Source: Caldisericia bacterium (GTDB taxonomy: Bacteria > Caldisericota > Caldisericia > UBA6126). From it: 59,068 bases of DNA. Under the pieces are notes generated by a model. The model had not been told where the DNA came from and searched no databases. It worked only from the letters and a program-made list of their open reading frames with translations. Below, piece by piece: positions 1-59,068 of this stretch (within the stretch, counting starts at the first letter, position 1; each line of letters starts with the position of its first letter). Position numbers and translations under genes: made by a program. The DNA lies in NCBI GenBank assembly GCA_023146045.1, contig JAGLCW010000017.1, positions 1-59,068 on the forward strand. Reading direction: 5' to 3'.

Positions 1-614
1 GTTACTACATCGAGATCATGTGTTGCCATTAGAATGCTTGTTCCCATTTCGTTAATTTTACTAAATAAAGAAATTATCTCTTTGGAAGTTTGAAAATCTA
101 AGTTTCCGGTTGGTTCATCAGCCAAAAGTAGTCTTGGTTTCGTAACAATTGCTCTTGCAATTGCTACTCTCTGTTGTTCTCCACCAGACAATGTCATTGG
201 CATGCTTTTTTCTCTGTTTAACAAATCAACAATTTCAAGAACCAAGCGTACCTGTTTATTTATATAGCTTTTTGAAAAACCTGCAATTTCAAGTGCAAAT
301 GAAATGTTTTGAAATACATTTTTATATTCTATAAGGTTAAAATCTTGGAACACAATGCCAATACGCCTTCGTATTCTATAGCCACGCTTTTTTGAAACCT
401 GAGAAATCTTTAATGTTTCTAGTAAGATTTCACCAGAGTCTGGGTCTTCTTGTTTCGTGATTAATCTGAATAATGTTGTTTTCCCAGCTCCAGATCTACC
501 CATTAAATAGACAAACTCACCTTCTTGGATTGAAAAACTTACATTCTCTAGTGCTTTAACGTTTGGCTTGTATACTTTTGTAACATCTCTAATTTGAAGA
601 ATTTGGGAAGTCAT
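1..614 (-). CDS. ftsE: Cell-division ABC transporter ATPase FtsE, C-terminus cut by window edge
   Basis: The reading frame opens at ATG 614 and stays open to base 1, giving 204 residues without a stop. It is an ABC ATPase: Walker A GRSGAGKTT (residues 39-47), signature LSGGEQQR (142-149), Walker B LLLADEP (162-168) and the H-loop histidine at 199. The short N-terminus and the overall wording match FtsE, which with the membrane protein FtsX transmits cell-division signals to peptidoglycan hydrolases. ftsX would be expected just beyond the left edge. The gene starts one base before the end of the YitT-family gene and is the last visible gene of a minus-strand operon. A LolD- or MacB-like ATPase is the main alternative. 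Confidence 0.85.
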   Translation of the reverse strand, partial: MTSQILQIRDVTKVYKPNVKALENVSFSIQEGEFVYLMGRSGAGKTTLFRLITKQEDPDSGEILLETLKISQVSKKRGYRIRRRIGIVFQDFNLIEYKNVFQNISFALEIAGFSKSYINKQVRLVLEIVDLLNREKSMPMTLSGGEQQRVAIARAIVTKPRLLLADEPTGNLDFQTSKEIISLFSKINEMGTSILMATHDLDVV

Positions 615-1502
615 TTAGTCCCTTTTCCTTTCAAAACCTTCACCTACAACCTCATCCAAAGATCCAATCATGACAAATGCTTTTGGATCAAATGACATAA
701 CTTGTTTTTTGAAAGTTGAGTATTGCCTTCTGGAAAAAGCGCAAATTAGAATTGTTTTACCAGACTTGGTGTATCCGCCTTTTCCCTCCAACATTGTTAC
801 CCCTCTGTCCATTTCTTTAATAATAAAGTCTTTAATTTCTTCATCTTTAGAAGTTACAACAAGCGCAGCTTTAGAAGAAGATAGACCCTCCTGAACAAGA
901 TCTATCATTTTACCAACCACTATTATTCCAAGAAGTGGTAACAATGCCAGATCTGCATCTTTAAAAATTAACGCTGAGGACAGTATTACAATCCCATCCA
1001 ATGATATTACTATTTGCCCAAAAGACGCATTTGTATATGTTTTAACTATTTGAGCCAGCATATCAGTTCCGCCCAATGAGCCGTAAGATCTATAAAGCAT
1101 TCCTATTCCAAATCCAGAAAGAACTGCTCCGTAAAGAACAGATATTAGTAAGTCTGGATGAATATCTAAAGATGGTATTACATATTTTGAGAAAAAATCT
1201 ATCGCTAATGAATTAGCTACTACAGATATAAAAGTTGTTAAAATTACTCTTTTTTGTAGACGAAAAAATGCCCATATAAATATCGGGATATTCAATACTA
1301 AATATATTACTCCTACTGGATATTTTGCCTCTATTAAGTAATAAATTATAATAGCAATCCCATTAATCCCACCTAGCGTTAGCTTATTAGGGATTAAAAA
1401 TAAGGAATAGCCAAAAGCGTCTACAAATGTACCTAGAATAACTCCCAAAAAATTAGCCCTTATTCTAGGTACTTCAGTTTGTGTAATTGTATCGTTCACC
1501 AC
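615..1502 (-). CDS. YitT family (DUF161/DUF2179) membrane protein
   Basis: This 295-residue protein has about five to six hydrophobic segments in its first 200 residues, then a soluble C-terminal domain of about 80 residues (from ALVVTSKDEEIK). That is the YitT layout, a membrane domain plus DUF2179. The function of the family is not established. The start is one of two adjacent GTG codons (1502 or 1499). The Shine-Dalgarno GGAGG lies 2 nt before the first and 5 nt before the second, so 1499 fits better. It lies between the stalk-domain protein gene (9 nt gap) and ftsE (adjacent), so co-transcription is likely. Confidence 0.8.
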   Translation of the reverse strand: MVNDTITQTEVPRIRANFLGVILGTFVDAFGYSLFLIPNKLTLGGINGIAIIIYYLIEAKYPVGVIYLVLNIPIFIWAFFRLQKRVILTTFISVVANSLAIDFFSKYVIPSLDIHPDLLISVLYGAVLSGFGIGMLYRSYGSLGGTDMLAQIVKTYTNASFGQIVISLDGIVILSSALIFKDADLALLPLLGIIVVGKMIDLVQEGLSSSKAALVVTSKDEEIKDFIIKEMDRGVTMLEGKGGYTKSGKTILICAFSRRQYSTFKKQVMSFDPKAFVMIGSLDEVVGEGFERKRD

Positions 1503-1510
1503 ATCCTCCG

Positions 1511-3208
1511 TTAAAATTTTATCATTATTTCTTTTGTTGAAGGTAAGTATTCAACTACAGAACCAAAAGCTTCAGATATAAACCTTAACGGTACCATAGT
1601 TCTTTGGTTGGTGATAAATGGCTCGCCATCCAGAACAATATATTGTGTATCTTTTGTATCACTTTCTATTCTTGCACTTACACTACCTATTTTTAAAAAG
1701 ACATGCGTGCCCACAAGAGAGATGTGAATCTCCTTTGTTTCCTGATTCCATTCCATGTCTGCTCCATATATATCAGTAATTGTATTTATTGGTACAAACA
1801 CTCTACCGTTTACAATCTGTGGCGGTGTATCTAGTGCAAATTCTTTGTCATTAAAAACTCCCAGAGTCTTCCCTATGGTCAAAACTATTAAGTTGTCTAA
1901 TACTGGTTTGTAAAAGAAAACTGCATACTTTGTTAATTTATTTCCAATGGCATCTTTTGATGTAAAAATTAGCTGGTTGATTTTTTGTATCACCTGGTAA
2001 GATATTTGGAATGTACCATCTTTTTTGACAAGAACTTCAGCTCCATTAAAGCTCAAAAATGATCCATAATCTGTTTTTCCTGTTACTTTAACACTCTTAT
2101 CGCTTGTTACCATTGGAACAGGATCTAGTATTAGCATAGGTGGTGTTGTATCTAATTCTATTTGAATTGTTTCTGATCGAGTATTGTTATGAGCATCCCA
2201 AACTGAAACAATAAATGTGTTCATTCCTTCATCTAGTATTGTTCTATAGTAGAAAACACCATCTTCTTGATCCACTGCTATGCGCTGTTTATTTATGCTT
2301 GCATAGCTTCCTGGTTCTGTTTCGCATAAAAAGAACAATTTGCTTTGTTTTGTTTTGAATCCATCATCTGGAGTTAATATTGTCAATGGTGGAGCTTTTG
2401 AATCTATAGTTTTTTCAACATATATTGAGACTGGGAGTTCTATCTGTCCACCATTGCTTTGAATTCCAATATTCCCCTTGTACGATTGGTTTGGTGGCAA
2501 CAGCGTTGTATCGGCAGTAATTGTAATTTCAGTTTCACCGGTAAACCTTTTTGGAGTTACCTTTAGCCATGGAGTATACGAATCAAGAGTTCCGGATATT
2601 TCTCCTTCTCCTGAATTAAATACTTTAAATGTTTTTGTTGGTATTTTTGCAAATTGTACGTTTCCAAAGTCTATAGACCCTGGATCAACGGACAATATCG
2701 GCTCATGAGAAAGCTCATAAATCTCAATTTCAAAAGAATCTGCTTCACACTGCATTTCCATTAATTCACTATTCATTAAAGTTAGATCACTTATCGCAAA
2801 CAGTGCTTTGCCTATAAATTTTGGTTTGCATATTAATGTAAAAAGCGTTCCGCTAACATCAATACCATCAGATTTTCCCAATATAGCGGATCCAATATTT
2901 ATTATTCCATTTTCAGTAACTTTTCTTTGAAATGAAGCATCTTTGCCATTATCTTGGAAAATACTTCCTTGAATTAAGTCTACGTATTCAACTTTATTTT
3001 GTGGATAAGAAAAGGACAATGAATACCCAAATAAATCTTTTGCGTTGCTAATTTTTACTGTAATCTCGATTTTTTGTTCTTCAACAGAATATTTGGTTTT
3101 TTCCGAAGATATAGTTATGCTTGTTTGCTCTGCAAAAACACTTTTTAGCTGTACATTCAATGCAAAAAAAATAGCCAGAATCGTAATGCTAGCAACTATC
3201 CTTCTCAT
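1511..3208 (-). CDS. Secreted protein with cohesin-like, Ig-like and stalk (copper amine oxidase N-like) domains
   Basis: The start is placed at ATG 3208 because AGGAG lies just upstream and the protein then begins with a clean signal peptide (MRRIVAS, a hydrophobic core, cleavage near VFAEQ). An upstream in-frame start at 3241 is less likely. The order of domains in about 565 residues is: a cohesin-like beta domain (about 20-160), a choice-of-anchor/BACON-like segment with a DFGNVQF motif (about 175-275), one or two Ig-like segments resembling the bacillopeptidase F/glucodextranase B type (about 285-430), and a C-terminal stalk domain (about 440-565, with FVPINTI and TMVPLRFISEAFG). Such proteins are cell-surface factors with unknown partners. 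It overlaps the preceding small gene by 20 nt. Confidence 0.75.
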   Translation of the reverse strand: MRRIVASITILAIFFALNVQLKSVFAEQTSITISSEKTKYSVEEQKIEITVKISNAKDLFGYSLSFSYPQNKVEYVDLIQGSIFQDNGKDASFQRKVTENGIINIGSAILGKSDGIDVSGTLFTLICKPKFIGKALFAISDLTLMNSELMEMQCEADSFEIEIYELSHEPILSVDPGSIDFGNVQFAKIPTKTFKVFNSGEGEISGTLDSYTPWLKVTPKRFTGETEITITADTTLLPPNQSYKGNIGIQSNGGQIELPVSIYVEKTIDSKAPPLTILTPDDGFKTKQSKLFFLCETEPGSYASINKQRIAVDQEDGVFYYRTILDEGMNTFIVSVWDAHNNTRSETIQIELDTTPPMLILDPVPMVTSDKSVKVTGKTDYGSFLSFNGAEVLVKKDGTFQISYQVIQKINQLIFTSKDAIGNKLTKYAVFFYKPVLDNLIVLTIGKTLGVFNDKEFALDTPPQIVNGRVFVPINTITDIYGADMEWNQETKEIHISLVGTHVFLKIGSVSARIESDTKDTQYIVLDGEPFITNQRTMVPLRFISEAFGSVVEYLPSTKEIMIKF

Positions 3209-3425
3209 TGTTTTCTCCTTCTTGAAATTTCCTAGGTTCACTTTGATTTTTAAATTTTAAAGTAGAATCTAAAATTACTGGTAAAGAATAAAAAATTTTT
3301 TTTATGGTTTTTTTTCTCGATTTTGAAAATAATACTCCTTTTATTGGAGTAAACAATATTGCCAACAATAACCCTATCGAAAATCCCGTAATAAGCCCAG
3401 CGATTCTTTCTTTATTTTCCATCAT
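3189..3425 (-). CDS. Small membrane protein, YtxH-like
   Basis: A 78-residue protein with one glycine-rich hydrophobic helix near the N-terminus (about residues 8-27, IAGLITGFSIGLLLAILFTP) followed by a basic stretch and a polar tail. The pattern resembles YtxH/gas-vesicle-like small membrane proteins, but the similarity is only one of composition. The ATG overlaps the stop of the RseC-like gene by 4 nt and its own 3' end overlaps the next gene by 20 nt, which supports a real translationally coupled gene. The exact function is unknown. Confidence 0.6.
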   Translation of the reverse strand: MMENKERIAGLITGFSIGLLLAILFTPIKGVLFSKSRKKTIKKIFYSLPVILDSTLKFKNQSEPRKFQEGENNEKDSC

Positions 3426-3826
3426 ATCTTCTCAACAATTCTAATTACTTTAATTTTGGCTTTAAATTTCTTATCAAAGCTATATGCACAAACAACAGCA
3501 ACGAGAAACAATACACCACCGTAAATAGCTTGCTTGGTGATATCACCATTTCCAAGAATAATTCCAAAAACAAGCATGAATACAGGAAAAAGTAAACTTA
3601 CAACAACTGCTATAATAATTTTTGTGTTCTCTATTAGTAGTTCAACCGTATCTCCGATTTGTGCAAAAGAAATGTCATCAACAAAAACTAGATCGTTATT
3701 TTTGCAATCCGAATGACAACTGTTACATTGTGAACCACAATTTTCTGATTCACCGTTATTTCCTTTTGTCAAAACAACCCAACCGCCACTACCAATAACT
3801 TTTTTTACAACTGCTTCATGAAACAT
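3422..3826 (-). CDS. RseC/SoxR-reducing-system family membrane protein
   Basis: This 134-residue protein matches the RseC_MucC family. It has an N-terminal beta region, a cysteine cluster (C30, C34, C37, C41), then two transmembrane helices (about 75-95 and 102-120) and a basic C-terminal tail. Family members are linked to SoxR reduction, RseC function in the sigma-E response, or Rnf-associated electron transfer; the role in Clostridia is not settled. The four cysteines suggest redox or metal chemistry. GGAGAG stands 4 nt before the ATG. Only 19 nt upstream ends a U-run of a structured RNA, so expression may be controlled by read-through of that element. It is the first gene of the operon ending in ftsE. 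Confidence 0.75.
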   Translation of the reverse strand: MFHEAVVKKVIGSGGWVVLTKGNNGESENCGSQCNSCHSDCKNNDLVFVDDISFAQIGDTVELLIENTKIIIAVVVSLLFPVFMLVFGIILGNGDITKQAIYGGVLFLVAVVCAYSFDKKFKAKIKVIRIVEKI

Positions 3827-3845
3827 TTATCTCTCCGTCCATATC

Positions 3846-4025
3846 AAAAAACCCCCAAGATGGCGTCAAAATATAGACCATAGAACCGCACAAAACTTAA
3901 TATGGGAATTAACATATCGTTCGGGTACTAAAGTAAAACAAAAGCGCCACTCCAGATACATTGCAACCGTTATGCAATCCATTTGCGTCCTAGTCTATAC
4001 TCACAACAACCATCGCAGGGTGTTA
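3846..4025 (-). ncRNA. Structured RNA about 180 nt: 6S-like small RNA or attenuating leader
   Basis: A long fold closes the region on the minus strand. The 5' arm (4010-4020) pairs with 3852-3863 in 10 of 11 positions. A second helix pairs 3984-3999 with 3872-3890, about 16 pairs with small bulges. Inside are hairpins at 3960-3978 (ATTGCA/TGCAAT) and 3897-3912 (TTAAT/ATTAA). G-U pairs in the closing helix form only in the minus-strand RNA, which fixes the strand. The 3' arm runs straight into a U-run (3846-3851), so the closing helix itself looks like a long-range terminator. Length, an own promoter and closed ends fit 6S RNA; the position 19 nt before the RseC-like gene fits a cis-acting leader. 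I could not match it to a known riboswitch. Confidence 0.55.
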
Positions 4026-4031
4026 CTTATT

Positions 4032-4059
4032 ATTATACAGAATTTGTAGATTATGAAAA
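4032..4059 (-). promoter_or_regulatory. Promoter of the structured RNA / rseC-like operon
   Basis: On the minus strand a perfect TATAAT (4032-4037) lies 16 nt after a TTTTCA -35 box (4054-4059). A start about 7 nt downstream would be near 4025, exactly where the paired 5' arm of the structured RNA begins. The same TTTTCA -35 appears before the SLH/solute-binding protein gene. Confidence 0.6.
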
Positions 4060-4109
4060 GGAATTTCAATAGTAACCATAAAATATTGCAAAATGATTAC
4101 AAAACACCC

Positions 4110-4134
4110 TTTACAAGTTTTTAACATTTGTTAA
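4110..4134 (+). promoter_or_regulatory. Possible promoter/operator for carbonic anhydrase-pduL
   Basis: TTTACA (4110-4115) could be a -35 box. It is followed by the inverted repeat TTAACA-TT-TGTTAA (4121-4134), a possible regulator site lying about 36 nt before the carbonic anhydrase start. No convincing -10 box was found. It shares half-site letters with Rex sites but not their usual arrangement. Confidence 0.25.
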
Positions 4135-4169
4135 ACATCCTATGTATCTTTTTTTACAAGGAGAATAAA

Positions 4170-4697
4170 ATGATTGTTTCTTTTAAAACATGGACTCCGT
4201 CTATAAGAGAATGTAGTTTTGTGGCACCAGACAGTTCAATTATCGGTGATGTTTTCGCTAAAAGTAATAGCAGCATATGGTATCAAGTCGTACTTAGGGC
4301 TGACCTTGCAAGAATTGAAATTGGTGAAGGAACAAACATTCAAGAATTATCATCCATTCATGTAAAGCATAATAGCCCTGTAATAATAGGAGATTATGTT
4401 ACGGTTGGACATAACTCAATACTACATGGGTGCAAAATCGGTAACAATACACTTATCGGCATGGGAAGCATTATTCTTGATGATGCACAAATTGGCAATC
4501 AATGCATTGTTGGGGCTGGTTCATTGGTAACAGAAGGAAAAGTTTTTCCAGATGGTTGTCTAATTCTTGGTTCTCCAGCAAGAGTAATCAGAGAGTTAAC
4601 GGTTGATGAAAAAAAATCTCTTTTATCTTCAGCTGAACAATATATTAATCTAGCACTTGAAAATAAAAGTGCCGTATTAGGAGAAAATAATGTGTAA
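4170..4697 (+). CDS. Gamma-class carbonic anhydrase-like protein
   Basis: The start at ATG 4170 follows AAGGAG with a good 6-nt spacing; the longer frame to 4128 has no such site. The 175-residue protein is a left-handed beta-helix built from hexapeptide repeats (for example IIGDYVTVGHNSILHGCKIGNN). The family's zinc histidines are visible in SSIHVKH and TVGHNSILHG. Members hydrate CO2 or act as related acyl-binding proteins, and not all of them show carbonic anhydrase activity. The 3' end overlaps the ATG of the pduL-like gene by 8 nt, so the two are very likely translated together. Bicarbonate supply or a role in acyl-phosphate metabolism is an inference. Confidence 0.8.
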   Translation: MIVSFKTWTPSIRECSFVAPDSSIIGDVFAKSNSSIWYQVVLRADLARIEIGEGTNIQELSSIHVKHNSPVIIGDYVTVGHNSILHGCKIGNNTLIGMGSIILDDAQIGNQCIVGAGSLVTEGKVFPDGCLILGSPARVIRELTVDEKKSLLSSAEQYINLALENKSAVLGENNV

Positions 4698-5229
4698 AAC
4701 ACAAATCCAGTGTGGCGTGTCAAACCGTCATATACATGTTTGCCAACAAGATCTTGAAATTCTTTTTGGTAGTGGCTATAAACTTGCAGTTAAAAAAGAT
4801 CTTTCTCAAACTGGACAATATGCTGCAGAGGAAACTGTAAAATTAGTAACAGCAAAAAGTCAGATTGAAAACGTAAGAATCCTTGGACCAGTGAGAAAAG
4901 AAACTCAAGTAGAAATTTCTTTGACAGATACTTTTAAGCTTGGGATAAAAGCTCCATTAAAGGAATCAGGTGATTTAGAAGGTACACCTGGGATTTTAAT
5001 CGTAGGCCCAAATGGCTTTGTATTGATTAACGAAGGAGTAATAGTACCATCTAGACATCTTCATATGAACAAAGTAAATGCAGTAGCACTAAATGTAAAA
5101 GATAAACAAATTGTATCTGTTAAATGCGATGGACCAAGGTCACTAATATTTAACCAAGTTCTAGTACGAGTTAGAGAAGACTTCGTACTAGATTTTCATA
5201 TTGACACTGACGAAGCAAATGCAGCCGGT

Positions 5230-7775
<2,546 letters not shown>

Positions 7776-7795
<20 letters not shown>

Positions 7796-9317
7796 TCTTC
7801 ATAAATGAATCTGTAAATTTCTTAATTACTCTTTTTAAAGTTTCTTCAAGATTTTGTGAAATCTCTTTTTTTGTTTTTATTGAAGATACCAATCTTGGAT
7901 ATTTTGTATTCATGAATCTGAACAATGCATCTTGATACTCAAGGGTACGTTCTATTGATACATTTTCCATTAATTCTTCCTTATATGCAAAAAATATCAA
8001 TATTTGATTTTCAAAAGCTAATGGTTCTTCGTTCTTTTGTTTTGCTATTTCGATTAGCTGCTCTCCACGTTTTAATCTTTTGATAGTGTCTTTATCTAAT
8101 TCTGTACCAAATTCTGTGAAAGCTTTTAAATCATTGTATTGACTCATTTCCAATCTTAAGCCAGATGACACTCTTTTCATAGCTTTAGTTTGAGCTGAAC
8201 TTCCAACACGTGAAACAGATAATCCAATGTTTACTGCTGGTCTTTTACCAGCATTAAACATGTTTTTTTCTAAATAAATCTGACCATCGGTAATTGAAAT
8301 TAAATTGGTTGGGATATACTGGGAGATATCACCACCCTGAGTTTCAACGACCGGTAATGCAGTAATAGTTCCTCCTCCAATATCTTCTATAAAACTTCCA
8401 GCACGCTCCAATAATCTTGAGTGTAAATAGAATATATCACTTGGATATGCCTCTCTCGATGGAGGTCGATGAAGTAACAACGATATTTCTCTGTATGCTT
8501 CTGCGTGTTTAGATAAATCATCATAGACAATCAATACATCTTTGCCCATTGATGCAAAATATTCAGCAACTGCTGCTCCAGAAAATGGAGCTATGTATCT
8601 TAGTGACGTTGGATCCTCAGCTAGCGAAACAATAAACACCGTGTTTTCCATTGCTTTTCTGTTGGTTAAAGTCCTAATAATGGAAGCAACGGTGGACGCA
8701 CGCTGAGAAATTGCTACAAATATACATATCGTATCTGAAGAAGCTTGGTTAATGATTGTATCGATAAGAATTGCTGATTTACCAGTTTGTCTATCTCCTA
8801 CAATCAACTCTCTTTGTCCTTTGCCGATAGGTATCATTGAGTCTATCACTTTTATTCCAGTATGTAGTGGTCTATCAACTGCTTTTCTTTCCATTACAGA
8901 TGGGGCAATTGCCTCTACTCTTTTCTTGTCACTCGTGTGAATGTCTGATTTTCCATCCAATGGCATACCTATTGGACTAATTACTCTGCCTAGCAATGCT
9001 CTCCCAACTGGCATAGTCAAAGGATTACCAGTTCTATAAATTGGATCGCCAGTATGAACTGGAGATCCTTCTTTGAGAAGAATCAATTGAACTCTATCAT
9101 TAGAAATGAAGCCAAAAACAAATGCTAAAGAATCATCGTTTATCCTTATCATTTCTCCGCAAAAGCTATTACTAATACCTCTAGCAATAAGAACTGATGC
9201 GCTGATGTTAATAACAATACCTTGTTCCAGAATAAACCCATTAAATTGATAATCAGATAATTTTTTTTGTATTTCCTGATCTATAGATGTAAACAGCTTT
9301 TTATTTTGGTCGCTCAT
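7776..9317 (-). CDS. atpA: ATP synthase F1 alpha subunit
   Basis: Non-catalytic nucleotide-binding subunit, 513 residues. The P-loop GDRQTGKS is at 174-181, preceded by GKGQRELIV. The segments SGAAVAEYFASMG and VYDDLSKHAEAYREISLLL are alpha hallmarks. The stop of atpF-H and the ATG of atpA are separated by only 2 nt. The N-terminus, which normally contacts the delta N-terminal domain at the top of the stator, is present; yet that delta domain seems missing from this operon. Confidence 0.97.
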
Positions 9318-9319
9318 TA

Positions 9320-10084
9320 TTAACTCAATTGCTCAATTATTGACTGTATTTGTCCACTCAAACTGAAATCTAATTCATTGAAACCAAAATTTACTATTAT
9401 TCCACCAGCCATTTTATTATTACGCTGGAATTCAATAATTTGAGTGGATTTTTTAATATGTGATATCTTTTTGTGCAATTCTTCTTTAATATCCCAAGGT
9501 AAATCTACAGCAGAATAAACTACAATCGGGGAATTAGCCTTATGAGCTTCTGTTACTGCTTGTTCAAACGTAATTAAACGATTTGTTTTATCAAGAATTC
9601 TAGTTTTTTCGATATTTTCAATCACGTTAAGTATAAATTCACAATCCATACTTTTTGTCAAAACAGATGACATTACTCCATTTGAAATAACCTGTGCCAT
9701 TTTTAACGCTTGCTTTTTCAAAAGTTGATTTGAAGTTTGGAGTAAGGCATTAATCTCATCTTCTGCTGCCATAATCATATTCTTTGCTTGAGCTTTTGCA
9801 TCTTCTTTAGCTTTATTTACTATTTCGTCTGAAAGTTCATTTGCACCTGAAATAATAATTCTTGCTTGCTCTTCAGATTCAGCAATACTCCTTTGACATA
9901 AATCTTTGCTAAGTTCTCCTTGAAGTATAATTTCTTCTTTTTTTTCTTCAGAGACTCTTATCGTATCTTCTCGTTGTTCTATTATTTTTTTAACTGGTTT
10001 GTAAAAAAATAACATAAATCCCCAAAATACAAGACCAAAATTAATAATTACTCCAATAAAGGTTGTTAGATCAAACTGTAACAT
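9320..10084 (-). CDS. atpF: ATP synthase subunit b fused to delta C-terminal domain
   Basis: The 254-residue protein begins like subunit b: one membrane helix (about 7-28), then FYKPVKKIIEQRED and a long charged alpha-helical stalk to about residue 165. The remaining part (from about 180, SPIVVYSAVDLPW, ending MAGGIIVNFGFNELDFSLSGQ) is the C-terminal domain of delta. The N-terminal six-helix bundle of delta, about 100 residues, has no counterpart, and no separate atpH exists between atpE and atpA. The hybrid resembles the long alternate b subunits of N-ATPases, although the operon order here is the ordinary one. It would form the whole peripheral stalk. Two copies would normally be needed. 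Confidence 0.85.
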   Translation of the reverse strand: MLQFDLTTFIGVIINFGLVFWGFMLFFYKPVKKIIEQREDTIRVSEEKKEEIILQGELSKDLCQRSIAESEEQARIIISGANELSDEIVNKAKEDAKAQAKNMIMAAEDEINALLQTSNQLLKKQALKMAQVISNGVMSSVLTKSMDCEFILNVIENIEKTRILDKTNRLITFEQAVTEAHKANSPIVVYSAVDLPWDIKEELHKKISHIKKSTQIIEFQRNNKMAGGIIVNFGFNELDFSLSGQIQSIIEQLS

Positions 10085-10096
10085 ATTTTACACCTA

Positions 10097-10363
10097 TCAA
10101 GGAAGAATGTAGCTAATGAATGGGTTTGCAAATAATATTATGAGCGCAACAGCTAAAGCGTAAATTGCTAAAGACTCTATCAAAGCTAATGATAAAATCA
10201 ACGAACTGTTTATACCACCCTGTGCTTCAGGTTGACGCGCCATTGCTTCGAAAGCTGCAGCTGCAGCTTTCCCTTGTGCAGCAGCTCCACCAATAACAGC
10301 CAGCGCGATTGTTAATCCAGGTACAATAATAGAAATAGCATAAAATGCTAAAGCGTTGTCCAT
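10097..10363 (-). CDS. atpE: ATP synthase c subunit with Na+ ligand signature
   Basis: Membrane rotor subunit, 88 residues, two hydrophobic helices around the conserved loop ARQPEA (42-47). The ion-binding residues match the Na+ type known from Ilyobacter tartaricus: Q30 (its Q32) in helix 1 and E63-S64 plus Y68 (its E65, S66, Y70) in helix 2. H+-type rings usually lack the Gln and Ser ligands. The Gln lies exactly 12 positions before ARQPEA, as in Ilyobacter. AGGAGG stands before the ATG. Confidence 0.95.
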
Positions 10364-10372
10364 GAAATCCTC

Positions 10373-11092
10373 CTATGTGTGAACACCAATTGTTTCTTTA
10401 ATGTAAATAAGTATAAGTAAGGAAAATACATATGCCTGTATCAAGCCAGTAAACATTCCAAGTACAATAAGCAAAACTGGTACGACAAAACTAATCAAGT
10501 AAAAAACTATTTCGTAAACAACATGTTCTCCGAATAAGTTTCCAAATAGGCGGACAGATAAAGAAATTGGTTTAACTAATTCTTCAATTATGTTGATTGG
10601 TAGCATAAATGGATAAGGCTCAATGAAATGGTGTAGCCACTTTCCAATACCCATAGCCCCAATTGATGCTCCATGAACATATAGTATACCAGTAATTGCT
10701 AACCCCAATGTAACACTTAAATCTATATTAGGAGAAACTATCCAGTGCATTCCCATACCACCTAATGGTGAGAATAAACCAAGAAAGTTTGAGAATACTA
10801 TTATCCCAAACAAAGAGCCGATGAAAGGCATATATGAGTCTCCTATTTCGCCAATAATACTCCTAGTAAAATTGCGTAAAGCAAGAAAAATTAGCTCTCC
10901 AATTGAAGCTAAAACCTTCGGTTTACCGTTTTTTACAGATTTTCCTAGTAGTATTACAAATAATAGAAAAGAAGCTCCGGAAACAATCGAAGCTACAAGA
11001 GTAGATGAAAAAACAATACTTCCTTCACCAACAGGTATTTCAAATATTGGTCGTATTGAATGCTGTATAATCTCTTGCAGGGATTCTGTCAT
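10373..11092 (-). CDS. atpB: ATP synthase a subunit
   Basis: Stator channel subunit, 239 residues with about five or six membrane helices. The essential arginine is R181 in SVRLFGNLFGEH, next to ELVKPISL. The last helix segment GLIQAYVFSLL is the conserved C-terminal motif. The gene overlaps the small upstream atpI-like gene by 4 nt and is 9 nt from atpE, in the standard B-E order. Confidence 0.95.
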   Translation of the reverse strand: MTESLQEIIQHSIRPIFEIPVGEGSIVFSSTLVASIVSGASFLLFVILLGKSVKNGKPKVLASIGELIFLALRNFTRSIIGEIGDSYMPFIGSLFGIIVFSNFLGLFSPLGGMGMHWIVSPNIDLSVTLGLAITGILYVHGASIGAMGIGKWLHHFIEPYPFMLPINIIEELVKPISLSVRLFGNLFGEHVVYEIVFYLISFVVPVLLIVLGMFTGLIQAYVFSLLILIYIKETIGVHT

Positions 11093-11379
11093 TTATAAAT
11101 CTCCTTGCGGTGCTTTTTTTTATAAACAATAATGCTAATGAATAGCGTAATTATTGAAGAAGCCATAGCAACAAGCCAATAACTAATTCCAATTAATCCT
11201 GGGATAAATAATAACACAGGGATAATAAGCATAAAAAGACCATTAAACACAGAAGGTGTTTTCTTTTGCAATAAGGATGTTTCCAATTTTTTTACGTATA
11301 TTTTACCACTAAAATACGTCACAACAAACCCATAAAACACCGTAATAATAATTATCCATAAGTTAACATTTTCAAACAT
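11089..11379 (-). CDS. Small membrane protein in the atpI position
   Basis: A 96-residue protein with three hydrophobic segments (about 8-25, 48-66, 69-86) and a basic tail. It precedes atpB with a 4-nt overlap, exactly where many atp operons carry atpI or atpZ, proteins that help assemble the c-ring or carry cations. Sequence similarity to AtpI is not evident by eye, so the assignment rests on size, topology and place. CGGAGG precedes the ATG. Confidence 0.6.
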   Translation of the reverse strand: MFENVNLWIIIITVFYGFVVTYFSGKIYVKKLETSLLQKKTPSVFNGLFMLIIPVLLFIPGLIGISYWLVAMASSIITLFISIIVYKKKHRKEIYK

Positions 11380-11404
11380 AACATTTATCCTCCGACAAGG
11401 TTTT

Positions 11405-11431
11405 ATTTTAGCTTTACACTTAGTTTGTCAA
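11405..11431 (-). promoter_or_regulatory. Candidate promoter of the atp operon
   Basis: A perfect -35 TTGACA (11426-11431, minus strand) is followed after 15 nt by TAAAAT (11405-11410). The spacer is short by 2 nt, so the assignment is moderate. It lies about 25 nt before the first gene of the operon. Confidence 0.45.
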
Positions 11432-11463
11432 ATTCATTTTTCAAAATCATCAAACTTAATCTC

Positions 11464-11491
11464 TTTATATAGCTCTATCCTTTCATATAAT
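11464..11491 (+). promoter_or_regulatory. Candidate promoter of the pur operon
   Basis: A perfect TATAAT (11486-11491) with a weak TTTATA at 11464-11469 and a 16-nt spacer lies 31 nt before the purA ATG. The leader left between them is about 24 nt, too short for a purine riboswitch. The operon is therefore not visibly riboswitch-controlled. Confidence 0.5.
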
Positions 11492-11512
11492 ATTAGTGGA
11501 TAGTTTTTTTAA

Positions 11513-14062
<2,550 letters not shown>

Positions 14063-14070
<8 letters not shown>

Positions 14071-14311
14071 AGTAATAATTAATGTTGACCCAAAAAAAAG
14101 TATTCTCGATCCTCAAGGAAAAACTGTTCTTCGAGCACTAAATAATCTTGGTTTTTCCAGTGCCGAAGAAGTTAGAATTGGTAAACATATAGTTGTCATG
14201 CTTGACGTAGAGTCAGAAAACCAAGCCATTGAATCAGCAAGAAGTATGTGCACTGCTTTGCTTTTTAATCCTCTCACAGAAGAATTTACTATAGATGTTG
14301 AACCATGTTAA
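14063..14311 (+). CDS. purS: FGAM synthetase subunit PurS
   Basis: An 82-residue protein with the PurS pattern: N-terminal KVIINVDPKKSILDPQGKTV and the central LGFSSAEEVRIGKHI. PurS bridges PurQ and PurL in the three-part formylglycinamidine ribonucleotide synthetase typical of Gram-positive bacteria. It lies directly before purQ, overlapping at both ends. Confidence 0.95.
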
Positions 14312-14973
14312 CAATTGGAGTAGTAGTTTTTCCTGGATCAAATTGTGACTTAGATGCATTAAGAGCCGTTAATGAAGTAATGAGTTGCAATGCAGTGCCT
14401 TTGTGGCACATGGACACTAACATACAGGCAGATGCAATTGTGTTACCTGGTGGTTTTTCTTATGGTGATTACCTTAGACCTGGTGCAATTGCTACACACT
14501 CCAGCATAATGAAAACAGTTAAAACATTTGCTGAAAATGGTGGCCCAGTTATTGGTATTTGCAATGGGTTCCAAATATTAACAGAGTCAGGGCTTTTACC
14601 TGGAACTTTGTTAACAAACAACTCAACTAGATTTATTTCAAAAGATATATCGTTAAACATTGTTACCAACAGAACTCCTTTTACAAAACTCTTTAAACCT
14701 AATCAACAGATAACAATGCCTATTGCACATAAAGATGGCAATTATCAAGCAGATGCATCTACGTTGGCATCTCTTAAAAATAATGATCAAATAGTCTTTA
14801 CATATAACAATAATCCAAACGGATCAGTTGAAAATATAGCTGGAATCTGCAATAAAGAAGGAAATGTGCTTGGTATGATGCCACACCCAGAAAGAGCTAT
14901 TTCAAAATGGACGAGAAGTACTGATGGTACAATAGTATTTAAATCTTTACTACAATTTTTGGAGGCAAAATAA
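14305..14973 (+). CDS. purQ: FGAM synthetase glutaminase subunit PurQ
   Basis: Class I glutamine amidotransferase, 222 residues, which supplies ammonia to PurL. The nucleophile cysteine lies in GICNGFQIL (about residue 88), and the catalytic His/Glu pair in MMPHPERA (about 193-200). The GGFSYGDYLRPGA region is the family signature. Its stop shares one base with the purL ATG. Confidence 0.96.
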   Translation: MLTIGVVVFPGSNCDLDALRAVNEVMSCNAVPLWHMDTNIQADAIVLPGGFSYGDYLRPGAIATHSSIMKTVKTFAENGGPVIGICNGFQILTESGLLPGTLLTNNSTRFISKDISLNIVTNRTPFTKLFKPNQQITMPIAHKDGNYQADASTLASLKNNDQIVFTYNNNPNGSVENIAGICNKEGNVLGMMPHPERAISKWTRSTDGTIVFKSLLQFLEAK

Positions 14974-17114
14974 TGAACTTGGAATTATTGAAAGAGCTCA
15001 ATCTAAACCAAGAAGATTACAAAAAAATTGTAAGTCGTTTGAAGAGAGAACCAGAACTCGTTGAACTTGGTCTTTTTTCTGCTATGTGGAGTGAACATTG
15101 TAGCTATAGAAGCAGTTCAAAATACTTAAAACAGCTTTTTACAGAAGGTGAATGTGTCATTCAAGGACCTGGTGAAAATGCTGGGGTTATTAGAGTAGAG
15201 GGCGACACTTACCTTACGTTCAAAGTAGAAAGTCACAATCATCCATCGGCTGTTGAACCATTTCAAGGAGCCGCAACGGGGGTTGGTGGCATTATTAGAG
15301 ATATTTTCACAATGGGAGCTAGACCAATTGCTGGAATGGATGCTCTTCACTTTGATTATCCATCATCTTCAAAATCAAAATATCTCTTAAATGGTGTTGT
15401 AGAAGGTATTTCCTTTTACGGCAATTGTGTTGGAGTTCCAACTATAGGAGGAGAAACACATTTCTCAGAATGCTATGGCGAAAACCCACTTGTAAACGCA
15501 ATGGCGATTGGAGTATTAAACAAAAAAGATCTTCGCAAAAGCATAGCAAAAACTCCTGGGGCTAAAGTTATATATTTAGGAGCCAAAACAGGTCGTGATG
15601 GCCTTCATGGAGCATCTTTTGCCTCTGGTGTTCTAGATGAAGAAGCTAAAAAAAGAAAAGGAAGCGTACAGGTAGGTGATCCATTCCTTGAAAAGCTTTT
15701 AATAGAAGCTACTTTGCAAATTATTAAAGAAGATCTTGTTGAAGCTATTCAAGATATGGGTGCAGCAGGAATTACAAGCTCATCTGTCGAAATGGCTGGA
15801 AAAGGTAAATTAGGAATAAGAATTGACCTCGAGAAAGTACCTTTGCGTGAAAAAAACATAGACCCAATTGAAATAATGTTATCTGAATCTCAAGAACGTA
15901 TGCTTCTAATAGCAAAACATGGAAAAGAAAAACGCATTGAAGAAATATTAACAAAATGGGAACTAGATTATTCAGAAATTGGTGAAATTACAAATACTGG
16001 TGCTATAGAGATTTATTCTGGCAATACATGTCACTGCAATATGCCAATAATCAATCTTCTTGATCCTCCATTAAACGAAACAAAACCAGTTCGGGATCCC
16101 TCTATTAAAATTACAGTTAACGATGTTCCAGACACAATACCTGTAGACCAAACCAAGAGTTTTTTGCTTAAACTTCTTGAAAACCCATCATATGGATCAA
16201 AGAGTTGGATTCATGACCAATACGATTCAACCTTATTTGCAAGTACTGTTATAGAGCCTGGAATTGGTGCCAGCTGTATTAAACTAGCTGGAACAAATAA
16301 ACAAATTGGAATAACTCTTAACAGCAGAGGGTTACTATGCGCTATAGACCCATATGAAGGCACAAAAACTGTATGTGCAATTGCTGCCAGAAGAATCTCT
16401 GCTCTTGGACTAGCCCCTTCTGCTGTGACAAATTGTTTGAACTATGGAGATCCAACTCAAGAACACACAATTTGGGAATTTTCTGAAAGTATTCGAGGAA
16501 TGAACGATGCATTGTCTGTTCTTGGGGCACCTGTAGTGTCTGGTAATGTAAGTTTTTATAACGAAGGAGAACTGACAAGGATTTTCCCAACACCGGTTGT
16601 TGGTATGGTTGGTATAGGAGATACATCTTTCATTCCAAATAAAGGATTTCAAAACACTGAGTTAGTGTGTGCTGTCATTGGGAAAACTAAAAAGGAATTT
16701 ATAAGATCAGACTCAATTCCACACTTGGATATTACTCTAGAAAACAATACTCAAATTGAGGTTAGATCGCTAATCCAAAACAAATTAATATCCAGTTGCC
16801 AAAGCGTAGACAGGGGTGGTATTTGGTTTGCTTTGTTAAAAAGCATGATGGTTAAACAGATTGGAGTTCACATAGATTTTAATTTTGATGATTTTTATCC
16901 GATTTCATTTTTAATGAGTGAGACAAATAGCAGATTCCTAATCACTTTTGAAAAAGATAATTTCGAAAGAATCAAATCATCTCTAAAAACAACTCCTCTA
17001 CAAATCATTGGTAAAACAACTTTGGATGAATTTTCAATTAAGAACATTCTAAATATTCCTATATCTAAAATTAAACAAGCTTATGATCTGTCTTTTTCGA
17101 AATATTTTGATTGA
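14973..17114 (+). CDS. purL: FGAM synthetase catalytic subunit PurL
   Basis: ATP-dependent amidation of FGAR to FGAM. At 713 residues it is the short PurL that works with PurS and PurQ, rather than the 1300-residue fused type. The N-terminus has the HCSYRSS and GPGENAG signatures, then VESHNHPSAVEPFQGAATGVGG, and two AIR-synthase-type halves. GGAGG lies 7 nt before the ATG. The 3' end leads straight into purN. Confidence 0.96.
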   Translation: MNLELLKELNLNQEDYKKIVSRLKREPELVELGLFSAMWSEHCSYRSSSKYLKQLFTEGECVIQGPGENAGVIRVEGDTYLTFKVESHNHPSAVEPFQGAATGVGGIIRDIFTMGARPIAGMDALHFDYPSSSKSKYLLNGVVEGISFYGNCVGVPTIGGETHFSECYGENPLVNAMAIGVLNKKDLRKSIAKTPGAKVIYLGAKTGRDGLHGASFASGVLDEEAKKRKGSVQVGDPFLEKLLIEATLQIIKEDLVEAIQDMGAAGITSSSVEMAGKGKLGIRIDLEKVPLREKNIDPIEIMLSESQERMLLIAKHGKEKRIEEILTKWELDYSEIGEITNTGAIEIYSGNTCHCNMPIINLLDPPLNETKPVRDPSIKITVNDVPDTIPVDQTKSFLLKLLENPSYGSKSWIHDQYDSTLFASTVIEPGIGASCIKLAGTNKQIGITLNSRGLLCAIDPYEGTKTVCAIAARRISALGLAPSAVTNCLNYGDPTQEHTIWEFSESIRGMNDALSVLGAPVVSGNVSFYNEGELTRIFPTPVVGMVGIGDTSFIPNKGFQNTELVCAVIGKTKKEFIRSDSIPHLDITLENNTQIEVRSLIQNKLISSCQSVDRGGIWFALLKSMMVKQIGVHIDFNFDDFYPISFLMSETNSRFLITFEKDNFERIKSSLKTTPLQIIGKTTLDEFSIKNILNIPISKIKQAYDLSFSKYFD

Positions 17115-17122
17115 GGTGTAGT

Positions 17123-17743
17123 ATGTCTTTAAAAAAAGTAGCAATATTCATTTCAGGAAGAGGAAGCAACCTAGAATCTCTTCTAAAAAAAAGAGACATG
17201 GGAAGAATAAAATGTGAAATACCATTTGTACTTTCAAACCGTGAAGATGCTCGCGGTCTTCAAATCGCGGAAGAAAAAGGCATTAAAACATACTTAATTA
17301 ACCATAGAGACTACCCTGTTAGAAAAGACTTTGAGTCTGCAGTTTTGCAATTAACGGAAAAACATGAGGTAGACATTATTGTTCTTGCTGGTTTTATGAA
17401 AGTTCTGTCTGCATATTTTGTTCGAACATTTAATAAACCAATAATAAATATCCATCCTTCATTACTTCCATCGTTCCCTGGCTTGAACTCTCAAAACAGA
17501 GCATTGGAATATGGAGTAAAATTCGCTGGGTGTACTGTTCATTTTGTTACTGAAGATGTTGATGCAGGACCAATAATTGGTCAGGAAATTATCCCGGTTT
17601 TTAATGACGATTCAGAAGAGTCTATTGCATTAAGAATTCTTGAAAGAGAACATATCTTGCTTTCAGAAGCACTTTCCATTGTTATAAATGGTAATTATGA
17701 AATTATTGGTAGGAGGGTTTTTGTAAACCATGATAAAGATTAA
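17123..17743 (+). CDS. purN: Phosphoribosylglycinamide formyltransferase
   Basis: Transfers a formyl group from 10-formyl-THF to GAR. The start is placed at ATG 17123, because GAGGTG lies 6 nt upstream; a TTG at 17111 in the same frame overlaps purL but has no good site. The 206-residue protein has SGRGSNLESLL near the start, the catalytic NIHPSLLPSFPG (Asn, His) and the aspartate in TEDVDAGPII. The 3' end overlaps purH by 14 nt. Confidence 0.95.
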   Translation: MSLKKVAIFISGRGSNLESLLKKRDMGRIKCEIPFVLSNREDARGLQIAEEKGIKTYLINHRDYPVRKDFESAVLQLTEKHEVDIIVLAGFMKVLSAYFVRTFNKPIINIHPSLLPSFPGLNSQNRALEYGVKFAGCTVHFVTEDVDAGPIIGQEIIPVFNDDSEESIALRILEREHILLSEALSIVINGNYEIIGRRVFVNHDKD

Positions 17744-19271
17744 AAATGCATTAATTTCTGTCTCCGATAAATCAAATTTACTCGATTTAGCTGAAGTACT
17801 AACACAGAATAGGGTGAAAATTTTCGCTACAGGTAGCACATACAAGAATATTACAGATGGCGGTTTCACTTGCAATAAAGTTTCTGAATATACAAATTTT
17901 CCAGAAATTATTAATGGAAGAGTAAAGACACTTCACCCAAAAGTGTTTGGTGGAATCCTAAGTAGAACAAGAACAAATGGAGAAATTGAAGAGACCGAGT
18001 CATACGATATAATCAAATTTGATTTGGTGTGTGTTAATTTATACCCATTTTCAAAAAAAGCCACAGAAACTAACAATACTGAGTTACTTCTTGATAATAT
18101 CGACATTGGAGGAGTAGCACTTTTAAGAGCTTCGGCGAAGAATTTTCTTGAATGCGTTACTTTATCTAATCCTGATCAATATTTAGAGTTTATTAACACA
18201 CTACAAGAAAACAATGGTCACATACCTGTTAAAACATCAAAGCAACTCATGAAGAAGTCATTTTTGCTAACAAGCATGTACGATGCGTCAATTGTAAAAA
18301 AATTCACCGAAGAAGACAATCAAATTCAATCAATTTACATGTCAAAAAATATTTCTTTAAGGTACGGAGAAAATCCTCATCAATCTGCATCTTTTTGGAC
18401 ACCAATAGACAAACCAAATTGTATTGAACCAATACTTCCATTAGGATGTAAAAAAATTCACGGAAAAGAGTTATCTTACAACAATATACTTGATACTGGC
18501 ATAGGATTAGATCTTATTGATGAATTCAAAGATGTACCAACGTCTGTAATTTTGAAGCACACGAGTCCATGTGGTGCGGCTAGTTCTTCAACAATTGAAG
18601 ATGCATACAAAAAAGCTTTTGCTGGAGATCCAATTTCAGCTTTTGGTGGAATTTTTATCTTTAATAAAGAAGTCACTGCTCCTATTGCAGAACATATAAA
18701 TTCAGTTTTTGTTGAAATTGTTTGTTCACCGTCTTATTCAGAAGAAGCTCTTAAGATTCTTACAAAAAAGAAAAACATACGCATTCTGAAAAGAATAAAG
18801 CATAATTCACTCGATTTGAGAATTAGAGATGCTGGAAATGGTTTCTTGATTCAAGACAAAGACAAAGAACTTTTCAGTAAAATTGAAGTGATTACGGAAG
18901 AAACTCTTTCTGAATCAGATACAGCAGATATTATATTTGGACTACAAACATTAAAATACGTAAAATCCAATGCAATTTTAGTTTGCAAAAACAGACAAAT
19001 TCTAGGCATAGGCGGAGGACAACCAAACAGAATTGATAGCACACGCATTTCTCTATCTCACGCCAAAGAACGTTTTGGTGATTTAACAGGCTCGGTATTG
19101 TGTTCAGACGCATATTTTCCATTTGCTGATTCAATACAAGAAGCCTCAAAATATGGTATTCGCATAGTCGTAGAACCAGGTGGCTCGATTAAAGATAAAT
19201 TAGTAATAGAAGAAGCAAAAAAACTTGGTGTTATTTTAGTATTTACAGGACAAAGACACTTTTTACATTAA
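17730..19271 (+). CDS. purH: Bifunctional AICAR formyltransferase / IMP cyclohydrolase
   Basis: Carries out the last two steps to IMP. The 513-residue protein begins with the cyclohydrolase domain (SVSDKSNL, FATGSTYKNI, GRVKTLHPKVFGG) and continues with the transformylase domain carrying LRYGENPHQSA and the catalytic K-H pair in LKHTSPCGAA. The C-terminal FTGQRHFLH ending matches the family's FTGxRHFRH-like end. AGGAGG is present just before the ATG. Confidence 0.97.
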   Translation: MIKIKNALISVSDKSNLLDLAEVLTQNRVKIFATGSTYKNITDGGFTCNKVSEYTNFPEIINGRVKTLHPKVFGGILSRTRTNGEIEETESYDIIKFDLVCVNLYPFSKKATETNNTELLLDNIDIGGVALLRASAKNFLECVTLSNPDQYLEFINTLQENNGHIPVKTSKQLMKKSFLLTSMYDASIVKKFTEEDNQIQSIYMSKNISLRYGENPHQSASFWTPIDKPNCIEPILPLGCKKIHGKELSYNNILDTGIGLDLIDEFKDVPTSVILKHTSPCGAASSSTIEDAYKKAFAGDPISAFGGIFIFNKEVTAPIAEHINSVFVEIVCSPSYSEEALKILTKKKNIRILKRIKHNSLDLRIRDAGNGFLIQDKDKELFSKIEVITEETLSESDTADIIFGLQTLKYVKSNAILVCKNRQILGIGGGQPNRIDSTRISLSHAKERFGDLTGSVLCSDAYFPFADSIQEASKYGIRIVVEPGGSIKDKLVIEEAKKLGVILVFTGQRHFLH

Positions 19272-19313
19272 TATATACTGCACAAATATTAAACTGTGTG
19301 GAAGGATTTGACA

Positions 19314-20594
19314 ATGAAGTATAATGTTTTAGTCTTAGGAAGCGGGGGTCGTGAACATGCTTTGTGCTGGAAACTATCAAAAAGCACTCTTTTAGGAAAA
19401 CTTTATTGCATACCAGGAAATACTGGGATATCAGATATTGCAGAAACATTTAATGAACCAGATATATTAAATTTTTCTGCTATTGAAGATTTTTGTAAGT
19501 CTCACGATATTCACTTAATTGCTGTTGGGAAAGAATTGCCGCTTGTTTATGGGATAAAAGATTATTTCAAAGATTCTGATATTCTTGTTTTTGGTCCTTC
19601 AAAAAAGGCTGCCCAACTAGAAGGAAGTAAGATATATACAAAAAATCTGCTATCAAAATACAACATACCGTCTGCAGACTATGCTACATTTTTTAACAAA
19701 GACGATGCCGTATTCTACATACAATCCGTTTCAAAGTACCCAATAGTTATTAAAGCTGATGGACTTGCTCAAGGAAAAGGCGTTGTCATTGCTACTACTG
19801 AAGAAGAAGCAGTTAAATCAATTATTGAAATGATGGAATTTAAAAAATTCAAAGAAGCTGGAGAAAAAATTGTAATTGAAGAATTCCTAGTTGGAAGAGA
19901 GCTCTCTTACCAAATATTAGTAAACAATGATCAATACTATGAATTAATGCCATCTCAAGATTATAAAAGAGCATTCTATGGGAACAAAGGACCTAATACA
20001 GGTGGAATGGGAAATATTTCTCCACCGCCTTGGGTAACTGAAGAAATTTTAGAAAATGTTAGAAAGAATATCTCTGAAAAACTAATCAAAGCGCTGTCTA
20101 AAGAAAATAATCAGTACACAGGAATAATGTTTATTGGATTAATGATTGACAAAAACAATCAGCCAAAAGTTCTTGAAATAAATGTTAGGTTTGGTGATCC
20201 AGAAACGCAGGTTATTCTACCTCTACTTGAATCTGATATGCTTTACATAATGCTTACAATTGCCAAGAAAGAAAGATTGCCAGATTCATTTCGTTTAGAA
20301 TGGAATCATGGAAAAACTGCAACTTGTGTTGTTTTAGCTTCAGAAGGCTACCCAGAATCTTATGAAATTGGTAAGCCAATATATGGCATTGAAAACATTC
20401 TTGATTCTGACAATTGCTTATGTTTTCATGCTGGAACTAAAAAAGTAGACGGGGTTTTATCAACAGCAGGAGGAAGAGTATTAAGCATTGTGGGCATTGG
20501 GGCAACAACAGAAGAATCAGTTAAAAATGCATATGATGGAACTAATAAAATTAGTTTCGAAGGAAAAACATTTAGAAACGATATTGGGTCTTAA
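19314..20594 (+). CDS. purD: Phosphoribosylamine-glycine ligase
   Basis: ATP-grasp enzyme that joins phosphoribosylamine and glycine. The start is ATG 19314, with GGAAGG upstream; the GTG at 19296 is too early. The 426 residues show SGGREHALCWKL, the ATP-grasp motif KADGLAQGKGVVIA, the NKGPNTGGMG loop and VRFGDPETQ. It closes the pur operon and ends 15 nt before the convergent SCIFF maturase gene. Its own substrate needs PurF, which is not found in the window. Confidence 0.96.
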   Translation: MKYNVLVLGSGGREHALCWKLSKSTLLGKLYCIPGNTGISDIAETFNEPDILNFSAIEDFCKSHDIHLIAVGKELPLVYGIKDYFKDSDILVFGPSKKAAQLEGSKIYTKNLLSKYNIPSADYATFFNKDDAVFYIQSVSKYPIVIKADGLAQGKGVVIATTEEEAVKSIIEMMEFKKFKEAGEKIVIEEFLVGRELSYQILVNNDQYYELMPSQDYKRAFYGNKGPNTGGMGNISPPPWVTEEILENVRKNISEKLIKALSKENNQYTGIMFIGLMIDKNNQPKVLEINVRFGDPETQVILPLLESDMLYIMLTIAKKERLPDSFRLEWNHGKTATCVVLASEGYPESYEIGKPIYGIENILDSDNCLCFHAGTKKVDGVLSTAGGRVLSIVGIGATTEESVKNAYDGTNKISFEGKTFRNDIGS

Positions 20595-20609
20595 TGCTTT
20601 AAGAAAAAT

Positions 20610-21953
20610 CTATCTAGAAGAATCTTTTTTTAAAAGTAGTTCTTTCTTTTTTACTTGCACATAAAGAGCTGCTTCAATTCTAGTTTTTTGAATTTCACAG
20701 CCTATTTCCCATGAAGCAGTTAAGCTTCCATTCATTCTGTTATTGTTTGCAGAGCATCCGCCACCACAAAGATATCTTGCCCAACAAGTTTTGCACTCTT
20801 TTTTTGAATTTAAATTTGTAGCAGATCTAAATTTTTCTACTATTGCAAGATTAGTTATTCCATCTTTTATTGATCCAATTTTAAACTCTGAATTTCCATC
20901 AAATTGGTGGCATGGATATAAATCACCATCTGGCGACACCGATAAGTACTCTACCCCAGCACCACAACTTGTCATTAGCTTTTCTTTGCATGCTCCAAAT
21001 TCTAGATTTACTTCAAAGTGGTAGAATGAAAATTCTTTGTCTTCTTTGTATGTATCAAGATACCATTTGGTGACATTTTGATATTCTTTTTTGATCATTG
21101 GAATATCTTGCTTAGTAAAACCAATTTTTGTGTTATCAGAAACAACTGGTTCAAATGATATTTTCTTGATTCCTTCAGAATAAAGGTGTTTTAAGTCTTC
21201 TAAAAAATTAATGTTCTTTTTAGTGTATGTTCCTCGAAGATAGTAACCCTCTCCCCATTCTTTAGAAACTGGCTTAATAGCATTCATAACAGTTTCATAA
21301 GTTCCACTGCCGTCAGCTAATATTCTGAATCTATTATGGTTTTCAGGCAATCCATCTTCACTTAATATTAGGCTTACCGTATGGTCGTGCAAGTAATCTG
21401 TCATTTCTTTTGTTAAGAGAGATGCGTTGGATGTTAAGGAAAACCGGAATTTCTTTCCTGTTTTTTCTTCTATAGTTTTAGAGTATTCAATAATATGTTT
21501 AACTACGTCCCATCCTAACAATGGTTCTCCACCAAAAAAATCACATTCTAAGTATTTTCTAGAACCGCTTGTTCTAACTAAAAATTGCAATGCATCCTCA
21601 CCCATTTTTTTAGTCATAATCTTTTTACTAGGAGCTTTACTGCCCTTTTCAAAACAATACGGACACCTAAAATTACAATCTCTTGTTATCATTAAGCAGA
21701 GAGATTTGCATACTCTTGAATCATCAAATGGTAGATTCTTTTCTTTAGCAAAATAACCTTGCTGGACTAGTTTTTTAATCTCATTATTTAATTCTTCGTC
21801 GAATTCATTGCTTTGGATTTTCTTTACATCTTGTTTGGAGCATTCAAATATTGAATTTGATGTTGCATCAAAAATATAGCCACTATCATTCCACTTAAAT
21901 GCATGGATTAAGCCGTTTTTATCTAACTCTTCTATATTGTTTACCAAATCCAT
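20610..21953 (-). CDS. scfB: SCIFF peptide maturase, radical SAM/SPASM enzyme
   Basis: This 447-residue enzyme binds the SCIFF precursor and forms Cys to Thr thioether bonds. The radical SAM cluster cysteines are C93, C97 and C100 (DCNFRCPYC). The C-terminus is a SPASM domain with cysteine groups at CGAG, YPCHQF, and CKTCWARYLCGGGC. The N-terminal 70 residues match the peptide-binding part of such enzymes. The gene overlaps the SCIFF gene by 13 nt (start 21953, SCIFF stop at 21941), an arrangement that keeps peptide and enzyme coupled. The physiological role of the product is unknown. Confidence 0.9.
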   Translation of the reverse strand: MDLVNNIEELDKNGLIHAFKWNDSGYIFDATSNSIFECSKQDVKKIQSNEFDEELNNEIKKLVQQGYFAKEKNLPFDDSRVCKSLCLMITRDCNFRCPYCFEKGSKAPSKKIMTKKMGEDALQFLVRTSGSRKYLECDFFGGEPLLGWDVVKHIIEYSKTIEEKTGKKFRFSLTSNASLLTKEMTDYLHDHTVSLILSEDGLPENHNRFRILADGSGTYETVMNAIKPVSKEWGEGYYLRGTYTKKNINFLEDLKHLYSEGIKKISFEPVVSDNTKIGFTKQDIPMIKKEYQNVTKWYLDTYKEDKEFSFYHFEVNLEFGACKEKLMTSCGAGVEYLSVSPDGDLYPCHQFDGNSEFKIGSIKDGITNLAIVEKFRSATNLNSKKECKTCWARYLCGGGCSANNNRMNGSLTASWEIGCEIQKTRIEAALYVQVKKKELLLKKDSSR

Positions 21954-22111
21954 TTGTAGTTGGTTTTCTTACGCTTTTCGCATGTTTGGTTTCCTATTGT
22001 GCAAGAAGTTTTACATGCTGATTTACAAGGCGTTTGACACTCTCTGCAATTTGTTTTAGCCTGTGAGGAGTCCAATAGTGTTCCTTTAATTCTTAACGTA
22101 ATTTTGCTCAT
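21941..22111 (-). CDS. scfA: SCIFF (six cysteines in forty-five residues) ranthipeptide precursor
   Basis: A 56-residue frame too short for ordinary gene calling opens at ATG 22111, 5 nt after GGAGG. It reads MSKITLRIKGTLLD, then the six-cysteine core NCRECQTPCKSACKTSC and TIGNQTCE. This nearly reproduces the SCIFF motif CQSACKTSCTVGNQ. The maturase gene starts before this one ends. Family members usually stop a few residues after the last cysteine; here there is a basic/aromatic tail of 12 residues (EKRKKTNYKWIW). Function of mature SCIFF is not firmly known; quorum-type signalling has been proposed for ranthipeptides. Confidence 0.92.
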   Translation of the reverse strand: MSKITLRIKGTLLDSSQAKTNCRECQTPCKSACKTSCTIGNQTCEKRKKTNYKWIW

Positions 22112-22124
22112 TTCAGCCTCCGTA

Positions 22125-22727
22125 TTAACATACTTTTATGTGGTTTTTCAAATTCTTTTCTGAAAGCATTTCCAGAAATTTTTCTTTTTCATCAAATTTT
22201 ATCTCAAATTTTATATGTATATCTTCTTCAAATTCAGATTTTAACATTTTTATTGAAAACTTTTTCATTTCTATTTCAAGCAGTTTAAATGCAGAATAGC
22301 TTACTTTCATTTCTACGATCTCTTTTGCAACATATATCTCCATTTTTGAGTCTTTTAGAGCTTTAACTGCTGAATTTAAATATGCAGTTAGCAGGCCTTT
22401 TCTACCAAGCTTTACTCCACCAAAATACCTTACTACAACAATGGCTCCATTTGCAATGGAGTTTTTTTCTAGTAATGACAATATCGGTTTTCCAGCAGTT
22501 CCATGTGGTTCACCATCATCTGACATTTTCTCAAGTAGCACACCATTTTCTGGTTGTATTCTATAGGCAAAGCAGTAATGTGTTGCGTTTTTGTATTCTT
22601 TTTTTTTAATGTCTAATTGCTTTTTAAAGTCATTTTGAGAATTTACAATTAGCGAAAAAGCACTGAATTTTGATTTTTTAATTTGAAGGAAAGAGGCTCC
22701 TTCGACAATTATTAAATTTCGTGTCAT
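22125..22727 (-). CDS. yigZ: YigZ/IMPACT family protein
   Basis: The 200-residue protein has the IMPACT N-terminal domain (KKSKFSA, ATHYCFAYRI, SDDGEPHGTAGKP, VVVRYFGGVKLG) and a C-terminal DUF1949 domain. In E. coli it is a conserved but poorly defined factor; relatives act in translation control. The ATG is 6 nt past the T-run of a terminator and has no Shine-Dalgarno sequence. It is followed 13 nt later by the SCIFF gene, so yigZ-scfA-scfB could share a transcript. Confidence 0.88.
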   Translation of the reverse strand: MTRNLIIVEGASFLQIKKSKFSAFSLIVNSQNDFKKQLDIKKKEYKNATHYCFAYRIQPENGVLLEKMSDDGEPHGTAGKPILSLLEKNSIANGAIVVVRYFGGVKLGRKGLLTAYLNSAVKALKDSKMEIYVAKEIVEMKVSYSAFKLLEIEMKKFSIKMLKSEFEEDIHIKFEIKFDEKEKFLEMLSEKNLKNHIKVC

Positions 22728-22733
22728 GACAAT

Positions 22734-22779
22734 AAAAAAACCAGAATGGGATCATATAGTTTCCCACTCTGGTTTTTTT
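22734..22779 (-). terminator. Rho-independent terminator of the oppBC operon
   Basis: A 12-bp stem (22740-22751 with 22762-22773) with a 10-nt loop is followed on the minus strand by seven T bases. One G-T pair forms only in the minus-strand RNA, whereas the plus strand would have a mismatch, so it ends the minus-strand permease genes. The yigZ start comes right after. Confidence 0.85.
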
Positions 22780-22786
22780 CACTTTA

Positions 22787-23767
22787 TTATTGTTTTAGTT
22801 TTGGATCTAATGCATCCCTGAGTCCGTCACCCAAGAAGTTAAATGATAAAATTGTTAAAAAGATCATAAGTCCTGGCCATACTACCAAATGTGGAGCATT
22901 CCACATAAAGTTTTGTGCACTAGATAACATATTACCCCACGTTGGAGTTGACGGATTTACACCAAGTCCTAAAAATGATAGTGATGATTCAGCCAATATT
23001 GCGCCACCTATAGCTAATGTCATTTGTACAATTAGTATAGCTAGTGTATTTGGAAAAATATGTCTTAAAATTATTCTTGTATTTGTACAACCAATAGCCT
23101 TTGCTGCTTCAATAAATTCGTAGTTCTTAATTTGGAGTACAAGTCCCCTAATCATTCTAGCCGTTCCAGCCCAACCGAATATTATTAATAAGAGAATGAT
23201 ATTAGCCTTGTTCGCGCCAAAGTAAGATGAAAGGGTTACTAAAATTGGTAAAGTTGGGATTGAGAAGAAAATTTCGACTAAACGCATAAGAACTGAATCT
23301 ACCCATCCACCAAAGTAACCTGATATTGATCCAACTAACCCACCAAATAAGCCCGCTGGAATAGCAATAAAAAATCCAATCTCTAGTGAAGTTTGTCCAC
23401 CATATAATAGTCTAGTCCATACGTCTCTACCAACATCGTCTGTTCCTAAAAAATGTCCTGGACTGAATGGTGGTAAAAATCTGTGTGTAATATCTGTAAA
23501 TGAAGGATTTTGTCCTCCACACCAAGTACTAGCACCAAATGCAAGTATAAGTAGTATTAATATGATTGCTGAACCAGTAAGAGCCATTTTGTGTTTTCTA
23601 AAACGTATCCATACCATTTGTGCATATGTGTAATCAACATTACCCATTACTTCGCCGGCTTCATTTTCAATTCCACCAGCTATACCATTGATACTGTCGC
23701 GTTCTTCAACAATTGATTCTTCTTCTTTTTGGTTTAAATCTTGATTCATATTTTTTTTCGTTTTCAT
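22787..23767 (-). CDS. oppC: Oligopeptide ABC transporter permease OppC
   Basis: The 326-residue protein has a polar N-terminus of about 50 residues, a first membrane helix, and then the binding-protein-dependent permease fold with the EAAKAIGCTNTRIILRHIFPN coupling loop. The C-terminus is FLGDGLRDALDPKLKQ, the usual OppC/DppC ending. It follows OppB by 34 nt. AGGAA is found 7 nt before the ATG. No ATPase subunits (OppD/F) follow; a terminator comes directly after. Confidence 0.9.
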   Translation of the reverse strand: MKTKKNMNQDLNQKEEESIVEERDSINGIAGGIENEAGEVMGNVDYTYAQMVWIRFRKHKMALTGSAIILILLILAFGASTWCGGQNPSFTDITHRFLPPFSPGHFLGTDDVGRDVWTRLLYGGQTSLEIGFFIAIPAGLFGGLVGSISGYFGGWVDSVLMRLVEIFFSIPTLPILVTLSSYFGANKANIILLLIIFGWAGTARMIRGLVLQIKNYEFIEAAKAIGCTNTRIILRHIFPNTLAILIVQMTLAIGGAILAESSLSFLGLGVNPSTPTWGNMLSSAQNFMWNAPHLVVWPGLMIFLTILSFNFLGDGLRDALDPKLKQ

Positions 23768-23801
23768 TGTTTTTATTCCTTTCTACTGTTGTGATTACTT
23801 T

Positions 23802-24794
23802 TTATCTGTATGTAATACGAGGGTCTAGGAACGCGTATGCTACATCAGCAAGTAAAGTAAATATAACCATCAAAAAGGACATAAACATTAAATCGACCAT
23901 AGCAAGATTGTAATCTTTTTGCATAACTGCATCAAATATCATTTTTCCTACACCTGGCCATCCAAATATTTGTTCAACGATTAGTGATCCAGCGAATAAG
24001 CGTGGAATCATTTGAATAACAATTGTCGCGATTGGAATCATAGCATTTCTCATAGCATGAGAGTAAACTACTTTTCTTTCAGGAATACCTTTTGCTCTTG
24101 CGGTTCTTACGTAATCTTGCCTAATAACCTCAAGCATTGCAGATCTTGTATAGCGCATTAGACCTGCTAAAGAGAGCAGCGAAATAGTTATTACGGGAAG
24201 GATTAAATGCATAATCCTGTCGCCGAATCTTATCAACCACGGCGCTTGCGAGTAGGGAACCATTTGTCCCCCAACGTTTACAAGATCTGAGTACATTCCC
24301 GTGAATGGAAGACCGTATCCTACTCCAAGCCAAAGTATGAGCATTAATCCAACCCAAAAAATAGGTAAAGATTGTCCAGTAAAGGCAAAAAATGTTAAGA
24401 TGTAATCCCAGGTAGAATACTGATTAACCGCAGAAAAAATCCCTAGCGGAATAGCAACAAAAACAATAATTAATATGACAATTGCTTGCATTGCTACAGT
24501 GTTTGGTATTCTATCAATCAAAAGTGGGAGTACGTCCTCTTTGTAAGCACGAGATTTACCAAAATCACCATGGACTGCACCTTTTAACCAGTAAAAATAT
24601 CGTATTCCTGGAGATTTATCCAAACCTTGTTGCTTTTTGTATATATCAATTTGCTGTTGCGTGATATGTGGATCCATTGACTTTAAAATATCTACTGGAT
24701 CTGACATCATATTCAATGCTAAAAATGCTAAAAATGAAATAATTAGCAGAATAAATAGTCTTTGAATCAATTGCCGTACAACATACTGCCACAT
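23802..24794 (-). CDS. oppB: Oligopeptide ABC transporter permease OppB
   Basis: The start is put at ATG 24794 (MWQYVVRQLIQRL), the ordinary OppB beginning, with AGG upstream. In-frame starts at 24845 and 24902 would add an odd N-terminal extension. The 331-residue protein has six membrane segments, the DPHITQQQIDIYKKQQGL periplasmic part, and the coupling loop YVRTARAKGIPERKVVYSHAMRN. It ends with FLDPRITYR, the family's typical end. Confidence 0.9.
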   Translation of the reverse strand: MWQYVVRQLIQRLFILLIISFLAFLALNMMSDPVDILKSMDPHITQQQIDIYKKQQGLDKSPGIRYFYWLKGAVHGDFGKSRAYKEDVLPLLIDRIPNTVAMQAIVILIIVFVAIPLGIFSAVNQYSTWDYILTFFAFTGQSLPIFWVGLMLILWLGVGYGLPFTGMYSDLVNVGGQMVPYSQAPWLIRFGDRIMHLILPVITISLLSLAGLMRYTRSAMLEVIRQDYVRTARAKGIPERKVVYSHAMRNAMIPIATIVIQMIPRLFAGSLIVEQIFGWPGVGKMIFDAVMQKDYNLAMVDLMFMSFLMVIFTLLADVAYAFLDPRITYR

Positions 24795-24853
24795 ATACTG
24801 ACCTGCCTTCCGTAATGCATCTACCTTTTGCTCAAATAAACACATAATGGTGG

Positions 24854-24930
24854 GTTTATTATTCAAGCGAAACAACAGCAATAAACTATTGAAGATCACC
24901 AAAACAAATTTTCTATCGAACTATATTATA
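24854..24930 (-). promoter_or_regulatory. oppBC promoter and leader hairpin
   Basis: A TATAAT box (24925-24930, minus strand) lies in an AT-rich tract 130 nt before oppB. The leader contains a 7-bp hairpin GTTTATT/AATAAAC (24880-24886 with 24854-24860). No clear -35 box. Whether the hairpin regulates anything is unknown. Confidence 0.35.
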
Positions 24931-24953
24931 CAGAAAAACAAAAAAAAACTATG

Positions 24954-25871
24954 TTAAATACTCTTATCGTTTATTGAAATCAATTGAATTTCACGTTCAA
25001 GAATAATACCAGTTTGATTGAATACTTCAGCTTCAACAGATTCTGCTAGCTGAATAATTTCTTCGAAAGTAGCATTTCTAGTATTTACAATAAAATTTCC
25101 ATGTCTCTCTGATATTTTTGCATCTCCATTTTTTTTACCTTTTAGCCCTAATTGCTCTATTAGAGCCCCTGTTGACTGGTTATTCGTATTTTTCCAAAAG
25201 CAACCAGCGTTCTTTGTGTATAAAGGTTGGGAAAATTTACGCTTTTGTAAGTATTTTTGATTTTTTTGCTTCTCTTCTTCGATATCACCTTTCTGCAATT
25301 CCAAAATTACAGAAGTAACAACATATTTGTTTTTTAGAAAAAGACTGCTTCTATAGGAGAAATACTCATCTATTTGCGAACCATTTATTTGTGTTATTGA
25401 CTTACCATCATAGTATTCAACCATAGAAAGCAAAGATGCAATGCATCCATAGACGGTTCCAGCATTCATTGCCGTGCACCCTCCAATAGTTCCAGGTATT
25501 CCTGTAAGAAAAGAATATCCAGTACAGTCATTTTTAAGCAATACTTTTATCAGCTTTGGCAATGACATACCAGCTTCAACATGAATTCTTTTTTCATCCA
25601 AAAATGAATACTCAGAAATTTCATTTGCTATTTTTATAACTACCCCATCAAATCCATCACTTGGCGCTATAACATTTGTTCCATTACCAATAACAGTACA
25701 TGGAATTGAATTCTCGTTACACAACACTATTGTTTTTGTAATATCTTGAGTACATTTTGGAAGCAATAGAACTCTAGCTGGACCACCAACTCCAATTGTT
25801 AAATGATTCTTAAGCGGTTCATTGTATAAAACGCTTCCAGTAAAATAGTTAAGATTAAATCCAATGTTCAT
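24954..25871 (-). CDS. murB: UDP-N-acetylenolpyruvoylglucosamine reductase
   Basis: Reduces enolpyruvyl-UDP-GlcNAc to UDP-MurNAc using NADPH and FAD. The 305-residue protein starts at ATG 25871, overlapping murC by 17 nt. It shows NHLTIGVGGPARV, the FAD motif GNGTNVIAP, GIPGTIGGCTAMNAG (type II MurB region), and the catalytic serine region with the SYRSS motif. The C-terminal ARISERHGNFIVN-like part (SERHGNFIVNT) carries the conserved loop. Confidence 0.93.
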   Translation of the reverse strand: MNIGFNLNYFTGSVLYNEPLKNHLTIGVGGPARVLLLPKCTQDITKTIVLCNENSIPCTVIGNGTNVIAPSDGFDGVVIKIANEISEYSFLDEKRIHVEAGMSLPKLIKVLLKNDCTGYSFLTGIPGTIGGCTAMNAGTVYGCIASLLSMVEYYDGKSITQINGSQIDEYFSYRSSLFLKNKYVVTSVILELQKGDIEEEKQKNQKYLQKRKFSQPLYTKNAGCFWKNTNNQSTGALIEQLGLKGKKNGDAKISERHGNFIVNTRNATFEEIIQLAESVEAEVFNQTGIILEREIQLISINDKSI

Positions 25872-27228
25872 CAATCACTAATTCTTTGCATGCTTTCCAT
25901 ACATCGCCTGGACCCAAAGCTAAAATTATTGAATCTGAATCTAAGAATCTTTTAGCAATGCTTACTCCATGATCAAGAGACTTTGCTAAGTATTTATTAC
26001 CATCTGATAGATTAACACTGTCAAAAAACACTCTTGATTTTACTCCTTTTCGGTCGCTCTCTCCAGCAGAATAGACTGGTAAAATAATTAACTCATCTGC
26101 TTTATGTACACATTCGATATATTCTGCAAATAAGTTTTTCAGCCTAGAGTATCTGTGTGGTTGCAATAAAACTACTAGTTTTTTATTCGGAAAATACTTT
26201 TTGGCATCAGCTAAAACAGCCTTTATTACTTCTGGACTATCACCTTCATCATCTACAATTAATGCTTTGTGTTTACTTGGGTAAAACTGAAATCGTCTGT
26301 CAATTACAGGCAAATTAGTAAAATATTGTGATGGATTTTTTAATTGCCCTGCAAAACTTTCAAGCAAAGCAAAAGCAAATACTGCATCTAGTACATTTCT
26401 TAATGATGGCATTTTAATTTGAGAGTCAAATTCTGAATATTTTCCTTTAACATGAAATTTTGTGAATAAGTTTACACCATTAAACTCTGTTTTTAAATCT
26501 TGTATCTGGTAATCACAATTTTCAACGCCACAAGTAGTATATTTTATTCCATTAAAAAGCTCTTTGTAATTCTTTATCATTTCATATGGGATAACTACAG
26601 ATTCTTTTGTTTTCATCATTAGATTAACAAGGGAATTAATCAAATTTATTTTTTTATTTCCATAATTCGGTAAATGGTCATTCCCGAAATTTGTTACAAT
26701 CAACCCTTCGGGAGAAAACTGTAAATACTCTGGTTTCGACTCATCAGTTTCCAAAATAAAATATTCCCCGTCAGAAATTTTGAAGCACGGGTAATGTAGC
26801 ATATCTGCACCAATAAGCCATGAGGGTTTGCAGTTTGCAGTAGAAAACATGCTAGACGCGTACACCGTAGTTGTACTTTTCCCATAACTACCAGATATTG
26901 AGATAAGTTTTTTAGATTGAACAATTTTTCTGATTGCTGATATCCTATCAATGCAATCAATTCCTAGCTTTTTTGCTTTCATTAATTCTTGATTAGTTCC
27001 TAGAATGGCTGTTGAATAGACTACTTCGTCAATACTAGCATTGATGTTACTCTCAATTTGTGAACGATTAACAACTATTCCTTTTTGTTGTAATTCATTA
27101 AGCATCCTAAAAACAGCAATGTCTGATCCGGATACATTATAACCAAGTTCTCGATAATACATTGCCAAAGGCGTCATACCGACGCCACCAATTCCTATAA
27201 AATAAACATGTTTTTTGTTATTGCACAA
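25855..27228 (-). CDS. murC: UDP-N-acetylmuramate-L-alanine ligase, divergent
   Basis: The 457-residue protein has the MurC start FIGIGGVGMTPLA and the P-loop GSYGKSTT (113-120), where GTHGKTTT is usual. It keeps ETDES (160-164), NFGNDH (180-185), RRF at 311-313 and QPHRYSR (356-362). The motif DDYGHHPxE, which helps seat the incoming L-alanine, reads DDEGDSPE at 326-333. The start codon is TTG, 11 nt into the end of ftsW; no ATG exists in frame nearby. Position in the cluster supports MurC over Mpl, a related ligase. Confidence 0.8.
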   Translation of the reverse strand: MCNNKKHVYFIGIGGVGMTPLAMYYRELGYNVSGSDIAVFRMLNELQQKGIVVNRSQIESNINASIDEVVYSTAILGTNQELMKAKKLGIDCIDRISAIRKIVQSKKLISISGSYGKSTTTVYASSMFSTANCKPSWLIGADMLHYPCFKISDGEYFILETDESKPEYLQFSPEGLIVTNFGNDHLPNYGNKKINLINSLVNLMMKTKESVVIPYEMIKNYKELFNGIKYTTCGVENCDYQIQDLKTEFNGVNLFTKFHVKGKYSEFDSQIKMPSLRNVLDAVFAFALLESFAGQLKNPSQYFTNLPVIDRRFQFYPSKHKALIVDDEGDSPEVIKAVLADAKKYFPNKKLVVLLQPHRYSRLKNLFAEYIECVHKADELIILPVYSAGESDRKGVKSRVFFDSVNLSDGNKYLAKSLDHGVSIAKRFLDSDSIILALGPGDVWKACKELVIDEHWI

Positions 27229-28360
27229 TTCTTAGCTCTTCCTTTTTAGAATTTTTCTCTGGAAGTCTTGCTGCGATATTTAGTATTACACCAATCTCAA
27301 ATAGATTCAACACCAGTGCACTTCCCCCTTTACTAATAAAAGGCAGTGGGACACCGGTTGGTAAGAATACAGCCAAAGTAACTGCTACATGCAGAATTGC
27401 TTGGAATAGAATATGAAATGCAATGCCAGAAACAAGAACAGAATTAAAGTGATTTTTTGATAGTCTTGCGATTTGCAAAGCGTAGTAAAAAAGGAAAAAA
27501 TACAGAATTAACAAAAGAAATCCAAAAATTAACCCGAACTCTTCACAGATTATGGCAAAAATGTAATCGGTAGATGAAAATGCAAGATTAACAAATTTTT
27601 GAGAGCTTTTCATAAAACCTTGACCGAAAAACCCACCTCTTACTATTGCCCTTAATCCTTGCCTTAACTGATAAGCATCTGGGCTAATATAAACAGCCTG
27701 CACTATATCTAGCCGTCTATTTAATCTTGGTATTTTTAACATAGCAAAATAAGAAAGAATTGAAAAACCTGTTGTAGAAAGAACTCCCAACATTAAAGGT
27801 AATCCAGCAAGCATCATTGTTACTATTCCTATTGCGCCAAAAACCAAAGCTGCAGAAGCATTAGGCTCTATAGCGATTAAAAGACCTCCAAGGACAATCA
27901 TAAACAAAGGACCGATATGATCTGAAAGCTTCATTCTATTTTTAAATCTTGAATAATAAGAAGCAATGTAGAAAATTATTGCTACTTTAGCAATTTCTGA
28001 TGGTTGCATTGTAATTCCCCACAAGCCAGGGATCATTATCCATCTTTTTGCTTGTTCTCCTACTTCATTTGTAATGGAAGTATGGAACATAAGCACAGCT
28101 ACTAGCAAACAAATTGATATGAAGTAAAACATAAATGCATACTTTTTTAAGTATTTTGTATTCATTTTTCTAACAACTAATGCAACAACTGTACCAATTA
28201 ATAAAAAGAAACTTTGCTGATAAAGTCCATTGAATGGATTTCCTATGCCACCATCATTAAAATAATATATTGATGTAGTTGAAAATGTCATCAATAAACC
28301 AATAACGCAGAGTAAACATGTTAATAATACAATATTGGCGTGTAGTTTTTTAGGTGACAT
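27218..28360 (-). CDS. ftsW: Peptidoglycan polymerase FtsW (SEDS family)
   Basis: A 380-residue multi-pass membrane protein of the RodA/FtsW/SpoVE family, a lipid II glycosyltransferase acting with a class B PBP. The helices have the family pattern, with QPSEIAKVAIIFYIA, GPLFMIVLGGLLIAIEPNASAALV and PFISKGGSALVLNLFEIGV as signatures. No clear Shine-Dalgarno sequence precedes the ATG, which lies 3 nt after the murD stop. It is followed by murC without murG. Confidence 0.92.
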   Translation of the reverse strand: MSPKKLHANIVLLTCLLCVIGLLMTFSTTSIYYFNDGGIGNPFNGLYQQSFFLLIGTVVALVVRKMNTKYLKKYAFMFYFISICLLVAVLMFHTSITNEVGEQAKRWIMIPGLWGITMQPSEIAKVAIIFYIASYYSRFKNRMKLSDHIGPLFMIVLGGLLIAIEPNASAALVFGAIGIVTMMLAGLPLMLGVLSTTGFSILSYFAMLKIPRLNRRLDIVQAVYISPDAYQLRQGLRAIVRGGFFGQGFMKSSQKFVNLAFSSTDYIFAIICEEFGLIFGFLLLILYFFLFYYALQIARLSKNHFNSVLVSGIAFHILFQAILHVAVTLAVFLPTGVPLPFISKGGSALVLNLFEIGVILNIAARLPEKNSKKEELRIVQ

Positions 28361-28362
28361 AA

Positions 28363-29754
28363 TTAGTGGTTATAGGTTCGCCAAACCATTTTTTTAAAAA
28401 AATCTCCTCTTTCTTCAAAATTTGAAAATTCATCAAAACTTGCACACCCAGGTGACAACAAAACAAATTCATTTTCATCTGCTCTCTTTATTGCTTCAAA
28501 GAATCCACTTTTAAAAGTAGGTGTCATTTTATAGTTTTTAAATCCTTTTGCTTCAAGAGCTGATCTGATTTTTTTCCTAGTTTTTCCGTATATTACTACA
28601 CATTTTATAAAAGGATGTTCTTTAATCCATTTTGCTAAATCAGAAAAATCGCTTTCTTTATCGGATCCACCAAGCATTAAAATAAATGGCTCAGTCATGC
28701 AGTTTATTGCTACTATAGATGTAGAAGGCTTTGTAGATTTTGAATCGTTTATAAACCCAATACCACCATATCTTCCAACCCATTCAAATCGATGTGGTAA
28801 CCCATCGAACGATGCCAATGCATCTAAACATTTTCTAATTGAAAAGTCTTTTTTCAAAAACAAATATGCAGAAAGTATTGAAACAATAGCGTTTTGTCTA
28901 TTGTGAAGTCCTTTAATCTTCATTTCTCCAATTGGAATTCGTATAGACTTTCCATGATCACATATCACTGCTTCATCTGTTAACTGATCATACCAACAGC
29001 CTTTCTCGACAGGATTTTTCATAGAAAATAGATATTTTTTTGCCTTACTTACTTTAATATTTGTTAAACATGGCTGATCTCCATTTAGTATAGAGTAGTC
29101 GTTTTCTGTCTGATTTTCAAAAATTCGTAGCTTTGCAGAAAAATAATCGTCCATATTGTTATATCGATTTAAATGATCTTCTGAAAAATTCAAAAAAACA
29201 GCAACATGGGGTGAAAACTCTTGTATTGTTTCTAATTGGAATGAACTGACTTCAACTACTAGTGTTGCTTTTTTTGTTTTATGCACAATCTCAGATATTG
29301 GAATTCCAATATTCCCACAAACATAAACAGGCGTGATGTGATAACGTAATATTTGACCAGTTAGCTCCACAGTTGTACTTTTACCAGAAGTACCAGTGAC
29401 TGCAATAAATTTTGATTCAGTATATTGATATGCAAGTTCTATCTCACCAATAATTGGAACATGATTCTCTTCTGCTGCTCTTAAAACTGGAATCCTAGTT
29501 GGAACAGCTGGAGAAATAACAATTAGATCTTTGTCGACGTAGGTTCTCTCAGAATGTAGTCCCAATTCAAAATCTACTCCGATCGACTCAAGCCAAATGA
29601 TAGTTTTCGGATCAACATCAGCAGCTTTTTCTGTTGCAAATACTATTGCCCCTTTTGACAACAATAGTTCAACTGCAGCCTTACCGCTTTTCATTAATCC
29701 AAAAACAGTAATTTTTTTATCTTTAACAGAAAGTGTTTTTTTCATAGTATTCAT
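28363..29754 (-). CDS. murD: UDP-N-acetylmuramoylalanine-D-glutamate ligase
   Basis: Adds D-glutamate in the cytosol. The 463 residues have the P-loop GTSGKST (about 121-127), EVSSFQLETI, FLNFSEDHLNRY with the catalytic His, and NDSKSTKPSTS (the usual NDSKATN). The N-terminus forms the uracil-binding Rossmann-like domain. Two nearby ATG codons (29754, 29745) are possible starts. Unlike MurE and MurC here, its motifs are normal. Confidence 0.93.
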   Translation of the reverse strand: MNTMKKTLSVKDKKITVFGLMKSGKAAVELLLSKGAIVFATEKAADVDPKTIIWLESIGVDFELGLHSERTYVDKDLIVISPAVPTRIPVLRAAEENHVPIIGEIELAYQYTESKFIAVTGTSGKSTTVELTGQILRYHITPVYVCGNIGIPISEIVHKTKKATLVVEVSSFQLETIQEFSPHVAVFLNFSEDHLNRYNNMDDYFSAKLRIFENQTENDYSILNGDQPCLTNIKVSKAKKYLFSMKNPVEKGCWYDQLTDEAVICDHGKSIRIPIGEMKIKGLHNRQNAIVSILSAYLFLKKDFSIRKCLDALASFDGLPHRFEWVGRYGGIGFINDSKSTKPSTSIVAINCMTEPFILMLGGSDKESDFSDLAKWIKEHPFIKCVVIYGKTRKKIRSALEAKGFKNYKMTPTFKSGFFEAIKRADENEFVLLSPGCASFDEFSNFEERGDFFKKMVWRTYNH

Positions 29755-29766
29755 TTTACAAAAAAG

Positions 29767-30720
29767 CTACAAAAAATAAATAATAGATGCAAGAACACAG
29801 CAAACTATTTGAATTACAGTAAAACTTACCATGATTTGAGTTTCAGAATGACCAGAAAGTTCAAAATGATGATGAAGTGGAGACATTTTAAACACTCTCT
29901 TCCCTTTGCCATATTTTCTCTTTGTGTACTTAAACCATGCGACTTGTATTATCACTGACATAGCTTCCGTAACAAAAATGAAACAAAGAATAAGCAATAA
30001 TAGCTCTGTCTTTGAAATAACAGCAAGCGAAACTATTGCACCACCTATAGCAAAAGAACCAACATTTCCCATAAACACTTTTGCCGGGTGAGCATTGTAT
30101 AGAATAAATCCTAGCAATCCAGCAATCATAAAAACAGCAAAAATAGCAGGATAGATTTTTCCTTGTGAAAATAATACTACAGAATAAAAAACAAAAATCG
30201 GGATAGATACACTGCTTAGCAGACCGTCTACTCCATCTGTCAAATTTACAGAATTTACAACTGAAAGAATTATTAATAACTCAAGCACAATAATAAACAA
30301 AATATTATATCCAGCAAAGTTATTGTTCAAGCTGTAAATAATTATTGGTACTGAAAATACTAGCTGAAGTGATATGTCTTCTCTAGCCTTTAAACCATAT
30401 GGAGATTTCAATATTGTTTTCTTATAATCATCAAGATATCCAATGAGTCCGTATGCTATAAAAGCATAAAGTGGTAGCCAATATTCTATATTTGCTTGAG
30501 AATAAATTAAAAAAACTGTAAAAAAACAACTAACAACAAAAATAAATACTAAACCACCCATAGTCGGTGTTCCTTGTTTTTTCAAGTGGGCTTGTGGACC
30601 TTCTTCTCTTACAAACTGTCCTATTTGAAATTTTTTTAACATCGAAACAACTATTGGCATCAAACCTGTTGTCAGAAAAAAACAAACGATAAAAGAGATG
30701 CCATATTTCAATAAAGTCAT
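29767..30720 (-). CDS. mraY: Phospho-MurNAc-pentapeptide transferase
   Basis: Membrane enzyme forming lipid I, 317 residues with about ten helices. It carries GTPTMGGLVFI, the catalytic DDYK (97-100), NLTDGVDGL (159-167) and the MSPLHHHFELSG loop in the C-terminal third. AAGGAA lies before the ATG. It stands between murF and murD in the usual order. Confidence 0.96.
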   Translation of the reverse strand: MTLLKYGISFIVCFFLTTGLMPIVVSMLKKFQIGQFVREEGPQAHLKKQGTPTMGGLVFIFVVSCFFTVFLIYSQANIEYWLPLYAFIAYGLIGYLDDYKKTILKSPYGLKAREDISLQLVFSVPIIIYSLNNNFAGYNILFIIVLELLIILSVVNSVNLTDGVDGLLSSVSIPIFVFYSVVLFSQGKIYPAIFAVFMIAGLLGFILYNAHPAKVFMGNVGSFAIGGAIVSLAVISKTELLLLILCFIFVTEAMSVIIQVAWFKYTKRKYGKGKRVFKMSPLHHHFELSGHSETQIMVSFTVIQIVCCVLASIIYFL

Positions 30721-30721
30721 T

Positions 30722-32110
30722 TTATTTCCTTTGCATTTTTTCTAGATCTGATACAAATTGAGACAAACCAATTCCATTAGAAGCCTTCACAAACACGGCG
30801 CAGTTGTTTTTAATCCAAGGATACACTATCTTTTTTAACATTTTAACATCATTTATAGCATGTAATTGACTTTTTCTTAGATATCCTTTTGAAAAATCTT
30901 CAAAATGATCACCAACATAGTATACTGCATCAGCATTTACAGAGTTAGCTATCATGCCAAGCTTTTTGTGCTCATCTTTTGAGATTACTCCTAATTCTAA
31001 CATATCACCAAGAATTAATACTTTTTTGTTAGAATTAAAACTTTTGAATGCTTCTAGGCACATTTTCATAGATAAAGGATTAGCGTTGTATGATTCATCA
31101 ATACATACTGAATCATTTTCTAGTTCTATTATTCCACCTCTTCCTTTTTCTGGTTTAAAGTTGAGTAAGTTTTTTCTAATTGTTTCATATTCAATATCTC
31201 CCACAAGTTCTTTTGTAAGAACAATGCTTGCTGTAGCATCTAAAACAAAATGATCTCCAAATGCTCTTATACAAAATTCACCAATGTCTTTCCCGTTATT
31301 GAATATTGAAAATGTTGTACCAAAACTGTCCGTCTTCACCCTCTTTATGTAAATTTCAAATCCTTCATCAAATCCATAAAGCTTAATGTTTGGATGAATT
31401 TCTAATAGATCTTTTTCAAGTCCACCCATATGTCCATTTGCAAATTTTGTGTATGGGTTTTCAATATTCAAAAAAATCTGTGACTTTGTTCTCATTATTT
31501 CTTCAAGAGAAGAAAAATATTCAGTATGAGAAGCTCCAATACTTGTAAGAATAGCGGCTTTCACATCAGAAAAACACTTAAGTGTTTTTTCAATTTCTCC
31601 CCTATAAGAAGCACTTAACTCTGAAATAATCCATCTGGAATCGTCTGGAATATTTGATAATGCTATTGGTATACCAATTGGTGTATTATAATTTTTAAAA
31701 GTTGCATAAGAGTTTGGTAATAAACAATTTAGTATTTGTTTTGTAGTTGTTTTACCTGCTGATCCAGATATCAAGATATTGTTTCTTCCAGCGCTCATTT
31801 CAGCTGCCAAATCAATTAAAGCATCATGCGTATCTTTAACTTTGATAAATATCGTTTTTGAGTTTTCGAAAACAGTATCAACTTTTTTTTGAACAATGAC
31901 TACTCTTGGAAAATTTTTTAAAACATCTTTAATAAAATCATGACCATCTACTCTGTCCCCTTTTAAACAAACAAAAACATCTCCACTTAAAACATTTCTT
32001 GAGTCCACAGAAATATGAAGATTAAACTGAACATTATTTTCAAGTGCTGATTTAAATACTAGTTTCCCATTGCAAAATTTAATAATTTTTTCTACTGTCG
32101 TTTTAAACAC
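30722..32110 (-). CDS. murF: UDP-MurNAc-tripeptide-D-alanyl-D-alanine ligase
   Basis: Adds D-Ala-D-Ala to complete the pentapeptide. The 462-residue protein has the P-loop GSAGKTTTKQ and the conserved DESYNANPLSMKM. The start codon is GTG at 32110, overlapping murE by 19 nt. Other motifs such as GASHTEYFSSLEEI (MurF normally GxAHxExFGS) keep the essential His-Glu. It is more conventional than its neighbour murE. Confidence 0.9.
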   Translation of the reverse strand: MFKTTVEKIIKFCNGKLVFKSALENNVQFNLHISVDSRNVLSGDVFVCLKGDRVDGHDFIKDVLKNFPRVVIVQKKVDTVFENSKTIFIKVKDTHDALIDLAAEMSAGRNNILISGSAGKTTTKQILNCLLPNSYATFKNYNTPIGIPIALSNIPDDSRWIISELSASYRGEIEKTLKCFSDVKAAILTSIGASHTEYFSSLEEIMRTKSQIFLNIENPYTKFANGHMGGLEKDLLEIHPNIKLYGFDEGFEIYIKRVKTDSFGTTFSIFNNGKDIGEFCIRAFGDHFVLDATASIVLTKELVGDIEYETIRKNLLNFKPEKGRGGIIELENDSVCIDESYNANPLSMKMCLEAFKSFNSNKKVLILGDMLELGVISKDEHKKLGMIANSVNADAVYYVGDHFEDFSKGYLRKSQLHAINDVKMLKKIVYPWIKNNCAVFVKASNGIGLSQFVSDLEKMQRK

Positions 32111-33582
32111 AATTCTTCTTTCTTCTTGACAATACTTGTTGTTTCGACAATGTCATCGAAAACTGTAATTTTCCCATTTTGGATGAACTCTTTTTGGTTT
32201 CCTCGTCCGAGAATTGCAACAACTGAGTTTGATGGAGCAAATTCAATAGCATTTGATATGGCTTCTCGTCTATTTCTAATAATTAATACTTTCTTCTTGT
32301 CTTCCATATTTAAATTTGCCAAAAAATGAGAAAAAGCAATTTCAGGATCTTCATTCTCTGGATCGTCAAGCGTCAGAACAATTTTATCGAAAAATGTATT
32401 AAAAAAGACTCCCAGCTGAGCCCTATACTCTTTTTTTCCCCCTCCAACATTACCGAATACTAGTATTTTTTCAGAACATTTTGTTTTAAGTAGTTCTTTT
32501 TTGATGTTCTCTAGTGCAATGATTGTATTGGCTTTGTCAATTACTATTTGAAATGGGAGTTTAGTTTCGATAATATGCCATCTACCAGGTATTGCTTGAG
32601 TTTTTTCTAAAACACTAGCTGTTTGTTTGGAAGAATATCCAAAATGGATACCTATCAATAATGCTACAGTAAAATTGTATGCCTGAAATTCCCCAATCAA
32701 CGGGATGTGGATTTTTTGGAAAAAGAAATCATTTTTCACACTGCAAACATTTTTCCACATAGAAAGTTGATAATCGGATCTTTTTTTTGTACTGACTGTG
32801 AAAAATCTAGGATCTTCTGGTAAATTCATGGTAGACGACAATTCTGAATCAATATTAATATACGCAGTACCACTTGTTTTTAACATTTTTAGAAGTTTTT
32901 CTTTTGCTTGAACATAATCTTCAACTGAGTTGTAGTATTCAACATGATGACAGTGTGCCAACGAAATAATAGATACAGCATCAAACTTTATTCCAAACAA
33001 TCTATTCTGGGATAGTCCATGAGAACTTGCCTCTAAAACAGCACACTTGCATCCATTTTTACATGCCATAGATAGAAGATAGTTCAGCTCATACGCATCA
33101 GGAGTAGTAACTGGACCTTTCATTGTATACTTAAAGATTTTCCCGCCAAACAAAATTCCTGCCGTGCCTATTACAGCAGTCTTAAGATTTAAGTTATTTA
33201 GCATTTGTGCAATAATATGTGCGGTTGATGTTTTTCCTGAAGTTCCAGTAATTGCTACCATTCTCATTTTTTTTGCGGGATACTTGAAAAATGCTTGTGA
33301 AAGAATGCTCCAACTTTCTGAAGAATCCTCCACTTCACAATAGGCAATTCCACTAGGTATTTTTTCTTTATTAAACCCATTCTGAACTATCAGCCCAATT
33401 GCACCATTTTTTAAAGCAACACCGATATAGTTGTGAGAATCTACTTCTGTGCCTTTTGTTGCAACAAAAATGTCTCCATTTTTTATTTTTCTTGAATCAC
33501 GTTCAATATTTTTTATTTCTTTATGAAATGGAATTTTATATGAAGTACAATTAATTATCGAAGGTAAATCAGTTAGATACAT
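32092..33582 (-). CDS. murE: MurE-like ligase adding residue 3 of the stem peptide, divergent
   Basis: Placed at ATG 33582, overlapping the PBP gene by 14 nt, giving 496 residues; the longer frame has no site. P-loop TGTSGKTST (112-120) and VTTPDA are normal. Other motifs are changed: the usual TNLxxDHLDYHG reads SLAHCHHVEYYN (207-218), VDYAHTPDA reads IDKANTIIA (348-356), DNPRxEDP reads DDPENEDP (406-413) and GKGHE reads GRGNQ (459-463). The last two normally bind meso-diaminopimelate, so another amino acid is likely. Position and length still say MurE. It could also be a MurE relative with a new substrate. Confidence 0.75.
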   Translation of the reverse strand: MYLTDLPSIINCTSYKIPFHKEIKNIERDSRKIKNGDIFVATKGTEVDSHNYIGVALKNGAIGLIVQNGFNKEKIPSGIAYCEVEDSSESWSILSQAFFKYPAKKMRMVAITGTSGKTSTAHIIAQMLNNLNLKTAVIGTAGILFGGKIFKYTMKGPVTTPDAYELNYLLSMACKNGCKCAVLEASSHGLSQNRLFGIKFDAVSIISLAHCHHVEYYNSVEDYVQAKEKLLKMLKTSGTAYINIDSELSSTMNLPEDPRFFTVSTKKRSDYQLSMWKNVCSVKNDFFFQKIHIPLIGEFQAYNFTVALLIGIHFGYSSKQTASVLEKTQAIPGRWHIIETKLPFQIVIDKANTIIALENIKKELLKTKCSEKILVFGNVGGGKKEYRAQLGVFFNTFFDKIVLTLDDPENEDPEIAFSHFLANLNMEDKKKVLIIRNRREAISNAIEFAPSNSVVAILGRGNQKEFIQNGKITVFDDIVETTSIVKKKEELCLKRQ

Positions 33583-35293
33583 TGTTTTGCCCAATTCGAA
33601 TAATCCACTCAGAAATATCTTTAAAGGCAGGAGCAGCAACCGTTGAGCCATATGCGTCCCCGTATGGATGAGGCTCATCAATTGATACTAAAATCAAATA
33701 CTCTGGTTCATCAGCTGGAAAAAATCCAATAAACGAGCAGATAATTTTATCATTCTGATACTGACCATTTGTCACTTTTTTTGCCGTACCGGTTTTGCCT
33801 CCAACTGGCATTCCTTTAATTTTTGCATTAGAACAGCCATATTTGTTTTGAACAACATTCTGAAGTATTGAAACCATTTCTTTTGACGTTTCTGTAGAAA
33901 TTATTTTCTTTAAAATTTCTGGTTTGAAAGAGTTCACAATTTTCCCATTAGAATCTCTTATTTCTTTAATCAAAATCGGTTTCATTAAGTCTCCACCATT
34001 AATGATTGCCGCATATGCACTAATTATTTGAATTGGCGTAACGGATATTGAAGTTCCGAATGAAACGTTGGCGGCTTCTAAATCTGAATAATAATCTCTT
34101 GAAGGTAAGATACCTGATTCTTGGCCTAGTAAATTTAATGGGTACAAAGAACCAAAATTGAACTTTTCTACGAAATCAAGTAATCTGATTCCCATTTTCA
34201 TACCAACTTGAGCTAAAGCAACATTGCATGAATTTCTCATATAGTCGGTCATTTTTTGAATTCCGTGTGGGAACATGCATTGTATTTGCTTATTCTCTAC
34301 CCAAATTTGCCCTTCACATTCAAATTCATCCTCTGGACTTACTACTCCAAGTTCTAATGCTGAAGCAGCTGTAATAGATTTAAAAATTGAACCAGGTTCA
34401 TAATTCATTGATACAGCTTTATTCGAAAAATCTGAATCTAATATGAATTCACCACCATTATTTAAATCAAAAGATGGATTCGATGCCATAGCTAGTATTT
34501 CACCAGTTTTAGGTTCCATTATTATAACAGTCCCGCCTTTTGCATTCCATCTTTCAACATGCATCTCAAGTATTGACTCAACTTTTGATTGTAATTTTTC
34601 ATCAATTGCAAGAACTATTGTATCTCCCTGAATAGGAGGTTGAATAATTTCTTCTGACCCAGGTACTTTATTGCCGCTAAAAGACCTGTTGTATACTTTT
34701 CTTCCAGGAATACCAGCCAGAATATTATTGTATGAATACTCAAGTCCACTAAGCCCAGTTTTATCATCTCCTACCCAACCAATAAGTGATGCTGCTAGAT
34801 ATCGTTTTGGATATTCTCTTTTTTGATCAATTACAAAGTTGTAGTTACATATGGAGGAATTTTTCACAAGTTTTTTTATTCTTTCCATTTGAGATTCGTT
34901 CATTTTTTTAAAAATCTCAGCGTCTTTTCTTTCTGTATTAGAAATTGCTTTTTTTAAATCACTTAAGGCAATCTGTTCATCAAAATTAACTATCGGTGCT
35001 ATTTGGTTTATAAATAACTCTGGATTGTCCATTTCTTGTGGATTGCAGTGCAAAGTGTAAGCCTCTCTACTTTGAGCTAATATTTTACCGTTTCTATCCA
35101 ATATTTGCCCGCGCATAGGTAGAATAATGTCTGGCTGACAATATCTATACTCTTTTAACTGCTGAGCATTAACATCAAATAATCCTCTCCAAAATAAAGA
35201 TACAGAAACAAACAAAACAAGGAGAAACATAACAAATCCAGTAAGCTGTATACTTCTAATTCTAGATTTATATTTTCTATTTTTGGATTTCAT
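33569..35293 (-). CDS. Class B penicillin-binding protein (FtsI/SpoVD-like)
   Basis: Transpeptidase with one N-terminal membrane anchor (about 17-36), a dimerisation domain, and the catalytic motifs SIFK (S302), SCN (355-357) and KTG (500-502). The protein ends at 574 residues shortly after the fold, with no PASTA domain. In Clostridia this gene, between ftsL and murE, is either the division PBP FtsI/Pbp2B or the sporulation SpoVD; the sequence alone does not decide. The start lies at the end of ftsL, overlapping by 17 nt. Confidence 0.9.
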   Translation of the reverse strand: MKSKNRKYKSRIRSIQLTGFVMFLLVLFVSVSLFWRGLFDVNAQQLKEYRYCQPDIILPMRGQILDRNGKILAQSREAYTLHCNPQEMDNPELFINQIAPIVNFDEQIALSDLKKAISNTERKDAEIFKKMNESQMERIKKLVKNSSICNYNFVIDQKREYPKRYLAASLIGWVGDDKTGLSGLEYSYNNILAGIPGRKVYNRSFSGNKVPGSEEIIQPPIQGDTIVLAIDEKLQSKVESILEMHVERWNAKGGTVIIMEPKTGEILAMASNPSFDLNNGGEFILDSDFSNKAVSMNYEPGSIFKSITAASALELGVVSPEDEFECEGQIWVENKQIQCMFPHGIQKMTDYMRNSCNVALAQVGMKMGIRLLDFVEKFNFGSLYPLNLLGQESGILPSRDYYSDLEAANVSFGTSISVTPIQIISAYAAIINGGDLMKPILIKEIRDSNGKIVNSFKPEILKKIISTETSKEMVSILQNVVQNKYGCSNAKIKGMPVGGKTGTAKKVTNGQYQNDKIICSFIGFFPADEPEYLILVSIDEPHPYGDAYGSTVAAPAFKDISEWIIRIGQNNVSN

Positions 35294-35570
35294 AGTAAAA
35301 AACCTCTACCTGTTGATTTTGTGTCAGTGCAACCATTCGTAAAGTCTCTCTATTTATTGCTTCCGAATAAAGCCTATTTGCATCTGTAAGATATTCATAT
35401 TCTTTCTGAAGTTCTCCAATAGTATTTTTTAGTTCTTGGTTGGACAACTGAATTTTTTCAATTTCTTTATCCATCACCCATACTCGCACCTGAGGAATGC
35501 CAACTCCAATAAGTAAACATGCGAGAATTATTACCAAACTACTTAGAGCTTTTTGCATTTCTGGTTCCAA
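35277..35570 (-). CDS. ftsL: FtsL-like cell division protein
   Basis: A 97-residue bitopic protein: short N-terminus, one membrane helix (about 9-29), then a coiled coil with leucine/isoleucine heptads (EIEKIQLSNQELKNTIGELQ region). Such proteins lie between rsmH and the PBP in most Gram-positive dcw clusters and join FtsB-like partners at the septum. Similarity is structural rather than sequence-based. It overlaps rsmH by 32 nt. Confidence 0.75.
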   Translation of the reverse strand: MEPEMQKALSSLVIILACLLIGVGIPQVRVWVMDKEIEKIQLSNQELKNTIGELQKEYEYLTDANRLYSEAINRETLRMVALTQNQQVEVFYYEIQK

Positions 35571-36438
35571 TTCGCAACTTTGCGCTTCTTGCTGCAGGAT
35601 TTACAGCAATTTCCTCATCCAATGGTCTTATAACTTTTTTATTAACTCTAGTGAAATCAACTGATTCTCTAATGAAATGTTTAATTATTCTGTCCTCAAT
35701 TGAATGGTATGATATAAAAGCAATTGTTCCGTTTTCGGCAACTAAGTCTGGTAAATTCTTTAACAAGTTTTGTAACTGCACCATTTCTTGGTTGACTTCA
35801 ATTCGAAGTGCTTGAAATGTTTGAGTTGCTGGATGAATTTTTCCCCTTTTGTATCCTTTGGCAGAAGCAATAATAGAAGCAAGCTGACTACACGTTTCAA
35901 TAGGTTTTCTATTTCTCTCTCTTACAATTTTATACGCTATTCTTCTAGAAGCCCTTTCTTCTCCAAACTCGTAAATAATATCAGCGAGTTTTTTTTCTGG
36001 ATATTTATTTACTACATCATGTGCTCTTAAGTCAACATCACTCCCATCAAATCTCATGTCTAGTGGATCATCAGTTTGAAAGCTAAACCCTCTACCTCTA
36101 GTTTTTAGCTGATACATTGAAATGCCCAGGTCTGCAATAAGAATATTTGGCTTTTCCAGCCTTGCATGTTCAATTTGTTTATTTGCATTTGCATAAGTGT
36201 CATGAAATAGTCTAAAGTTGTTTGCAATTTTTGATAATCTTCTCTTTGCGATTTCTAGTACACATTCATCTCTATCAAATCCATAATAATAACCCTCTTT
36301 GATAAGAGATAAAAAAATACTAGCATGGCCACCTTCGCCACAAGTGCAATCCAAAATAACTGAATTGTCTTTTACTTGCAAAAGTTCAACGATATTTAAT
36401 CCAAATACTGGTATATGTTGTATTTCTTCATTCATCAT
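35539..36438 (-). CDS. rsmH: 16S rRNA m4C1402 methyltransferase
   Basis: N4-methylates C1402 of 16S rRNA using SAM. The start is ATG 36438 (MMNEEIQHIPV; the next codon is also ATG), not the longer frame reaching 36495 inside rnpB. The protein of about 299 residues has the HIPVFG start, the SAM motif DCTCGEGGHASIF, ADLGISMYQL, the DDPLDMRFD and FISYHSIEDRIIKHF signature. Its GAGG Shine-Dalgarno lies inside the last bases of RNase P RNA. First protein gene of the dcw cluster; mraZ is absent. Confidence 0.94.
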   Translation of the reverse strand: MMNEEIQHIPVFGLNIVELLQVKDNSVILDCTCGEGGHASIFLSLIKEGYYYGFDRDECVLEIAKRRLSKIANNFRLFHDTYANANKQIEHARLEKPNILIADLGISMYQLKTRGRGFSFQTDDPLDMRFDGSDVDLRAHDVVNKYPEKKLADIIYEFGEERASRRIAYKIVRERNRKPIETCSQLASIIASAKGYKRGKIHPATQTFQALRIEVNQEMVQLQNLLKNLPDLVAENGTIAFISYHSIEDRIIKHFIRESVDFTRVNKKVIRPLDEEIAVNPAARSAKLRIGTRNAKSSK

Positions 36439-36445
36439 AATAATC

Positions 36446-36767
36446 CCTCGAGTAATCTTTAAGCCAGGTTCTGTGTTCAATTTCTTGAACGGCAATCATC
36501 TATCTTAGCGACTCACCTACAAGCTTGGCGAGCAACCTACAAACGCTTGTCATTGGTCTTGCTCCAGGTGGGGTTTACAAATCCAATCGGTCACCCGATT
36601 GCTGGTGAGCTCTTACCTCGCCATTTCACCTTTACCTGTTTCCAGGCTGTATATTTTCTGTTGCACTTTCCTTAGGGTCACCCCCACTAACCGTTAATTA
36701 GCACCTTGCTCTGTGGAGCCCGGACTTTCCTCTGATATCAATCAGCAATTGCCTTTCATACTCGAGG
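36446..36767 (-). ncRNA. rnpB: RNase P RNA, type A
   Basis: Catalytic RNA of RNase P, about 322 nt. Found by its conserved pieces on the minus strand: GAGGAAAGTCCGGGCTCC near the 5' end, AGGAAAGTGCAACAGAAA, GGTAAGAGCTCACC, AAACCCCACCTGGAGCAAG, and the 3' ACAGAACCTGGCTTA. The ends pair exactly as P1: CCTCGAGTA (36759-36767) with TACTCGAGG (36446-36454), 9 bp. The P15 region matches type A rather than the Bacillus type B. The last bases hold the Shine-Dalgarno of rsmH. Confidence 0.95.
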
Positions 36768-36774
36768 TAATATG

Positions 36775-36802
36775 AGTATATCATATTCATCATTTTTTTC
36801 AG
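36775..36802 (-). promoter_or_regulatory. Promoter of rnpB
   Basis: On the minus strand CTGAAA (36797-36802) and TATACT (36775-36780) are separated by 16 nt. A start 7 nt later falls at about 36768, one base from the first paired base of RNase P RNA. The same promoter may also drive rsmH and the dcw genes. Confidence 0.6.
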
Positions 36803-36854
36803 GAGATTTTGCTAAATGCATTTAACATAAAGTTTTTTTTCTGTATTATACAGG

Positions 36855-36873
36855 TATAATTTTGTTAGGAGGA
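36855..36873 (+). promoter_or_regulatory. -10 box and ribosome binding site of the M42 peptidase gene
   Basis: TATAAT (36855-36860) lies just 7 nt before AGGAGG (36868-36873), and the ATG is at 36877. If the box is used, the leader is only about ten bases long and holds little more than the ribosome binding site. No strong -35 box is visible. Confidence 0.4.
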
Positions 36874-36876
36874 AGC

Positions 36877-37911
36877 ATGTTAAATCGATCGGAATATATT
36901 GATTATATTGAAAATATTTTAGTATTACTTTGTAATATACCAAGCCCTTCGGGATTTACCGAATCCATTTCTAACGAAGTAACTCTTCAATTAAAAGAAC
37001 TTGAACTCATTCCAAGCAAAACTCTCAAAAACTCTGTTTTGTGCGACACAAAAACAAACGGAGAAACGCTAACATTAGCAGCTCATCTAGACACACTCGG
37101 TGCAATAGTAAGATCTATTAAATCAAACGGTAGGATTAGATTAAGCAAGATAGGCGGCTGGTCAGAAAATACTGTTTCAGGTGAAAATTGCCTTATTCAC
37201 ACATACAATGGTGACGTATTCACTGGAACGGTTCAGTATACATCCCCAGCAGTACATGTTTACAAGTCTGTTGGCGACAAAAAGTTGGAAAATGAAATTG
37301 AAGTTGTCATAGACAGACTTGTAAAAAACAAAGAAGATGTGGCGATGCTTGGAATTGAAAATGGCAACTTTATCTCGTTTGATCCAAGAACTACAATAAC
37401 TAAAAGTGGTTTCATAAAAAGCAGACATTTAGATGATAAAGCTGGAGCTGCAATCCTTTTAGCTTTAGCAAAATGGATCCAAAAGAATAAAACAAAAGTT
37501 AATAAAAATGTACACCTTTTGTTCACTACATATGAAGAAGTTGGTCACGGTGGGGCATCTGGGGTATCAGCAAGTACCAAAGAAATGATTTCTGTAGATA
37601 TGGGAGCAGTTGGAGATGATCTTCTTGGGACAGAGGAAAAAGTCTCTATATGCGCAAAAGACAGCGGTGGACCATATGATTATTCCTTGACAAAAAGTCT
37701 TGTCAATATTGCAAAAAATGGGAATCTTGACTATGTTGTAGATGTTTTTCCATATTACGGATCAGATGTTGAAGTTACATTGAGAGCAGGATACGACATT
37801 AAGCATGGTTTAATTGGACCAGGAGTATTCGCATCTCATGGCTATGAAAGAACTCATATTGATGGAATCTTAAATACGTTGCTACTTTTAATTCACTACA
37901 TAACGCAGTAA
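36877..37911 (+). CDS. M42 family aminopeptidase
   Basis: The ATG at 36877 follows AGGAGG; an earlier in-frame start at 36862 is inside that site's upstream region. The 344-residue cytosolic metallopeptidase has the metal ligands of the M42 family: AAHLDTLG, HLDDKAGAA, TTYEEVGHGGASG (catalytic and metal glutamates), SVDMGA and the histidine near the C-terminus (FASHGYERTH). Members remove N-terminal residues from peptides and may form large tetrahedral complexes. It precedes an SPFH protein gene by 10 nt. Confidence 0.93.
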   Translation: MLNRSEYIDYIENILVLLCNIPSPSGFTESISNEVTLQLKELELIPSKTLKNSVLCDTKTNGETLTLAAHLDTLGAIVRSIKSNGRIRLSKIGGWSENTVSGENCLIHTYNGDVFTGTVQYTSPAVHVYKSVGDKKLENEIEVVIDRLVKNKEDVAMLGIENGNFISFDPRTTITKSGFIKSRHLDDKAGAAILLALAKWIQKNKTKVNKNVHLLFTTYEEVGHGGASGVSASTKEMISVDMGAVGDDLLGTEEKVSICAKDSGGPYDYSLTKSLVNIAKNGNLDYVVDVFPYYGSDVEVTLRAGYDIKHGLIGPGVFASHGYERTHIDGILNTLLLLIHYITQ

Positions 37912-37921
37912 GGAGACAATT

Positions 37922-38791
37922 ATGTTTTTTATCGCATTTGCTTTTCTTCTTGTTATCGTTTTCATTGGCTCTATTGTTTATTCAAAAAAAAGTAATATTG
38001 TTGGAGGGATTCAATCTTCGATTCCATGGATTTGCGTTCTTTTACTTCTGGTAGTAACAACATTTTCATCAGTCAAGATTATACCGACAGGTAATGTTGG
38101 AATAATTTATGAATTTGGTTCAATTGTCAATCAAAAATCAGAGGGTTTAAATTTAGTCTCCCCGTGGCAAGACATGAAATTAGCTAACATTAGAATTCAA
38201 AAATATAATTACAAGAATTTAGAGTGCTTTTCACAAGAAACACAAAGCTTAAATATGGATTTAACAATAAATTTTAAGGTATCGCCAAGCATTATTCAGG
38301 ATCTATATAGAAATATTGGCACAAATTATTTTGAAGTTTTAATTTTTCCGAAAATTCCTCAAATTGCAAAAGATGAAACTGTAAAATTTAAAGCCATAGA
38401 AATAGCTCCAAATAGAGAAGCTTTAAGAATTGCTATGAGAGATAGGCTAAAAGATGCATTGCAAGAATACTCAATTGAAGTAGTAGATGTTCTTTTAGAA
38501 AACATTGATTTTAGTCCTGAATTCAAACAATCTATTGAACTTAAACAAATTGCTACACAAAAATCATTAGAAGAACAAGAAATCGTAAAACAAGCACGAT
38601 ACAAAGCAGAACAGGTTGTAGCTAAAGCAAGAGGTGAAGCAGAAGCAAACTTGTTAATCTCAAATTCACTAACTCCAGAAATTCTCCAGTATACAATGAT
38701 TCAAAAACTATCTGACAAAATAGAAATAATGATTATGCCGTCTGGACAAAATTTTATTCTTGACCCGAGCGGTCTTTTGAACTCTGAGTAG
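37922..38791 (+). CDS. SPFH/prohibitin domain membrane protein
   Basis: A 289-residue protein with two N-terminal membrane segments (about 1-23 and 36-58) and an SPFH domain (about 60-235, PTGNVGIIYEFGSI, then the KARGEAEANLLI coiled coil typical of prohibitin). Such proteins organise membrane microdomains or bind proteases. AAGGAG precedes the ATG. The last 38 nt overlap the convergent RNase III gene. Confidence 0.85.
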   Translation: MFFIAFAFLLVIVFIGSIVYSKKSNIVGGIQSSIPWICVLLLLVVTTFSSVKIIPTGNVGIIYEFGSIVNQKSEGLNLVSPWQDMKLANIRIQKYNYKNLECFSQETQSLNMDLTINFKVSPSIIQDLYRNIGTNYFEVLIFPKIPQIAKDETVKFKAIEIAPNREALRIAMRDRLKDALQEYSIEVVDVLLENIDFSPEFKQSIELKQIATQKSLEEQEIVKQARYKAEQVVAKARGEAEANLLISNSLTPEILQYTMIQKLSDKIEIMIMPSGQNFILDPSGLLNSE

Positions 38792-39554
38792 CTCTTTTAA
38801 ATTTATTTAATGCACCCTGGGCTGCACATTGTTGGGCTTCTTTTTTAGTCTTTCCATGGCCGCAGCCTAGGAATTGTTTTTCTAGATAAACCTCACTGTA
38901 AAATCCATTTTTAATTCCAGCAATATCAGGGAATGTTTTGTAATCGGGTTTTTCATGACAACACTTTTGCGTGACCTCTTGTAATTTGGTTTTGGAATCC
39001 TTAAGAAATCTATCAGTCTTAATATGCAAAAACATTTCATTAAATATTTGTTTTAACCATCTTATTGGTGTTTTTACTCCAATGTCCATAACATAGGCAG
39101 CAATAAATGCTTCAAATAAATTGCCATAAGGATCGTAATTAACACTAAAAGGTTTTTTGCATTTATATTCTTCAATAAAGTGTCTTGCTTTTATTGTTTC
39201 CCCATTTGAAAGTAAGAGTACCGGGTACAATTTTAGCTTCATAGTCATGCCAGTTAAAGATTCACCTCGAACAAAAACTGATCTGAGAATAGACAGATCC
39301 CCCTCTGAAGCATTGATATGTTTTTCAAATAAAAACAATGAAATAGCTGTCTCAATGATTGAATCTCCAAGATATTCTAACCGTTCATTGTCGTTGTACG
39401 GCCAATCATTTTCAGCTTTGTACGACTTATGCGTAAAAGCTTCAAAATAATAACGAATGCACCTTGGTTTAATATCAAGAGACCCAAGGACATCTATTAT
39501 TATGTCTTTCTGTCTTATTTCAGTATCTGTAATTTTTTGTCGTATATTTGTCAT
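38754..39554 (-). CDS. rnc: Ribonuclease III
   Basis: Cuts double-stranded RNA, for example the rRNA precursors. The start at ATG 39554 follows AAGG; a TTG five codons earlier is less likely. The 266 residues have the signature NERLEYLGDSIIE (56-68), the second acidic motif GNLFEAFIAAYVMD, and a C-terminal dsRNA-binding domain from about residue 195 (SKTKLQEVTQK, GHGKTKKEAQQCAA). The first helix region is longer than in many RNase III. It overlaps the SPFH gene tail to tail; the genome lacks the common rnc-smc-ftsY arrangement here. Confidence 0.9.
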   Translation of the reverse strand: MTNIRQKITDTEIRQKDIIIDVLGSLDIKPRCIRYYFEAFTHKSYKAENDWPYNDNERLEYLGDSIIETAISLFLFEKHINASEGDLSILRSVFVRGESLTGMTMKLKLYPVLLLSNGETIKARHFIEEYKCKKPFSVNYDPYGNLFEAFIAAYVMDIGVKTPIRWLKQIFNEMFLHIKTDRFLKDSKTKLQEVTQKCCHEKPDYKTFPDIAGIKNGFYSEVYLEKQFLGCGHGKTKKEAQQCAAQGALNKFKRATQSSKDRSGQE

Positions 39555-39628
39555 ATTAACCTTAATCAAGTATTATAATAAAAATAAAAACTGTTACAAA
39601 TCATGTATTTTCAAAAAAGGAATATAGA

Positions 39629-40312
39629 ATGAAAAAAAAGATCCTTATTATTGAAGACGAAGAACCAATTAGAAAATTTACAAGCATCAACCTACGTAGA
39701 AATAATTTTGACGTTTTAGAAGCTGGTTCAGGAGAAGAAGGATTAAACATACTTCTTAACGAAACGGTACATCTTGTTCTTTTAGACATTATGCTACCTG
39801 GAATAAACGGCTTTGAAACATGCAAAGAAATACGAAGAACAAACGAAGATATTCCAGTTATACTTTTAACAGCAAAAGGGCAAGACCAAGACAAAATACA
39901 AGGTTTTAGAAGTGGGGTAGATGATTACGTTGTAAAACCATTTAATCCAATCGAGTTAATTGCTAGGATAAATGCCATACTTAGAAGAACTGCAGCTGTT
40001 GAAAAGAATCAATCTGGATTTATTCAATCTCACGGTATTTCAATTAATATAAAAACAAGAGAAACTTATAATATGGGAAACCCAGTAGACTTAACTCAAA
40101 GAGAATTTAGGCTTTTAAGCATGCTAATGGAAAACCCTGGAGTTGCATATTCTAGAGATGAAATAATGGAAATTGTTTGGTCGGATGTTGTAACAGAACC
40201 AAAAACCATTGATGTTTATATAAGAAGACTCCGTGGCAAAATCGAAGATAATCCTGCAAAACCAGAAAATATTGAAACAGTATGGGGTATTGGCTATAGA
40301 TGGCGTAGATAA
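39629..40312 (+). CDS. OmpR-family response regulator
   Basis: The 227-residue protein has a receiver domain with the phosphorylated D53 (LLDIMLPG), the acidic pair at 10-11 and K103 (VVKPF), and a winged-helix output domain (PVDLTQREFRLLSMLMENPG and YIRRLRGKIEDNP). AAAGGAA is upstream of the ATG. It is translationally joined to the histidine kinase at base 40312, where stop and ATG overlap. Target genes are not known; the downstream lipoprotein is the first guess. Confidence 0.94.
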   Translation: MKKKILIIEDEEPIRKFTSINLRRNNFDVLEAGSGEEGLNILLNETVHLVLLDIMLPGINGFETCKEIRRTNEDIPVILLTAKGQDQDKIQGFRSGVDDYVVKPFNPIELIARINAILRRTAAVEKNQSGFIQSHGISINIKTRETYNMGNPVDLTQREFRLLSMLMENPGVAYSRDEIMEIVWSDVVTEPKTIDVYIRRLRGKIEDNPAKPENIETVWGIGYRWRR

Positions 40313-41718
40313 TGATCGGAATTAAATTTAAAAGTATTCGAGCCAGACTAATTTCTGGTTACATATTGATCGTTTTTATATGCATTTGTTTCATTGAAAT
40401 AATCTTAATTGCATCAATTGATCAATATTACAAAAACAGCATAGCCGGTATACTAAAGAATCAAGCTAATCTATCTTCAACTTTTTTTCATGAATATTCA
40501 GACAATCCAGATATTTTCACGAAAAGACAATCAATAATAGAAAGTTTTGCTGCAAATTCACAAGCACAAGTTCAATTGTTTGAATCAAATGGTAATATTC
40601 TCGCTGACACACTTTGCACGCCAAACATTGTACCTCTTTACATAAATGATATAGAAGACATAAAAAAAGGCAACACAATACTGTGGAACTCTTCCACATT
40701 AAAAACCAATGAACCATTAATGGGAGTTACAATTCCTTTGTTTTCAAACCAGAGTTTTATTGGTTATGCAAGATTTATTACATCTATGGAAAAAAGTAAC
40801 AATGCGGTTCAACAGATCATTATTTTTCTAATTGCAATTGGATTAATGTCAATTTTTATTTGTATAATTCTTGGATATTATATATCAAAAACCTTTTCTG
40901 TCCCAATCGGCAACATAACAAGGGCTTCCAGAAAAATGACAAATGGAGACTACTCAGTAAGAATAAAAGAAAAAAGAGAGGATGAAATAGGTCAACTAGG
41001 TTTAGCTTTCAATAAAATGGCATCCGAAATTCAAGATAGAGAAGAGATTAAAAACAACTTCATATCATCCATCTCACATGATCTTAGGACTCCATTAACT
41101 TCAATCAAAGGATGGGCAATCACATTAAAAACAACGGACGATTTAAATCCGGATGAATTTGGAGAAGGCATTGATATCATAGAACAAGAATGTGATAGAC
41201 TTTCAGAAATGGTGAATCGACTATTAGATTTTTCGAAATTGTCTTCAAGCAAAGTAAAACTAACATTTGAGACCATCGACATAAAAACGATCATTGCTGA
41301 TTCACTATCTTATATTAAACCAGTTTTAAAAGAAAAAAATGTAAGGTGTTTAAAAGTTATTCCAGGCAACCCAATAATGCTTAATATTGACCCTTTTTAC
41401 ATAAAAAGAGCGCTAGACAATCTGCTAGACAATGCATCTAAGTACTCATTGCAGAACCAGTTGATAGAATTAAGACTAACAGAATCTGAAAAAAGTGTAC
41501 TTATTTGTATTAATGATTCAGGAGAAGGAATTCCAGAGGAAGATCTACCTTTTGTTAAGTTAAAATTTTTTCAAGGATCTAATAAAAGAAAAGGTTCTGG
41601 AATGGGTTTAGCAATATGTGATGAGATAATGCAATGGCATGATGGAGAACTAATTGTACAAAACAGAGTTGGAGGAGGAACATCGGTTTGTTTAAAATTT
41701 CAAAAAATCAAAACATAG
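40312..41718 (+). CDS. Membrane sensor histidine kinase
   Basis: The 468-residue kinase has two membrane helices (about 14-35 and 168-191) that enclose an extracellular sensor of about 130 residues, a HAMP domain (about 195-245), the phosphorylated H256 in SISHDLRTPL and an ATPase domain with NLLDNASKYS, NDSGEGIP and GSGMGLAI. Its stop codon TAG overlaps the GTG start of the next gene. The sensor has no recognised motif, so the signal is unknown. Confidence 0.93.
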   Translation: MIGIKFKSIRARLISGYILIVFICICFIEIILIASIDQYYKNSIAGILKNQANLSSTFFHEYSDNPDIFTKRQSIIESFAANSQAQVQLFESNGNILADTLCTPNIVPLYINDIEDIKKGNTILWNSSTLKTNEPLMGVTIPLFSNQSFIGYARFITSMEKSNNAVQQIIIFLIAIGLMSIFICIILGYYISKTFSVPIGNITRASRKMTNGDYSVRIKEKREDEIGQLGLAFNKMASEIQDREEIKNNFISSISHDLRTPLTSIKGWAITLKTTDDLNPDEFGEGIDIIEQECDRLSEMVNRLLDFSKLSSSKVKLTFETIDIKTIIADSLSYIKPVLKEKNVRCLKVIPGNPIMLNIDPFYIKRALDNLLDNASKYSLQNQLIELRLTESEKSVLICINDSGEGIPEEDLPFVKLKFFQGSNKRKGSGMGLAICDEIMQWHDGELIVQNRVGGGTSVCLKFQKIKT

Positions 41719-43886
41719 TGTTTGCTACTAATAGCTTTAAGCACCTTCTTTTTACTGTAACAATTTTTTCATTAATTTTTTCGTTATCAAGCTGTTCATT
41801 GTTCCCGTCACCATCAGATCTAATAATTAGACCATCTAGCAACAATCCGCTCTTAGAGATAATTAGCCAGTTCACTCCAGAAAAAACATTTTTAATATCT
41901 CCTGACAATTTTAAAAACCATTCTCTATATCAACAATATGACATTGATGGAAACCATAGAACAGAAATACTATTTGTTTATCAGTATCAACAGGGCAACC
42001 ACGAACAAAGTAAAATTGAAGTAAAAATAATTAAAGAGTTTGAATATGGGTGGGATTGTATTTGGTCTGTTAGTGGATATGGATCTGGCATGAACCATGC
42101 TGAATTGTACGATTTAACTAACAATTCTATCCCAGAGATAATTCTTGGATGGAGTAGTGGAAGTACTCTAGAAAAAGGATTGGATATTTACAAATTTACA
42201 AGCATTTTAGATTTTTCAACACAAAAAGATTTCTCAACTATTTATTCGTCTATAGAAATACAGAGTCTTAAAGAAATTGACGAGGAAAGCTCTGATTTTA
42301 ATAAAAATGAAGTAATTATTTGGAAAAAAGAAAAAGATGAAGCTTTTTCTGTTGATATATTTCGATTCCAAGATTCTGGTTCTGTTATCAATACTTCACT
42401 AAAAGCAATTCCAGCCAATGAAAATTATCCATATTTTTTTAGAGAAATTGCATCTCATTACGCACCATTAGTTGAAAAATATCCAGACGAAACGATATAT
42501 TGGTATTACTATAGTTTGTATCTTCTTTATTCCCACCAATACAAAGAAGCTCTCGATTCATGTTTAAAAGGTACATTGTCAAACCAATATAAAAATATAT
42601 TTCCCACATGGTATGATTTAGAATACTTAAACAGTTCAATACTACTTAAGCTTGGAAGATATTCGCAAGCAGAATCTAAGTTTACTTCCATAGTAAATTC
42701 TCTATCCTCGATTAAACAACCATCTGTCGATGAAAAAAATGTTTTGTGTTTAAGTGAAATATCTCTTGCTAAAGTAAATATACAGAAAAAGGACTTTCTT
42801 TCTGCTCTTTTAATGCTTGATAACACAATTGTTTTTATTGATTCAATTTTAAGCCCTCATTTAAAGAAAGACACTCTATCCAAAATTCCTTTAGACGTTA
42901 TTATTCTTAAAAAGGATCTACAAGACACACAATGTCTACTTCAATCATCGTATGCGGAAAATTTTTTAGAGCCTCACATTCTGGATCTTCAAGAGGGGAT
43001 GAACTCATTTAGTTTGCTATCAGATTTACACCAAAACCAAGAATGTGAGTTTAGAGTAAATACAAGATCGCTAAATCTTCCGTTTTCAGAAAAGTTTATG
43101 GTGATTGATTTCAGCGAAATTCAGCCTAAGTTCTTCTTCGACAACGGAGTTGACAACGGGTTTCCTTATCACACATTTGTATGGAAAGATAAAAATAATA
43201 ACTTTAAGTTTCAACATCTTTTTAACTGCTCTAGCAACCGTTGGCCTTTATCAAATAAAAGTACTGTTGATAAAATATTTTTTGAAGAAGAAACAAATGT
43301 ACTTTTATTGTTTTACAGCAATGATCCTATTGCGTGCTCATTTCAATGGAATAATGATTTGAGAAAATGGCACGCAGCCTGGTTTCCTTTGAAAAATGAC
43401 TGGAGGGGAAACAATGGTGAAATAAAATTTACTGCTAGTTCTTTAACTGGATTTGTCACAGAGGGTATTTCTGTGAGTAACCCAGACAAAGCAAATATGA
43501 TTTTTAAAGAAAGTATGAATTCATTTTTTAGAGAGTTTCAAGACACATGGCAATTCGACAGTGAAAACATTTGCTTTTACACTACTAAAACTTCTTTTAC
43601 AAAAAATGCTTATAGCATACTTGTAGAATATATATATTTAATAAGTACCATGCAATACACATTAAGCAATGAATATCTTGTTTCTGAGAATTGTGTTCAT
43701 GATGAAATAATTCAGTCATTGATTCAAAACCCCATCAAACAAGATTGGAATATTGTAAGCCCAAAAAACATCGAAAAACTGGACAACTGGATTGAGTTTA
43801 AAACTGGAAACAATAGTATTTTCAGGGTTGTTTTTCAATTCACTGAAAACTCTGTAAAAATAAAATCTATAGAGAAAATGAGATAG
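41718..43886 (+). CDS. Large lipoprotein of unknown function, coupled to a two-component system
   Basis: The start is GTG 41718, inside the kinase stop (TAGTG). It gives a signal peptide with lipobox FSLSSC, so the 722-residue protein is a lipoprotein. The first 140 residues resemble an integrin-like or VCBS repeat (DIDGNHRTEILFVYQY, then NNSIPEIILGW). The middle (about 235-390) is alpha-helical with TPR-like spacing (YKEALDSCLKG, KLGRYSQAESKFTSIV, DFLSALLMLDN). I do not recognise the C-terminal 300 residues. Genomic link makes an accessory sensor for the kinase the best guess, without direct evidence. Confidence 0.75.
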   Translation: MFATNSFKHLLFTVTIFSLIFSLSSCSLFPSPSDLIIRPSSNNPLLEIISQFTPEKTFLISPDNFKNHSLYQQYDIDGNHRTEILFVYQYQQGNHEQSKIEVKIIKEFEYGWDCIWSVSGYGSGMNHAELYDLTNNSIPEIILGWSSGSTLEKGLDIYKFTSILDFSTQKDFSTIYSSIEIQSLKEIDEESSDFNKNEVIIWKKEKDEAFSVDIFRFQDSGSVINTSLKAIPANENYPYFFREIASHYAPLVEKYPDETIYWYYYSLYLLYSHQYKEALDSCLKGTLSNQYKNIFPTWYDLEYLNSSILLKLGRYSQAESKFTSIVNSLSSIKQPSVDEKNVLCLSEISLAKVNIQKKDFLSALLMLDNTIVFIDSILSPHLKKDTLSKIPLDVIILKKDLQDTQCLLQSSYAENFLEPHILDLQEGMNSFSLLSDLHQNQECEFRVNTRSLNLPFSEKFMVIDFSEIQPKFFFDNGVDNGFPYHTFVWKDKNNNFKFQHLFNCSSNRWPLSNKSTVDKIFFEEETNVLLLFYSNDPIACSFQWNNDLRKWHAAWFPLKNDWRGNNGEIKFTASSLTGFVTEGISVSNPDKANMIFKESMNSFFREFQDTWQFDSENICFYTTKTSFTKNAYSILVEYIYLISTMQYTLSNEYLVSENCVHDEIIQSLIQNPIKQDWNIVSPKNIEKLDNWIEFKTGNNSIFRVVFQFTENSVKIKSIEKMR

Positions 43887-43913
43887 CATTTTACCTAGTT
43901 TTTACAATGTTCC

Positions 43914-43942
43914 TTTTCATAATGGCTTTTTTTTCGTATAAT
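43914..43942 (+). promoter_or_regulatory. Promoter of the SLH/solute-binding lipoprotein gene
   Basis: TTTTCA (43914-43919) and a perfect TATAAT (43937-43942) have the ideal 17-nt spacer. The GTG start lies 35 nt later behind AGGGGG. The gene thus seems to be a separate transcription unit. Confidence 0.6.
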
Positions 43943-43976
43943 CATTAGAAAATCTATTTATTCATAGGGGGTAGTA

Positions 43977-46412
43977 GTGAGAAAACATTTAGTTCTTGTT
44001 TCTTTTCTTATTGTAGCTCTTTCCTCTTCTTTATTAACAGGTTGTGGAAAAAAAACTGGAGATAATGGCAACTCTTCAGAACCAGAAAAACCTAATTATG
44101 AAGTAGTATCTGTTTATGACTGGGAAAATTTACCATTTGGACAGAAAGAGTCATATTACGCATTTACTGAAAAATCCATGGATGAAATGCAAGGTATTGG
44201 CGTAGTTGCTAGCGAAGAACTTTCAGATCCAGCAACACCAATCACACGTGGTCAATTTGTTAGTTGGATCGTAAAAGGACTAGCTTTAGAAACCACAAAA
44301 GGTCATTCATTTGATGACGTAGCAAAAGATCATCAGTATCACGACGCAATAATTACTGCCGCTGAAAACGGTATAATTGAAAAAACAGAAGCATTTATGC
44401 CTGACGATGAACTACTTCGTGGGAACGCTGCTGTTTGGTTAGTTAATGCACGTGGTGATGAAGCAAAACAAAAAGCCGAATCAATTCAAGAGCCATTAAT
44501 TCCTGCACAAGATGGTTGGACAGAGACAATTGCAATGGGTGATGAAGTTGCAAATGCCCTTAGCGTATGTATTCTTCCGGACTACCAATTGATGTATTAT
44601 CGCTGGCTTGAAGGTGATGATTTCAGATATATCAGACCAGACGATTCAATGTTAGTTTCCGAAGGCTGCTACAGTATAGATATGCTCTTAAATCCACCAA
44701 ATCGTGGAGGAAACCTTACTATTGGTCAATCCCAAGAACCAAAAACTCTATTCTCTGGACTTGATCAAATGAGTGCAATGACACAAATTACTTCATTGCT
44801 CTATGAAAGTTCTACTGGAGGATTTGATGAATTTTGGGGTCGTTTCCCTGTTATGCTCAAATATATGCCAACACAAGAAAATGGCGATTGGGTAATAACA
44901 AAAGACGCCGAAGGCGAAGTAGAAAAAATGGTTGTTACATATCATCTACATGAAGGTCTAAAATGGTCTGACGGTTCAGATATAACATCCAAAGATGCTC
45001 TTTTCTCATATTATTTCTACAATCACCCAGCTTGTCCTGTAATTCATAACGAAACAGATTTCTGGATTGACGACATGATAGCAATTGATGATTATACAGT
45101 ACAAGTTACATGGAATACTCCATATCTATATGCAAATGGTGGCATTGGCTTATTGCCATCACATTGGTTTGAAAAAGAGTTCGGTTATGTGTTAGAACCA
45201 TATAGCATACACGACAAGACTTATTATGACTATGATCAAGACATCGATGAAACATCAGAGAACGAAGCTTATGTTTCCCAAAAATGTAAAGACGATGCAA
45301 CGTTTATAGTAGATGTTACGTCTGGTGAAAACGAAAACCCTTACGGTAAATCACCAGTACACGCTGGTTGTTACAAAGTAAAAAGTTGGGAACGTGGTCA
45401 AACAATTATTTTAGAACCAAATGAACATTACATGTATGGAACTCCATTAATTGAAACCATTATTTTCCGCACAATTGAAAGTACAGATACTCTTCTAGCT
45501 GCTGCTATTGCTGGTCAAGTTGACATGACATTGACAGGTTTAACTTTTGATCAAGCAAAACAACTCGAAAAACAAGCTAAAGAACAAATCCCTGTATTCA
45601 CACCATCTTTAACTTGGGAACACGCAGATTTGAACGTAGACAACGAATATCTTTCTGATCCTAATGTACGTCGTGGTCTCTTATATTGTATTGACAGGCA
45701 ATCAATTACAGATAGCTTTTTTGAAGGTCAACAACCAATCGCACATGCATGGTTGCCACCAAAACACCCTGCTTATGACAATAGCACAATCACAAAATAT
45801 GACTACAACACTGATAAGGCTATAGAGTCTTTTGCTGAAGCCGGTTGGACAATTAACGACGAAGGCAAAATGGTAAATGCTAATGGTGAATGGTTCACAA
45901 TTACATTTATGACAACAGCTCAAAACAAAGCACGTGAACAAGTTCAAGCAGTTATTAGCTCTGATTGGTCAGAACATTTAAAAATTAATGTTGAATTGAA
46001 AAATGAGCAACCAACAAGCTTCTTCACTTCTACTTTGCGCGAAAGACATTTCGATGGTCCATCAGCAGCAATGTATGCATGGATAATGGGTCCTACTTCA
46101 AACTTGTATTCAATAGTAAACTCTTCCCAGGTACCTACAGAGAAAAATGGTTATTCTGGACAGAACTATACAGCATATTCAAATGAAGAAGTAGACAAAT
46201 TAACATCTGGCATATTAAAAATGCTTGACAAAGATGAGATTTATACAAATCTACGGACCGTACAAGAACATCTGACAAGAGATATCCCTTCTCTTCCATT
46301 GTTCTATAGAGTAGATATTAGTTCCAAAAATAAAGGTATTAAAAACTTTAAACCTACAGGAACATCCTCTCCAATAACATGGAATACTCCATGGTGGTAT
46401 TGGGATAGATAG
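43977..46412 (+). CDS. Oligopeptide-binding lipoprotein with N-terminal SLH domain
   Basis: The 811-residue protein starts at GTG 43977 and has a signal peptide with lipobox LLTGC. After a linker come one S-layer homology unit and part of a second (about 85-155; PITRGQFVSWIVKG, FDDVAKDHQYHDAI, ELLRGNAAVW). From about 230 it is a family 5 extracellular solute-binding protein (LTIGQSQEPKTLF, LHEGLKWSDGSDITSKDALFS, ending SLPLFYRVDIS). It probably captures peptides for the permeases at 22787-24794. The SLH part would attach to wall polymers or to the S-layer, although the lipid anchor alone already fixes it to the membrane. Confidence 0.85.
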   Translation: MRKHLVLVSFLIVALSSSLLTGCGKKTGDNGNSSEPEKPNYEVVSVYDWENLPFGQKESYYAFTEKSMDEMQGIGVVASEELSDPATPITRGQFVSWIVKGLALETTKGHSFDDVAKDHQYHDAIITAAENGIIEKTEAFMPDDELLRGNAAVWLVNARGDEAKQKAESIQEPLIPAQDGWTETIAMGDEVANALSVCILPDYQLMYYRWLEGDDFRYIRPDDSMLVSEGCYSIDMLLNPPNRGGNLTIGQSQEPKTLFSGLDQMSAMTQITSLLYESSTGGFDEFWGRFPVMLKYMPTQENGDWVITKDAEGEVEKMVVTYHLHEGLKWSDGSDITSKDALFSYYFYNHPACPVIHNETDFWIDDMIAIDDYTVQVTWNTPYLYANGGIGLLPSHWFEKEFGYVLEPYSIHDKTYYDYDQDIDETSENEAYVSQKCKDDATFIVDVTSGENENPYGKSPVHAGCYKVKSWERGQTIILEPNEHYMYGTPLIETIIFRTIESTDTLLAAAIAGQVDMTLTGLTFDQAKQLEKQAKEQIPVFTPSLTWEHADLNVDNEYLSDPNVRRGLLYCIDRQSITDSFFEGQQPIAHAWLPPKHPAYDNSTITKYDYNTDKAIESFAEAGWTINDEGKMVNANGEWFTITFMTTAQNKAREQVQAVISSDWSEHLKINVELKNEQPTSFFTSTLRERHFDGPSAAMYAWIMGPTSNLYSIVNSSQVPTEKNGYSGQNYTAYSNEEVDKLTSGILKMLDKDEIYTNLRTVQEHLTRDIPSLPLFYRVDISSKNKGIKNFKPTGTSSPITWNTPWWYWDR

Positions 46413-46429
46413 ACTAATCTAACTTAAAA

Positions 46430-46461
46430 AAAGACCAAGGGTTACTCCTTGGTCTTTTTTT
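46430..46461 (+). terminator. Terminator of the solute-binding lipoprotein gene
   Basis: An 11-bp perfect stem AAAGACCAAGG/CCTTGGTCTTT (46430-46440 with 46447-46457) with a 6-nt loop is followed by T bases. A mirrored A-run on the other side means it may also work for the minus strand. The next ATG follows only 8 nt after the T-run. Confidence 0.88.
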
Positions 46462-46469
46462 ATTTAATT

Positions 46470-47285
46470 ATGAAAACAAAATCAGTATTTTCTTCAAAAT
46501 ATGCACTAATTACAGGAGCTACTAGTGGTATTGGTAAATCAATCGCAATTGAGTTAGCCAAAGAAAACTGCAATCTAGTTATTGCTAGTAGAAATTTTGA
46601 TAGTATGAAAGCATTAAAAGACATGTTAGAAGATAAATACAATGTCTCTGTAGACTGCATAACCATAGATTTATCAGTAGCTAAATCAAGCAAAATAATA
46701 TTCGACTTCTGCAAATCAAATAACATCCAGATTAGTATTCTTGTTAATAATTCTGGGTTTGCATTGGCAACAAAGAATGAATTCACTCAACTAGATAAAC
46801 TTGAGCGAATGATAATCCTTCAAACAGTTACAGTAACAGATCTATGCAGTCAATTCATTTCAAGTATGAAAAAAAACAAATTCGGTTATATTTTAAACGT
46901 TTCTTCGATTACAGCAATTACTCCAGCAGCGTCAACTTTGACATACAGTGCAGTAAAAAAATATATTCTAACATATTCAAGACTTCTACATGCAGAAGTC
47001 TATAAAGACGGAGTAAAAGTATGTTGCTTACTTCCTGGTGCAACGGATACCTCTTTCGATAAAAACTCCAATTTACCAGTACCGAAAAAACTCAAGAGAT
47101 ATTATGTTAGTCCAGATTATGTTGCTATAAAGGCAATATCTGCATTAAAAAGGGGGGCGACAACAGTCACCCCCGGTTTTCAAGCTAAGTTTTTATATTT
47201 CATTGGCGTTATATTTCCGTCAGGCTTAATATATCGTTTACACAAATTCTTTTGGGTAAACAAAAGAGATTCCTATCTAAAATAA
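46470..47285 (+). CDS. Short-chain dehydrogenase/reductase
   Basis: The 271-residue SDR has the nucleotide motif TGATSGIG (19-26 or so), NNSG, the catalytic Ser (VSSITAI) and the YSAVKK active-site pair. NAD(P)(H)-dependent; the substrate is unknown. The C-terminus has a hydrophobic stretch (FLYFIGVIFPSGLIYRL) that may touch the membrane, as in fatty-acid-type SDRs of the DltE/YqjQ kind. The ATG is 8 nt after a terminator T-run and lacks a Shine-Dalgarno sequence; an earlier in-frame start lies within the terminator. Confidence 0.85.
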   Translation: MKTKSVFSSKYALITGATSGIGKSIAIELAKENCNLVIASRNFDSMKALKDMLEDKYNVSVDCITIDLSVAKSSKIIFDFCKSNNIQISILVNNSGFALATKNEFTQLDKLERMIILQTVTVTDLCSQFISSMKKNKFGYILNVSSITAITPAASTLTYSAVKKYILTYSRLLHAEVYKDGVKVCCLLPGATDTSFDKNSNLPVPKKLKRYYVSPDYVAIKAISALKRGATTVTPGFQAKFLYFIGVIFPSGLIYRLHKFFWVNKRDSYLK

Positions 47286-47306
47286 TAACTAACCTTAAGT
47301 TCTTTA

Positions 47307-48491
47307 TTATGGAGATTCATTTCCTTTTTGTTCTTCCATGTACTGGTCAATCATACCGTCCATTCCCTCTATTGTATTTGGAGGAACATTGGAAGTAACG
47401 GTATCTGAAGGAAAAACTATTCCAGGTGTAATGATTGGCTCTCCATATTTAACTTTTTGTTCTTCAAGAAAACTTTTATATGTATCATTTTTCTTTGCAT
47501 CAAGAGCTCTTTGTTTAACATTATCAAATATCTCATCGAAAGTTGGCGTATATGCTTTTTTTACGTCATTTCTTTTTAGAACATAAAAAACAGTTTCTAT
47601 TGGAAACATAATAACATCGGAATTTTCAAATCTTGAATCGTCAAATATATGTTTAATCATTTCTGGTGGCAATTGTTCTTCGTTGACCCAACCCATAGCC
47701 CCTTTATTATCTTTTACTGTTGGATCTTGTGAATACTTCAATGCCAATTCTCCAAAATCTACTCCCTTAGAGTACTCATCCATAATTTTCCCAACTTCGT
47801 CTTCTTTATATGCGACTATAAGGTCAATGTCTGCTTGACTTGGTACGTCAAAACTGGTTATATTTTCGTCATAGTATTTTTTTATTTCTGCATCTGATAC
47901 TTCTACATGGTCCATAACAGGAGAAAAAACTTTCTGAAACATTATCTGATCGTACATATCTTTAGAAAACATCTCATCAGACACACCAAGATTCTCAAAA
48001 TAAGCATCTACATCCAAATCAGGTTTTCCACTTTGTTCTCTAAGGCTTTGTCTTGTTTTTTCTTTTTCAGCTTCGATTTCGGCTGGTGTAATTTCCATAC
48101 CGCTATCTTTAAAATACATCTGTACATAACCTGATTCAACCAAAAAATCCATGACGTCTTGCTCTAGTTTCTTCTTGTATAGTTTTTGATCAGGAGCTGA
48201 TAATTGTTGCATTTTTTGATCAAAATCCTGAGGCATAACCCTTACCATCTCATCAATAAATTCTTTCATGGTGAAACTATAGTCATCTCCAATGACACAA
48301 ATAACAGTTTCAGGATCAGTTACATCTTCTGGATAATAAGTGTCGTTGTTAGATTCATCTTGTGAATTAGTATTCTCTTCTTGAGTTGTAGAATTGTCTG
48401 CAACTTTCACCCCTTCAAATCTAAATATCAGGAATACGCCCAATAATAAAACTATTAAAACTGCGGCTAAAGCTATGTAATTTTGTTTCAT
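47307..48491 (-). CDS. Membrane-anchored peptidyl-prolyl isomerase, SurA/PrsA type
   Basis: The 394-residue protein has an N-terminal membrane anchor (about 5-26) without a lipobox, an acidic linker, a SurA-N-like helical chaperone region (about 65-190) and a PpiC rotamase domain (about 200-310: ADIDLIVAYKEDE, YSQDPTVKDNKGAMGWV). Such foldases help secreted proteins fold outside the membrane. The lack of the usual PrsA cysteine is notable. It is the last gene of the long minus-strand block; a small gap of 50 nt separates it from the nuclease. Confidence 0.8.
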   Translation of the reverse strand: MKQNYIALAAVLIVLLLGVFLIFRFEGVKVADNSTTQEENTNSQDESNNDTYYPEDVTDPETVICVIGDDYSFTMKEFIDEMVRVMPQDFDQKMQQLSAPDQKLYKKKLEQDVMDFLVESGYVQMYFKDSGMEITPAEIEAEKEKTRQSLREQSGKPDLDVDAYFENLGVSDEMFSKDMYDQIMFQKVFSPVMDHVEVSDAEIKKYYDENITSFDVPSQADIDLIVAYKEDEVGKIMDEYSKGVDFGELALKYSQDPTVKDNKGAMGWVNEEQLPPEMIKHIFDDSRFENSDVIMFPIETVFYVLKRNDVKKAYTPTFDEIFDNVKQRALDAKKNDTYKSFLEEQKVKYGEPIITPGIVFPSDTVTSNVPPNTIEGMDGMIDQYMEEQKGNESP

Positions 48492-48541
48492 TTAACTCTC
48501 CTATCTAAAATCTTTAATAGTGTATCATATTTTGAAAATAT

Positions 48542-49747
48542 TTATTCTTTCTTTCTTTTTAATCGACAAGAAGTTGAATCCTTTACATAAGAAAAACTCA
48601 TCAATTCCTTTTGTATTTCTTTTGAAACCGTTGGGTCGATTAATACTTTTTTTATTTTTGAGCTATACATAATAGATGCTTTTTCCCATAAATCATTCTC
48701 TTTTAAAAAATTTTCTAAGTAAACCCTTGCAGGATCCTTAGAGTCTGGAAAAGCAATTTCTTTTTTAACGTCAACAGTTAATTCATGATCTTCCCCCTCT
48801 AAAGAAGTTAGATTTTTTAAAACCGCGTAATCTGTTGCTCTTATCTCCCATTGTTTTTTTTCCTCTTCCAATTTTTTTATAGCAAACTTGTGCTCTTTCA
48901 TTTTAAATTGTATTGCAGCTAACTCATTAACAGCTTGATAACCTTCATCTAAGATGTTGTTTTCAAGACTTTTTAATGTAAATGAATGTTTAAATGCTGG
49001 ACAAATGTCCTTGTACGAACACCAATCACAAAGTGGTGTTTTGTTTGGTTGATAGTTTCTATCCAGTTCAATGGTCTTTATGTTTTCAACAATATCTTCT
49101 TTAATTTCGTTTAGCTCTCTATCATTTTTAGTTATAGTAACGCTTTTGTTGAATCTTAAAAAATGCCATGTCAGTGAGATATTTTTAACATCTGGATAGG
49201 TTTCTTTAACTGCCATTTGATAAAGTGGTAACTGTCTATCAGTTTCTAGGTTTTTAACTTCTGGAAAACGTGATGTTGTTTTATAGTCATGTATCAAAAA
49301 AGTATCTTTCTCTTCGTAATCAATTCTGTCAACAATAGCTTTAATCTTATATCCGTCAATGGTAACAAAGAATGATCTTTCCACAGCAATTGTTTGTGCT
49401 ATTACTTCTTTTTCTTTCTGTTGTAAAAAATATGTATTCAGTATTTTTAGTCCATCAGACTTAAATTTTTCTGGATTATCTGATAAATGTATGGTGATGA
49501 TATTTTGAGAATACTCTTGATCCCATATTGTTTCATATTCCTCCTTTATTTCTTCTAATGAGGGCCATATTTTTGTACTCATATACTTTCTATACATAGT
49601 TTCAAGAGTTTGATGTACACAAATACCCACAAGAGAATTCAGAGATACTTCTCCAGCTGGTGGTTTTATTCTATCAATATAATGGAACTTGTATTTTTGA
49701 GGACAGGAATTATATGTATTGATCCTGCTTATAGAGTAGTAACTCAT
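48542..49747 (-). CDS. PD-(D/E)XK nuclease with Fe-S cysteines, RecB/Cas4-like
   Basis: The 401-residue protein has an AddB/RecB-type nuclease layout: first cysteine in NSCPQKYKF (C15), GICVHQTLE (His), VDRID and FLIHDYKTTS (the D and K of the active site), QLPLYQMAV, then a cysteine triplet PLCDWCSYKDICP. The four cysteines probably hold an iron-sulphur cluster. There is no helicase domain and no CRISPR locus nearby. The C-terminal third is coiled-coil. It overlaps the upstream hypothetical gene by 4 nt (ATGA). Confidence 0.85.
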   Translation of the reverse strand: MSYYSISRINTYNSCPQKYKFHYIDRIKPPAGEVSLNSLVGICVHQTLETMYRKYMSTKIWPSLEEIKEEYETIWDQEYSQNIITIHLSDNPEKFKSDGLKILNTYFLQQKEKEVIAQTIAVERSFFVTIDGYKIKAIVDRIDYEEKDTFLIHDYKTTSRFPEVKNLETDRQLPLYQMAVKETYPDVKNISLTWHFLRFNKSVTITKNDRELNEIKEDIVENIKTIELDRNYQPNKTPLCDWCSYKDICPAFKHSFTLKSLENNILDEGYQAVNELAAIQFKMKEHKFAIKKLEEEKKQWEIRATDYAVLKNLTSLEGEDHELTVDVKKEIAFPDSKDPARVYLENFLKENDLWEKASIMYSSKIKKVLIDPTVSKEIQKELMSFSYVKDSTSCRLKRKKE

Positions 49748-50430
49748 GGTTCAAACACTGGCTTAAATGTAAAATACTGTGAATAAAATGCATCACTCAA
49801 TTCAATAGATCTTCCAGGCATAAATTCTGGTTTATTTGAAAAACCAAGTTTATAGATGTTGTCCAACAGTAATCCAATCTCAATAGCTTCAGTACGTCTT
49901 AACATGGGTAAAAGCATATTAAACTCCCTATAAACTTCTGGATACTGTTCAATAATTCCAGCAACATCTTTGTTTTTTGCTGAAACAGCATAGTCATTGA
50001 TCAGTTTTCTTAATCTTTCCATAGATATTTCAGGATTAGAGATAGAGTACTTTTTCGCTAAATCAACAATGCCATCTTTAAAACAAAAAAATTTATCTCT
50101 AGAGTCTACATTTCTTGTAAACTCCAATGCTAGCTGGTTTGTGTTGATCCAATATTCTTCTATGTTCGAATCATTTGAAAGACAAGCGTTAAAAATATAA
50201 TTGTTGTATTTCTTTCGAAATCGTTCCCATACAGCATTAAATTCAGCTACTTCCTTACTTCCAATTACAACCTCGTTTGTAGTTTTGTTTAAGTTAATAT
50301 AGTCCGCATTAATAGTGTGTTTCAATAATGGTTTCAAACAAAAATAAACCAATACAAGTACCAATATACTTAATCCTATCCATATAAATCTTGTTCTTGT
50401 GTTTTTTAAGTTTTTGTTTTTAGGGCGCAT
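49744..50430 (-). CDS. Membrane-anchored protein of unknown function
   Basis: A 228-residue protein with one membrane helix near the N-terminus (about 14-32) and an extracytoplasmic alpha-rich part containing no motif I recognise. It lies between nadE (11-nt overlap) and the PD-(D/E)XK nuclease (4-nt overlap), so it is translated with them. Basic N-terminus (MRPKNKNLKNTRTR) fits an inside-in orientation. No function is assigned. Confidence 0.65.
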   Translation of the reverse strand: MRPKNKNLKNTRTRFIWIGLSILVLVLVYFCLKPLLKHTINADYINLNKTTNEVVIGSKEVAEFNAVWERFRKKYNNYIFNACLSNDSNIEEYWINTNQLALEFTRNVDSRDKFFCFKDGIVDLAKKYSISNPEISMERLRKLINDYAVSAKNKDVAGIIEQYPEVYREFNMLLPMLRRTEAIEIGLLLDNIYKLGFSNKPEFMPGRSIELSDAFYSQYFTFKPVFEP

Positions 50431-51286
50431 TTGTAGCTTCTTTGATTAGCCTATAATCTAAACCAATTGTTCTGGAAGAAACTTTTGGAATAATTGGTAA
50501 TCTTTGCTTGTACAAAGATTTACGACAAAGCTTTAAAACTGATGTTACATGTTCTTTGGAAAAGCCTTTTTCTACTAACTCTTGAAAAGTAAACCTTTTG
50601 TCAATATGCCAAAATAGAATTTGATCAAGTTCGTCATATGTTAATCCAATTTCTTCTTCATCAGTTTGGGTTTCCCAAAGTTCAGCTGATGGAGGCTTGT
50701 TAATAATTTCTTCTGGAACTCTAAAGTAATCAGCCAACGCAAATGCTTGAGTTTTATAAATGTCGCCTAGTGGTAGAATTCCTGCAGCACTATCTCCATA
50801 CCATGTGCTATATCCTATTAGTAGCTCTGTTTTATTACTTGTTCCTATGACTAATGCTTTTTCTCTTGCACTAACATCAAAAAGATTGACCATTCTTAGT
50901 CTTGCAAAAACATTACCTTTTCTAAGTGGGTTTTTAATTGATCTTTCTCCACATAGTGAATCAGCAGTATTCTTTATATTCCATGTTTCAAGATGCAGTC
51001 CTAAATCTTTACTAACCATATTAGCATGATCATCATTTGACAAACCCTTACCGTATGGCATGTACAATAACAATAATTGGTCAGGGTTCAGTGCTTTTGC
51101 GGCAATATAGGATACCAATGTAGAATCCAATCCACCAGACAATGCAATGACTGCTTTAGTAAACCCATATTTATTCATCTCATCTTGAATAAATTTTTCA
51201 AGTACTGTAGAAAGAAATTCTGCATTCTGTTGCAGATATGCTGCTATTTCTTTATTTTTTTTGCCTTTACGGCTATTTTCTTCCAT
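50420..51286 (-). CDS. nadE: NAD+ synthetase, synthetase domain only
   Basis: Converts nicotinic acid adenine dinucleotide to NAD+ with ATP. The 288-residue protein has the PP-loop SGGLDST (50-56) and IGTSNKTELLIGYSTWYGDSAAGILPLGDIYKTQ-like substrate pattern (short pieces GTSNKTE and GDSAAG). It lacks the N-terminal glutaminase of the long NadE, so it would take ammonia, unless served by the nitrilase-family protein next to it. Its ATG overlaps the stop of that gene by one base. Confidence 0.93.
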   Translation of the reverse strand: MEENSRKGKKNKEIAAYLQQNAEFLSTVLEKFIQDEMNKYGFTKAVIALSGGLDSTLVSYIAAKALNPDQLLLLYMPYGKGLSNDDHANMVSKDLGLHLETWNIKNTADSLCGERSIKNPLRKGNVFARLRMVNLFDVSAREKALVIGTSNKTELLIGYSTWYGDSAAGILPLGDIYKTQAFALADYFRVPEEIINKPPSAELWETQTDEEEIGLTYDELDQILFWHIDKRFTFQELVEKGFSKEHVTSVLKLCRKSLYKQRLPIIPKVSSRTIGLDYRLIKEATNAP

Positions 51287-52119
51287 TAAAAATTCTCCTT
51301 GAATGCATCGAGAACAATATGATCTCTTCTGTCATAATGCAAGGGGAAAGATCTTATTTTTCTTTCAATTTCTTTGTGGTCAATATCAATAAACACAATG
51401 GATTCTTCCAAAAATGGTAGTTTCGCAATAATTTCACCACTTGGCGAAGCAACCATGCTACCTCCATAAAAACAGACACCTTCTTCAAATCCAACTCTGT
51501 TAACATAAATAACAAAAATTGAATTTTTTTCGGCATAACCGACAACAGTTCTTTCAATAAAAGAATCAATTGCAGGTCCGTCTCTGTTAATATTTCTTAA
51601 TGGTATATTAGATGCTACTATTAAACAATTCACATCTTTTTTTACAAATGAAACGATTGCTTCTTCGTGCCACATGTCACGGCAAATTAACATTCCCATT
51701 TTAAATTTATCAACATTAAATGGCGTTAACGTTTTCCCAGGCATAAAATCTTTAGAATCTTCAAACATACCATTAATTGGTAAAAATATTTTCCTATGTG
51801 TTTGCAGTATCTCACCTTTTGAACAATATGCTTGAGTAATATAGCACCTTGAATTGTCATCTATTTCAGGAAATCCAACTACGATGTCAATTTGCATTGA
51901 AAGTTTCATAACACTTTTCATTTTATCCGAATTAATTTTCATGCTAAGTTCATGCGTTAAATCTTTCAATCTATACCCACTAAGAGACATTTCTGGGAAT
52001 ACAATTAATTCAGCTTTTTCATCAATTGCCCTATATATGAACTCTTTATGTTTCTCAATTGATTTATCCCAATTTGAAAATATTGGTTCAATTTGAGCAA
52101 GAGCAATTTTCATATCCAT
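51286..52119 (-). CDS. Nitrilase-superfamily amidase, possible NadE glutaminase partner
   Basis: A 277-residue carbon-nitrogen hydrolase with the Glu-Lys-Cys triad E43 (FPEMSLSGY), K110 (THRKIFLPI) and C146 (ICRDMWHEE). Its sequence looks like the N-terminal glutaminase domain of glutamine-dependent NAD+ synthetases. The gene is joined to nadE stop to start (TAATG), in the same order as the domains in the fused enzyme. A separate amidase, such as an omega-amidase or beta-ureidopropionase, is the alternative. Confidence 0.82.
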   Translation of the reverse strand: MDMKIALAQIEPIFSNWDKSIEKHKEFIYRAIDEKAELIVFPEMSLSGYRLKDLTHELSMKINSDKMKSVMKLSMQIDIVVGFPEIDDNSRCYITQAYCSKGEILQTHRKIFLPINGMFEDSKDFMPGKTLTPFNVDKFKMGMLICRDMWHEEAIVSFVKKDVNCLIVASNIPLRNINRDGPAIDSFIERTVVGYAEKNSIFVIYVNRVGFEEGVCFYGGSMVASPSGEIIAKLPFLEESIVFIDIDHKEIERKIRSFPLHYDRRDHIVLDAFKENF

Positions 52120-52130
52120 CCTCCATTGCT

Positions 52131-52664
52131 TTATTTTGTTGGTAGCGTGTAAAGACTAGATCCTTTTGTTAACAAATATGTAACTAAAATGCTTCCACCT
52201 ATTCCAACAGAAACTAATTCACCAAGAATAATGGAACCAGCTACAGAAAAATATACCGGTAGTGAAAAATTAGCTAATGCAATATTAGAATCTATCATTA
52301 TGGAAACATAAAATGCTACACCAAAACCATTAATTAAAATTGGTGGCACTATACCAAAATATGCACCGATTCTTCTATTTTTCAAATTTCTCAAGTAATA
52401 AGTTAGAGTTGCGGCAATAAATGTGCATATTGTCCCTCCAATAATATCAACTATTCCAAATGGAGAAAAGATATTCGACAATAAACACCCAATTGTAACT
52501 CCCCAAATGGCTTCTGGGAAAAAAAATGGTAAAACAGTTAACATTTCAGAGAACCTAACTTGGATTTGACCAAATGACAATGGCATTACTGCAACTGTTA
52601 GAACAAAATACAAAGCTCCAATAAAAGACCCTCGTATCCAAGTTAGATTATCCAATTTTGGCAT
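52131..52664 (-). CDS. queT: QueT family ECF transporter S component
   Basis: The 177-residue membrane protein has about five or six helices and the QueT-like LPFFFPEAIWGVTIGCLLSN and GGTICTFIAATLTYYLR regions. The family is proposed to import queuosine precursors through an energy-coupling factor module. No preQ1 riboswitch was seen; the gene starts 3 nt after the RNase J stop, so it seems to rely on the operon promoter. Shared ECF components would be encoded elsewhere. Confidence 0.85.
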   Translation of the reverse strand: MPKLDNLTWIRGSFIGALYFVLTVAVMPLSFGQIQVRFSEMLTVLPFFFPEAIWGVTIGCLLSNIFSPFGIVDIIGGTICTFIAATLTYYLRNLKNRRIGAYFGIVPPILINGFGVAFYVSIMIDSNIALANFSLPVYFSVAGSIILGELVSVGIGGSILVTYLLTKGSSLYTLPTK

Positions 52665-52667
52665 TAT

Positions 52668-54314
52668 TTAACTTTCAATAACAGAAACGAAAATTACTGG
52701 CTTCCTATGAACTTGTGAAGAGAAAAAGCCAGACAAATATCCCTTAACCATTATCTCAAGGTCAGTTCCTTTTCCATGCTGTTTTGACCATTTGTTAACG
52801 ATATCTTTTATACCATTAGATGATTTTTCATATAGATTGCTTGAAAAATCAGATGATATCAGTCCTTTTGTTTCAATTAACGGAAGTGTTTTCATTTTCC
52901 TTTTATCCATATCTAATAAAATCACTACATTTAAAACACCTTCTCGAGATAACTGCTTTCTTTCATTTATAACCGAAAGGCCAATATCCCCAACATTTCT
53001 TCCATCAACATAAATTGGTTCTGCAGGTACTTTACCAATTTGTTTCATCGTATTTTTATCTAGCCCTATAACGCTTCCATTCTCGCATATTTTAGTGTTT
53101 GCTTCTGGAATTCCAATCTCATGAGCAATCTTGCAATGAGCATACATTTGTCTGTATTCACCATGCACTGGAATAAAAAACTTTGGTTTAATCAATAACA
53201 TCATAAGTCTTAGGTCTTCTTTTGAACCATGCCCAGACGCATGAATGCCTTCTGTTCGATACACAACGTCTGCACCTCTTCTAATAAGGTTGTTAATATT
53301 TTTTGTAACAGATGCTTCGTTTCCTGGTATTGGATCAGCTGAGATAATTACTTTATCTCCTTTTTTAAGCTGAAGATGATCATGTCTATTTCTAGCAAGT
53401 TTTGAAAGTCCAGAAAAAGGCTCTCCCTGTGTTCCGGTTGTCAAAATCAACAGTTGCTTGTCTTGTAGTCTTTGCGAATCCTGATTGTTAGTCATTAATC
53501 TCTTTGGTATTTTAGAATAACCCAACTCCGTAGCAACCTGTATAATATTCATCATTGATCTTCCGTCAACTAAAACTTTTCTATTAACTTTATCTGCAAT
53601 ATCAAAAACTTGTTGAACCCTATGAAGGTTTGTAGAAAATGTTGCAACAATAACTCTTCCAGAAGTTGCTCTAATTAAATCTTCTAGTTTTAGTCCAACT
53701 GTTTTTTCAGATGGTGTAAAACCTGGTTCATCAGCATTGGTGCTGTCACCAAGATACAGAAGAACTCCATCTTTCCCAGCATTTGCAATCCCTTGTAAAT
53801 CTATTGGCCTATTGTCAATTGGAGTTAAATCTACTTTAAAATCACCAGAATGGATAATACTACCATGTGGAGTATGAAATACTGTTGCCATGCCATCTGG
53901 TATACTATGTGTTACACGAAGGAAGTCAATTTTTATTTTTCCAATTTTAATGCTTGAAGGTAAACTAACTTCTTTAAATTTTATTTCTTTAGATATGTAT
54001 GTTGGTAGTTCTGATTTAACAATCCCTATTGTCAAAGATGTTGCGTAAATAGGTGGATACCCAAGCTCTTTGCAAAAATACTTCAATCCTCCAATATGGT
54101 CTGCATGACCATGAGAAAGTATAATGCCCTTAATCTTTTTTTTATTTTGAAGAGCATAGCTAATGTCTGGCAATACTCTGTCTATTCCTAACAATTCTGC
54201 GTTTGGGAACTCAAAACCCGCATCTAGAATTATAATTTCGTTGTCGAATTCAAACAGGGTCATGTTCTTTCCTATTTCGTCAAGACCCCCTAAAAAATCT
54301 ATTTTAATTTTCAT
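52668..54314 (-). CDS. rnjA: Ribonuclease J
   Basis: Metallo-beta-lactamase exo/endoribonuclease, 548 residues. The zinc motif HGHADHIGG is at 68-76, followed by the beta-CASP region with GDSTNADEPGF, TGTQGEPFSGLSKLA and the HASGHGSKEDLRLM, and HGEY motifs. The C-terminal domain completes the dimer. It is involved in mRNA turnover and 5' trimming. Gene context with pnp and rpsO fits an RNA-processing operon. It overlaps the UDG gene by 11 nt. Confidence 0.95.
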   Translation of the reverse strand: MKIKIDFLGGLDEIGKNMTLFEFDNEIIILDAGFEFPNAELLGIDRVLPDISYALQNKKKIKGIILSHGHADHIGGLKYFCKELGYPPIYATSLTIGIVKSELPTYISKEIKFKEVSLPSSIKIGKIKIDFLRVTHSIPDGMATVFHTPHGSIIHSGDFKVDLTPIDNRPIDLQGIANAGKDGVLLYLGDSTNADEPGFTPSEKTVGLKLEDLIRATSGRVIVATFSTNLHRVQQVFDIADKVNRKVLVDGRSMMNIIQVATELGYSKIPKRLMTNNQDSQRLQDKQLLILTTGTQGEPFSGLSKLARNRHDHLQLKKGDKVIISADPIPGNEASVTKNINNLIRRGADVVYRTEGIHASGHGSKEDLRLMMLLIKPKFFIPVHGEYRQMYAHCKIAHEIGIPEANTKICENGSVIGLDKNTMKQIGKVPAEPIYVDGRNVGDIGLSVINERKQLSREGVLNVVILLDMDKRKMKTLPLIETKGLISSDFSSNLYEKSSNGIKDIVNKWSKQHGKGTDLEIMVKGYLSGFFSSQVHRKPVIFVSVIES

Positions 54315-54903
54315 TTTTTCTCTTTCTGTTTTGAACTATTTCTTTCAATTTGGAAAAATCTTCCATAATTAACTCTAAAGTTGATCTTCGATACAATGCT
54401 GCTGCTGGGTGGTATGTGGGAAAATAACAAATGCCATTTACGATCATTGATTTTCCTCGAGCTCTGGATATAGATTGTCCAGACCCAAAAAGAGATGTAA
54501 GCGCAGCACTTCCAAGCACAACAATAACGGTTGGTTGGATTAATTCAATTTGTGATATTAAATATGGCTTACACGCTTCCATTTCAGAAGTTGATGGTGT
54601 TCTATTGCTTGGTGGTCTACATTTTACAGTGTTGCCAATAAATATTTGCTTCCTTGAAAGCCCAATATCTTCAAGCAATTTATCTAGAACTTTCCCAGCT
54701 TGTCCAACAAAAGGTTCACCGGTAAGATCTTCATTCTTACCGGGACCTTCTCCAACAAACATTACATCAGCATCTAGATATCCTGTACCAGGAACTGCCT
54801 TTGTTCTTGTTTTATACAAATCACACTTTTTACATGTCTCGATTCTCTTTATCAGTGTATTTTCAATTTCTTGCTTCCAAGTCATGCTTTTTGTTTGATC
54901 CAT
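54304..54903 (-). CDS. Uracil-DNA glycosylase, family 4
   Basis: Removes uracil from DNA. The 199-residue protein has the Fe-S cysteines C24 and C27 (TCKKCDLY), two later (VKCRPPSNR, EACKPYL), the catalytic GEGPGKNED (about 51-59), GEPFVGQAG and the HPAAALYR motif near the end. It lacks the family 1 GQDPYH. It lies between pnp and rnjA with tiny spacers. Confidence 0.93.
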   Translation of the reverse strand: MDQTKSMTWKQEIENTLIKRIETCKKCDLYKTRTKAVPGTGYLDADVMFVGEGPGKNEDLTGEPFVGQAGKVLDKLLEDIGLSRKQIFIGNTVKCRPPSNRTPSTSEMEACKPYLISQIELIQPTVIVVLGSAALTSLFGSGQSISRARGKSMIVNGICYFPTYHPAAALYRRSTLELIMEDFSKLKEIVQNRKRKNEN

Positions 54904-54906
54904 GTA

Positions 54907-57036
54907 TTAATCTTCTTGTTTTTGGTCGACACCTTTCATGGTAAGACTAATCTTTCCATTATTTGGGTCTACTGTCGCTACTTTTACTGTTACTCTTTGC
55001 CCCATTTTAATAACTACTTCATTTCCAGCCTTTAGTTTTCCATCTTCGTTATTTACACGTTTAGATGATATTTGAGAAACATGAAGTAAACCGTCTGTAC
55101 CTTTTTTTAATTCTATAAATGCACCAAAATCGCAAATTCTTACTACTTTGCCTTTGTATAATTCTCCAGGTTGGATTTCTTTTATCATTTCTTCAATTTC
55201 AGCTAAAGCAGCCTGCATCCCAGTGTCATCACTAGAAGAAATAAACACTCTACCGTCTGGTTCTATATCTATTTTTACGCCTGTTTCTTCTATTATTCGC
55301 TTAATATTTTTCCCACCGGGGCCAATAAGTTCGCCAATTTTTTCTTGCTTAATCTGAATGATTTTCATGCGAGGAGCATATGCTGATAAGTCTGTTCTGG
55401 CTTTATCTATTGTTTCAAACATTTGATCAAGGATATCTATACGTGCTATACGAGCTCGTTCTATACCTTCTTCTATTATGTCCATTGTGATCATCTGTTT
55501 TTTTACGTCCATCTGTATGGCAGTAATACCATCTCTTGTTCCAGCTACTTTAAAGTCCATATCTCCTGTGAAATCTTCAACACCTTGAATATCTGTTAGT
55601 ATTCTATATTTATCACCATCTGCTATCAGTCCCATAGCAATTCCTGCAACAGGAGCCAATATTGGTACTCCAGCATCCATTAATGCTAAGGTACTTGCGC
55701 AAATTGAAGCTTGCGAGCTAGAACCATTTGATTCAAGAACTTCAGAAACAACATGTATTGTGTAGGCAAATTGTTCTTCGGCAGGTACCACTGGAAGAAC
55801 TGCTCTTTCAGCTAATGCCCCATGTCCAACTTCTCTTCTCCCAGCACCTCGCAATGGTCTTACCTCTCCAACGCTAAATGGTGGGAAGTTATAGTAATGC
55901 ATATAATGCTTGGTCTCGGTTTCATCAAGGCTTTCCACAAGTTGACCTTCGCCTTTACCTCCGAGTGTTACCGCTGAAAGAACTTGTGTTTGTCCACGGG
56001 TAAACACTGCACTACCATGTACTCTAGGTAAAAGTCCAACTTCCATAGAAAGTTTTCTTATCTCGTTTTCTTTTCTTCCATCTGGTCTTCTGTTGGCATG
56101 AATGATCATATTTCTTACATATTTTGAAAGATACCCTTCAAATGCAAGATCTAGTTCGCTTTCTCTGTCTTCAAATGAAGGATCGCATTGAGAATGCATT
56201 TCTTTTTTTAGATCGCCTTCCGCAGTTTCTCTTTGTTCTTTGTCTGGGTTAAACAAAGCATCTTCAATACGAGGGTCTAAATATTCCTTAACGGCATTAA
56301 TTGCATCTTCAGCAGCGATAGGTTTTGTTGCAATATATTTTTCTTTGCAAGGTAATTGTTCAATTATTTCTTTTTGCCATGCAATCATTTCCATATTTTT
56401 TTCATGTAAACATTTAAATGCATCCATCATTTCATTTTCTTGTAAAATTGAAGCCCCAGCTTCAACCATCATGACAGACTTTTCGGTTTCAGCTACAACT
56501 AAATCTAAAGGGCTTTCAGCAAGTTCTTCTATGGTCGGATTTGTCTTTAAAACACCTTTAATCATCCCACATCTTGTAGCTGCTACAGGCCCATCAAATG
56601 GAACATTTGATATGGAAGTAGCAATAGAAGCCCCATTAATTGCTAACATATCGGAAGAATTTTCACCGTCGAATGAAAGAACATAAGCGATAACCTGAAC
56701 CCCATTACGAAGATATTTTGGGAATAAAGGGCGTAATGGTCTATCAATTAATCTAGATCTTAAAATTTCTCTATCAGATGGGCGACCTCCGCGTTTAAAG
56801 AAACCACCAGGGATTTTACCAGCAGAATACATCTTTTCAGCATAATCTACTGTTAGTGGGAAAAAATCAATATCCTCTTTTGGTTCTTTTGTCATAGTAA
56901 CTAATACTAATACTTTGGTCTCACCTGCCACACAAAGTAAGGATGCTCCTGCTTGTTTCGCAAGTTTTCCGTACTCAAATGAATAGTTAACACCATCAAT
57001 TGTTCGTTCAAATGTCATCAGCTTTTGCTCTTTCAT
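54907..57036 (-). CDS. pnp: Polynucleotide phosphorylase
   Basis: 3'-to-5' exoribonuclease/polymerase, 709 residues: two RNase PH domains (the GSGSSQASICASTLALMDAG-type motif appears as NGSSSQASICASTLALMD) with a helical linker, a KH domain (ELIGPGGKNIKRIIEETG) and an S1 domain (KVVRICDFGAFIELKKG). It follows rpsO by 13 nt, as in very many bacteria, and shares its transcript. It acts together with RNase J in mRNA decay. Confidence 0.97.
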   Translation of the reverse strand: MKEQKLMTFERTIDGVNYSFEYGKLAKQAGASLLCVAGETKVLVLVTMTKEPKEDIDFFPLTVDYAEKMYSAGKIPGGFFKRGGRPSDREILRSRLIDRPLRPLFPKYLRNGVQVIAYVLSFDGENSSDMLAINGASIATSISNVPFDGPVAATRCGMIKGVLKTNPTIEELAESPLDLVVAETEKSVMMVEAGASILQENEMMDAFKCLHEKNMEMIAWQKEIIEQLPCKEKYIATKPIAAEDAINAVKEYLDPRIEDALFNPDKEQRETAEGDLKKEMHSQCDPSFEDRESELDLAFEGYLSKYVRNMIIHANRRPDGRKENEIRKLSMEVGLLPRVHGSAVFTRGQTQVLSAVTLGGKGEGQLVESLDETETKHYMHYYNFPPFSVGEVRPLRGAGRREVGHGALAERAVLPVVPAEEQFAYTIHVVSEVLESNGSSSQASICASTLALMDAGVPILAPVAGIAMGLIADGDKYRILTDIQGVEDFTGDMDFKVAGTRDGITAIQMDVKKQMITMDIIEEGIERARIARIDILDQMFETIDKARTDLSAYAPRMKIIQIKQEKIGELIGPGGKNIKRIIEETGVKIDIEPDGRVFISSSDDTGMQAALAEIEEMIKEIQPGELYKGKVVRICDFGAFIELKKGTDGLLHVSQISSKRVNNEDGKLKAGNEVVIKMGQRVTVKVATVDPNNGKISLTMKGVDQKQED

Positions 57037-57049
57037 TTCTTCTCTTTTC

Positions 57050-57316
57050 TTAACCTCTAATTCCCAAACTGGTAATCAGATTTTTGTAACGGATTTTATC
57101 CGTCTTTTTTAGGTAACGTTGTAATCTGCGGCGCTGTCCAACCATTTTCAATAGACCTCTTCTTGAGCTATGATCATGCTTGTGTTCAGCTAAATGTAAG
57201 GAGAGTGATTGAATCTTTTTTGTTAAGATTGCAATCTGCACCTCTGGTGATCCGTTGTCACCATCATGTACTTTATACTCTTCAATAAGTTTTGTCTTGT
57301 CCTCTTTAGTAATCAT
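57050..57316 (-). CDS. rpsO: 30S ribosomal protein S15
   Basis: An 88-residue primary binder of 16S rRNA with the conserved [37 protein letters not shown] and YLKKTDK blocks. TAGGAGG lies 5 nt before the ATG. In other bacteria S15 represses its own mRNA through a leader structure; a candidate fold is present just upstream. Confidence 0.97.
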
Positions 57317-57336
57317 TAAATCCTCCTATCCTATTA

Positions 57337-57370
57337 CACAGTACTTCGCTGAGGAAAGCATAAGCCCGTG
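57337..57370 (-). promoter_or_regulatory. Possible S15 autoregulatory leader hairpin
   Basis: In the rpsO leader CACGG (57366-57370) pairs with CTGTG (57337-57341), including a G-U next to a G-C pair, and CTT pairs with AAG further in. S15 is known to bind structures with a G-U/G-C motif. It is a suggestion from base pairing alone. Confidence 0.3.
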
Positions 57371-57386
57371 AAAAAGGTAACTAGTT

Positions 57387-57414
57387 TTATTAGCATAAAT
57401 TTTTAAGATTTAAA
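57387..57414 (-). promoter_or_regulatory. Candidate promoter of the rpsO-pnp operon
   Basis: TTTAAA (57409-57414) and TAATAA (57387-57392) are 16 nt apart on the minus strand, giving a leader of about 65 nt before rpsO. Both boxes are imperfect in an AT-rich region. Confidence 0.35.
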
Positions 57415-57437
57415 CAAAAATCCCATCATATTTTATA

Positions 57438-58307
57438 CTAAAAATAAAATACTCTTTCTATTTTACTGTTTGAAACAATTTCATCAACCTGTATTTTGTT
57501 TCCTTTTACTAATTCTCTGAGAATTTCTACATCTTTTTTCTGATCTTCCATTTCACATTTAGGAGTCTCTGTAATAAAATCAACAGATTGAGACATTGTT
57601 GAAACAATGGCTCCAAGAGCACCAAGCCCAATATATCCTCTTCCTAAATGTGCATGCCTATCAATGAAACTTCCTTTTTTTGTGCTAGAATCATTCAAAT
57701 GAACAAGTTTTGTTTTACCAAATACAAATGGGTATTTTTTTTTCAATTCACGGGCTTCATCTTTAGTCTTAAAAAGATAACCTGATTCGAATAAATGAGC
57801 TGTGTCAAGACAAACCCAAGCTGACTGTGTTTTATTCAGTTCTTTAATAAGCTGATCAAACAAACTCATTTCAGAACCAACAACATTTTTCAATGTTGTA
57901 TTTTCTAACAGTAAATTGCACTTATAAGAAAAATCAAAAAATACAGAATTCATTTCTTCGGCAATTTTTTTAATCATAACGTTTTTTGGTAAATTAACGT
58001 GTACAATTAACCCATCAACACATAATTCATCAGCTTCGTGTAATTTTTCACGAATTAATTTCCAGGAATTAACAGAACGATTTGATTTTGAAGTAGACAA
58101 AGAAATATTGTCTTGAGAGTGTACATAAATATTATTTACTGATTCAGTTTTTTTAAGTCGTTGGAACAAGGCTCTGAAATGTAATTTGTCTTTAAGCGTT
58201 AAACCGTTTTTTGGTTTTAGAAACAGCTGAAAACAATCGATTTGCATTTCATCTATTAGTTTTTCAACCGTATCAATATTTTGTAATCTTACATGAATCC
58301 CGATCAT
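57438..58307 (-). CDS. Endonuclease IV-like (AP endonuclease family 2) protein
   Basis: The 289-residue TIM-barrel protein has the metal-binding residues of endonuclease IV: H in YVHSQDN, IVHVN, the glutamate in LLENTT, CLDTAHLFESGY, LVHLNDS, DRHAHLGRGYIG and the glutamate in ITETPK. It would cleave DNA at abasic sites. The N-terminus is more divergent than typical Nfo, so a related sugar-phosphate isomerase-like role remains possible. It is transcribed towards rpsO with a 121-nt gap. Confidence 0.85.
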   Translation of the reverse strand: MIGIHVRLQNIDTVEKLIDEMQIDCFQLFLKPKNGLTLKDKLHFRALFQRLKKTESVNNIYVHSQDNISLSTSKSNRSVNSWKLIREKLHEADELCVDGLIVHVNLPKNVMIKKIAEEMNSVFFDFSYKCNLLLENTTLKNVVGSEMSLFDQLIKELNKTQSAWVCLDTAHLFESGYLFKTKDEARELKKKYPFVFGKTKLVHLNDSSTKKGSFIDRHAHLGRGYIGLGALGAIVSTMSQSVDFITETPKCEMEDQKKDVEILRELVKGNKIQVDEIVSNSKIERVFYF

Positions 58308-58406
58308 AAGCTAATATGATAAAAAATAGTTTACAAATTGCAAAATTATTACATGATAATATTGCTTTAAAAAACATTTAAACTAAAACACATTAGGAGT
58401 ACTAAT

Positions 58407-59068
58407 ATGAAAATAGTAATTATAGGTGGTGGACCAGGGGGTTACGTTGCTGCAATACGTTGTGCTCAATACGGCGGAGAAGTAACTGTTATTGAAAAAA
58501 AACACTTAGGTGGTACATGCGTAAATGAAGGTTGTATCCCAACAAAAGCACTATTAAAAGGAGTTCAACCATTAATTGAATGGAAACACTTTAAATCAAT
58601 GGGATTTAGTGCAGACAACCCAACAATAGACAAAGATAAATTACAAAAGCATGTTCAAAAGGTAGTAAAAATATCACGTCAGGGAATCGGTTATTTGATG
58701 AAAAAGAACAACATCAATGTTGTAAACGGCGAAGCAATTGGTTATCGCAATCGCTCTGTTATTGTCAAAAAAGAAAATGGAGAAGAAGTAATTCCTTACG
58801 ATAAGCTTATTCTTGCCATGGGTTCTGTTTCATCTGATATTCCTGGGATTAAAGTAGATGGAGAAAAAATTGTATATAGCGACGTACCACTAAAACTTGA
58901 GAAAATTCCAACAACAATGTTAATAGTTGGTGGTGGCGTTATTGGTCTTGAAATGGCAACAATATACAGCCAACTTGGCACAGAAGTTACTATCGTAGAA
59001 TGGCTAGATCAACTTTTAGCATGTGAAGATGCTGAAGCAGTTAAGGTGATTGAAAAAAATCTTATAAA
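58407..59068 (+). CDS. lpdA: Dihydrolipoamide dehydrogenase, C-terminus cut by window edge
   Basis: The frame from ATG 58407 (AGGAG 7 nt before it) stays open to the end, 220 residues. It has the FAD motif GGGPGGYVAAIRCAQ, the redox disulfide CVNEGCIPTK (about 38-47) and the second Rossmann motif VGGGVIGLEMATIYSQLG. Reoxidises lipoyl groups in 2-oxoacid dehydrogenases or the glycine cleavage system; no partner gene lies in the window. No lipoyl domain at its N-terminus. Confidence 0.9.
   Translation, partial: MKIVIIGGGPGGYVAAIRCAQYGGEVTVIEKKHLGGTCVNEGCIPTKALLKGVQPLIEWKHFKSMGFSADNPTIDKDKLQKHVQKVVKISRQGIGYLMKKNNINVVNGEAIGYRNRSVIVKKENGEEVIPYDKLILAMGSVSSDIPGIKVDGEKIVYSDVPLKLEKIPTTMLIVGGGVIGLEMATIYSQLGTEVTIVEWLDQLLACEDAEAVKVIEKNLI

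Follow-up and report, generated by a model that had tools for sequence, protein, structure and literature searches.

A very probable divergent 6S RNA ahead of an rseC-like gene in a Caldisericia bacterium

Upstream of an RseC-like gene in a Caldisericia bacterium lies a structured RNA of about 180 nt whose two ends pair with each other. Is it a 6S RNA, or a leader that senses a ligand or a protein and decides whether the downstream operon is read? Both alternatives had been proposed by a first-pass annotation of the window, i.e. the whole stretch of 59,068 nt that was analysed (contig JAGLCW010000017.1). 6S RNA is common; it mimics an open promoter and so keeps hold of RNA polymerase. The elements of the locus are the following:

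4032–4059, minus strand: sigma-A-type promoter, TTTTCA (4059–4054), 16 nt, TATAAT (4037–4032)
3846–4025, minus strand: very probable divergent 6S RNA, ~180 nt, ends placed from the promoter and the U-run
3846–3851, minus strand: U6 run immediately 3' of the closing stem, putative termination site
3422–3826, minus strand: RseC-like gene (RseC_MucC, PF04246, E 1.5e-11), ATG at 3826, 19 nt downstream of the RNA
1511–3241, minus strand: gene between rseC and yitT for a 576-aa protein (domains: cohesin, glucodextranase-B-like, Cu-amine-oxidase N-terminal)

The sequence and coordinates of the RNA hold as first described, and its strand, which had not been given, is the minus strand. On that strand the minimum free energy (MFE) is -57.2 kcal/mol (z -3.72), a value equalled by none of 200 shuffles. 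The plus strand folds at a z of only -1.05, little beyond its shuffles, and the plus-strand reading was dropped. This difference agrees with the earlier argument that structure confined to one strand indicates a real RNA. The promoter reported at the RNA start matches at 10 of 12 positions and is the top-scoring site upstream of rseC; in the region overall, promoter-like sites are not in excess relative to shuffles. In the relatives the -10 box recurs 8–12 nt before the CCC at the RNA 5' end. At the other end no local terminator hairpin was found near the U6 run (3851–3846), as the annotation had remarked. The 19-nt gap to the RseC-like gene is also correct. RseC and YitT (PF02588) do follow in that order, except that the 576-aa cohesin-like protein, unmentioned before, intervenes. 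This protein is conserved across the order. On the opposite side, divergent from the promoter of the RNA, 4170–5265 (plus strand) encodes a gamma-carbonic-anhydrase-like hexapeptide protein and a PduL-type phosphotransacylase; these genes adjoin F1 ATP synthase genes, and the block is also present in G001, a member of the same genus.

The pairing of the RNA ends is extensive. The 5' sequence CCCUGCGAUGG pairs with the 3' sequence CCAUCUUGGGG at 10 of 11 positions, and this closing helix is continued by the segments GUU/GAC, UAUAGAC/GUCUAUA and UAGGAC/GUUCUA, so the end-to-end pairing claimed from the sequence is real. Aligned with relatives, the RNA can be divided as follows (all on the minus strand):

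4005–4020: closing stem P1, 5' strand
3852–3867: closing stem P1, 3' strand
3987–3999: P2 helix, 5' strand (UAUAGACUAGGAC)
3872–3886: P2 helix, 3' strand (GUUCUAUGGUCUAUA)
3969–3986: 5' side of the central bubble, equivalent of the pRNA template, where canonical GAGCCAACAC has become GGACGCAAAU (alignments; position assigned by homology)
3887–3904: 3' side of the bubble, without the ACCUG..CAGGU hairpin that 6S RNAs elsewhere in Caldisericia have
3905–3968: terminal stem with a conserved internal loop, GGAGUGG (3953–3947) / CCCGAAC (3925–3919), from covariation and alignment

The flanks of the bubble (P2, GG/CC) are conserved. Folding of the single sequence closes parts of the central bubble, and the MFE structure of the window RNA has three hairpins in place of the terminal stem; the 6S-like fold is ~8 kcal/mol worse (-49.2 vs -57.2 kcal/mol). 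In the window genus P2 may, as modelled, be extended by more pairs around a bulged G.

Rfam does not recognise this RNA. Gathering and permissive scans of the window gave no meaningful match at the locus, 6S and riboswitches included, and RF00013 (gathering score 46.4 bits, a detection threshold) found zero 6S RNA in the whole genome to which the window belongs. None of the Rfam cis-regulatory models (riboswitches, leaders) matches the RNA at its gathering score, which answers in the negative the suggested comparison with all riboswitch models. The suggested RF00013 search is likewise negative on the window sequence, and alone would have misled. In the relatives RF00013 detects 6S RNA widely in the class, but in 0 of the 5 genomes of family f1, that of the window. 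Elsewhere in the window a bacterial RNase P RNA of class A lies at 36445–36764 (minus strand, 232.8 bits).

The identity of the RNA was reached through relatives and not through the Rfam model. A DNA search of the relatives returned one orthologue, that of G001, 73% identical and with shared gene order. In G005, of the same order as the window, the RNA at the corresponding place scores 57.5 bits with RF00013, above the gathering score, and directly precedes the orthologues of the RseC-like (1.6e-15) and cohesin-like (1.2e-53) genes. A search for RseC in 49 genomes was combined with the RF00013 results on the relatives; those with a 6S–rseC arrangement compared here are Caldisericia by database record. 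RF00013-matching RNAs stand just upstream of rseC in families f2, f3 and f4, and across f1–f4 rseC begins 4–34 nt behind the RNA (distances taken from where the model match stops; the rseC start of G002 is not fixed). In f5, 6S RNA lies apart from rseC, at 4.5 kb against 59 kb on contig C5 in G008 and on different contigs in G012. Thus rseC is not an obligate partner of 6S RNA. At two f5 loci (L021 and L022) the 6S 3' end comes ~6–18 nt before a protein gene other than rseC, so that a gene close behind 6S RNA may be a general feature of Caldisericia.

Covariance models link these families. R1, built from the window and G001 alone, recovers the 6S RNA of G005 (38.6 bits, E 3.8e-8) and matches the RNA of G002, of the same family (59.9 bits, E 8e-14), as well as f4 6S RNAs (E 1e-5 and 2.8e-4) that RF00013 also matches; on G003 it gave no match at E 5. 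With R3, built from five genomes of the order (window, G001, G002, G003 and G005) and run on 41 whole genomes, the only matches outside the order fell on RF00013 loci, one each in G012, G015 and G038 (E 3.6e-7 to 2.6e-6), which represent three other families. R3 also matches the 6S RNA of f7, in a different class of the phylum (E 3e-8), and in chosen loci it recovered the f3, f4 and f7 6S RNAs with identical ends. The hold-out model R2, made without the window and G001, points to the right place at the window locus with 13.2 bits (E 0.007–0.009), and a chance match in a coding frame at 50551 reaches 13.4 bits. As the signal from the canonical side is this weak, it is the intermediates, the gene order and the covariation that carry the case for 6S RNA. 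A second 6S candidate, on contig C135 (19 bits), was ruled out because it lies within a coding frame.

The intermediates are found in other genera of f1. The RNAs upstream of rseC in G002 and G003 keep GACCAACAU, near canonical UUGAGCCAACAC, where the window has GGACGCAAAU; judged on sequence, they bridge the gap between the window RNA and canonical 6S RNA. In the alignment with relatives, neither the canonical pRNA-template motif nor the 3'-bubble hairpin can be recognised in the window genus, and their loss is probably the reason why Rfam misses the RNA.

The closing and terminal stems of the proposed rod both covary among relatives. In 16 sequences 89.7% of the cells of the closing stem are paired and 8 of 14 pairs show two-sided changes; its covariation is 0.374, against 0.152 ± 0.026 in shuffles (which, here and below, ignore kinship among the sequences), and does not exceed 0.094 when the partners are slid. 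The five members of the order alone give a modest covariation signal for this stem. For the terminal stem, in five sequences, 86.3% of cells are paired, with two-sided changes in 10 of 16 pairs. Its covariation of 0.619 compares with 0.288 ± 0.064 in shuffles (0/500) and at most 0.213 for slid versions, but the stem had been defined by an RNAalifold consensus built on these very five sequences, which favours it over the slid versions too, so that the argument is the size of the difference and not its mere presence. The three-hairpin MFE fold was rejected, as only 59% of its cells are paired in the relatives vs 86% for the 6S terminal stem. Evolution thus backs a single 6S rod; the single-sequence thermodynamics of the window RNA does not.

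The RNA therefore has homology to accepted 6S RNAs via intermediates (R1 to G005, R3 to RF00013 loci in three families), a closing stem that joins its 5' and 3' ends and is kept by compensation, and a single terminal stem beyond the bubble, supported by covariation though absent from the MFE structure. Because RF00013-positive orthologues share its gene context, R1 and R3 link the families and the stems covary, the RNA running from 4025 to 3846 is very probably a divergent 6S orthologue and no new riboswitch; the first of the two initial alternatives is retained. By homology, it would fold as a rod in which closing stem, P2, central bubble and terminal stem follow one another, and which would imitate an open promoter and hold the housekeeping sigma–RNA polymerase; the polymerase would then use the 5' side of the bubble as template for a short pRNA, with release of 6S RNA. 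This action of 6S RNA is established in E. coli and in B. subtilis; P2, the bubble and pRNA-driven release are described in PMC8876501. With its altered template site and a P2 that is possibly longer, the RNA of the window genus may differ in pRNA sequence and in release.

In size, promoter position, covarying closing stem, P2 and terminal stem the window RNA is like the RF00013-positive 6S RNAs of f2–f5, and like those of f2, f3 and f4 it is placed before rseC. It differs from the f2–f5 RNAs by falling below Rfam detection, by its unrecognisable UUGAGCCAACAC motif and ACCUG/CAGGU hairpin, and by the U-run after its closing stem. The non-canonical 6S candidates of Weissella (PMC8414754) were likewise recognised by place and transcription and barely by covariance search; they belong to another phylum and neighbour rarA, whereas the 6S fold of the window RNA is backed by structure and covariation. 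Ms1 of Actinobacteria (PMC9130861), a 6S-like polymerase-binding RNA, was also found by gene order, but it is ~300 nt long, binds core polymerase and has extra end hairpins, while the window RNA has ~180 nt and is homologous to true 6S RNA.

Could the RNA nevertheless be a ligand- or protein-sensing leader, with termination ahead of the RseC operon governed by its 5'-3' closure? Its 19-nt distance from rseC, the U-run right behind the closing helix, the want of a good promoter in between and the upstream position in f1–f4 would all suit such a leader. But in f5 (G008, G012) the RNA family is found away from rseC, f3 has no U-run, no Rfam riboswitch family matches and the architecture is already explained by 6S homology. 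We thus consider this second initial alternative very improbable. We give as little credence to the idea that, in this genus, a 6S-derived RNA has lost the usual 6S action and been kept for another role, for instance by binding core polymerase like Ms1 or by dispensing with pRNA release. Such a change would fit the replaced template motif and 3'-bubble hairpin in G000 and G001, where the closing stem, the apical internal loop and the promoter persist, and an MFE structure without open bubble; however, the overall rod is maintained by compensatory changes, and bubble sequence varies widely among 6S RNAs.

We hold instead, with high confidence, to a joint reading in which ssrS lies on the minus strand with its own promoter, ends probably at the U-run and heads a 6S–rseC unit with probable readthrough. 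In the window, the one good promoter found upstream of rseC is that of the RNA itself; from this and the 19-nt gap we infer that rseC is probably transcribed by readthrough of the 6S end. Among relatives' 6S 3' ends, the U-run after the stem is present in f1 (window, G001, G002 and G003) and in G011, weak in G005 and absent in f3. Closure-dependent termination, as first suggested, is hence plausible in the window RNA and not class-wide. In G007 (locus L032, ~1880–1900, minus strand) the closing stem continues on its 3' strand into GGGGGAGGTATTATG; its last bases enter GGGAGG ahead of the rseC ATG, so that the likely ribosome-binding site of rseC overlaps the 6S 3' end. It seems unlikely that the closing helix doubles as an attenuator of rseC, i.e. 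that closed 6S RNA leads to a stop at the U-run and unclosed RNA lets rseC be read; if true, 6S folding would be coupled to rseC expression. Among the titles and abstracts searched, no paper reports 6S RNA and rseC as neighbours.

These results extend 6S RNA to a Caldisericia family where standard searches report none, and indicate that an apparent absence of 6S RNA can be divergence. The 6S–rseC arrangement, with its 4–34 nt gap in four families, offers a synteny handle for 6S RNA in a little-studied phylum, and its conservation raises the possibility that rseC expression is tied to the synthesis of 6S RNA.
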